NCBI RefSeq assembly: GCF_964340395.1
Contig: NC_135554.1
Coordinates: 26,967,592 to 27,031,591 of the forward strand
Length of the DNA stretch: 64,000 bases
Source: Glandiceps talaboti
Taxonomy: Eukaryota > Hemichordata > Enteropneusta > Spengelidae
Direction of reading: 5' to 3'
Of the stretch, positions 1-64,000 are shown piece by piece. The notes beneath the pieces were generated by a model. It was not told the origin of the DNA and ran no database searches. It saw only the letters and a list, made by a program, of their open reading frames with translations. The position numbers and the translations under genes are program-made. How positions within the stretch are numbered: the first letter of the stretch is position 1; every line of letters begins with the position of its first letter.

Positions 1-53
1 AATCTAAATCTTCCAATGTAAGTACAAAAGACTAATTTATGACACTTTCCCAG

Positions 54-8945
<8,892 letters not shown>

Positions 8946-8957
8946 ATTTGAGAGAGT

Positions 8958-8980
8958 GCCTGTCTGTCTGTCTGTCTGCC

Positions 8981-9056
<76 letters not shown>

Positions 9057-9195
9057 CCTCTGTCTGTCTGTCTGTCTGTCTGTCTTTATGTTTGTATACC
9101 TTACCTCTGTTTGTATATGTGTCTGTCTGTATGTTTGTATATATGTCTGTCAGTCAGTCCGTCCGTCCGTCCGTCTGTCTGTCTGTCTGTCTGTA

Positions 9196-9239
<44 letters not shown>

Positions 9240-9247
9240 CGCCTGTC
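8958..9247. repeat. Tetranucleotide microsatellite (TGTC)n
   Basis: Long TGTC array beginning 13 bp after the receptor stop codon, probably within the 3' UTR. It is interrupted near 9087-9150. Confidence 0.95.
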
Positions 9248-9756
9248 TGGCTTACTGACTCTTAATATGACAGCGTGTACGAATGTATGTGGTTTCATAA
9301 GGTTGTGTATCGTATTGTATTCGTTTACATTGTTCAGTAGGTAATACAAGTAGAAGTTACTGAGATGTTTAAGTATTTCCTATGTATACTCAGAAAGTTA
9401 TAGCTCAGAATTAAGATTTGGAACATGTGCAATATGTATCACTGGATAAAAAGTTGTTTTACAGTGAAACTTACACGACGTAGAGAGAATTTATGATATA
9501 AATTATATACAAAGATGTCAAATTAATGTTAAATAATGTACATTTTTAAATACATTTATTACAAATATTCACCCAAACTACTTTCGTACACATTTTCACT
9601 TATCCACCGTCCATTTCCAGTTATATAATATTTATATTTGGTATGAATTCAGACACACACACATCAGAGATGATACAATTATAAAATGTAAACTTTGAAC
9701 CCTTTTAATGTATTTATCAATCCTGTGAAATGTAACATTTACATTTCATTCACAAA

Positions 9757-9772
9757 AATAAACGGAAATAAA
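9757..9772 (+). promoter_or_regulatory. Polyadenylation signals of the GABA-B receptor gene
   Basis: Two AATAAA hexamers (9757-9762 and 9767-9772) lie about 0.8 kb after the receptor stop codon. They are the first closely spaced pair downstream. A 3' UTR of this length, containing the TGTC microsatellite at 8958-9247, is plausible but not demonstrated. Confidence 0.45.
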
Positions 9773-9779
9773 GATTTTA

Positions 9780-10720
9780 CTTTCTTCTCCAAAACTTTTC
9801 AGTTTCTGTCTGAAGTTTAAAAAAATGATCATGAGGGATATGGTTGTTGGTTTGATGGATGAGTCAATTCGATAAGCTTATGTCGTGAGAGAGGTGTTTC
9901 TATTTTCGCTAAAACTCAATCTTGGTATATGTAATTTACTATAACCTCAGTAATTTGTATATGATCCTATGCGATGGCTAATTCGACAGTAATTGCATTC
10001 TTCAAAGGAGTTAAGTTGGGTTGGGTTGGGTCTTCTCCCATATTTTCTAATAGGGCGTTCAACCCATACTTAAAAGATCTACACACTTGAAATGTCCTTT
10101 GCCAAATAGATGACTAGAGATTACCCTTTATGCCTTTCTGGCCTATGGCACTGATAGTGGTGCTGATCGAGTGGTAAGGATACAGCGCCACCAACGTTCA
10201 TTACAGCAATTTATTATTTGAACGTGGTACCTTCATAATATTCACGCTATTCTTTTTGTACCGAAAGAACTATACTGTGACGTATGCTGCCCTCACCACT
10301 CGTGAATGTTGTGACTTTATTCATTTACCTACTTGTTCACTATTGCCAAAGATGAACCAGAGATGAACCTTGTATGCGCATTACACTATATGTTTGTTTA
10401 TAGTCCCATGATATTATTAGTACATTTGTGAAGAGATGTACCGGGTAGTAACGTCAATGTTTCTAAGATTCTCTGAAGTCCTATTAAGAAGATCTAGTAC
10501 TATATCAACAAGGAAGGGTTGCAACGTCCTTTGCAAAGTAGATAGAGGTCGCCAATCGGTAGCCATCATTATATCTTTGAAATGTTAGAACACTTCTTTT
10601 AGAAAATAAATTCCCTTCTTTACTTTCAATATTTGACGATGTCTTATTATTTATCATTATTGCAAAATCTAAACATGTTCAAGTCAATTATGTTTGTATC
10701 CAGTGAACCGAGTTTAACAT

Positions 10721-10794
<74 letters not shown>

Positions 10795-11560
10795 TGTGTG
10801 TGTGTGTGTGTCCTTATAGGACTCCTATTACATAGTTGTATTCTATAAGATGACAAGGTGTGTGGAGTTATTGCAAAATCCTTGAGGTAGCTACTCTTCA
10901 CGGATTTAATTATATTAGTGTTCGGATGCTCAGAGAGTATAGCACGCGTTCTGTATAGAATGTGCACTGTACACGCTGATTACTATATCACATTTTATAG
11001 TTTATGTATGTGCACACAATTAGTAATAAATAAACAAATATTTCAAAAGGTTTTTTTCCCGGCATACAACAAAATATAATTTACGTCTGAATACAGACTA
11101 GGTCGGCAGTGAAAAACTAGGTGGGTTGGGTAACCGGAACCAAACAGTTTTTTAGGTCTAATCAAGGACTACATTCTGACTTCTGGTGGTAGGTCGACAA
11201 ATATGACAGATGTCTGAGATGATAACTTTTTTTTCATTTTGTTTTCTTGTTAACTTTCTATAATCCTAGTTCGATGATTGTCTTCTCAGAATCCCATTTT
11301 AAAAACCAAATCTGTTCCATCTGCTTAGTTTCTCGAGAAACATTCAACAGCTTCATTATTCTCAAGAGTTATAGAGCCAGCTTTGAATAAACTTGATATC
11401 TGTACTCAAAGCTGGTAATTATCAGCAGTTCTAAAGAATTAGCAAAATATCCAGGTCCCCCATTTTCTCACCCATCGGCCACCCCCTCACATAATAATGA
11501 ACGGTCCCTAATGAGGTCATTCAAAGTTGACCCCCAGACAGGTATATGGTTATAACCAAG
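9780..11560. other. Intergenic interval between receptor and TMEM8-like genes
   Basis: No convincing coding segment is seen. It contains a (TG)n array at 10722-10811 and a fragment at about 11098-11165 that carries the GGTAACCGGAACCAAA end also found in the element at 31513-31812. The last few hundred bases should hold the promoter of the TMEM8-like gene, but no TATA box stands out. Confidence 0.6.
10722..10811. repeat. Dinucleotide microsatellite (TG)n
   Basis: About 45 TG units with one TATG interruption, in intergenic DNA. Confidence 0.95.
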
Positions 11561-14500
11561 ATGGCGACATCGTTACGGTTCCTGTGTCATTCGTTACTGT
11601 TGTTATCAATATGTGGAAAGGTTTTCTCAGGTAAGAACTGGTTATCTTAGTAAAACCAAAAGTGATCTACGTATTGATCGATGCTCTTGTTGTCTGTACG
11701 GGTGTGAATGAGTAAATGTTATGACAGCTACGATTGTGAGCACCCAACACCACCGGCGTATTGTCATGAATGTGTAGTAATAACATCGTCTGTGACTGTG
11801 TCACGTCTGAGACTGAAATCATGGATCTCCGTAGTCGTCTGACCATGATGAAATTTGCATGTATGTCTTTCTCTTTCTGTTTTGATTACTTTGGTAGGTT
11901 GAACGTTTTTGACAAAGAAATGGATTACCAAATTTCCCGTTTTATGGTTAAAATTTAAGATGAAGGAATAAAATTTAAAAAAAATATTTTAGTCACCTGT
12001 CTCTTAGAGTACTTATACTGACAGTATAATAACTCCAAGCCTGTCTGTAGACAGTGTAGTTATTTGGTAACATTTCATAGACTCATCTTATCGATTATCA
12101 ATATTTATCATTTAAATAATGGATGTATTTGTCAGTTTCATGCGATTTATGACACTCCCAAATCGTGTGCTGTAAGTAAAATTACGTTGTATATTATTCC
12201 AGGGAATGTTAGTCTAGAATACTAGATTGATACAGTATTATTACGTTTTAAAAACTCCATTACTACCTACACACTAATGGAGTTTTTAAAACGTAATAAT
12301 ACTGTACCAGTCTAGAATTCTAGACTATGGAAATGTGTACACAGTACAGGGTAAAATGTAACCATATAGACAATAATGAGTAATGTGTAAACTGTTATCA
12401 ACCATTGTTTTATTAATTGTTTACAAATACAGTGTTTTACAACATGGCCGTTTATTTCCTATTTTTGACAGTCCTTCATTTAATAGTGCTCAGTTATTTT
12501 CAAAACTAGTCACAATACAAAACTGCACCAAGCACAATTATAATTGTTGTTTTAGTACCAAATTAGTGTAAAAGCACCACTGAAACAATAGATTCTACAT
12601 GAGTAGGGTCAGTGACTAGGGTCTGTGATGAAATTAATTGTGTATTTTGTACATGTATTTCAGTTTATCAGGACAATGATGGGGTATCCAATCCTCAGGT
12701 TTACCAACCAAGAAGTGTGTATGAATACAAAAGTTATAGGAATGTACAATTGATACATTATAAAATACCAAGTCAAGTCACACAAGCACTGTGGCAGTTT
12801 ACAGGATTCCAGAAAGGTGACGATTCTTGTCCTGTAGAGAATATACAAATGTAAGTTAGTACACTTAGATATTATTATTATATTATTCTCAATAATATGT
12901 TTCTTTTTTCAGCCAAGGAAAATATGAGTGACCTAAGGGGCTTTGTCAATAGGGGTAGCAAATGGTGACCCCTAGGTCATGAATATTTCCAGCTGAATGA
13001 AGAATATAATTATACCTCTTCAAACATTAGCTATAAAATATCGGGCAAAATAATTGCAATTTGGAACAAGGTTTATTCATATTTCATGCACTACAAAACC
13101 AGTGGCAATTAGACATGGGTTGTCGTTACTTAGAACAACCAGGGTATGTAATCCATATTTTCTGTTCAAAGACAATAACTTGGCTTGTGCATGGTATAAT
13201 TACCATTAAATTTATACAGTGTTTCAGCAAATAAACCATGGTATGTACATGTACAGTATGCTATACTGTAGAAAGGAAGTGCAAGGATTCCAGACAAGTA
13301 TGACAAACTTTGTTTTTCATTTATTAGCCCACAGAAATCAATATATGATGTGATTTATTTTTAGAAAAAAAATTACGAGAGCCAGTATGTAATATATAAT
13401 CATCTACTTCAAATTATTACAGAAAAGGTCGTTAAATTACATTTGCCCTTGTAAACATATGTTGGTCTCTCTGGTACCGTAGTAGTGATATTTATCTCTA
13501 CTTACTAGTCAACAAAAATCACTGCTAAAACAAAGAAAGGAGAAATAGGGCAATTATATCCAATTTCTATTGTTCTGTTCACAAACGTGACATGAGAGAT
13601 TAATATAAAATTATATTCATACATGTAAAAAATGGCTCATAATTTACTAGTGGACATTTTTTTTGGAAATTTTGTATGAAAAGTCACAATGTAGTGGATA
13701 TCATTATGACAGTTTTATGATGAATCTCTGATACTCATAAATTAGGAACATGATGCACAAAAAAAATCATTTATCTCTGTTTAAAGAAATGAAACTCATA
13801 AATACCACTTTAGTTTCAAATGTGGAAATATGTGTACTATTTCCTTGCTGTCCATCCTGTCATAATATACTGAGTGTTTTATTTTAAAAGAGCATTACAA
13901 TGGGGTAGTTATCCAGTCAGTATTTATTTACATTACAGAGCATTACAATGGGGTAGTTATCCAGTCAGTATTTATTACATTACAGAGCATTACAATGGGG
14001 TAGTTATCCAGTCAGTATTTATTACATTACAGAGCATTACAATGGGGTAGTTATCCAGTCAGTATTTATTACATTACAGAGCATTACAATGGGGTAGTTA
14101 TCCAGTCATTGACCCAGCTGATGCTTCATTTCCTGATAATACTTACTTGAAGAGGACTGCACTACTAGAGTTTGAGACACCTAGTGATATGGGTTCACTC
14201 TATGTTAATTTAATGAGTCCACAAGCAGGTGACTGGTTTGCTGCTGTATATCTTCCACCACCAAATGAAGCAGCAGAAATACAACCCAAGGTACATATAT
14301 GATTCATACCATAGTTGTCCATGTATTACATACTTTTAACATCTGTTTATATATACACATCCTGTAGCTGGTATTAGTGGTAAGGTACGGTCATATCACT
14401 CTGGCAATCAGTATCTCAGTTTACTCAGTTAGATACAAACTAAAACTATTGTTTGATGTGCCTCTGTCATGTGAATCTCATTACCATGTGTTCAAGATAG

Positions 14501-17500
14501 TGTAAACATTGCAAAAATGTACATGATGTACTCTCCGAAATAATACTAGATGCTATCAGAAATGCCACCCCACAGTGAGTACAATTGAACCAACATCCAT
14601 TCCATAGCTGTGATATCAACATGTTGCAACAATAATTTTAGTTTGTGTCTATCTTAGTAAACTGAGACTCAGTTGCCAGAGTAGTATGTTGAAATGCAAA
14701 TTATGAAACCAGTAACTGCTTGTCATGTTTATAAGTATTCAATAAATGATTTTCTATACAACATGTGCCACAAAACTGAAGCCATTAAGTGATGTAATAT
14801 TCCACATTCTGCTAAAGCCTAAAGGACAAACAAAAAACTTGTCATAAACAGTCACTCTGCAGTAAACTGAGTACTAAATAAGTGTATGGTCACACCCCAA
14901 TTGAAACATAAAACATTGAGAATGAAAAGCAAACAACTCACAGCTGATAATGATTGTCTGAAAAGATCAGTGTCCATGAGTCACCATAGTTAATTAAATG
15001 TGGGTTATTTTTATCACAGTTAGGGTTGAATGACACCCAAATAAAATCTTTAATCAACTAAAAGGAAACAGATTTTGTGCATCAGCTGTTTGACACCCTG
15101 GCATATGTTGTCCAGATATAATACAAACTACAAGCATTCAAGTTAATCCAACAGACCCAACAGAAAGAGAATATAATTGTTCTCTGTATGTATCTAAACT
15201 CATGTCAAAATATTTAATCAATAAAATTGTTTGACTTATATACTTATAACATCAGCCTATTTTATTGTAGTGTTACACTTACCCAAATAGAATTGTCAAT
15301 TGTTTATAATTATTTATATGGTTTGATCTGTAGGCAGAAAGTTGAATCTTAAAGCTGAAGAACTTGTTGTTAATGTCTTTCATGTGGAATGTTTTTCCAT
15401 CGATACATAATTCATGATTCCTTGCATCCTAATACATTTTACGATATCTTGATTTTTCAGGGGTTTGGAGAAGATTGCAATTATTTCCTAGGTTCTATTT
15501 TAAAGTATCACCGTGAAATAGAGATAGTTACACTATCACAATATACACAAATACCACATGACATGGATCATGGGGAGGATAGTGTATTGTACAAGTAAGT
15601 GTATAGTAGGGGCTATGTATCCTCTCTGATTCTATGTCTTATCTTTTACTGCTCTTCAAGGTCATTTTGACCTAAAAGCTATCCTGCAACTGGAATGTTT
15701 GGTTTATTTTAAACTGTTTTGTTAGCTACAGTGAATGGTTTACTGTAATATCATGCACCCTCAGAATAGTGTTGAGTCACCTTTGGGTAAACACTTGTAT
15801 AGCTACATTGCATAACATTGTACAATAAATCCAACTTTATTTTTATATCCACACCCTAATAAAATTACTCTGTCACCTTTGGAATTGACTATTTGTCGAT
15901 GTCAACACAGCACTAAATATTGGAATTTAAAAAAAACCTAGACTTTAAAACCTTTTTTTTTTGTGCGTTTATTTATTTGCAGTTTGTAAACTGCAAATGA
16001 ACTTGAATCATGGACACTAGGTGCTCTTTTATATCATATATTGTTTCATATTTTGTCGTATAATGTTCTCGCTTATCATTATATATCATAGCATATCATA
16101 CATGATATCTTATTCATTAAATGTCATATTGTACGGTAGCATATCATATATCATAATTATAATATAGCATTATACATCATACATCACATCATATCATATC
16201 ACATCATATCTTATATGATATATTTATCATCTTATACCATAGTATCATATCACATCACATCGTCATATGACATGACATGACATCATAATTATTATATCAC
16301 ATAACATCACATCACATCATTCAAGTCACATATCACATCATATATTAATCATATAATCACAAAGACTGAAGAGATGTTTCTGATATTTTCCAGATTTTAC
16401 ATAACAGAGAGTATAGGAGCTGTAACTTTCAAACTTGAAGGCTGTCAGTATAAATCAGTAATAAATCCAGTTGAAGACATATGTGCTGTAGAGATGTCAG
16501 TAGAAGCCAATGCTATACCCTTTGAATTCAGTGAAACTATAAACTGTATGGAAAAATTTGAGAAAAATGGAACGTGTCAGCTTGAAGTGATACAACCAAA
16601 GAGACAAACCTGGTACTACATCAAAGTAAAAAGAGCAATTCAGAATGTATCAATTGGGTTTGCGGCTACTGTAAATGTGGAAGGTAAGGAGAATAAGTCA
16701 TTGTGTTTGTTGCTACTGTAAATGTGTAGATGTACAAATGTAATCATTGTGTTTGTTGCTATTGTACATGTGGAAGGTAAGGAGAATTTATCATATTTTG
16801 TACCTTGATGAGCCATGTATTGTGTATTGATAGATATGCTATATGCAAGCCAAGATGTCTACCTTTGAACAGAAAATTCGGATTTATACCCTGGTTCTAA
16901 GTTATGAGAACATCAGTGACCTTTCTCATCGGTTCTGCTTTGTTCGAAATACGATTCAAAATATTCAATATCTATGTTATTTTCTCTATTTTTCTTTAAG
17001 TGCAGTTGCACAATTAAACATATTCTTCTACAATGTTTTCTTTATTCTTATCTTTTTGTGTTTGTAACTCAATACATTGCAAAAAGCTTAGAAATGTGTA
17101 AAAAGTTTGTTATTATACATACATGTTATTGTGTTGTACATACTATAAAAAAGATTTTACGCATTGTTTTTTGAAGTAGGAAGTCATGACAAAGTTGTTT
17201 TATAAAAATAAAACTCCAAAATAAATACCCAATCCTCATACATATGGCCACTTTAAATGTTTACAAAAAGTTTAGGGCTGACGGCTTAGTGTTAGGTGTA
17301 ATATAAGTATTTTCTTCTTGCCTCATTTCAGATTGTGGACTTTCCCTGTACACATATCTATTTCCTGATTCGTCACTTAATGAGGATAAAAGTGACAAAC
17401 TTACTACATTTAAAGTTAACATTACTGAATATCCATACCCGCCAACTGTTGATACAACAGAGGAGTTAAGTCCATTGCTGTTTGAGAGAAATGAAGACGC

Positions 17501-17984
17501 TGACTTCATGCACTCTGGCACTGAAGAGGGTGAAATGAGATACAGAATGTATATAGCAGACGACACTGATGAACGAAAATCAGCCAATGCGTTTAATGAT
17601 CTCTTGGAAGATGAAGGGGTTTGTCTTCCGGGTGCACCCATGCAAAGAGACAAGTATGGTGCAGATTTTACTGTTGTTTACACATACAGAGATGAAGTTG
17701 CCAACAGTAGTCTTGATGTGGTTAATATCAAATCTGATCAACCTACTGTATTGTCATTTGACACTCGTGCCATTGTAGAAATTGGTAGCCATATCAAAAT
17801 ACAAAGTAAGATTTTACAGGTAAGTATAAAGCTCCAGTAGTTGTAACTATTGCTGTTTAGCTTTTTATCAACACCTATCTATTTGTCAATAGCTTTCAAA
17901 CTGTATAGTGCTTCAGAACTTGTTTTTCTTCATTCTGGAAACTGATGCTTTATAAATTAATTGGTTGGTTGGTTGGTTGGTTGG

Positions 17985-18050
<66 letters not shown>

Positions 18051-18494
18051 TCATAAGACATGGTATATCTCACATATCTCACTTTGTGTATTGTGATGGA
18101 ATCTTGAAGCATGGTAGTTTTCCTGTGAGAGCTTACCAAGGAAAACAGTTTGTACATGTACAAAATATATATATAAGCTGAACTATATATTGATAATGAT
18201 ATCATGGTGTTATTTTCCACAGTACAATGCCTCAGAAGTGTCAGTGACTATGTGTCTACGCAAGGGAGCTCCACCACCTTATAAAGATGGTAAGATACAA
18301 TGTGAATCTGACAGCTACACTGTGTTGAACACTACCTCTGAAGACAGTATGACCCTCCATATGCCATATCCTGAACCTGGAATCTGGTATTTGTCATTTG
18401 TTTCCAAATGTTATCTAAAGTAAGTACAGAGAACCTATACACAAACAGCACAGAAAACTAAAAAGTAGATAAGTACATGCATGCATGCACACAT

Positions 18495-18534
<40 letters not shown>

Positions 18535-19162
18535 AAATATGAGGTTATACTAGTAAAACATTATCCTCATGATTGACTAACTTCAAATACTTGTCTAAGT
18601 AAAACAGTCTCTTAGCACATGTTAAGTTCAACCCAGCAGTGTGTGTACACACTTGTATTCTCATGCAAGAGTACATTCCTGACTAGCTTGCTGGGTGTTA
18701 GTCTAATAGTGACACATGTTTGAATTTCAAGTGAAAACTGTGCCTCTGTCTAGAAATGATGAAATATGTATTGATGAGAAAGATATGGAACAAAAATCAC
18801 TTTACATTAGATTGCCTGTTGAATGAAAACACTACCGTCATCATATTTAATTACAAATAAAAAGTTGAGAAAAAACAAATATAAAACTTAACCTTCATTG
18901 AAATTTTTGTCATGTTGATTTCCTTACATATGTGTTTTGATTTCAGTGGTAGCAATGGTACAGTATACATACCCTGTAGTGATGTGGTTCAAGTGTCTGT
19001 CAAAGTAAACATGGAACCCTGTATGTTGGACTGTAATGGACATGGTACATGCCGGAGATACTACAGTGGAGAATTGTTGTTTGCAACCTGTGTTTGTAGT
19101 GACAGTAAGTTCTGTGTAGTTTCAAGTCTTAGCAATGATGCAGTGTGTATATGTATGCATGT

Positions 19163-19212
<50 letters not shown>

Positions 19213-19428
19213 ATGTGTGTTTGTGTGTTTGTGTGTGTGTGCATGCGTGCTTGCTTGCATGTGTTACTGTTTATTATATACGGTATTATACATACACAAG
19301 TGTGTTGGTGTAGGTATAAATGTATGCGTTAATGTATTATACATGGATGATGGATGGATGAATATGTATGTGTGTGTGTGTATGTGTGTATGCATGTATG
19401 TATGTATGTATGTATGTATGTATGTATG

Positions 19429-19460
<32 letters not shown>

Positions 19461-22400
19461 TGTATGTATGTATGTATGTACTGTACTGTACATATAAGTA
19501 CATACATACATAGGTAGGTACATGTAGGTAAGTAGATTAGATATTATTTTAATGTTAATCATGTATCCCAATTTCTAGTATTCAAAAACTATATCAATCA
19601 TACATTTTATCTGTCACTTTACAAGTACTATTTTAATGAAGATGTTTTTATTCCGTAAGTATTGATAAAATAATAAACATTTTTTTTCATTACAGTGTAC
19701 AAACAATTTGTATAATATACATTTTATTCCCTTTGTTTCCAGATTATGGAGGTTGGGCATGTACCAATGATACCTATGCCCACAGTGATAGTTTTCTACT
19801 TCTTCAGACCTGTTTGTTATCACTCAGTAATCTATTTTTCCTACCTGCCATCATCATAGCTGGATACAGGTGGATGTTTGTGGAGTCCTTAGTTTATTTC
19901 TATACTATGTTTTTCTCAGGGGTAAGTGTATTCCAGAGTACTCATTTTTGGGGTTGTCATTGGCCATGAAGTTAAACCACTTGCCTCATACCACTGCAGT
20001 CTGAGTTTAAGCCCATGTGTGAGTTTGCTGTAAAGAGAGTGTCATTTCAGTTTGACTCTACCAAACATTATTGCCTACCTGTATGCAAATGAGAATATAA
20101 TTGTTCCATGTAGGGGCCACAACACTGAACACTCCTCTCCCTGAAAATCTCCTTTCAAATCATAGAACATGTATACTCCTTCCTGATCTGTGTGTTCATC
20201 CAAAAACAAACTGTGTCATCATGGAGACGGGCTGAACTGTTGGCAGACCAACTTGGTGAACTCGCTTCTTGACTGCGTCAACCACTTCACTTGGTCTGAC
20301 ACTCCGTAGATCAGCAACTTCTAACCAAGGGTCTTGGGCAATGTACTTCATATGTTGTGAGTAGATAAAGTCACAGAGGGGGATCATCGTCTGATGTTCT
20401 CCACTTCTTTGTTAGTGTACCAGAATCTGTAGGCGACTTCATGTACATCATCCGGTGTTTCATTCCATTTCCAGCATTTAGACTTTCAAACTATCAAAAG
20501 TAATGATGAAATACAGTCTTACTAACTCTAATCTCTCTATTTATTTTCACAGTTTTATCATCTTTGTGATAGTGGTGGATATTGTATGATGGACTATGAC
20601 ACCATGCAGTACTGTGATTTTCTTGCATCTGTCATTGCTTTCTGGGTCACTTTGGTTGCCATGGCAGTCTTAAAGCCATCAATTACAGCATTCTTACATA
20701 TGCTAGGTGAGTGTTAGTTTCTATACTTTCTGTAAATGTTTGTAAGCTGCTTACCTCATTGAGACCTATTAAAGTAGCTGGTATAAACTATACTAGAAAG
20801 TAAATCACTTTGAAGTGTGTTCAAATCGTAACTGTCTATGATTAGTATGACATTTTCAAAGGATCAACATAAACAACATCAGATTATTAATATTAGTTGT
20901 TGTACATTCACTTTGTTGATTTATTTTTGAACTGATGTATTTTTGATGTTGGTTGGACATTCTTGGATATTCGTTTGTTGTTTTTTGTATTTTTATTGTT
21001 TTGTTTGTCGCTAGTGTTTTGGGTATATGTATCTATGGTCTTTCTGTCCTGATCTACTCTATTGTACATGTTACTTTAATTTTTATCATTGTGTAATTTT
21101 GACTTGCCTGTATAATAATCAAAAAATAACTTTACACATTATTTTGTATTTGATAATGTATTAATTGGTTCTTTCAACTGTATTACTAATAATTCATGAA
21201 ATACATTCTCTTGCAAAACATTACATGGTTGGTACTTTATCATATAATAATCAAGAAATTTTGACTCTATACATATTAGTATAGAGAAGCTTGATGTCAA
21301 AATGTTCAAATAGCATGTACAATAATCCTAATTATACCTTACAGGAACACTGGTTTTGATTACTATCACCAAGTATGACAGATTTAGTCTGTGGATCTTT
21401 ATTGTTCCAGTTGGAGCTGGTTTGATCTTGATTGCTGGTTCTTGGGTAAGTTTTGTGAAATACTATGATTTTAAAATCAAAGTCTCTATGTCGACAAAAT
21501 TGATGGCAAAGATATATGTACAATAAAGCTCAACAATAACTTTTGGACTGGGTTGACATCGACTGTGGGCTAGCTCTATGCTAACAGTAGGATGGCACTG
21601 CAAGTTGTGACTGGAAGAGTTAATACCTGCACAAGTCTGGTGTTACGTAAAGCTAGCTAGGTGTTAACATACATGAGGCTGATATTTGACTACCCTGGAT
21701 ATTGGAATGGTATATTTGATCTGTACTTTTGTGGATGGGAAGGCAAGGGAAAGTATCATTATCTGTGATATGTGATTAGTTTATACACCAATAGTAAATA
21801 GATACATGTATATGCAGTAGTTGGTAAGGTATGAAAGTGATCATTACATTCTGTTTGAATAAGTTGTCCAATGCAATGCAGGTAAGGCAGATATGTTGTC
21901 ATGTTTCAAAAATGAAATGTATTGATGACATCTGAAGTTTTATAAGTCATACCAGAATTAAACAGTAAAATTTAGAAATGACAATGTATTAGCCGTCTTG
22001 AGACGATGTATTAGCTGTCTTGAGACAATGTATTAGCCGTCTTGAGACAATGTATTAGCCGTCTTGAGACAATGTATTAGCCGTCTTGAGACAATGTATT
22101 AGCCGTCTTGAGACGATGTATTAGCCATCATGAGACACTGTATTATCGCTCTTGATTTTTCTCTCCTTGACACAAAATAACAAATGTTATGGAGTGAGTA
22201 TAGACATTGGACATAGTTCAACTTTGCCTTCAATTATTGCCTGGCTGCCCTGCTTTCAATTCTCCCTCAGCTTACTAACTTTTCTTCCAATTGTAAATAT
22301 CAGATCTCCTTCTCTAGAATGCATAGAATCCTTGTCAACTCTTGTTCATAATAGCTCTGTGATAGGAGTGTACTTCAAAAGGTACACATTGAATCAATCA

Positions 22401-24298
22401 TGCCAGAATATTCACAAACATGGGATCATCTGATAGCTAAACACCAAAACAAACGCTGTGTTACCATAGCAATGACCTATGCTAATAGCTAAACACCAAA
22501 ACAAATGCTGTGTTACCATAGCAATGACCTTGGCTAATAGCTAAACACCAAAACAAAACAAGCACTGAATGTTACCAAAGCAATGACCTATGCTAATAGC
22601 TAAACACCAAAACAAAACAAACACTGAATGTTACCATAGCAATGACATATAGTGTTAGAAACCTGGCTTGGAGTTCAGCATAAAACTATTAAAATCTTCA
22701 GTTTCCATTGCATGATGATAGTTATGTAAAATGAATGTCCATTATGCTTCAATCTATAACTGCTGATTAGTTACAACTCTTCTATTGAGCTGAAAGCTGA
22801 ATTCCTTCTGTGGACAATGACCAGAATTGTTTGGCCATACATGTAAAGCTTGTACAACCACTATTTCCAGTCTTGCATTAACCACAATGTAACTTTGCAA
22901 CTGTATTCACATATGTAACACTTAATTCTCACCACCAACTCAAGTCTCTCTGAACTGTTTTTTTGTTTGTTTCTTTGTTTGTTTCTTTGTTTGTTTGTTT
23001 GCTCTCATATACATTCATTCTAGTACCATTCTAAATCACTTTCTCCTTCATAACACTTCTGATGATTTCCTGCAATATTACTATCCTGTAATTATATAAC
23101 TATGACAATAATACACACAAAGATGCAAATGAAGCTACCATGCCACTAATAATGCATTTCATCAGAAAAAATGAAAATTAGAAAATTATCAGATGAATTA
23201 TTTCAGTTATAACATTTCTTTGAGTTAACAGGGTGAATTATGTTAGGGAATGTCTGTTAACAGTGTACTATCTCACACAGTGGGTTATGTTGGGGAATGT
23301 CTGTTAACAGTGTACTATCTCACACAGTGGGTTATGTTGGGGAATGTCTGTTAACAGTGTACTATCTCACATAGTGGGTTATGTTAGGTAATGTCTGTTA
23401 ACAGTGTACTATCTCACACAGTGGGTTATGTTGGGGAATGTCTGTTAACAGTGTACTATCTCACACAGTGGGTTATGTTGGGGAATGTCTGTTAACAGTG
23501 TACTATCTCACACAGTGGGTTATGTTGGGGAATGTCTGTTAACAGTGTACTATCTCACACAGTGGGTTATGTTGGGGAATGTCTGTTAACAGTGTACTAT
23601 CTCACACAGTGGGTTATGTTGGGGAATGTCTGTTAACAGTGTACTATCTCACACAGTGGGTTATGTTAGGGAATGTCTGTTAACAGTGTACTATCTCACA
23701 CAGTGGGTTATGTTGGGGAATGTCTGTTAACAGTGTACTATCTCACACAGTGGGTTATGTTGGGTAATGTCTGTTAACAGTGTACGAACTCACACACTGG
23801 GTTATGTTGGGTAATGTCTGTGAATTAACAGTGTACTAACTCACACAGTTTGAATGATAGTCACCCAGAATTATGTGAATTTCTTCTGTAATTCAGTTCA
23901 TTTCAATACAGTCACATGTGCTGCAGTGCCATTTCATTTTCTATGTCATTGTCTCATGTCATTGTCTTCACACTGTCTTTTTCCAGATCTACAAGGCTTA
24001 CAATTCCCGTACATGCTTTCCAGGCTTCAAACAAACAATCATCCACACTATCCCTGGATTATTCACAGCCGGAACAGGTCTCGTTTTGTATGCCTTTGTA
24101 GAGAATGATGCTAACTATTACCTAATTCACAGTCTTTGGCATGGTCTCATTGCTTTGTCCATCATTTTTTTACTACCACCAAAACAAAAAAATTCTAAAA
24201 AGGGTTTGAGAAGAGTACCATCGGATGAAAACATGTTAAGTGAGGATGAAGAAGATGAACCAGAGGATAATGGCAGAGATTTGCCGCAACCAATTTAA
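11561..24298 (+). CDS. TMEM8/PGAP6-like membrane protein, isoform a (12 exons)
   Basis: Complete gene of the TMEM8 (PGAP6) family, CREST superfamily; vertebrate PGAP6 is a GPI-directed phospholipase A2 at the cell surface. Exons: 11561-11630, 12664-12850, 14080-14290, 15461-15594, 16394-16683, 17332-17819, 18223-18419, 18947-19104, 19743-19921, 20553-20706, 21345-21445 and 23987-24298. Phases agree throughout, giving 826 residues against 771 in human TMEM8A. The first 23 residues are a signal peptide. A long Cys-containing ectodomain follows. Residues 526-578 form an EGF-like module (CNGHGTC). Seven helices start near residue 585. CREST residues are present: Ser637, His641 and Asp644 (FYHLCD), then HSLWH at 771-775. 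The acidic C-terminal tail is specific to this isoform. The enzymatic role is inferred from the family. Confidence 0.93.
12210..12327. mobile_element. 118-bp foldback element in TMEM8-like intron 1
   Basis: Two arms of about 53 bp are near-perfect inverted copies around a 12-nt loop (CTACCTACACAC). Both ends read TAGTCTAGAAT or its close variant. It looks like a small non-autonomous DNA transposon. No clear target duplication was found. Confidence 0.7.
13891..14126 (+). repeat. Five-fold tandem duplication of a splice acceptor and exon start
   Basis: A 47/48-bp unit, comprising ACATTACAG plus the first 32 nt of exon 3, is repeated with starts at 13891, 13939, 13986, 14033 and 14080. Only the last copy runs into the exon body (14080-14290) in frame. 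The earlier copies diverge from exon sequence at the unit end and re-enter intron sequence. Confidence 0.92.
16031..16355. repeat. Degenerate (ATCATAT)-type satellite
   Basis: Imperfect short-period run of ATCATAT/ACATC units filling the end of intron 4, up to about 40 bp before the acceptor of exon 16394-16683. Confidence 0.8.
16660..16790 (+). repeat. Tandem duplication of an exon end and its donor site
   Basis: The last bases of exon 16394-16683 and its donor (GAAGGTAAGGAGAAT) are followed by two imperfect copies of about 45 bp. The last copy restores a full donor at 16777. The extension is interrupted by an in-frame TAA at 16719, so the first donor is the functional one. Confidence 0.75.
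17060..17256 (-). mobile_element. Truncated copy of the TTAA-flanked MITE
   Basis: This segment of intron 5 is similar to the right half of the element at 27197-27537: same TTTGTAACTCAATA interior, same CCTCATACATATGGCCACT end, and a TTAA at 17253-17256. The left half is absent. Confidence 0.7.
17959..18049. repeat. Tetranucleotide microsatellite (GGTT)n(GATT)n
   Basis: A GGTT block converting to a long GATT block, in an intron. Confidence 0.95.
18475..18530. repeat. Dinucleotide microsatellite (CA)n
   Basis: About 20 CA units with a CATG lead-in, in intron 7, about 55 bp after the donor. Confidence 0.9.
19142..19480. repeat. TG and TATG microsatellites in intron 8
   Basis: A (TG)n block (about 19160-19245) and a (TATG)n block (about 19367-19480), separated by ordinary sequence. 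Confidence 0.92.
19950..20110 (+). mobile_element. Possible tRNA-derived SINE fragment
   Basis: The stretch from TTGGCCATGAAG to GAGTTTAAGCCC resembles decayed RNA polymerase III A and B boxes about 40 nt apart. It is followed by a tRNA-unrelated part (TGAGTTTGCTGTAAAGAG) of the kind seen in invertebrate SINEs. No poly-A tail or target duplication was seen, so this is tentative. Confidence 0.35.
20196..20475 (-). pseudogene. Unrecognised protein-like fragment antisense in an intron
   Basis: Two adjacent minus-strand frames have protein-like composition (for example [17 protein letters not shown], and [19 protein letters not shown] ending at a stop near 20196). They are not in one continuous frame. 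I do not recognise the family. It lies in the TMEM8-like intron 9 and is most simply a decayed insertion. Confidence 0.3.
21985..22155. repeat. 22-bp minisatellite
   Basis: About seven copies of a 22-bp unit with core TGTATTAGCCGTCTTGAGAC in intron 11 of the TMEM8-like gene. Confidence 0.9.
22430..22650. repeat. About 55-60-bp minisatellite, four copies
   Basis: Units carry TAGCTAAACACCAAAACAAA and GTTACCATAGCAATGACC. Length varies because a short AAACA block expands in later copies. Confidence 0.88.
23222..23850. repeat. 47-bp minisatellite, about 13 copies
   Basis: Near-identical 47-bp units with core GTCTGTTAACAGTGTACTAT, ending about 135 bp before the acceptor of the isoform-a terminal exon. 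Each unit contains the palindrome TGTTAACA. Confidence 0.93.
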
Positions 24299-24917
24299 TT
24301 TTGAATTAAAAATGGATGTAGACCTGATTTCTGTTAACTTTTGTCTGAGATGTGACGTCATTGCAGTTGTCTTGGTGAAATCACTGTCCATTTCAGGGAT
24401 GGATATAGAAAATCAAAAAGCAGTTGAGTATGAGGTCTCAACAAAGTAGTGTTCCAACCAGAGAGGGCGCTGTTCAGATTTCAGTGTAGCTGTGGGCTGC
24501 TTTATCTTCACTATGGAGTTTGGTGTAAATGGCATCACTTGAGAAGCCTCAGATCATATTAATATGGCATGCATTTGGAGTACCCTAGGAAACCTAACCA
24601 CTGGAAACATCAAATCATGAGCTACATACTTTTAAATCCATCACTATCAATAAGGAAATCTTTCCAAAATATTTTTATAACACTTTTGAAGTTGAAAATC
24701 ATGGAGTACCTGACCTTGGAGCCTTTGAAATATCCCAATGTTTGTTTGTTTGTAAAATCTTGACAACTAACCTCAGCGTTCAGATGTACATGTATAGTAG
24801 CCATGGTAACTGCTGAATTTATATCAAAATAACATCTTAACTCTTTGGTAGGAAATCCTAATAGGTAGTATTATCTAATGAACCATGTGAGTCTCGCAGT
24901 GGCCCTTTTTGATAAAA

Positions 24918-24937
24918 AATAAAAGGACCAAAATAAA
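24918..24937 (+). promoter_or_regulatory. Polyadenylation signals for isoform a
   Basis: AATAAA at 24918-24923 and 24932-24937, about 620 bp after the isoform-a stop codon and just before the 30-bp array. This supports 23987-24298 as a true last exon. Confidence 0.5.
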
Positions 24938-25011
24938 TGAATTATTTCAACAATTTAAACATTGAGATCCGAGCTGTCTCTTGCAAGTTCATCTCATGTG
25001 TCTCTTGTGAG

Positions 25012-25707
25012 ATATGTGACAATAATAACCCATTGTAGTATACTCCTGACAATAATAACCCATTGTAGTATACTCCTGACAATAATAACCCATTGTAGTA
25101 TACTCCTGACAATAATAACCCATTGTAGTATACTCCTGACAATAATAACCCATTGTAGTATACTCCTGACAATAATAACCCATTGTAGTATACTCCTGAC
25201 AATAATAACCCATTGTAGTATACTCCTGACAATAATAACCCATTGTAGTATACTCCTGACAATAGTAACCCATTGTAGTATACTCCTGACAATAGTAACC
25301 CATTGTAGTATACTCCTGACAATAGTAACCCATTGTAGTATACTCCTGACAATAGTAACCCATTGTAGTATACTCCTGACAATAGTAACCCATTGTAGTA
25401 TACTCCTGACAATAGTAACCCATTGTAGTATACTCCTGACAATAGTAACCCATTGTAGTATACTCCTGACAATAGTAACCCATTGTAGTATACTCCTGAC
25501 AATAATAACCCATTGTAGTATACTCCTGACAATAATAACCCATTGTAGTATACTCCTGACAATAATAACCCATTGTAGTATACTCCTGACAATAATAACC
25601 CATTGTAGTATACTCCTGACCATAATAACCCATTGTAGTATACTCCTGACCATAATAACCCATTGTAGTATACTCCTGACAATAATAACCCATTGTAGTA
25701 TACTCCT
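25012..25707. repeat. 30-bp minisatellite between the two alternative last exons
   Basis: About 23 near-perfect copies of a 30-bp unit with core CCCATTGTAGTATACTCCTG. Single-base variants occur in blocks (eight AATAAT, eight AATAGT, four AATAAT, two CATAAT, one AATAAT), which shows expansion by multi-unit duplication. The period makes long open frames of 230-285 codons on both strands. These are artefacts. Confidence 0.95.
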
Positions 25708-26924
25708 AATGCTGATAAGACATTGGCAAAAATTTGGGATTTTCTTCCTAGAAATATGTTGATTCTGTGAGTAGGAATTTTCAGTAGTAACAAAAAACCC
25801 AGAGTCCATGCAGATCCGTTCTTTCATGAGTATATAAACTTTGAACCACATTTAGTATTCTTAGAGTAAAATTTGTGTAAAGTGTTTGCTTTGTGTCTAC
25901 TTCTTCATCTCACATCTCAGGAAAATTCTATGGTTAGGTGGAATTAGTTGTCTATCGGATTAGAATTTCACTCTTAAAACTTCAAGTTCAAATTTCTAGA
26001 AAGACTTGTCCAATTGTCCCTCAAAACATGAAATGTAAATTTTAGTGACATCTTTAATGGGTTTTTAAAAAAATAGCCTAAATGGCAATATTTTTGTCTC
26101 TACAAAATTGTTCCTCTCAGGTTAAGAAGTAAATATAGATCATGTACAATCACAAAATTTAACTTTTGGGAAATTCTACCCTTTTAAACACATATATAAA
26201 ATTTCATATTTTCAGGAAAGTCTTTCAACATATTTTCAGTAATGTCATATTCATGTATCACAACACACAGTGTGTCATTGTGTTTTTAATGTATTCAGTA
26301 TTCACATGTCAGCAGTGCAATGAAATAAAAGGCTATTGTTTTCCTTTAAACTCCTGTGTGCAAACAATGCTGCATTCATCATTTAATTCTCCCAACATGT
26401 GCTTTTGTACAATGAATGTAACTTGTAGCATATACTCAGCATGTGTGGTTTGTACAAATCATAGCCAATTTTATTGCACCCACCTTTTTATTGCTTGTAC
26501 CAGTATATGGTAATGATATGTTGAAATATTCTCAAGTTTTAAACCATATGTGACATAGTATGGTATAATGTCAGGATTACCCTGTTCAGATGCACTCATT
26601 TATGCCTGTACTACACCAGTGTTAAGTTAACACAACTGAATTCTATCACCCTACCAAGTTTGCTAGTTTTACGCTTTACTAAAAGTATGTACAGTGTGTG
26701 ACAGGCAAACTCGGTAGCTTGAAAGCATGTAGTTGTAACTTTACACCGGTGCAGTGCCAGCATAACTGTGTGTGTCTGAACAGGGTACATGTAGAAATAA
26801 CCCAAAATACGTGGATAAGTCCCAGCTTTCAACCCAAGTCCTCAGATTGTCTTCATACATTTAGTCACTTTAAGTCACTTTATTTGTAATTATTACTCTG
26901 CAATGATGAGTCTGCATCTTAATG

Positions 26925-27125
26925 TCAGAATCGATGGATACATTAATATTTCTCAGAATTGATGGATATATTAATATTTCTCAGAATTGATGGATACATT
27001 AATATTTCTCAGAATTGATGGATACATTTATATTTCTCAGAATCGATGGATACAGTAATATTTCTCAGAATTGATGGATACATTAATATTTCTCAGAATC
27101 GATGGATACATTAATATTTCTCAGA
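26925..27125. repeat. 28-bp minisatellite
   Basis: About seven copies of a 28-bp unit with core GATGGATACATTAATATTTC, upstream of the alternative last exon. Confidence 0.92.
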
Positions 27126-27196
27126 TGCCAATATTAATCAATTTATCAGTTGATTGATATTACTAGTATATAATTCATTCAAGTTATTACCTTTAA

Positions 27197-27537
27197 AGTG
27201 GCCATATGGATGAGGATTGGATATTTATTTTAATTTATAAAACAATTTCATCATGGCTTCCTACTTGACAAATCAATGTGAAACAACATATGCCAAGTCC
27301 TTGTTTGTAACTCAATAAATTGCAAAAGATTAATAAATGTGTAAAATCTTTGGTATTGTACGGTACAATAACAAACAATTCATGCATTTTCTAGCTTTTT
27401 TGCAATGCACTTAGTAACAAACGCATACTTGGTCAACGTTGTTTCACATTGATTTTTCAAGTTGAAAGCTATGATGAAATTGTTTTATAAGTGAAATATC
27501 CAAAATAAATACCCCAATCCTCATCCATATGGCCACT
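27197..27537. mobile_element. 341-bp MITE flanked by TTAA
   Basis: Inverted terminal repeats begin AGTGGCCATATGGATGAGG at both ends and extend, less perfectly, for about 65 bp. TTAA lies on each side (27193-27196 and 27538-27541), as for piggyBac- or Kolobok-type elements. No coding capacity. A truncated relative lies at 17060-17256. Confidence 0.75.
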
Positions 27538-27638
27538 TTAATTAGAACAGTTATGATGTACACTGAATTTGATAGTGTTTTCTTGATGTCTATTCATTCA
27601 GTTTGCATGTTTGTGCATGTTTCATTGATTCTTCACAG

Positions 27639-27941
27639 GGACGTAAGATGTACAAGAGAAGGAGAATCTATCCGAGTGTAAAGCGGTGGTTGTTATTTTT
27701 CTTACCTGGTTTACTGCTAGCAGGAACAGGTCTCTTAATCTACACGTTTTTTCAGACTGATGACAATTATTATATTACTCACAGTATATGGCATACATGC
27801 ATGGCATTGTGTATAGTCTTTCTACTTCCACCAAAACAAAAAGAGAAAGTAAGTGAAAGCTACACCTTGGATGAATTTGATGCAGTAATATCAGACTCCT
27901 GGAATACAGAATTAGTTCCTAATGAAAACAGACCAGTATGA
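27639..27941 (+). CDS. Alternative last exon of the TMEM8-like gene (isoform b)
   Basis: A second version of the terminal exon. It starts in phase 0 after CTTCACAG, like the exon at 23987, and encodes the last two membrane helices with HSIWH in the same register (residues 771-775), then a different tail. Joined after exon 21345-21445 it gives 823 residues. About half of the first 68 residues match isoform a, including PGL, AGTGL, NYY and FLLPPKQK. Features such as the basic K-R-R-R and RWLLFFLPG look closer to vertebrate TMEM8. It has no upstream TMEM8 exons of its own, which favours an alternative last exon over a second gene. Splicing to it is inferred. Confidence 0.85.
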   Translation, partial: GRKMYKRRRIYPSVKRWLLFFLPGLLLAGTGLLIYTFFQTDDNYYITHSIWHTCMALCIVFLLPPKQKEKVSESYTLDEFDAVISDSWNTELVPNENRPV

Positions 27942-28583
27942 ACGTGTCTTGGGTTGTAAATCCTAGAAAGGGTTTTGTGAATTGTTATGTACAAAAAGTA
28001 CTTCAATCTTAAGGGGGGGGGGGGGGGGGGGGAGGAGTACATTAGTTCTACAATAGCTGTTATAATCCCCCACCCCTTGGACACCTCCACATATATCCAA
28101 TTATTTAACTGTGTTGGTAAATCCAGTCATTTTCAACCAAATTACTGATGTCATTGCATAGAGCAAGGCCAATTTTATGAATACAGTATGAAATACAGCT
28201 ATGACATGTCACATATTATAGACAAAATAATGCTGTCAGGATTTCAATTTGAAAGTGCTTAACACTGTTGGGGTCAGGCTAAAATCAAAGTATGTAATTG
28301 CTCTGATCCAGTGAGAGAGAGTTGGGAATTGAGAGAGAGAATGGAATGTGTCCGTACAGATTCTTATATATTGAAATGAAAAAATTAGATTTAAGAACAG
28401 GAGTCTGAAAGTAGCTATGCTAATTGCATCTGACCCCTAAAAACAATGACATTTTAATACTAGTTGGATGAAAATATAGTTGAAGTGAATATAGCTCTCC
28501 CCTTTTGCTCTCACCCACCCCCCCCCCCCCCCCCCATTTAATGAACTATGAGTAGTTTGGGAGAAAGAAAGTATGTCTTTTTA

Positions 28584-28589
28584 AATAAA
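28584..28589 (+). promoter_or_regulatory. Candidate polyadenylation signal for isoform b
   Basis: The first AATAAA found after the isoform-b stop, about 640 bp downstream. Similar 3' UTR length to isoform a. Confidence 0.35.
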
Positions 28590-28709
28590 CTGCATCCCAC
28601 GACTTCTGACATGTCCCTTCAAGAACAAGGAGTGTTAACATGAGTAAATAAGAAAGATTCTCTGTGAAAAGCTGTTATCAGTAACTATTTAGAGTATACT
28701 GGCATTTTT

Positions 28710-28797
28710 AGCACAACTGAACTGATAAGGTTCAGTAGTGCTATAGGCATGCTGTGGTGTCTGTCTGTCTGTATGTATGTATGTATGTATGTATGTA

Positions 28798-28828
<31 letters not shown>

Positions 28829-28889
28829 ATGTATGTGTGTATGTATGTATGTATGTATGTATGTATGTATGTATGTATGTATGTATGTA

Positions 28890-28920
<31 letters not shown>

Positions 28921-29907
28921 ATGTGTGTATGTATGTATGTATGTATGTATGTATGTATGTATGTATGTATGTATGTATGTATGTGTGAATGTGTGGACGA
29001 CTTAAACTCTTAAGACTTAAAGACCGATTATCTTGGTATTTGGTGTCTAGTTGGTTCAAAGCAAAATGATTGCGTCACAGGTATGTGATTTGGGTCAAAC
29101 AATGTCATTTTTTGTTCGGTCAGTAATATGCAAATTAGGACTAAAAATGTGTCTTTTTGGTCAAAAATCAAAATTCAAAAACTACTGAGCAGATTGGCCT
29201 GAAATTTAATGGGGATGCATCTGTGGGTGTATAGATGTAGAAGTATTAAGCATATAATGATCTCATGAGCAAATTAGGTATAAACATGTGAATTTTGATT
29301 AAAAACATATCTCCTTGGTCAGTGAGACTGAAATTTGGTGAGGTGTTTCTAGAAGTGTTATTCTGCAGATTTTGTTCAAAATATTTGGTCGCAATTGGCC
29401 CTAGCAACCATGACCACATCCTTAGCAACAACCAAATGCCTGTACATTTTGCTAAAAATAACATCATCTGGTAGGCACATTAGCAAACATTAAAAAAATT
29501 AATGCAAATATCCCTAACAACCATGACCACGCCCATAGCAACAGCCAAACTAATGTATTTCACAAAGATATCAGCAGGGATTCTTAGACAAGTGAATAAA
29601 CATTCAAAAAGTGTATGCAAATATGCCTACCAACAAGACCACACCCATAGCAACAGCCAAATGTTCACATATTTAGTGCAAAGATAACAACAGGGATTAA
29701 TAAACAAGTGAATGAACATTCAAAAAATGTATGCAAATATGTCTAGCAACATGACCATGCCCACAGCAGCAGCCAAACGATCACATATATTGCAAAGATA
29801 ACAACAGGGCTGGATAGGCAACTGGATATCATTCGGCAAATGAACACCTATACCTAGCATAGATCAGCATGTGGATAAGCATTTTTTAAAAACTGTACAG
29901 TTGTGCT
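28710..29907. mobile_element. Repeat element with terminal hairpin AGCACAACTG...CAGTTGTGCT
   Basis: The left end can fold (AACTGAAC...GTTCAGT within 28710-28742). The 10 bp AGCACAACTG return inverted at 29898-29907. Inside are a (TATG)n array (28770-28984) and four degenerate copies of a roughly 115-bp unit (starts near 29398, 29513, 29629 and 29738) with CATGACCACGCCCATAGCAA. Similar left ends occur at 32033 and 60231. The class of element is unknown to me. Confidence 0.5.
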
Positions 29908-30291
29908 ACAACGCCATTGGTGCTATTTTTTGGGATCAAGGGAGAGCCATGTTTCCTTTGAGAAGCACAACACCTTAAGTCTTCATAAGATTTAAAATAT
30001 TGTGTTTAACCTCTCTGTATATAACATGAAATATTATTATGTAAAAACATTTTTTAGGCAGGAAGATAAATTTTCATATTATTTTGACATTATTAACTAC
30101 TTAATAACCAATGTGATTTCATATTCGATGTAAAAGGATTATGCCAGTTTAAATATTTACATTCTATCTTGTTTTGGGGAAAGAATTGATTGTTTCACCA
30201 AGCATCTTGTTTGTACATTTTTTATAATTAATGCTGCATATTCAGAATGTACTTGCAGTATTCTTACTGAAGCATTTAAGTATCACTTGCA

Positions 30292-30805
30292 ATTGATTGC
30301 AACATACCAGTTTATACAGGGATGTGTGAAGTACTGTGAATGGGGAACTCATAAGGCCGTAGGATTGCAACATACCAGTTTATACAGGACTGTCTGCAGT
30401 ACTGTGAATGGAGAACTCACTATGCTACAGGACTGCAACATACCAGTTTATACAGAGCTGTGTGCAGTACTGTGAATGGAGAACTCATAAGGCCATAGGA
30501 TTGCGACATACCAGTTTATACAGGACTGTCTGCAGTACTGTGAATGGAGAACTCACTATGCTACAGGACTGCAACATACCAGTTTATATAGGACTGTCTG
30601 CAGTACTGTGAATGGAGAACTCACTATGCTACAGGACTGCAACATACCAGTGTATACAGAGCTGTCTGCAGTACTGTGAATGGAGAACTCGCCATGCCAT
30701 AGGACTGCAACATACCATTACCAGTGTATACAGGGATGTCTGCAGTACTGTGAATGGAGAACTCACTATGCCACAGGACTGCAACATACCAGTGTCTGCA
30801 GTACT
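30292..30805. repeat. 68-bp minisatellite followed by (TATG)n
   Basis: About seven and a half copies of a 68-bp unit (core ACTGTGAATGGAGAACTCAC). It runs directly into a TATG microsatellite at 30811-30878. Confidence 0.92.
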
Positions 30806-31512
30806 GTGTGTTTGTATGTATGTATGTATGTATGTATGTATGTATGTATGTATGTATGTATGTATGTATGTATGTATGCAAAGAAGATTTGCTATTAAAG
30901 AGGACAACAAGAACCTATAAAAAATATGAATCAATCCAAAACATGTGGTACCTGAATCCAGTACACTGTAATGTATAGAGGCACTGAATAAGTAACCCAG
31001 TTTAACCAGAGATGTTAAGGGAGAATAATATCTTTATAATTTTGTCAGTGTTTGTAACTATTACCACAAATAATTTCCTGTACTGTTATTTCTACACAGT
31101 GTATTCACTTAATGCATTATTTTACTTCAATTAAGGATGACCCTTTTTTCCTTCTGTTTCTCATCACCCAACGGACCCAAAGTTTCAGCTCTGACATCAA
31201 AGTAAACAATGCTTTTACTTTTTGCCCACCCTTAATATTTTGTAGAAAAGCTCCCTCTATGGCAAGAATAAGCAAGTGTATTTACTGTTGACGTCATCTA
31301 CAGTCATGGTGCTTTCTTTCTTCAGAGCTTTCTTTCATGATGGAAGTTATTCAAGTAGGGGGGATTGAGAACAAGCCAATTTTATAGAGAAGCTGGGAAA
31401 GGGCTTGTTACAACATGAAGGAGATGGTTTATTATTATTTTTTTTTAAATGACTGACTGACCTATAGTTGCATGAAAAAGTAATGAGAAACATAAAAAAA
31501 AATAAAGTCACC

Positions 31513-31812
31513 CTAAGGCCTTAAAAAAAGTGTTTGGTTCCGGTTACCCGACCCCACCTAGTTTTTCACTACCGACCCTAAACTTTTTTTTACATATTCG
31601 AGAAAAAATAAAATAAAATTGCAAAACTGACATCAACTTAAATAGACAATATGAAACTGTTCTCACAATCTGTAATGGCTGTACATCTGATAGGAAGAAA
31701 CCAATAACACAGAGACCATATGAAAACCATAACTACCTGAACTAGACACTCACACATGAAAAAAAAAAAAAACAATTCTAAAATCGGAACCATACAATTT
31801 TTTTAGGCCTAA
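31513..31812. mobile_element. 300-bp MITE with TTAGGCCTAAAAAAA-type inverted ends
   Basis: The left end (AAGGCCTTAAAAAAAGTG, then TTTGGTTCCGG) and the inverted right end (TTAGGCCTAAAAAAATTG, then TATGGTTCCGA) match over about 30 bp. No open frame. Fragments with the GGTAACCGGAACCAAA segment occur at about 11098-11165 and 37855-37905. Confidence 0.65.
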
Positions 31813-32032
31813 GCAAAAAAAAAAGTTTGTTATGTAATAATTTAAACAATTGTATATTATGTGAATTTGTAATGAAATACAAATGTGCAATCACTAATTG
31901 ATTCATACATTTTCAGAGATGTATAATAATATATAAATTTGTAAATGTATTATTGTTGTAGAATAAAAGGATGTGATCATAGTATATACAGTCAGATTTG
32001 TTTTTGTGTCACTTTTATAGGTTGTTTTAACA

Positions 32033-32165
32033 CAACTGAACACCAAGGTAGTTCAGTAGTACCATAAGTGTCACAACATGTGTGGATGTATGTATGTATG
32101 TATGTATGTATGTATGTATGTATGTATGTATGTATGTATGTATGTATGTATGTATGTATGTGTCT
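32033..32165. mobile_element. Second copy of the AACTGAAC hairpin end plus (TATG)n
   Basis: The same start as the element at 28710 (CACAACTGAAC, then AGTTCAGTAGTACCATA), again followed by a TATG microsatellite (about 32085-32160). The rest of the element is not recognisable. Confidence 0.5.
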
Positions 32166-32554
32166 CAAACCCGGCTACAGATTGAGTGGTCATTGCTGGA
32201 TGAGATAGTGAGAAACTATTGAAGGGGTCCTGCTACAACCATTGTTAATATTTTGGAAGGAGACTGGTATAAATCGACACGATCCACCAGCAACCATGGA
32301 ACAAACTAAAGTGTACATTTTTCATCTTTATTTTATGATACATCTAGATTTGTAACTTCATCCAGAACTTCCATCCAATCAAAAATCTTTCAATAAGATT
32401 CTCATTTAATAACAATATGAAGTGGGGTTTGTGTGCTGTAAACATTAGACTGGCACTGCAATCACGCGAGTAACCCATCAAAATATGGAAAGCATTGTAA
32501 CCAACGCTGAGGACACTTCTTATTGTATTATGACCATATTTTCGAACTTTCTAA

Positions 32555-32761
32555 CAGAGATTGTATGGCTGGGGTACACTTTTTCAAAGCATCTTCCAAT
32601 GAAAACAGCCCATGCTTGTCTCCCTTATGGCAAGTGACTGCACATCGCATACATACTGTTTCCTGACATAGATCACAGAAGAATTCAAGTTGACTTTGAG
32701 AATGTTTTGTGCAAAATCTGGGAACAAGTGCAGATTGGTTTCTATCTTCAATTAATTTTGC
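32555..32761 (-). pseudogene. Recent partial copy of the B-box 2 segment of the RING/B-box/Deltex gene
   Basis: About 207 bp matches 47732-47938 with roughly seven differences by eye (about 97% identity). It covers the end of the second B-box ([14 protein letters not shown]) into the start of the coiled coil. No RING or Deltex part is present. It sits on the same strand as its source, 15 kb away. It still has an open frame over the copied part, but lacks start, splice context and flanking domains, so it is a duplicated gene fragment. Confidence 0.85.
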
Positions 32762-33028
32762 AATGATATTAATACACATGTGTTTTATTTTCTTTATTTC
32801 TTTATTTATTGCACCCCTTTTGTATAATGGACTCACTATTTAAGATTGTTAGGAGCAGCAGTAACAAAAAATTAAAATACATACAGTACTAAAAAAGACG
32901 AGTAAAAACATATACAGGAACAAACAAAACAAACCAAGGGGAGGTAAGAAGAGATATTGTATAAAACGAAAAAAGAATACGCTTCAAATGTTAGTAGTCA
33001 GAAAATCTAACCGCTATTTAAAACTATT

Positions 33029-35106
33029 CAGGGCCGTAGCCTGACCAAATTGCCAGGGGGGGGGGGGGCAGAACTTTGTCTTGGTGCAATCATGCATTTA
33101 AAATTTAGAAAAGTGCTAATTTACATAAATTTGCTTACAATTTACATAATATATATTTTAGCAAACGCAATTAAATATCATATGTAAGGTCAGAAAAAAT
33201 AAAAAATGCTTGTCAACGGGTAACGTAACCCATCACATTGGGTAAGTAGGTCGATTTCATTTTTTCACAATGCTTGACAAGGATAAAACAAACCATATAT
33301 AATGACAGCAAAATATTTCAGGTCGAGTTTAGATAGAATTTATTCAGTCATCTTGATACTATCTCATGCAATTTGTCTGCATAGCTACAGTTAGGAAATG
33401 TACACAATTTACGGTTAAACAAATGGTGTAGTTCCTCGCACCCTCTCTTCTCAAAAAAAAATGTTAAGCCCCGCCAATTGAAACTCAAGCATTATTTTAG
33501 CCACCCATTCTCAGGCTTCTGTCACCTACACTACAGTGGAGATATAAAATCATATGGTACAATGATGCATTGGAAGGAGACAACTCCAAAGGTGAAAAAA
33601 AAAAATTGAAAATAAGACAGTGTAGGAGGCCATTTAGAGGCATAACATATTAAACCATAGACATAATAAAATACCAGAATTGAAACAATTATGCTCTGCA
33701 TTACATATTATTTGAAAGTGTATTTTGTTGTGGCAAAGCTGAAAGATATTATGCGGATGTGCACATGGTAAATGACTTCTCCTGAAGTTTAATTTCGTTC
33801 CAAATAATCCCGAATAAAGAGCAAAACATTTCAAGACTTTCTGACTTTTGATGGCCAATGGTCGTAAACTTTTGTTAAATTCTTTTTAGTGCACATTGGA
33901 TATTTAATCTCAATTCATGCTTGTATGCAACATCAGAGCCAAGTAAACCACTGTATAAGATATTATATAATTTGGAATAGACTCAAATGTATATTGTTAC
34001 ATGTACTATTCAGAAAATATAAAGAAATATCCTTAATTTTGAAGGAAAAAAATGCGAAGCCCGCATGAGAATATATTGCCCATCACCAGAAAAACATATA
34101 TGGGTAGTTTGAACAGCTTTTTCATTTTTTTCTGGCCTAATGTCGTATCTTACAAAGTAGTTGCCGAAAAGATGTCACATTGAATGTAAAAAATGGATGG
34201 TGCTTTCTCAAATAAGTAACACAACAAAATAGTCATTTTCTTTACCCAACTCCCAAAACTGTTATGGCCTCGTTTATGTCGGAACCCAAGGTGAACTCAG
34301 TGAATTCTCCTTGTCATTATCATTATAATGGAAATTGAAGTTTGGATTTTGATGTCGAAGGTACAGCTCTGTTTACAAATTCAGGGCCATTCTTTCCATA
34401 GCAAATAGTTGCTTCAAAATGAATTGCGGAATAACGCTAGTGTCAGTGTGCAATGAGATAATTATATCAAACAACATTTTAACCAAAGACAACGTCGAAC
34501 ACAATTATTGAAAGAAATATCTTCAAATATCAAATAGTGGATCTTAAACTGCGTACCTCGTTTAATAGTTTTTCAGGGCCACCAAATATTGCAAAAAGAG
34601 ATCTGCCGTTTTATCAGCATGAAATGTTTTAATAAAAGGAACAAGATGTAAATGAGATCGAGCGCATCTTCAGAGTCACGAGTCACTGCATGCAGCATAG
34701 CAGGTAACCTCACGTTGAACGACTTTTTCCGTCACTCGCTGACATTATAATTGCGACTTGCTATCTTCTTCTATCTTTACTACTGTTACTCGCAGAAATT
34801 GCACAGTGCATGTGCGCACTTCTTTTGTACTTTGTTGCAAAATGTTACAATTTTAAATGGACACATTTTAATTCAAAGTTTAGCCAGCGTACAATAGAGA
34901 TATAACTTATAAGATACATATTATAGTCATGAATCAGTGTACAGTCACTTTATCCATTGAAATCGCGCATGCTAGGAATCGTCACGTAAATAACGATTTT
35001 AATAGCATCGCTATGTATTCAAAAAGTAGCTTTTTTTCTTTCTTTTTACCAAAATCTCAGGGGGGGGGGGGCAGCTGCCCCCCCCCCCCCGCAGGCTACG
35101 GTACTG
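33029..35106. mobile_element. 2.08-kb hAT-like DNA transposon remnant
   Basis: The ends read CAGGGCCGTAGCCTG and, inverted, CAGTACCGTAGCCTG (13 of 15 match), followed internally by long G or C runs. The 5-bp sequence CTATT flanks both ends (33024-33028 and 35107-35111). CAG-starting ends with a short target duplication fit the hAT5-type group. No transposase was seen, so it is non-autonomous. Confidence 0.65.
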
Positions 35107-35190
35107 CTATTCTATTTTAGTTTTACAATAAGGTATTGTTCGATAAGTTTATCTATTTGTTTACTTATACTTATAGACTCATTGTAAGTA

Positions 35191-35265
35191 TACAATAGAC
35201 ACCGGTGGAAAGATAAACAACAAGGCGGAGCCGCGTTGTTTATCTTTCCACCGGTGTCTATTGTA
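35191..35265. repeat. Perfect 31-bp-arm palindrome
   Basis: Arms 35191-35221 and 35235-35265 are exact inverted copies (31 of 31) around a 13-nt GC-rich loop. The core is GACACCGGTGGAAAGATAAA. Perfect arms imply a recent origin or continuing correction. Confidence 0.9.
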
Positions 35266-35719
35266 CTTATGCCCGACAAGTTCACAGGATGGCAGGATTA
35301 GTCCATCTCACCCTTGCTGGACTAGATTAAGATAAAGTACACACTGTCTCACCCCTTGCCACGCTAGGTGATGATAATAACTGAGATAAAAGTGTACACA
35401 TTCGGGTGAGGACACACACAGCATGCAGTGTTCACGGCGAAGAAATAAGCCATACAACATTCACAAGCCCTGATATGACTGAACAACGAGACGTGTCTAA
35501 TATTATAGTGTAGCTCATCTGAAGATCTGTGTAAAATTCGTTTTTTAAATGTTTACCGTTTCTTTTGAATGGTAACAGTTGTGCCCTTCATCTTTAAACC
35601 CTTACTGTGCAGTCACTACTCCATTCATGGTACAGTAGTATGACTTATTTTTAATACTACTCGCCACAACTATTTTTCTCCGTAATTAAGTTCTCCTCGT
35701 AATTTTGGCAAATTATTTT

Positions 35720-36360
35720 GGTCCGGGTCGTACTCTTGCATTCATTCTTGAGACCATGGAGGCTCCCCTTCTATACTTCCATGTGCAGGCATATGGTTTC
35801 TGACTTTGCCGGACTGGTTTTACTTGAACTACAAAGGTCAACCCAATTCACACCTTCTAAGTCCCCCTTTGTCTTACACTATCCAATACTGATAAGACTT
35901 CAGCGGCAACTCAGACAAGGAGTTGGTTATAACCCCTACACAAACTTTAATATTAGCTCCGGTAGAGGACTGCTAACTTCAATCCCGTACATGTCAAACA
36001 ATGTGTCAACATTATGACAGATAAAGGGCATAATGTTTCGTATTATCCCCTGTAAATAAACAGGGTAGTTCTTTCCCATGTTTAAAATCTTGATATAAGT
36101 TCAACTCTCCATTGTTGAGAAATAGTTCTTCTGTTCCTCTCATTAACATCTGATTATGATCTGTCGTTGTGTAGAATGGCTTTCACATGTATAAAAGACG
36201 ATGTTCAAGTATCTCACCGGCTTTTCCACAACAAGTGACATATACAATCATCATTATAATTTTCCCATTTTCTCTTTTCATATGCATGACCGAGAGAATA
36301 TTTCAATTGTGACCCTTTAAAATTAGTAAATGATATTAAAACAGGCTGTAAGATACTCTT
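35720..36360. other. Intergenic DNA with no supported gene
   Basis: A 99-codon plus-strand frame at 35718-36017 has no recognisable domain, no splice partners and no family look. I treat the stretch as non-coding. Confidence 0.5.
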
Positions 36361-36429
36361 CTGGTTCTAAAGTTGTACCGGTGTAGTCTTGCTGCCATCG
36401 TCCCTAATCTTTGTACAGTATGTATGCCG

Positions 36430-36640
36430 AACGGCTTGGCCTAGTCGCGAGAAGAGGGGACTAGTCCCGGGACTAAAGTCCCTCACCTCTCGCAGCTAAG
36501 GGACGATAGTCCTGGGGTGCGTTCGATTATGCTTCCCCGCGGGGAGCCTCAGACCAGGGGTGCGTTCGATTATGCAACCCGGCCAGGGTGCCTCGAGGCA
36601 CCTAAAGTTGCCCCAAGTTGCGTTCGATTACTACACACTC
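36430..36640. repeat. GC-rich patch with three TGCGTTCGATTA boxes
   Basis: GGTGCGTTCGATTATGC occurs at about 36517 and 36559, and TTGCGTTCGATTAC near 36617. It sits beside nested short palindromes (GGGACTAGTCCC). It stands out from the A+T-rich surroundings, 0.5 kb upstream of SDR-A. It may be a transposon end or a CpG-rich regulatory patch. Confidence 0.5.
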
Positions 36641-37016
36641 GTCGTCACACGTCACACTCGGGGCGCGCGCCCCAAGTCGACCCTCCTCATGGAGCAGGGG
36701 CAGCTTGGGATTGACCTGACCTGACTTGACCCAAGATGGGGACGTCATGTGATTGGTTATTGTTATCAATTCCGTAAGAATTATACCGTATTTTGAGGAT
36801 ATCTTTCCACATTTAGTGAGGAAATAATTTTTCACTTCAAATTGTCTAAAATATTTTGGAAAGACGGACCAAATTATTTATCGTGAATCACAGGGGTACC
36901 CCAAATGCAGTAAAATACGTTCGACCCGAGGTGCCCAAGTGACGCCAGTTACCCTGAGCTGTGAGCACTGGACTGCGGCACATCGCGGAGCTGAGCAGTG
37001 AAGACATTTCGATTTT

Positions 37017-37037
37017 CACTGTTCAATACTTCCGGGG
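37017..37037 (+). promoter_or_regulatory. ETS-type core promoter of SDR-A
   Basis: TTCAATACTTCCGGG lies 114-134 bp before the ATG. It is conserved in the SDR-B and SDR-C upstream regions although much of the surrounding DNA has diverged. ACTTCCGG is a consensus ETS-family (GABP-like) site typical of TATA-less promoters. Confidence 0.6.
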
Positions 37038-37150
37038 TTTTTTCAATTCGAGTAACTTACAGATGTGCCTAACGAGCATTATCTTTTAAGTTTTATCGAA
37101 CTTTTTAAGTCAGAAGTCAGAAATCCCGTTACGGCTTTCGTATCGTAGGA

Positions 37151-39318
37151 ATGGCATCCATGTGCATGAAGTCCGTACTGGTGACTGGTTGTAGTCGTGG
37201 TATTGGTCTAGAACTGATTAAACAATTTGTCAAACTACCAAATCCACCACAACATGTGTTTGCAACGTGTCGTTCTCCAGAAAATGCCCATGTAAGTAAC
37301 TATAATTATAGACTTTTGTATTGTGTACGTGTGTCTTTCGCATAGACCCTTTCGTGTAGGGGCTATGGTCTACGAATGACTAGTGGTAAATGTGGTGTCC
37401 CGATCCCCGTCCTTGAGATCGTCTTTCTCGGAGGATTCCGGACTCGGACCAGCCTTAAATGAAGCCTAGGTAGGGTATCCGTTTGCAGGCATTGTCTCCT
37501 GTTTGATTTCCTTCTTAGATTTGTAGAAGGATGAAAGCCAAATGTAAACCAAAATGTCGATCTCAGACTTACTGATGGTGGTGGAAAATGCCTCGAATGA
37601 TATTGTCAATTCATTGTCCTTTGCAATTATATATTTATTTATGCATCATGCGTGTACATTCATGTACGGAATATGTGTGACAACGAAACAAAAATACACA
37701 CAAATTTTAGAATAGGTGAGGTAGGTAGATTTGTTATGTTATTTTATTACAGATTGGAAGGACAGTTGTCTTTTTAAGTTGGTCAGTTTCCGCACCCATT
37801 ATTTCTTGTGAGATTTCACAATTTTTCTTCTTCTCAAATATGTAAAAATAAAGTTTAGGGTCGGGTAACCGGAACCAAAAAAACAATTTTTTTATTCCTA
37901 ATTCAAATTTATGTATTTAAATTTATAACATTGATCTGCAATATCATAGACAGTGGAGGGAGCTTCCACTGCTCTGTCTATGATATTACTACTTCTCTTT
38001 CACTTTGCATGTATTTCACAGGAATTGAAGAACATAGCTGAGTCCAACTCCTCGGTTCAAATACTCCAACTTGGTAAGTACAGGCAGGACCCAACGTATC
38101 TGAATAAAAGGGGGTTTAAAAAGAGCTTTATTTCCGTGCCTTTCATGTGTAAACTTGTCACGAAGTATACCTGTAATGTAGCATTGTTATCTATTTTTTT
38201 TTATTTCCGAGCGTTTGATTGTTCCAGGGTTTGCATTCAAAATTTAATTCCAAACATTTTTTTAAAAGCTCTAGAACAAAATATACCTACAATTATTGCA
38301 ATGGCAGCTGCACGACGCACACCATTCTGCAGAGTACAATTCGTATATATGAATACTTCTTTGTATTACTGTCGCGTGTCATTTGGTGACGTAAGGGACG
38401 ATCGCACAATGTTGCACAAGCTCAATGAATGAGCATCGTTCGTTATAAAGGACAAAACACCCCCCTTCCCCTAAACGAACGTTCGCAAGTGCAATCACAC
38501 TTTTATGTATCATGTAAACCATGATGAAAATTGCAGTGGTCACACTAATACTGTCGATGCAATGTTAAAACATGATGGTAAACATGAAGTTCCAACCTTA
38601 TGAACCTGTTTACTGAGATGATGGCAAAGCACATCAAAATACTACTGGAAACCCTGCACTGTATCTCACATTAGAAGTAAATTTTTATCAAGTTATCAAC
38701 ATCTCAGTAGTAAGTACAGAAGCTGGTATCATTGAAGGCGGAAAGTTTTTGAAATTTGGTTAGAAGTGCGAAAATGAAGTTCATCAATCGCATTGACGCC
38801 AGATATCTACTGTACTGTACTCTAATATACTATATTATTTTTTTAATGAAATATTATTTCCTGTGAAATTTACAAATAGAAGAGGTACTATAAGTCGATT
38901 TTACATTGAAGTTGGCAGACAGGCATGTGTACTTGTTTTCAATTTCTCACACCTTAGCAAAAACGTTATATACTCACGAGATATACACGTTAATATATGA
39001 CAGAATTTCAACTTTTACCTTCAGATATTGAAGACTATACAAGTATCAATGACACTGCCTGTAAAGTGGAACAAATAGTTGGTGATAATGGACTGAATTT
39101 GTTGATAAACAATGCTGGTGCTTTCACATCAGTTGAACGAAAGATAGAGGCCGTGGAATCTGAAACCTTGCTTAAGATATTTCAAGTTAATACTCTTGGT
39201 CCAATTATGGTCATAAAGGTATATGTTACTTGAATCAGTGTGCTATATAAGTCATTTCAAGTTTTTATTATTATTATTCACTTTATCTTTATTTGAAATA
39301 TTATGCTACAATCTCTCT

Positions 39319-39367
<49 letters not shown>

Positions 39368-40013
39368 AAGTATCGTCAAAAAAGACATTCTACTGAAAAT
39401 CTAGCTAAATCTCCTACTGGGGAAAAGGCAAACAACATGTGAGTAGTAATCCATCGACTGACAGGCAGTTCACAGTTGTCATTGGTTACTTTATTCAGTT
39501 TACTACAAACTTGAGTCTTAAAGTTAGTCATGTGAGAATGAAATAACATCATTACATTTATATCAATGCTCCAATAGCATTAAACTACACTCTCGGCAGT
39601 AAGAACTGAATGTTGTGCTAATGAAAGCCATGTCACTATGGTGGAGAGAGATCATAGGAAACAAGCCCACACATGTACTTAAAGTAGACGTGTGCTGTAA
39701 CTCTGTGTTTCCTGCAAGTTGTTATCAGCATATATGTTCTAGTACAAGATGACATAACATGAAGGAGTTAGCAATGTATTAATGCATTGGATATTAACAA
39801 ATATTGTTTTTTTTGTTAAAGGTAGTAAGGGGTTGAGGGTGGGATCTGCCTGAATTCCACACATATCTTTAATAGATATCTTGCTATCACCAATACAGTA
39901 AAATAGCATAATATGAAGATTGTACCATTAATTTAGTTGTAAATTTGACAACCAGTATGTCACTGCTACTTAGTAGAAATAATGACTGTACCTATCTCTA
40001 ATGAGAGAGAGAG

Positions 40014-40051
<38 letters not shown>

Positions 40052-41653
40052 GGGAGGGGGAGGGGGGAGAGGAGAGGAGAGGAGAGGAGAGAGACTTTTC
40101 CCCTTTCATTATAATATATTCATGTCACTCTTTAATATTTTTACCATAGAGATTTCTGCCATTACTGAGAAGTGCTAGTTCTTTAGTAGAAGGTGATGAA
40201 ATGAGTGTTTCCCGTGCTGCTATAATAAACATGTCTAGCAGATTGTCTTCATTTGATGACAATAAAATGGGATGCTGTTATAGCTCTAGATGTTCAAAGG
40301 TATGTAAAAATGTTCCATTTCTATTTTAAATACTTTGCATAAATATGTATTTAGCGATGAAAACTGTGATATAACTTCCAAATTGTAGAATGAATCTGCC
40401 AAGTATTGTTTCAATGCTTTAGATATAATGAAAATCTATTTGTTAATTATGCAAATTAGGCTATTATATATGCAAGATTTTCAAAAACAAATGTTTTACC
40501 CCAAACTAAGTAACAATATGTTCACAAAATTTTGCAAACAGGTCTGCAGATGTCAATGCTGTTAAGAACAAGTAATATTCAATGTTTCTAAAAATTGTCA
40601 CTTTTTCACTTGTAAGTAAGACTGTGACATGTATAGTTTTAAAATAGAACACACAGAGTTAAATAAATTTGCAAATTAGGATGATAAATATGCAAAATTC
40701 CACTCAAAAAAAAATCGGATGTAGTTATTATCACAAAGAATATTGAGAATGAAAAAAACATACTGAGAAAACCAACCACCATTAATCAAAAGTTGATTTA
40801 TCCAAAGTTATCCACATAATGTAATATAAACCATAGACCCTACATCACTACTGGTGTAGGGTCTATGTATAAACTAAAGATTTGACACTACAGTTGACAT
40901 TATCCTGTTCACCATAAATTATAATATAAGTAATAATTAATTTACATAAAGAAGTGTATTTGATATCATCTTCCAGTCAACCACTCATGGTGTGAAATAA
41001 AACACTATGCTGTAACTGGTATATTATTTTTGTAATCAGATAACCATGGCAGAGACTATATTCACTAAGAATTGTTGAAATACCTTAAATAGATATTGCA
41101 TATGCTGATTGGAGATCCATTTTTAGCCATAAAGCAGTACAAGTTGGAATCATGATAGCATCGCTGATTTTTGGGTGCGGACCCAAAAAATAATTTTATT
41201 GGATTTATTGTAGAAAATTATATGTAAGCAAAACGAATGTGTTTACCTACAGATGATTCAATACTTTTCAGGATGTACAATATTATGAGTTATTATATGT
41301 AACAAAAGAGTTTTAAAAAACGTTTCAGTTGAAGCTTAGTGTAGCTGTAACTTGGGACTGGATCTCTTTATCATTTACAAATGAACCATAAGATATTGAC
41401 AGTACTAATCTCCTATATATACTTTTAGGTAGCACTGAACATGGTGACTTTGAACTTGAGTCTGGAGCTTGCAGCTGACAATATCTTAGCAGTATCTTTA
41501 AATCCTGGATATGTGAGAACTCAAGGGGGTGGACCAGATGCTTTGATTGATACAACAGAAAGTGTTGAAGGCCTGATGAATGTCATGGCAACTAGAACAA
41601 AGGAACACAGTGGTTATTTCTACAACTATGATGGAAAGTTAATTCCTTGGTAG
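37151..41653 (+). CDS. SDR-A: C-factor-like short-chain dehydrogenase, probable pseudoenzyme
   Basis: Five exons: 37151-37291, 38022-38073, 39025-39218, 40150-40299 and 41429-41653. Phases agree, giving 253 residues, the normal length for a classical short-chain dehydrogenase/reductase. The NAD(P)-binding TGCSRGIG motif, LLINNAG and catalytic-region Ser (NMSS) are present. The YxxxK motif, however, reads SRCSK (CCYSSRCSK): Tyr175 is Ser. The cofactor loop is also changed (NPGYVRTQGGGP against HPGYVRTDMTGP in SDR-B). The frames and splice sites are intact, so it is likely expressed but catalytically altered. It is closest to SDR-B. Introns hold short hairpins, a (CT)n array (39317-39362) and a GA-rich array (40003-40095). 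It converges on the E3 gene ending at 43746. Confidence 0.9.
39317..39362. repeat. Dinucleotide microsatellite (CT)n
   Basis: Pure CT run in SDR-A intron 3. Confidence 0.93.
40003..40095. repeat. Purine-rich microsatellite (GA)n, (GGGGA)n, (GGAGA)n
   Basis: Compound polypurine array 55 bp before the acceptor of SDR-A exon 4. Confidence 0.93.
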
Positions 41654-41933
41654 TTGTAGGAGACTTCTGATGTCTCACTGGTTCGATGATTCAGAAATCG
41701 GGGAGGGGAATCTATAGTATGGGGGTTAATGACCCAAAGATCGCCAGAAAATACGCTAGAGAAAAATATCTCAAATGGAACACTTGACTTTATTCTCTTC
41801 AAGCATTGTGTAAAAGTTGAACAGATCAGAGTTGCTGCACTTATCACCAAACTGGTTGAAGTAAAGGGGGGGGGGGGTTATCGGTCTAGTAATATTGCTG
41901 CCATCCAAGGTGTACTATTTACATAGTTACGGA

Positions 41934-42040
41934 GTGGACCACGCAAAATCTACTCAGTACTAGTATTCGATCAGTAGACCACGCAAAATCTACTCAGTAC
42001 TAGTATCTGATCAGTAGACCACGCAAAGTCTACTCGGTAC
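41934..42040. repeat. 40-bp repeat, 2.7 copies
   Basis: Units with core ACCACGCAAAATCTACTCAG, just after the SDR-A stop codon. Confidence 0.88.
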
Positions 42041-43224
42041 CTTCACTAGTGTTTTATCCGACGAGCTGCACCTGGAACAGACTGGCAAAATCTGTTCGTC
42101 GAGGCTCTGAAGTTTACCACTTTACCACTTATATAGGAAACCGCTAATTTACATATGAATGGCCTCAGACTAAAAATAACTCTCTAACTACTGAAATTGA
42201 CGACATTTCACTTCGCGGTTCGAATTTGTGGTCAAAATGACCTGTCAATCATAACTAAAGTTCATCTGACCTGTAAATTATCACGTACGCCGGGCCTGAC
42301 TTGGACGCTAACGCTGTGTTTCCTAAGCTATAGCTATGTCTAGACTATTCAATAACAATAAACATGGCGTGCTATATGAAACCACATACCAACAGTAATA
42401 CAAACAATCTAAATTTGTAGTAGACACAGTGCGTTTTGTCACAATGGCATGTTTATCATTTGAATTTGATATAGTTAAAACCCAGACTCAGACTTGTGAT
42501 ACATCCAAAAACAACAAGTACAAGTAAATTACAAATACAGTTTGCCCTTTGACAGAACAAAAGTATTCACAAACTGTCAAACAGCTTACTAGTAGTTTGT
42601 TTGACAAAATATACACAATTATTTAATAAAGATAATTAACTACAAACTTGGAGCATTTGTCCTTCATACATATGAAAAGAATGGTCTACATTTAATGATA
42701 ATATGACAGAACAGTGTGACATGTGAGTGCACAAGTGCTTGCAGTGTTCTCTGTGACTGTATTTTCACACACATAGTGAGTGAAAGTGCAGCAGAAAACA
42801 CTGCAAGGCCAGTCAAGTGCAGAATACCAAACTAGCACTCGTGCAGTAATCAGGTTATTATGATTATATATGCTTATCTGAAACAACACATTTCCATACT
42901 TTGCAGTCACATGACTGTGCTTTCATTTGCATATCATTTGCATAAAGATGCGCACTAATATTTTTGGTATTGCACTGGTACAAGTAATCACTGGTACATA
43001 ATAATGTAATACTATTTAACATGTATAAATATGAACCCACACACAATGTCTCCACAGTCAAATTCTTCTCCATGGCTATAGTACTACTATACAGCAATAC
43101 TAAAAAATTAACTGTAAAACATAAGTCTTGCCAGGGTTTACATACAGAAAAGCATATCCAGCATTAGATCTGAATCATTTAGTGTGGCTGACTATAAAAC
43201 ATCAGTGTGGAGGCTGTCCCTGTG
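42041..43224. other. Intergenic interval between convergent SDR-A and E3 genes
   Basis: No gene is seen. An AATAAA at about 42358 could end SDR-A transcripts. A short inverted repeat (CTTGCAGTGTT...AACACTGCAAG) spans about 42736-42812. Confidence 0.5.
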
Positions 43225-43740
43225 TGTAAACAGACTGGACGTCAATCAATCTGATTAAAATCCAATGTAGTGTACAAGGTATGATTTCTTTTTGGCTGTC
43301 ACATTTACTGTCATTTGTTCTTTTGTAAGTGCATGTGTTACATACATCTGACACAAAGGACAGAGGTTTTACCAAACCCAATCTTGTACTTACGAGTAGC
43401 CAACCAGAATCTGTCTTACAATATAACACTCAACATTTGAAATTGAAAGAAAGAGAACCACCAAACAATAACAACATCGTTGTGTGCACTCTGTGCTCAA
43501 GCTCTTATCGAACTGAGCGCTTGAGGTATTGTACCTGTATGTTTTGGCACATTTTGCATTCTCATTGGTTGAGTATATTCACTCAGTGCTCTTGTGTGGC
43601 CCAGGAAAACCTATGGTATTGTGTCAGATGTATGTAACGAGCACTAACAAAAGAACAAACAACAGTAAACACAACAACCAAAAAGAAATCGCGATGAGTA
43701 CACTACATCAGATTTTAATCAGACTGGACCTCAATAGTCT
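43225..43740. repeat. About 135-bp inverted repeat pair at the end of the E3 gene
   Basis: The left arm (about 43225-43380) and right arm (about 43605-43740) are inverted copies of moderate identity. Shared strings are CTGATTAAAATC, GATTTCTTTTTGG and TTACATACATCTGACACAA. The right arm stops at the stop codon of the E3 gene. Confidence 0.7.
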
Positions 43741-43745
43741 CTCAT

Positions 43746-46700
43746 TTACTGTATTCCTTTGGCTGCCAACTCCGCCCTCATTTGGATGAAAAATTCCATG
43801 TCAGGTGCCAGACGAACTCGTTGTTCCCTGTGTACAAATAACGAAGAATATATGTAATAACAATATCGGAATATATGTTAATAAAATGCAAAACGCAATT
43901 GCCATTTATGATTGATAGCCACATGAACATTGGATTCAGATATACATATTTTTAGGGTTATTTTATTCATGGAAGTTTAGTGTTCACTGCATTAGAGAAA
44001 TATTGTAAATGCATTGATCACGTTATATTAGCATGTACCTAATCAAATATGAAACTAATAAATGGTAATGATAACAATTTGATGTGAATTACACCACTCA
44101 TAATATCTATATGTATTTGACCATAGGCTAAGTATTTGTCTATGTCAAAACTCATTATTGAAACTTTCCTTAAAGCCTAGAATTTGAAGTTGTTTATTTG
44201 GTGTTACTTTTGAAGTAATCATCTGCTTCACATCTCTAATAGTATGTAGTTAAACCATAGACCCTCAACCAACATTGGTGGGGAGGGTCTATGGTTAAAC
44301 TTGGTGTACCAACATTGGTGGGGAGGGTCTGGTTAAACTTGGTGTACCAACATTGGTGGGGAGGGTCTATGGTTAAACTTGGTGTACCAACATTGGTGGG
44401 GAGGGTCTGGTTAAACTTGGTGTACCAACATTGGTGGGGAGGGTCTATGGTTAAACTTGGTGTACCAACATTGGTGGGGAGGGTCTATGGTTAATCTTGG
44501 TGTACCAACATTGGTGGGGAGGGTCTGGTTAAACTTGGTGTACCAACATTGGTGGGGAGGGTCTATGGTTAAACTTGGTGTACTAACATTGGTGGGGAGG
44601 GTCTATGGTTAAACTTGGTGTACCAACATTGGTGGGGAGGGTCTATGGTTAAACTTGGTGTACCAACATTGGTGGGGAGGGTGTATGGTTAAACTTGGTG
44701 TACCAACATTGGTGGGGAGGGTCTATGGTTAAACTTGGTGTACCAACATTGGTGGGGAGGGTCTATGGTTAAACTTGGTGTACCAACATTGGTGTTGAGG
44801 GTGTATGGTTAAACTTGGTGTACCAACATTGGTGGGGAGGGTGTATGGTTAAACTTGGTGTACCAACATTGGTGGGGAGGGTCTATGGTTAAACTTGGTG
44901 TACCAACATTGGTGGGGAGGGTCTATGGTTAAACTTGGTGTACCAACATTGGTGGGGAGGGTCTATGGTTAAACTTGGTGTACCAACATTGGTGGGGAGG
45001 GTCTATGGTTAAACTTGGTGTACCAACATTGGTGGGGAGGGTCTATGGTTAAACTTGGTGTACCAACATTGGTGGGGAGGGTGTATGGTTAAACTTGGTG
45101 TACCAACATTGGTGCGGAGGGTCAATGGTTAAACTTGATGTACCAACATTGGTGGGGAGGGTCTATGGTTAAACTTGGTGTACTAACAACTGATTTATTG
45201 CATTTGAAATTTTCCAAGTTTATCCAACAAAACCTTGTTGGAAAACATAAATATAGAGACTTAGTAATGAACAGGATCACACGACATTGATAAGGCATGT
45301 GAATGATGTTGGTATGTGTAAAACTATGGACCAAAGATAACAAGTCTTCATAGAAGACACCCTCCCCCCCCCTCCCCCCCTCAATCACTTTACTTCTATA
45401 TGACTGAATGGTGACATGATAACTTGTACCTGATATGGCATAGACACTTGAATGGAGTCTCTATGTGTTACAGATTTTGACTTATGCAAAACATGTTTAT
45501 TTTAACTACAAATATAGCTGCCATTGTCAAATTTGCATATGTCACAAAAAAAGAAATAGTCAAATTTGCGTATGTCGCAAAAAAGAAAAAAACTGATGTG
45601 CACATGTCCCATATAACATGTCATTTTTGTACCAGGTTTGAAAGAAATCGGACTTGGTATGTCTGAGAAATTACAATAGATTACAGATGGACAGACAGAC
45701 TGATCGGACTTGGTATGTCTGAGAAATTACAATAGATTACAGATGGACAGACAGACTGATCGGACTTGGTATGTCTGAGAAATTACAATAGATTACAGAT
45801 GGACAGACAGACTGATCGGACTTGGTATGTCTGAGAAATTACAATAGATTACAGATGGACAGACAGACTGATCGGACTTGGTATGTCTGAGAAATTACAA
45901 TAGATTACAGATGGACAGACAGACTGATCGGACTTGGTATGTCTGAGAAATTACAATAGATTACAGATGGACAGACAGACTGATTGGACTTGGTATGTCT
46001 GAGAAATTACAATAGATTACAGATGGACAGACAGACTGATCGGACTTGGTATGTCTGAGAAATTACAATAGATTACAGATGGACAGACAGAATGATTGGA
46101 CTTGGTATGTCTGAGAAATTACAATAGATTACAGATGGACAGACAGACTGATTGGACTTCGTATGTCTGAGAAATTACAATAGATTACAGATGGACAGAC
46201 AGACTGATCGAACTTGGTATGTCTGAGAAATTACAATAGATTACAGATGGACAGACAGAATGAGCCCATTGTAATAGTCCTTTGAGGGGACTAAAAACAT
46301 TCTTACCCCTCTTCAGTTTCGCCAGGTGACCCTTCTCTTGATGTCTTATGTTTAATGTTCCATGCTAGTCGATTTGTTTTAGGGTCAACAATGAAAGTTA
46401 ATTGGCGATTGAATGCCTTCCTTAGTAGTCGAAGCAATCCTCTACCCAGTGTGTTATCAGGCAAATATGCATAAAAGACCATGTCACAGCTTGGCTTTCC
46501 TTGGTTTGGATGATGCATCTAATATCAAAAATAATTAAGAAAACAAAAAAAACAAAGAAATATCAATCATGCAATAAATTTTATTGCAAACTGCAGCTCT
46601 TGGTGGAAAAAGTATAGCATTTCTTCCTTACCTCATTGATATTTTTTGTTTGCCTTTAAATGGTTTCAATAAAAGCAAATAATGATCACTGATTAACTAA

Positions 46701-48382
46701 ACTTCACATAATAACAAAGTAATTACAATCTATCCTACTTGACTTGCCGTTGTTTTGAATGGCAACAGTTTCACTTCCTATCCTGGATGCTTCTTTAGGC
46801 CAACTGATGATCTAATGACAGATGGTTGGTGATACCTGATGGAGTAGAATTGACGGTTCTGATCATCACATATGACAATTCTACTCCGTCAGGTGTCACC
46901 AACTATCTTTCATAAGGTCATCAGTCGGCCTGAAGAAGCATCCAGGATAAGACATGAAAATGTTGCCAATCAAAACAACAGCATGCAATCCATTAGGATA
47001 GATTGTAATTACTTAACTCCATACCTGGATGATTGAGAATATAAACTTCACATAACTGGTGTTTTAATGATTTTAGCCATACAATGTTACAGTATTAAAG
47101 GTGTTGAAGGCAATGAGAAACAAAACTCAGTTCTAACCTTTAGCATTTTTGCTGGAAAGTTGTATGTGATGACGATAGTAGGACATTGAAATCCAGGCAA
47201 ATAGCGGCAAGACATGTCATGACTCATGGTTCCACGAGGCATAAGGTCTTCAGACAGACCTTCAGATTTCCTGAGTTCACCTAAAACTGGCTGCAGACAG
47301 TTGGCTTCATAAAATGAAATATAAGACTGATTTTCCAGTTCTGCCAACTCTCTAGTGTACCTATCAGAAGAAGAGTGCTTCTCAATATTCCTTAGGCGAT
47401 CCTCGAGTTCCCTTTTCTGGGAAAGAATATCTGTTTGGCTCCCATGCTGTTGAATGTTGTGGACATATGTTGTTAATGTTTCTGCCTGTCCAAGGTCAAA
47501 TTCGATAGACTGGTTAGTTGCTTCAACTTGTTTCATCATATCTGCAAATGTCTGGTTGACTTTGTTTATAAGTTTTTCTTCCTCATCTCTAATACTTGTA
47601 ACTACTTTATCTGTATGAGCTCTAATCTGAGTGAAAATGTGAGCTTGTTGAATCTTGACATCTGCTGCTACTTTCTTAGAGTCATCATTAATCTTTTGTA
47701 GAGAAATGACTGTATTTTCTAACTTTTCTGTCAGAGTTTGTATGGCTGGGGTACACTTTTTCAAAGCATCTTCCAATGAAAGCAGCCCATGCTTGTCTCC
47801 CTTATGGCAAGTGACTGCACATCGCATACATACTGTTTCCTGACACAGATCACAGAAGAATTCCAGTTGACTTTGAGAGTGTTTTGAGCAAAATCTGGGA
47901 ACAAGTGCAGATTGGTTTCTATCTTCAATGAATTTTGCGTACTCCTCACTAGTAATAAACCTATGATTTTGTAACATTCGAAGCTTCTCATGCGATTGAC
48001 GGCAAACTGAGCAGAAGAACTGGGCACAATCCATACACCAGAATAAGGCGTTATTGTCACAGAGGGTGCAACTCATTTTATCTTTGTTGCTCCCTTGTAC
48101 ACCAACCTTATCGAATAATTCCAACATATCATTGATGAAAAGATTGTTTTTCAAACCTTGTGCTCCAGTTTTGGGAAGTGGACATGACTCACGACATATT
48201 GGACACGTCAGCTCGCCGTTATTCTTCTTGATCCATTCACTTAAACAGACTTCACAAAATGTATGCACACAGGGCAATATCTTTGGGTTTTCCATTCTTT
48301 CTTGGCAGATAGAGCATAGTAGAATTCTTCTATCTATATCACTTATGATTTTGTGAGGGAAAATATCACCACTGCTTGCCAT
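43746..48382 (-). CDS. RING / B-box / coiled-coil / Deltex C-terminal fusion E3 ubiquitin ligase
   Basis: Three exons on the minus strand: 48382-47138, 46518-46307 and 43827-43746. The borders fit (donors GTTAGA and GTAAGA, acceptors TATTAG and ACACAG) and phases 0 and 2 match, giving 512 residues. Domains: RING 23-63 (CSIC...CVHTFC...CPIC), B-box-like zinc fingers 105-140 and 163-198, coiled coil about 204-345, then a Deltex C-terminal (DTC) domain from about 380 ([57 protein letters not shown] at the C-terminus). A RING of this type transfers ubiquitin from an E2; DTC domains bind ADP-ribose and help ubiquitinate ADP-ribosylated targets. The start chosen is MASSGD, with a good Kozak context (AAAATGG); 35 further in-frame codons precede it. 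It is head-to-head with SDR-B. Confidence 0.87.
44250..45190. repeat. 40-bp minisatellite seeded by a hairpin, about 23 copies
   Basis: The array starts with a short palindrome (ACCATAGACCCT...AGGGTCTATGGT, 44251-44300), and each unit repeats its right arm: GGGTCTATGGTTAAAC plus TTGGTGTACCAACATTGG. Some early units lack two bases. It lies in intron 2 of the E3 gene. Confidence 0.93.
45646..46262. repeat. 56-bp minisatellite, about 11 copies
   Basis: Near-identical 56-bp units with cores TTGGTATGTCTGAGAAATTA and ACAGATGGACAGACAGAC, also in intron 2 of the E3 gene, about 45 bp from its second exon. Confidence 0.93.
46719..47012. mobile_element. 294-bp foldback element in E3 gene intron 1
   Basis: Both ends read GTAATTACAATCTATCCTA, and the arms stay inverted copies for about 125 bp, with ATCCTGGATGCTTCTT and GGAGTAGAATTG in each. 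Moderate arm divergence. No target duplication found. Confidence 0.75.
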
Positions 48383-49930
48383 TTTGACAGTTATTAAATA
48401 TTTATAAGAATGTGTAAAAAGACAGAAAACACACAAATTGAGTTGTAAGATCAACCACTTGTCAACTCTGACTTTACAAAGAAGCAATTAATGTTTTGAA
48501 CCCACAACTTCCAACGAGTTTAACGTCCTCTCTGAGGCACACTCCTATAGTTGTCCACCAAACATGGATGATTCTGAAATAAAAGATATATTTTAAAATT
48601 CTTGATTCATAATTTTATAATATGTTAATTCACTAATTCACTGCATATATCTAAGGTCAATGAGGTAAATGATCAATGTCATGGTTGGACAATAATAAAC
48701 AAGTTGGATAAACTCATGTACACTAGTACTAGTCTGGATATAAAGTCACTTCTGTGGCTCCTGGTTTTAATGTTTGAAGTTGGATCTTGAGTCACCTCAA
48801 AGAGGAATGCCATGTACTACTCCACGAAATAATGGCGCTTTCATAAACTTTGGGTTTTAGAAAGTCAGGTCATGATTTTATATCAACTATACATTCTGTG
48901 TGATTTCAGAGAAACACCTCTTTCTCTCTCTTGGGGATATTTGTTTGTACACAACTAAGTACATGTTGGGAGAAAGAGGATTTTAAGGTGTGGATCATTT
49001 GAAGATTTTTGCTGTGGACCACACTGCCTCACATGAGCTAGAAATATATATGTAAAAGGTGAACAATTAATGAATATTCATGACTTTAAAATACTTAATT
49101 ATCTTCAGTGAAAACATCATCTAATATCTACCACTATCTTAGTTGACATGACATTCACAAACCATTAGCGGCCCAAGTGCAACAAACCCGCGGGCTTGCC
49201 TGGCGAAAACGGGTGTCATAAAAGTTGTTTGCATCTCTAAAGCTGTTTGTAGCGTTACTATAATAGCCTAATAAATTGATAACAACTGATATAAGACGAA
49301 GATAAGGTTTGCCTCAATTGCAGTCCATGCAGACGGCCGAATAGAGGTTTTTACAGCTGTTTACTTGTGTTATGTAAGAGCCCATCGTCACATGTGTAAA
49401 TATTGGTACTCTTTGATAACAAGTCCACTTGCTTGGCTAATGGCTTGTCCCAGTAATGATTGTTACACTGTAATCAAAATTGTTCTGATATCTGTTAATG
49501 TTGGAATATCATACGTAATGCCAACATTCTGCTAATCCAAGTTACCAAACAATATCTAGCAATGTTGGAAAGATTTTAGTTGAACCAGGGGCACATTCCA
49601 TTTCAGGTTTACTGCCTTTGATTATTTTGTATGGACACCATTTGTATCATGTGACAATTCATGACCCCGACATTCATACCAGCAACCCCCCCCCCCTCTA
49701 GTTTTTGAAGACTCCCTAACAGTTAACCATATAGTTCAGTGGACATGTGTAGGAATTTGAAAATCAAATGTACGTATGAAATTGAGTAGATAATAACAAT
49801 AAAAGTACGAGACTTAACGCCGAACATTGAAGATATAACTGAATGCAAAAAAGAAAAAGAAAAAGAAAAAGAAGCAAAGCTTAAACAAATTAGAAACACC
49901 GTAAACCAGCTAGCCCATGTGCGTTGGTTT

Positions 49931-49969
49931 AACCATGGACAGTAGAGCCCCCCTCTACTGTCTATGGTT
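49931..49969. repeat. Short hairpin of the CATAGAC family
   Basis: 17-bp arms AACCATGGACAGTAGAG and CTCTACTGTCTATGGTT around five C bases. Copy 2 of the duplication has unrelated sequence at this point. Confidence 0.75.
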
Positions 49970-50054
49970 TAACAGCGGCATCTAGACAAGTCTTGCTACT
50001 AGACGTTTGGGCTTTCTTTCGATACTATAAGCGAACGAAGTTCGCAGTGAGGGC

Positions 50055-50226
50055 GAGCTGCAATAATTGTAGCGTTTGATGTCATTTTGAGTGGGTTTTC
50101 GTCTGTTTTGGTGCTTTTTTTCGTTCCAACGTTTAACCCGAATCATTGATCAGTGATTCGAAAAAAGGCCCAAAACAGACGAAAACCCCCTCAAAATCAC
50201 ACCAAACGCTACACTTATTGCGGCTA
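50055..50226. mobile_element. 172-bp foldback element with 9-bp direct repeats
   Basis: Inverted ends GAGCTGCAATAATTGTAGCG and TAGCCGCAATAAGTGTAGCG continue through GGGTTTTCGTCTGTTTT, with arms of about 70 bp. AGTGAGGGC flanks both sides (50046-50054 and 50227-50235). A 9-bp duplication with long inverted ends would fit a Mutator-like non-autonomous element. Confidence 0.6.
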
Positions 50227-50343
50227 AGTGAGGGCTTGCCCGAACATCGGATGTATCCTCGATAGCGATGTTCGGTCGTGTGTCGTATTGTATCGGAAGA
50301 ACATCCGAGGTCTAGCTTCGTATCACAACAAGTACACTGGACA

Positions 50344-50663
50344 CACAGGCATTTGTTTCCCGAGTTATGTCTCAGAATATTTCTATCAGATTACAATATA
50401 ATGTCGATAATATCGTTAATATTGACGTACATAACCAACTATATACAAAAGGGGTAAAATTACACTTGTTTCTGTGATCGCGCAGGTTCACTCACTGCGA
50501 CTTTAGCATTGAGTGAACCTGCGCGATCACAGAAACAAGTGTAATTTTACCCCTTTCTTATATAGTTGGCTGACGACGTCAATATTAACGATATTATCGA
50601 CATTATATTGTAATCTGATGATAGAAATATTTTGAGACATAACTCGGGAAACAAATGCCTGTG
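50344..50663. mobile_element. 320-bp palindromic MITE with 8-bp target duplication
   Basis: Nearly the whole element is one inverted repeat (ends CACAGGCATTTGTTTCCCGA; arms about 145 bp). ACTGGACA lies at 50336-50343 and 50664-50671. The paralogous site at 61833-61840 has a single ACTGGACA and no insert, which defines the borders exactly. The 8-bp duplication fits hAT or P-type elements. No coding capacity. Confidence 0.88.
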
Positions 50664-50897
50664 ACTGGACATCAACTCTTTCAAAACACTTCTCTTACAT
50701 GTAAACTTACGAGAACTGCACACTAGAGCACATCAAATATTGTAAACTCATCACATCACTTCAGTCCATGTCCATGGCCTGTGCGTCATAACTGCAAGCT
50801 GTTCTGCGCAAGTATCAAGCAGAATAAAACAAAGCTGACTATAAAGACTGTCACGTCTGTGTGATGATAATCCCTTTTTGGATGTTTACACCGTTAC

Positions 50898-50948
50898 CAC
50901 TGTTCAATACTTCCGGGTTTTTCAATCGATCGTAGTACGCATGTGCAG
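50898..50948 (+). promoter_or_regulatory. ETS- and NRF1-like core promoter of SDR-B
   Basis: TTCAATACTTCCGGG (ETS-type) is followed by TACGCATGTGCAG, close to the NRF1 consensus, 65-115 bp before the ATG. Both are kept at 62114-62164 upstream of SDR-C. No TATA box is seen. Confidence 0.6.
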
Positions 50949-51012
50949 AATTCTTTCCATAACTTGCAACGAGCATCAATACCGCTACTCACGTCATGTC
51001 ACATGAAGAGGC

Positions 51013-54000
51013 ATGGCGTCCTTGTGTACGAAATCCGTACTAGTGACTGGTTGTAGTCGTGGTATTGGTCTAGAACTGATTAAACAATTTGTCAAACTAC
51101 CAAATCCACCACAACATGTGTTTGCAACGTGTCGTTCTCCAGAAAATGCTCATGTAAGTGCATCATGTATCATGAATAGAATAGAAATTAGACATGATTG
51201 GTAGAATAGAAATAAATAGCATGTGTATAAGGGTCTATGAACAAACACCCTCAGTAGGACTGTCATTCCCTACGAATAGAGATTAAAACAATCCAGATTT
51301 TGGGAGTATACTTAAAATATGGTTATTATCACTTTTATTGTATACCGGATGAATAGACGGAAGATGTTCAAAACATGTTGAATTCGACCAAATAGGAAAT
51401 AGGGCATGATTTGATTTTATCACTTTTATTGTATTTTTACCAAAAGTGTGCTTATAAATTGATTTGGGGTGGTGTACTTATGTTAAAAATGACTTAACTC
51501 AAACACAGTCATTGTTATATACACATACACATTTTATTTTGGACATTAGACTGAAATTGTGACGACAGTAAAGAAAAATACAAACAACAAACTATTAGGT
51601 TTGGTAAACACAGTTAATAGGTATTGCTTAAGTGTAGAACTCCAGAATCTGATTGCATGAATACTAAACATTTCATTCAAAAATGGAGGTTGTAGGCTAT
51701 TCCCCTCAAAAAGTCAAGCACGTGAAATCGGCAACAATTTGTGTAGAACTCTGGAATCTGATTGCATAAATACTATTAAAGTGATAAAACCATATTTTTT
51801 ATTTTAAGTACACCACCTGAAATCACGTCTTTCAATCGCACTATAGTAGAAATACTAGTAACTCTAAAAAGCATGCCTTTCTTGGTTGAATTGTGAGCCA
51901 TAGTCCTACTGTAGACATTTATTCAGGGGCATTTGTTGGGGGGGGGGGGGCATTTGTCGGGGGGGGGGGGATTTGTCCTATGGGGGCATTTGTCCTGTTA
52001 CCATCTACACTAGGCATATAAAACAACATTACATAAACTTATAAAGACCTTATTTTTATGACAGAAGGTGAAACAGTTTATATGAATATTCAAAAAATAC
52101 CATCATCCGTACTGCGTTTGCTGTGGCACCTTTCATGCAAACACCAAGACAGTGTTTTTTGAATATTCGTAAATACCTTATAACATCATTATTTTGTATT
52201 AGTACCATCATTGAATTGAATATTAGCTCACAAGAGACTGTGGTATGATCCACAAAGCACACTACTACTGGTGTTATTTGCTCTTTTAATCTCTTTATGT
52301 AAATTAATATATGTCATGACTCGGACTCGCATGTCTGGTTCTCATTTTTTAACTGTAAAAAGGAAATGATTAAAACAGATTCATGATAAATGATTTTAAT
52401 TTGACAGGAACTGAAGAGTATAGCTGAAGCTAACCCATCAGTTCAAGTACTCCGACTTGGTAAGTATGTCTTTGCTAAATACAGTGACTTTATTGGTAGA
52501 TGTGTGTTAACCTGTGCAATATTTTGATTCGATAAGTAAATGTACATTTAATCTTTGCAGTACGTTGATTTGGTAAGTGAATATATTAAAATTTGCACTA
52601 CTTTGATTTGATAAGTGAACGGGGATCTAGGCATTTGTCTTTTGAACACCAAATCTTAGTTTGCAATACTTGATCCCTTGTCCACAGACTACCAATTCTT
52701 GTGATGGGGCTATCATAATTTATAGCTTATAGCTATCACTGGTTGTGATGGGGCTATCATAATTTATAGCTAATAGCTATCACTGGTTGTGATGGGGCTA
52801 TCATAATTTATAGCTTATAGCTATCACTGGTTGTGATGGGGCTACCATGCTTTATAGCTTATAGCTATCACTGGTTGTGATGGGGCTACCATACTTTATA
52901 GCTTATAGCTATCGCTGGTTGTGATGGGGCTATCATAATTTATAGCTTATAGCTATCACTGGTTGTGATGGGGCTATCATAATTTATAGCTTATAGCTAT
53001 CACTGGTTGTGATGGGGCTATCATAATTTATAGCTTATAGCTATCACTGGTTGTGATGGGGCTATCATAATTTATAGCTTATAATTAGCTATCACTGGTT
53101 GTGATGGGGCTACCATACTTTATAGCTTATAGCTATCACTGGTTGTGATGGGGCTACCATAATTTATAGCTTATAGCTATCACTGGTTGTGATGGGGCTA
53201 CCATACTTTATAGCTTATAGCTAACACTGGTTGTGATGGGACTATCATACTTTATAGCTTATAGCTATCACTGGTTGTGATGGGGCTACCATAATTTATA
53301 GCTTATAGCTATCACTGGTTGTGATGGGGCTACCATACTTTATAGCTTATAGCTATCACTGGTTGTGATGGGACTACCATAATTTATAGCTTATAGCTAT
53401 CACTGGTTGTGATGGGGCTATCATAATTTATAGCTTATAGCTATCACTGGTTGTGATGGGGCTATCATAATTTATAGCTTATAGCTATCACTGGTTGTGA
53501 TGGGACTATCATAGTTTATAGCTTATAGCTATCACTGGTTGTGATGGGACTACCATAATTTATAGCTTATAGCTATCACTGGTTGTGATGGGGCTACCAT
53601 ACTTTATAGCTTATAGCTATCACTGGTTGTGATGGGACTACCATAATTTATAGCTTATAGCTATCACTGGTTGTGATGGGGCTACCATAATTTATAGCTT
53701 ATAGCTATCACTGGTTGTGATGGGGCTATCATAATTTATAGCTTATAGCTATCACTGGTTGTGATGGGGCTACCATAATTTATAGCTAATAGCTGGTTAC
53801 GTGATAATTTAGAAGATGGAAGATTTATGGACATGAAAGTTATGTAAAGTATAATAATTTGGTTTTACACACAAAAATACAAGTTGAGGAAAAATAGGAT
53901 TAATCCTGTGTATTCCTAGTTTTTTCTCAACTTACAGTTTTTTAAAAATACAAAAAATACCCCTCTGGTAGAAAGAAACATTTCTAATGGAAGGCTTCTG

Positions 54001-57000
54001 TTTTTAGTCAGGAATAAGGAACAACTGGTCAGCCACTAAGACTACCAAAGGAAAGAGTTAATTTCTAGTCCTGTAGATATCAAAACTTAGTATTTTGTAT
54101 TTCAGTATGAACAGTGAGACCAGTATAACCAGTTTATAAAACCAATGAACATTCACTACTTCACTGGTCAATAATGTAGATTTTGTTAAAGTTATGTAAA
54201 TTCAGTAAAAATTAGCAAAACAACTTTCCATTTCAGATGTGGATGACCGTGATAGTATAAATGATGCCGCCAGTAAAGTGGAACAAGTACTTGGTGAAAA
54301 TGGACTGAGTTTATTGATAAATAATGCTGCGATATCTGTAAATAGAGAACAAACAATAGAGGAGGTGGATCCTGATTATATGATCAAGTTGTATAGAGTT
54401 AATACTGTAGGACCATTGCTGGTTATAAAGGTATGCTATCTGTGTAATTGTAACATCTGAAAAGTTGGCACAGAAGCAAAATTCTATTGAAATGACCCTT
54501 GACACTGAGTCTGGTGCTAGCATCAGATTCAGAAACATGTTGATATCACTCTAGTTGATGGTCTTTGACACTGATTCTGGTGCTGGCATTAGATTCAGCA
54601 TCAGATACAGAAGATAGATTCAGAAACAGGTCGATATGACATTTGGCACTGATTCTGGTGCTAGCATTAGATTCAGCATCAGATACAGAAGATAGATTCA
54701 GAAACAGGCCGATATGACCTTTGGCACTGATTCTGGTGCTAGCATTAGATTCAGCATCAGATACAGAAGATAGATTCAGAAACATGTCAATATGACCTTT
54801 GACACTGATTCTGGTGCTAGCATTAGTTTCATTATCACATTAACATGTGTAAATCTTCACCTGTGTGACATCAAACAGGACAGATAAAAAACCCAAATCA
54901 CCCCAGTACTACCAAACTTTTTTTTTCAGATATACATTTTATAGCCTGCCTCTGTGATCTTGCAGAGATGATTTTGAATGTCTTATCACTTATCTTTGTA
55001 GAGGTTTCTGCCATTACTTAGAAGTGCTAGTTCTTTAGTACACAGTGATGAAATGAGAGTTTCCCGTGCTGCTATAATGAATATGTCAAGCAAAGTGTCT
55101 TCATTTGATGACAATAGAAGTAGCAGATTGTACAGTTACAGGTGTTCAAAGGTATGTGAGAGCCAAACAGCTGTCAGGAGTGAAATCTTTGATAGATCTT
55201 GATAGTATAGATACATGCATATGCAATAGGTGGACAATGAATATGCATGGATTGTAACTAAAAGTAATACACATAATGATCATGAATATTCATTTTTTCA
55301 CTCATCCCATATGTATTTCTGCTGACTTCCATGGGGCAGTGTGGCCCTCAGCTAAAATCCCCAAATGTGGCAGAAGCAAATGTGTTTCTGTGAAATCGTG
55401 TGCAAAAGTGTAGATGATTTTAAATCTGGAAATGACTCTACACAACCACTAAGGCCCTAAGATTATGAAAATGTCCCCTAAGATCATGAGATTATGAACA
55501 TGTCCCCCTAAGATTATGATAATGTCTTTATTTCCTTGATTGGAGTCCCCATATAATTCATTACAACAAAATATCAATATGTCTGCAAAGTGTTAACCCT
55601 CTACAATGCAAAGTCTCCGCGAGGTATTAACCCTTGCTCTACAATGCAGTCTCTGCCAAGTGTTAATCCTCTACAATGCAGTCTCTGCAATGTTAATCCT
55701 CTACAATGCAGTCTCTGCAGTGTTAAACCTCTACAATGCAGTCTCTGCAATGTTAATCCTCTACAATGCAGTCTCTGCAATGTTAAACCTCTACAATGCA
55801 GTCTCTGCAGTGTTAAACCTCTACAATGCAGTCTCTGCAATGTTAATCCTCTACAATGCAGTCTCTGCAAAATGTTAATCCTCTACAATGCAGTCTCTGC
55901 AATGTTAAACCTCTACAATGCAGTCTCTACAAAGTGTTAACCCTCTACAATGCAAAGTCTCTGCCAAGTGTTAACCCTCTACAATGCAGTCTCTACAAAG
56001 TGTTAACCCTCTACAATGCAAAGTCTCTGCCAAGTGTTAACCCTCTACAATGCAGTCTCTGCAAAGTGTTAACCCTCTACAATGCAAAGTCTCTGCCAAG
56101 TGTTAACCCTCTACAATGCAAAGTCTCTGCCAAGTGTTAACCCTCTACAATGCAGTCTCTGCAAAGTGTTAACCCTCTACAATGCAGTCTCTGCAATGTT
56201 AACCCTCTACAAAGCAGTCTCTGCAGTATTAACCCTCTACAATGCAGTCTCAGCCAAGTGTTAACCCTCTACAATGCAGTCTCTACAAAGTGTTAACCCT
56301 CTATAATACAGTCTCAGCCAAGTGTTAACCCTCTACAATGCAGTCTCTGCAGTGTTAACCCTCTATAATACAGTCTCAGCCAAGTGTTAACCCTCTACAA
56401 TGCAGTCTCTACAATGCAGTCTCTGCCAAGTGTTAACCCTCTACAATGCAGTCTCTGCCAAGTGTTAACCCTCTACAATGCAGTCTCTGCAGTGTTAACC
56501 CTCTATAATACAGTCTCAGCCAAGTGTTAACCCTCTACAATGCAGTCTCTACAAAGTGTTAACCCTCTACAATGCAGTCTCTGCCAAGTGTTAACCCTCT
56601 ACAATGCAGTCTCAGCCAAGTGTTAACCCTCTATAATACAGTCTCAGCCAAGTGTTAACCCTCTACAATGCAGTCTCTGCAAAGTGTTAACCCTCTACAA
56701 AGCAGTCTCTGCAGTGTTAAACCTCTACAATGCACACTCTATAAAGTGTTAACCCTCTACAATGCAGTCTCAGCCAAGTGTTAACCCTCTATAATACAGT
56801 CTCAGCCAAGTGTTAACCCTCTACAATGCAGTCTCTGCAAAGTGTTAACCCTCTACAAAGCAGTCTCTGCAGTGTTAAACCTCTACAATGCAGTCTCTGC
56901 AGTGTTAATCCTCTACAATGCAGTCTCTGCCAAGTGTTAACCCTCTACAATGCAGTCTCTGCCAAGTGTTAACCCTCTACAATGCAGTCTCTGCCATGTG

Positions 57001-57716
57001 TTAACCCTCTACAATGCACAGTCTCTGCCAAGTGTTAACCCTCTACAATGCAGTCTCTGCAAAGTATTAATCCTCTACAAAGCAGTCTCTGCCAAGTATT
57101 AATCCTCTACAATGCAGTCTCTGCCAAGTGTTAACCCTCTACAATGCAGTCTCTGCCATGTGTTAACCTTCTACAATGCACAGTCTCTGCCAAGTGTTAA
57201 CCCTCTACAATGCAGTCTCTGCCATGTGTTAACCCTCTACAATGCACAGTCTCTGCCAAGTGTTAACCCTCTACAATGCAGTCTCTGCCATGTGTTAACC
57301 CTCTACAATGCACAGTCTCTGCCAAGTGTTAACCCTCTACAATGCAGTCTCTGCAGTCTTAATCCTCTACAAAGCAGTCTCTGCCAAGTGTTATAATGCA
57401 AAATCATACAGTAATTCATTAAATGTAGACTAAACATTATATGGTATAGATGAGCCTTCATCTTTCTATGTATTTCATTTGTATTTTTCAGGTGGCACTG
57501 AACATGGTGACTTTCAACTTGAGTTTGGAGCTTGCAGCTGACAAAATCTTAGCAATATCATTACACCCTGGATATGTGAGAACTGATATGACTGGACCAC
57601 AAGCTTTGATTGATACTAAAGAATGTGTGGAAGGCCTGATGACTGTCATGGCAACTAGAACAAAGGAACACAATGGTTATCACTATGACTACAAGGGAAA
57701 GTTAATTCCGTGGTAA
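51013..57716 (+). CDS. SDR-B: C-factor-like short-chain dehydrogenase/reductase
   Basis: Five exons: 51013-51153, 52408-52459, 54237-54430, 55002-55151 and 57492-57716, with phases as in SDR-A; 253 residues. Classical cytosolic SDR fold: TGCSRGIG at 12-19, LLINNAA around 90-96, Ser158/159 (NMSS), and the catalytic Tyr175-x-x-x-Lys179 (YRCSK), then HPGYVRTDMTGP for the cofactor. All catalytic elements are present, so it should be an active NAD(P)-dependent reductase. Family members (C-factor, sniffer-like carbonyl reductases) reduce carbonyl compounds; the substrate is unknown. Introns 2, 3 and 4 are dominated by minisatellites. Confidence 0.93.
51927..52000. repeat. G-run repeat (GGGCATTTGTC)
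   Basis: Three or four copies of GGGCATTTGT separated by runs of 5-13 G in SDR-B intron 1. It has the four-run layout needed for a G-quadruplex. Confidence 0.75.
52690..53795. repeat. 44-bp minisatellite, about 25 copies
   Basis: Units with core TTATAGCTTATAGCTATCAC and GTGATGGGGCTA in SDR-B intron 2. The TAGC...GCTA motif makes each unit partly self-complementary. Confidence 0.95.
54555..54835. repeat. 78-bp minisatellite, about 3.5 copies
   Basis: Units with cores TTCTGGTGCTAGCATTAGAT and CAGATACAGAAGATAGATTC in SDR-B intron 3. Confidence 0.9.
55590..57395. repeat. 28-34-bp minisatellite, about 58 copies, filling SDR-B intron 4
   Basis: Units CCTCTACAATGCAGTCTCTG plus a variable CCAAGTGTTAAC part. 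Unit variants alternate in higher-order patterns (for example 27-bp AATG units early, 31-33-bp CCAAGTG units later). This is the largest complete array in the window, 1.8 kb. Confidence 0.95.
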
Positions 57717-57824
57717 TTAAAGGTGGACCTTTAAGGAGTGAGGATTTAGGTTAAATGCAGTTTTAATTAATTCAAAAATGAGTCTAAAATTAGGTCATTA
57801 ATGAATGGATTTTAGTGAATTGAA

Positions 57825-57868
57825 AATAAATAATGTCGCAGGCGTGTGTAACTGGCAAATGTAATAAA
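57825..57868 (+). promoter_or_regulatory. Polyadenylation signals of SDR-B
   Basis: AATAAA at 57825-57830 and 57863-57868, about 110-150 bp after the stop codon. This is a compact 3' UTR. Confidence 0.65.
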
Positions 57869-59231
57869 AGCCACTGAATTATCAAAATTACTTGTGTCTG
57901 CTTCCTTTATAGTGTGTAGATGTCCGTTTGTGTTTTCATTTTGTGATTTACCGTAACGTATTCCTTTGTTGTGTTCATAAAATATTCATTTCAATTTCTA
58001 TGTACATCCATCATGTCACCTGGACTCATCTGCTAACTTCTCTTCGTCCAATAACATCCATCTTCAAATTCTAACATCCAATCACTTCCTTTTTTCTACA
58101 TCTCTTTCAACACATAATATTTTTTTTTAAAGTATGTGTGGCTGGCTAATTAACAAAGAAGTGCAGACATGGCCAAAACAGCTACACAAGACTAGTGTAT
58201 AAGAATGTGTACAAAGACAGAAAACACACACATTGAGTTGAATTGGGAAATTTTATGTAGGAACTAAGAAAGTAAGATCAACCGCTTGTCAACTCTGTGA
58301 TTACAAGGAGACAGACATTTTGGACCCACTAACTTCCTATTAAGTTTCACCTCTCTGAGGCACATTCCTACAGTAGTTGTCCACCAAACATTGAATGATT
58401 CTGAAATAAAAGATATATTATTTTATAATTCTTGATTTATAATTTCACAATATGCTAATTAACTACATATATTGAATTAGAGGTAAATGATCAATGTCAT
58501 GGCTGGATAATAATATACAAGTTGGATAAACTCTTGTACACTTGTACTAGTCTGGTTTAAAGTCACTTCTGTGGCTTCTGGTTTTAATGTACGAAGATGG
58601 ATCTCGAGTCACCTCAAAGATGAATGCCATGTACTACTCCAGGAAATAATGGCGCTTTCATAAACTTTGGGTTTTAGAAAGTCAGGTCATGATTTTATAT
58701 CAACTATACATTCTGTGTGATTTCAGAGAAACACCTCTTTCTCTCTCTTGGGGATATTTGTTTGTACACAACTAAGTACATGTTGGGAGAAAGAGGATTT
58801 AAGGTGTGGATCATTTGAGGATTTTTGCTGTGGACCACACTGCCTCACGTGAGCTAGAAATACATATGTAAAAGGTGAACAATTAATGAATATTCATGAC
58901 TTTAAAATACTTAATTATCTTCAGTGAAAACATCATCTAATATCTACCACTATCTTAGTTGATTGTTACACTGTAAACAAAATCGTTCTGATATCTGTTA
59001 ATGTTGGAATATCATACATAATTTATACCAACATTCTGCTAATTCAAGTTACCAAAAAAATCTAGCAATGTTGAAAAGATTTTTGTTGAGCCAGGGGCAC
59101 ATTCCATTTCAGGTTTATAACTGCCTTTAATTATATTGTATGGATACCATTTGTATCATGTGACAATTCATGACCCCGACGTTCATTCCAGCAAACTCCC
59201 CCCCCCTGCCCCATTTTTGAAGACTCCCTAA

Positions 59232-61391
59232 GGGAGTGTACAGTTTTAACTTCCAGGGGGGGGCGGAGGATTTTCAGGGGGGGCCACCAATTTTTATCAA
59301 GAAAAATTAGGGGGGGCTAAACAAAAATTTCACTATTTGTTAGGGGGGGCCACAAAAAAACAACCTAACCTGAATGTCAGGATGGACAAGTGCCAGATAT
59401 GTATATAAAATAAAACTTATAGGCAAAACCCAACACTTGACTGTGCACAATGTCCTACAGAAGTAGCATTTAACATGGATTGATGATAAAACAGTGCACA
59501 AACCTATTAAATCACAATATTTGTATTCAGTGAAACAAAAATTGACCAGCGACTCTGCCACTTCTCAAGGTAACTTTCCCATGAAATTGTGTAGGACTTG
59601 TTTCATCACAATCACTGTCTGAGATATCAGCCGTGCTTGAAGTTTCAGAGTTATCAGAAAAACAATCATCACTGTCTATAACACCTATTATAGCATTTTC
59701 ACTTTCAGAGTCACTACTATTTGTATCACTGATGTCTGTAGTTGTAGTTTGAAGTTCATTTGCAGTCACTTTTCTTGACCTAAATTCAGGTGTTCCAAGT
59801 ATGTGCATTGATATTATGTCTACTTTTTCTCCTTTTAATTTTCTATATTTTGGCAATTTATGCTTGTCTAGATATTTATCTAGCTCTTTTACGTTCAGTT
59901 TTTCTAGAGTTCCACTTATGAATAACTGCAACCAGTCATAGTCATTATAATTCTTGTTTTCTCTTTTCTTCTGTACCTCTAACCAATGTCTGGATCTAAT
60001 GTTTTTCATCCTCTCCAAATTTCTCAAATGTTCAATGTAGTTTTTAACACTGTTCACACTGACAATATATTTCTCAGCAAAAAGAGAAATAGCAGCTTCA
60101 TCATTTAATTGTTTTGAAACATAGAGCTTTTTTAAGTTAGCTCGTGGTTGGTAGTCATCAACAGTTCAATTTGTGTTTGGTGTTTCAAACACTGTAGTGG
60201 AACAGTAACTACACTATTTTTGGCACAACTGGAACTGAGGTTCATTGTGCCTACATGTATGTCATCAAACAGTGTGCATGAGTGTGTAAATCAATGGGAC
60301 TGATTGATTTGATATTTGGTATGGACATTACTTATAATGTAATCAACTAAACATAAACCTTCTGTAACAGTTCCTACTTTTCAAAGTGTGAGGTGATATT
60401 TAATATTCACTTGGTAGAATTATTTTAATTCTGAAATTAAAGTTTGAAGAGATGTTTTCATTCTATCACCATGGTAGGGTTCAAGTATTATATGATAGCT
60501 TTTGTGAGTTTGAATTAAACACAAAATTATTCACAGGTGCTGGGTGAGGAATGTATTCATAACAAGCCATGTATTCATAAAAAATATTATTCAACCCTTT
60601 GAAGTGATACAGCGCATCAGTTTACTAAAGCCTCTTGAAATATAGTCAAGAAGTGTTTTATATTTTGCGTAGAGATAATATGAATACTATAATATAGGAA
60701 GGGTCTTAATATGTATTTCAATCTTAAATAACATGTTTTCCCTTTGCACTGCAATTAAAAATGTTTCTAAAATGTGTAATTTATGAAGTATTTAAATTAA
60801 TAATAAATGATTGTGTGACCAACCACTGCAAATTAATCCTAAAATTTGAATATGTTCACATGGAAAAAAGTTTCCTCATGGTGCAATTTTGCACTATTTT
60901 TTCCAAACCTCTGATAAATAAGTAATATATATATATATATTTACTTGTTCATTTATTTGCTAATTTATGTCAGTGATGGGCTAAAAATCCAAGAAAAAGT
61001 GTAGCCAGACCAGTAGTCTATTCTGTCACCCCTCAGTTGTAAGTAGACATCCTGTCAGCCAATTTAACTTATAATAGTCTTTATTTGTGATTTTATGAGT
61101 GTCCATGATTCAACAACTTTGTGCACTGGTTCAATTCTGAAGTAAGTATAAATATGGAATAAGTTAATACATGTAGCAACTGCTGGCAAATCTATGTGTT
61201 GCTGTATCTGTGTTTCATCTGTGCGTATTTTTGTTAGTGGTTTCAGGGGGGGGCCATGAAATAAAAACAAGAAGTCTTAGGGGGGGCCAGATAATTTATA
61301 CCAGTTTTTGTAGGGGGGGCCACCAATAAAAATCCCTTGCTTCATTAGAAATCCTCCGGCCTCCCCCTGGAAATTAAAAATGTACACTCCC
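59232..61391. mobile_element. 2160-bp DNA transposon with TAA target duplication (Harbinger-like, internally deleted)
   Basis: Inverted ends of about 40 bp start GGGAGTGTACA and include TTCCAGGGGG and GGAGGATTT. Subterminal GGGGGGGCCA boxes recur at both ends. TAA flanks the element (59229-59231 and 61392-61394), and the paralogous site at 49717-49719 has one TAA and no insert. A 3-bp TAA duplication fits the PIF/Harbinger group (TWA). It carries one minus-strand frame but no transposase. A copy of the GGCACAACTG hairpin lies inside, near 60231-60260. Confidence 0.8.
59530..60175 (-). CDS. SAP-like domain protein frame inside the transposon (partial)
   Basis: An open minus-strand frame of about 215 codons runs from near 60175 to 59530 without a clear ATG at its start, so it is probably a 3' exon or a truncated gene. 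The N-terminal part is helical and basic (ERMKNIRSRHWLEVQKK). A central segment, LNVKELDKYLDKHKLPKYRK, then LKGEKVDII, has the spacing of a SAP DNA-binding module. An acidic Ser/Asp-rich tail follows, ending LRSGRVAGQFLFH. It is likely the accessory DNA-binding protein of the element. The SAP assignment is by pattern only. Confidence 0.5.
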
Positions 61392-62113
61392 TAACAGTTA
61401 ACCATATAGTTCAGTGGACATATGTAGGAATTTGAGAATTAAATGTACGTATGAAATTGAGTAGATAATAATAATAAAATTACAATACTTAACGCTGAAC
61501 ATTGAATATATAACTGAATGAAAACAAAAAGAAAGAAAAAGCTTAAATAAATTAGAAAAACCATTGCAAACAGCGTTAACCAGCTGGCGCATGTGCGTTG
61601 GTTCATGGAGGAATAAGGGGACATACCTCCACGGTTGGTTGAAACGCGGCATATAGACGACGGCCAATGATTACAGAAGTGTGATAACCGTACCATGCAC
61701 TAGTTTGGGATGAACGGTATTTAACAATTCCGAGGGTTTCAAGAATTTATCCGAAACATACGTCAAGCTTACGAGCAAACGTTACATCTGAGAAAATGCA
61801 AGACAGTCGTATCACAACACCAGTACATGTACACTGGACATCAACTCTTTCAAAACACTTTTCTTATATATAAACTTTCGAGAACTGCAAACTAGAGCAC
61901 ATCAAATATTGTAAACTCATCACATCACTTCAGTCCATGGCCTGTGCGTCATAACTGCAAGGTGTTTTGCGCAAGTATCAAGCAGAGGAAAACAAAGCTG
62001 ACTAAAAGACTGTCACGTCTGTGTGATGATAATCCCTTTTTGGATATTTACACATATAAACAGTGTAGAAGGAAAAGCACCGTTACCGTACTGTACCGGA
62101 GCAGACGAAATTT

Positions 62114-62164
62114 CACTGTTCAATACTTCCGGGTTTTTCATTCAATCGTAGTACGCATGTGCAG
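62114..62164 (+). promoter_or_regulatory. ETS- and NRF1-like core promoter of SDR-C
   Basis: The same TTCAATACTTCCGGG and TACGCATGTGCAG boxes as SDR-B, but an extra block of about 270 bp separates them from the start codon at 62504. The boxes may therefore serve a longer 5' UTR, or be displaced. Confidence 0.5.
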
Positions 62165-62503
62165 AATTCTTTAAATAACTTGCAACTACTACTATACTAG
62201 TACTACTAGTACTAGTACACAGGGGCGTGTATTATTGCTTAGATTTCCGTTTTCTTAGGAAAATATCATACGAATCTTGCTGCTACAAATGTATCGATCT
62301 ATAGTACTACGTATACTATAAATATACAGGTAGGAATATATATTCAAAAGGTTGTTATATTTAGTCTGTAGACCTGGAAAACAACAATCTATGCAATATT
62401 ACACGCCATTGTGTACAGTACATGTACTAGCATGATACGATACGATGAAATTTTATCGAACTTTGCTACTCACATGTCACATAACTCAATCGTGTGAAGA
62501 GGC

Positions 62504-64000
62504 ATGGCGTCCTTGTGTACGAAGTCCGTACTAGTGACTGGTTGTAGTCGTGGTATTGGTCTAGAACTGATTAAACAATTTGTCAAACTACCAAATCCAC
62601 CACAACATGTGTTTGCAACGTGTCGCGCTCCTGAAAATGCTCATGTAAGTGCATCATGTATCAAAACTATCATGAATAGAATAGAAATTAGACATTTTTA
62701 GAAAAGAAATAGAATAGAATGTGTAGGGTCTATGATTGGATGAAGGATAGTATGGTATACTAGTAGTGAGATTGGATGAAGGATAGCATGGTATACTAGT
62801 AGTGAGATTGGATGAAGGATAGCATGGTATACTAGTAGTGAGATTGGATGAAGGATAGCAATATGGTATACTAGTAGTGAGATTGGATGAAGGATAGCAT
62901 GGTATACTAGTAGTGAGATTGGATGAAGGATAGCATGGTATACGGTAGTGAGATTGGATGAAGGATAGCATGGTATACTAGTAGTGAGATTGGATGAAGG
63001 ATAGCATGGTATACTAGTAGTGAGATTGGATGAAGGATAGCATGGTATACTAGTAGTGAGATTGGATGAAGGATAGCAGGGTATACTAGTAGTGAGATTG
63101 GATGATGGATAGCATGGTATACTAGTAGTGAGATTGGATGAATGATAGCATGGTATACTAGTAGTGAGATTGGATGAAGGATAGCATGGTATACTGGTAA
63201 TGAGATTGGATGAAGGATAGCACGGTATACTAGTAGTGAGATTGGATGAAGGATAGCACGGTATACTAGTAGTGAGATTGGATGAAGGATAGCATGGTAT
63301 ACTAGTAGTGAGATTGGATGAATGATAGCATGGTATACTAGTAGTGAGATTGGATGAATGATAGCATGGTATACTAGTAGTGAGATTGGATGAAGGATAG
63401 CATGGTATACTAGTAGTGAGATTGGATGAAGGATAGCATGGTATACTAGTAGTGAGATTGGATGAAGGATAGCAGGGTATACTAGTAGTGAGATTGGATG
63501 AAGGATAGCATGGTATACTAGTAGTGAGATTGGATGAAGGATAGCATGGTATACTAGTAGTGAGATTGGATGAAGGATAGCATGGTATACTAGTAGTGAG
63601 ATTGGATGAAGGATAGCACAGTATACTAGTAGTGAGATTGGATGAAGGATAGCATGGTATACTAGTAGTGAGATTGGATGAAGGATAGCGTGGTATACTA
63701 GTAGTGAGATTGGATTAAGCATAACATGGTATACTAGTAGTGAGATCGGATGAAGGATAGCGTGGTATACTAGTAGTGAGATTGGATGAAGGATAGCAGG
63801 GTATACTAGTAGTGAGATTGGATGAAGGATAGCATGGTATACTAGTAGTGAGATTGGATGAAGGATAGCATGGTATACTAGTAGTGAGATTGGATGAAGG
63901 ATAGCATGGTATACTAGTAGTGAGATTGGATGAAGGATAGCATGGTATACTAGTAGTGAGATTGGATGAAGGATAGCATGGTATACTAGTAGTGAGATTG
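62504..64000 (+). CDS. SDR-C: C-factor-like short-chain dehydrogenase (3' partial, exon 1 only)
   Basis: Exon 1 is 62504-62644 (47 codons, donor GTAAGT). It encodes the first strand and the TGCSRGIG dinucleotide-binding motif, and differs from SDR-B exon 1 at about four of 141 positions. The remainder of the window is intron 1, filled by a 36-bp array. The other exons lie beyond 64000, so whether the gene is complete cannot be judged. Confidence 0.85.
62733..64000. repeat. 36-bp minisatellite running off the window end, at least 35 copies
   Basis: Units with cores GATTGGATGAAGGATAGCAT and GGTATACTAGTAGTGA. Sequence GGGTCTATG of the hairpin family directly precedes it. The array gives a spurious 271-codon open frame on the minus strand. 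Confidence 0.95.

Follow-up and report, generated by a model that had tools for sequence, protein, structure and literature searches.

Gene structure and domain architecture

The analysed window, a 64,000-nucleotide stretch of the genome of the acorn worm Glandiceps talaboti, contains a genuine TRIM–Deltex fusion gene. Three minus-strand exons (48382-47138, 46518-46307 and 43827-43746) join in frame to encode 512 residues and a stop. The product carries, in order, a RING, two B-boxes and a coiled coil (RBCC), followed by a complete Deltex C-terminal domain (DTC). The features of the gene are listed below.

47138..48382, minus strand: exon 1, with the ATG, RING, B-box 1, B-box 2, coiled coil and first 35 DTC residues (ORF, Pfam; NCBI model P0001 identical)
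48194..48316, minus strand: RING, residues 23-63 (PF00097, E=8.6e-11)
47960..48070, minus strand: B-box 1, residues 105-141 (PF22586, E=1.6e-6, best stretch 105-141)
47777..47896, minus strand: B-box 2, residues 163-202 (PF00643, E=7.3e-10, best stretch 163-202)
47444..47776, minus strand: coiled coil, one long predicted helix, residues 203-313 (AlphaFold2 model)
47138..47242, minus strand: DTC part 1, residues 381-415 (Pfam, PDB sequence search)
46519..47137, minus strand: intron 1, phase 0, at a position common to other DTC genes tested
46307..46518, minus strand: exon 2, middle of the DTC, with the shortened loop and Lys471 at the DTX2 H582 / DTX3L H707 position (Pfam E=2e-12 alone)
43828..46306, minus strand: intron 2, phase 2, containing two minisatellites
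43746..43827, minus strand: exon 3, last DTC helix, with Glu505 at the DTX2 E608 / DTX3L E733 position, and stop

Both introns have GT..AG ends, and an NCBI model of the same species (P0001, 'TRIM56-like') is identical across all 512 residues. These observations, together with the placement of DTC part 1, confirmed the three exons joined in matching phase, and the long exon ending in 35 codons that start the Deltex fold, which had been proposed in the initial annotation. The intron positions recur in further DTC genes of G. talaboti, as donor 1 and acceptor 1 were each found at 20 of 20 tested loci and acceptor 2 at 21 of 21; these counts exclude L028, a DTX1/2/4-like locus whose split differs.

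All eight C3HC4 ligands of the RING are present (C23, C26, C38, H40, C43, C46, C60 and C63), and Arg64 directly follows the last CxxC. The best PDB relatives by sequence were TRIM3 (E=2.9e-27) and TRIM2 (E=3.5e-27), and Foldseek ranked 8ams first. PF00643 and PF22586 each match two stretches of the protein. The AlphaFold2 model (mean pLDDT 64.7) was usable for the RING and weak for the DTC (block pLDDT 33-71). The TRIM-type N-terminus suggested earlier was borne out by the Pfam matches and the predicted helix. In the order of these domains and the complete zinc ligands of the RING, the protein resembles TRIM E3 ligases (TRIM2/TRIM3; the NCBI name is TRIM56-like). TRIM ligases need coiled-coil oligomerisation, and they usually end in SPRY, NHL, filamin or similar domains, whereas the window protein ends in a DTC.

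The Pfam DTC profile (PF18102) matched the 512-residue protein with E=1.1e-21 and 77.9 bits (cut-off 25) over model positions 4-133 of 133, so that the profile check named in the initial annotation yielded a complete and significant domain. By exon, E was 0.17 for exon 1 and 2e-12 for exon 2, and exon 3 by itself gave no Pfam DTC match. The PDB sequence search returned DTX3L 3pg6 (E=1e-15), DTX2 (4.5e-12) and DTX1 (5.3e-10). The Foldseek match of the window model to 3pg6 (E=2.1e-7) had an rmsd of 13 Å and a target TM of 0.54, and therefore contributes little beyond sequence. The likeness to the Deltex ligases DTX1-4 and DTX3L lies in the complete DTC and in the intron positions common with the 20-21 DTC loci tested in this genome. 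However, the window gene differs from them in its RBCC N-terminus, its shortened pocket loop, its changed catalytic His, and the lack of a Deltex RING immediately ahead of its DTC. The sole RING detected by Pfam was the N-terminal one, and no Deltex RING remnant was found between the domains, where an HMM built from 19 Deltex-type RINGs scored the sequence at -1.9 bits.

Relatives in Ptychodera flava and sibling loci

Two Ptychodera flava proteins, P0003 and P0004 (NCBI 'TRIM56-like'), each combine RBCC and DTC. Both share with the window protein the shortened loop and a non-His residue at the H582 position. Identity between the window protein and P0003 was 49% in the DTC (106 aligned residues) and 48.5% in the RBCC. 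P0003 (isoform X2) differs in stopping short of the last DTC helix (it covers positions 2-110 of the 133 in the DTC model) and in carrying a second complete C3HC4 between the coiled coil and the DTC. This second RING scored 19.4 bits against the HMM of the 19 Deltex-type RINGs from the G. talaboti genome, and 1000 shuffles all scored lower (best 15.3), although the same HMM scores N-terminal TRIM RINGs higher, at 31-36 bits. No match to this HMM was reported for the interdomain region of P0004. The AlphaFold2 model of P0003 (mean pLDDT 45.7) was set aside.

Among 23 other DTC loci fetched from the G. talaboti genome, at five a related RBCC exon precedes a Deltex RING-DTC on the same strand; these fusions are inferred from exon order and splice sites. 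The five loci were among the nine best non-window matches in a whole-genome RBCC ranking, their RBCCs share 33-41% identity with that of the window protein, and four of the five keep both His and Glu. They are candidate ADP-ribose ubiquitin ligases. At L013, a possible RBCC lies 11 kb upstream (C16:11548305) and was excluded from the count; a further related RBCC locus lies at C16:11572571. No DTC match at E up to 0.001 was found near the related RBCC loci C4:7779194, C15:14057437, C15:18394596 and C15:18414869.

One of the five, L012, has a macro domain (E=2.8e-29) between the RBCC and the RING-DTC, and a KH_DTX3L match (E=3.9e-4) below Pfam's cut-off. The macrodomain is a known ADP-ribose reader. 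With its weak KH_DTX3L match, macro domain, Deltex RING and DTC, L012 resembles DTX3L with PARP9; in the human complex, however, the macrodomains come from the partner PARP9, whereas exon order places the macro domain and RBCC of L012 apparently in cis. The D2 oligomerisation domain of the human DTX3L–PARP9 complex is said in PMC10955461 to have emerged with amniotes.

The RBCC of the window subfamily stands in one gene with a DTC in the window (exon 1), P0003 and P0004, and at other loci of the genome by exon order. Given the P. flava relatives and the RBCC-linked sibling loci, the window gene appears to be a reduced representative of a TRIM–Deltex fusion family in hemichordates, a context that the initial annotation lacked, the five RBCC-linked loci carrying a Deltex RING. 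In the DTC tree, the window protein and P0003 grouped at 96/91, and P0004 was placed, with weak support, beside L010 and L013. The data were compatible with a clade of the three (p-AU 0.317), and the loop shortening is common to them. The window DTC branch is long (1.93 changes per column), which makes loss of constraint possible. An origin of the window-clade DTC from DTX3L was rejected, as grouping with human and parrot DTX3L gave p-AU 0.013 (a grouping selected with the tree already known). Homology of the tail after the coiled coil to that of sibling RBCC exons, seen by eye, was rejected for the window gene, as 152 of 1000 shuffles equalled or exceeded the real score, and for P0003 (853 of 1000), and was supported for P0004 (0 of 1000).

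Protein searches, which require shared 5-residue words, returned no RBCC and DTC proteins outside hemichordates; a parrot DTX3L among the matches had no B-box. The published literature that was searched likewise gave no TRIM–Deltex fusion, in line with the initial annotation, to which no described family with this architecture was known.

Residues of the ADP-ribose pocket

Deltex ligases attach ubiquitin to ADP-ribose. Owing to the low model confidence in the DTC, the pocket was assessed from sequence. The loop carrying DTX2 residue 568 has lost five residues in the window DTC; Ser is not conserved at this residue across other DTCs, so at that site the loop deletion alone counts. At the position of the catalytic His (H582 in DTX2; the leading His of IHHKT), a site absent from the initial annotation, the window protein has Lys471. 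Taken by itself, the window sequence leaves this placement ambiguous through a one-residue gap, but P0003 (T) and P0004 (R) align gap-free. The Glu of the AEL helix is retained, as previously noted, at Glu505, and the His-Glu pair of the Deltex family is thus incomplete. The earlier reading of Arg for the His of GHGYPD (H594) held in the HMMER alignment to DTX3L (Arg491) but not in the MAFFT alignment (Thr), and DTX3L itself has Tyr there.

The loop is 10 residues long in all three window-clade DTCs versus 15 in 25 of 26 others, and the H582 position is K, T or R in the clade versus His in 24 of the 26. A similar short loop occurs at one non-fused locus (L030) and His582 is absent at L022 and L029; the pocket changes are therefore not exclusive to the window clade.

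In PMC7615817, H582 is described as contacting ADP-ribose directly, H582 and E608 are called strictly conserved among DTX proteins, and their substitution impairs the reaction. In DTX3L acting on ssDNA, H707A abolishes activity and E733A considerably impairs it (PMC11460948). ADP-ribose binding was eliminated in DTX2 S568A/H582A/H594A (PMC12402299). Set against this triple mutant, the changed window pocket makes the recognition of ADP-ribosylated targets, inferred in the initial annotation, ill-suited to and unsupported for this copy, and the sequence argues against ADP-ribose binding by its DTC. Glu505 and a conserved second His could leave some chemistry in this domain.

Interpretation

We consider it probable that the window gene encodes an intact TRIM-type RING E3 with a Deltex-derived DTC, belonging to a hemichordate fusion group, and that in its own lineage the Deltex RING was lost, the ADP-ribose pocket dismantled and the DTC repurposed. 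The DTC would have been taken from a Deltex ligase, and within the group an RBCC would have been fused ahead of Deltex RING-DTC modules, with a macro domain as well in at least one case. The second RING would have been lost, rather than never present, in the window lineage. The coiled coil may dimerise the protein, and the N-terminal RING would hand ubiquitin from an E2 to lysines of the substrate. The DTC may offer a surface that recognises some ligand distinct from ADP-ribose, in which case this copy would make no ubiquitin ester on ADP-ribose.

Alternatively, a reshaped pocket of more basic character (Lys471, Arg491, Glu505) could still read ADP-ribose, a related nucleotide or a nucleic-acid 3' end, with the TRIM RING modifying lysines of the bound target. 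The retained Glu505, the His and Glu kept at four of five sibling loci, and the activity of DTX3L on ADP-ribose and ssDNA with Tyr at the H594 position (PMC11460948) favour this, but the direct H582 contact (PMC7615817), the non-binding DTX2 triple mutant (PMC12402299) and the loop shortened in all three clade members make it unlikely. Somewhat less plausible still is a decaying DTC in a protein that works only via its RBCC, perhaps in a regulatory role in which its coiled coil lets it mix with full-length TRIM–Deltex siblings. The long DTC branch, the changed pocket without a Deltex RING, and the RBCC common to the siblings would fit such decay; yet the domain still scores 77.9 bits across its full length, and its identity to P0003 is no lower than that of the RBCC.

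At several loci RBCC exons sit beside DTC exons, with an alternating array at C16, so that a TRIM gene beside a Deltex gene might be mistaken for a fusion. For the window gene this is highly improbable and conflicts with its single open reading frame, since one exon encodes both the RBCC and the opening 35 residues of the DTC with no stop; the identical NCBI model and the same fusion in two P. flava proteins also speak against it.

Returning to the repurposed DTC, the wider scenario, to which we give an even chance, is that acorn worms evolved two-RING, one-chain ligases (RBCC, Deltex RING and DTC, with KH-like and macro domains after the RBCC in some), and that the window branch abandoned both its second RING and the chemistry on ADP-ribose while its DTC took a new ligand. 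Such natural fusions would unite Deltex ADP-ribose ubiquitylation and TRIM oligomerisation in one chain, to which L012 adds a macrodomain, and would serve as natural constructs for asking if oligomerisation and a second RING alter ADP-ribose ubiquitylation. The window gene, with its catalytic His changed and its fold kept, is a natural experiment that could reveal other DTC ligands.

Gene structure and domain architecture

The window (G000:C7:26967592-27031591 of the 590-Mb Glandiceps talaboti genome) contained a gene that consisted of three exons, and two minisatellites could be found in its intron 2.

48382-47138, minus: exon 1, 1245 nt
46518-46307, minus: exon 2, 212 nt
43827-43746, minus: exon 3, 82 nt
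44268-45188: minisatellite, intron 2, 40-bp unit, 23 copies
45647-46263: minisatellite, intron 2, 56-bp unit, 11 copies

The joined exons encoded 512 residues and a stop in frame, with GT..AG introns, and the product was identical over 512 residues to an NCBI protein model of the acorn worm G. talaboti (Hemichordata), entitled "E3 ubiquitin-protein ligase TRIM56-like", in agreement with the three-exon join proposed in the initial annotation. Pfam analysis revealed the predicted domains: a RING at 23–63, two B-box stretches and a Deltex C-terminal domain (DTC; E=1.1e-21, model positions 4–133 of 133). Singly, exon 1 matched the DTC at E=0.17 and exon 2 at 2e-12, and exon 3 gave no DTC match in Pfam; thus, the full domain is made by the exon join.

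The TRIM part, comprising RING, B-boxes and coiled coil (RBCC), retained all eight zinc ligands of the RING, with Arg64 directly after the last CxxC. Its closest PDB sequences were TRIM3 (2.9e-27) and TRIM2 (3.5e-27), and Foldseek with the AlphaFold2 model of the protein placed the TRIM2 RING first. The model reached pLDDT blocks of 85–92 across residues 21–70 and showed a single long helix at 203–313, while the DTC blocks reached only 33–71.

Several other features were observed in the window. A minus-strand fragment at 32530-32761 aligned over 233 columns, at 94% identity, with the exon 1 sequence for B-box 2; it lies in an open frame limited to 103 codons and is a recent partial duplicate. 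Intron 1 contained a palindrome at 46745-46983 (119-nt arms, 84% complementary, 1 nt spacing), probably a small foldback element. The sequence directly upstream of the ATG (48403-48592) was 72% similar over 228 columns to 58198-58419, and this repeat may overlap the promoter or 5' UTR. Two similar plus-strand frames at 23879-24295 and 27576-27938 matched DUF3522 (PF12036), which we take to be TMEM8/PGAP6-type, and are possibly a tandem gene pair.

The ADP-ribose pocket of the DTC

Sequence comparison against the PDB matched the window DTC to DTX3L (1e-15), DTX2 (4.5e-12) and DTX1 (5.3e-10). Passages of PMC7615817 describe His582 and Glu608 of DTX2 as a strictly conserved catalytic pair. In excerpts of PMC11460948, DTX3L activity on single-stranded DNA was abolished by H707A and considerably impaired by E733A, and the DTX2 H594 position corresponds to Y719 in DTX3L; according to part of PMC12402299, ADP-ribose binding of DTX2 was eliminated by S568A/H582A/H594A. 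DTX2 was numbered with the first His of HHKT as 582, whereupon positions 568, 594 and 608 read S, H and E.

The window DTC carried Lys471 at the H582 position and Glu505 at the E608 position, so that the Glu was retained as initially noted. The suggested His-to-Arg change stood in part, since HMMER, aligning to DTX3L, put Arg491 at the H594 position, and the MAFFT alignment put Thr there. The strand-loop-strand bearing residue 568 was five residues shorter. Among 29 aligned DTCs, whose shared descent makes these counts non-independent, the pocket loop had 10 residues in all three members of the window clade (window gene and two Ptychodera flava relatives, P0003 and P0004) and 15 in 25 of the 26 others (9 in L030); His at 582 was present in 0/3 versus 24/26 (exceptions L022, Arg; L029, Val), and Glu at 608, among DTCs reaching that position, in 2/2 and 24/25 (L029, Gln). 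As residue 568 was highly variable across the aligned DTCs, the loop deletion is the sole informative change there.

DTC and RBCC loci of the genome

A DTC family search of the genome yielded 54 exon matches, representing the window gene and 23 further loci, all of which were retrieved. A Deltex-type RING preceded the DTC at 19 of the 23 loci, and by eye also at L024 and L031. Upstream of the RING, a macro domain was confirmed by Pfam at L012, macro-like sequence could be seen by eye at L009, L013 and L015, and an apparent macro end at many other loci; L028 had the GHGYPD form of DTX1/2/4. In every tested locus, both DTC introns matched those of the window gene in position and phase (donor 1, 20/20; acceptor 1, 20/20; acceptor 2, 21/21), excluding L028, whose DTC is split differently. 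These roughly two dozen loci (L009–L031; contigs C8, C16, C5, C15 and C19), many clustered on C8 and C16, suggest that Deltex ligases have expanded in this lineage. Upstream of the macro-RING-DTC loci L013 and L015, L033 and L034 were short frames of coiled-coil-like sequence that resembled each other (LKEQQ.ET.DAKAQVKILQDENQ).

RBCC exons related to that of the window lay upstream of the DTC on the same strand at five of the 23 loci (L010, L014, L022, L024 and partly L012), a count that may miss exons because the retrieved stretches extend only ~5–7 kb upstream; one RBCC exon was located ~11 kb upstream of L013 (C16:11548305). The RBCC of L012 was partial, with its RING end in L032, and was followed by a KH-like part (KH_DTX3L E=3.9e-4, below the Pfam cut-off), macro (E=2.8e-29), Deltex RING and DTC. 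KH-like exons seen by eye at L014 and L022 had no Pfam match. A phase-0 GT donor ahead of the first stop in the RBCC exons of L010, L012, L014, L022, L024 and a further locus, L036, fits onward splicing; at L010, no acceptor both good and phase-matched was found at the next exon.

Whole-genome RBCC ranking (468 candidates, 84 scored) placed 12 loci, including the window, at 187 bits or more; the TRIM-type matches that came next scored no higher than 177 bits. A DTC stood alongside six of the 12: the window, L010, L012, L014, L022 and L024. At L035 (G000:C15:18393700-18395700, minus), one stop-free frame led from a same-subfamily RBCC into KH-like sequence with a weak PARP14-type KH match (E=0.0093, below cut-off); this may be a TRIM–PARP14-like fusion.

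Ptychodera flava relatives and phylogeny

Protein searches extended the RBCC + DTC architecture to a related species, with two further proteins, both from P. flava: P0003 (600 aa, isoform X2) and P0004 (551 aa). P0003 had a second C3HC4 between the coiled coil and the DTC. Against an HMM of the RINGs from 19 Deltex-type G. talaboti genes it scored 19.4 bits, exceeding 1000/1000 shuffles (maximum 15.3) and lying below both N-terminal TRIM RINGs (31–36 bits) and the parrot DTX3L RING (60.5 bits); Pfam gave only E=0.012. It adjoined the DTC without a break, and the DTX2 match covered part of the RING plus the DTC. Given the weak HMM and Pfam scores, its location before the DTC is the chief support for a Deltex-RING identity. 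A complete Deltex RING-DTC module would have been fused to the RBCC, and the second RING would subsequently have been lost in the window gene and P0004.

Ranked by BLAST score, P0003 came nearest to the window DTC (49%), followed by L022, L014, L013 and L010 (41–42%); for the window RBCC, P0003 was again nearest (48.5%), then L010, P0004 and L024 (40–42%), with three fish TRIMs at 22–32%. The RBCC tree united the window gene, P0003 and P0004 (96/100), along with the long-branch metagenome row P0005. In the DTC tree, which was arbitrarily rooted with 17 of 26 inner branches open, the window gene paired with P0003 (96/91), and long-branch P0004 fell weakly with L010 and L013. An 87/85 group held human DTX1, DTX2 and DTX3L, parrot DTX3L and the remaining loci, L009 among them; L010, L012–L015, L022 and L024 (from C15 and the two C16 clusters, at 11.5 and 13.2 Mb) lay outside it. 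Monophyly of the three hemichordate TRIM-DTCs was not rejected (p-AU 0.317). Grouping of the window-clade DTCs with DTX3L was rejected (p-AU 0.013).

Proposed function

From its sequence, we read the window gene as a reduced TRIM–Deltex fusion, with the TRIM E3 front intact, the DTC fold kept and the ADP-ribose site dismantled. The coiled coil would dimerise the protein, which would ubiquitylate lysines of targets held by a repurposed DTC. A literature search that covered few subscription journals showed no paper on a TRIM–Deltex fusion, which is weak evidence of novelty.

The earlier proposal that this ligase couples oligomerisation to ADP-ribose recognition was not borne out for the window gene, given its shortened pocket loop and Lys471 at the H582 position. 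As far as residues can tell, it fits better to the sibling RBCC-linked loci, because L010, L012, L014 and L024 retain both His and Glu (L022 keeps the Glu, with Arg at the His position). Human DTX3L, according to passages of PMC10955461, oligomerises via two domains, D1 and D2, of which the second is said to date from the emergence of amniotes, and its partner macrodomains come from PARP9. The acorn-worm genes may have reached an outcome similar to that of DTX3L/PARP9 by fusion.
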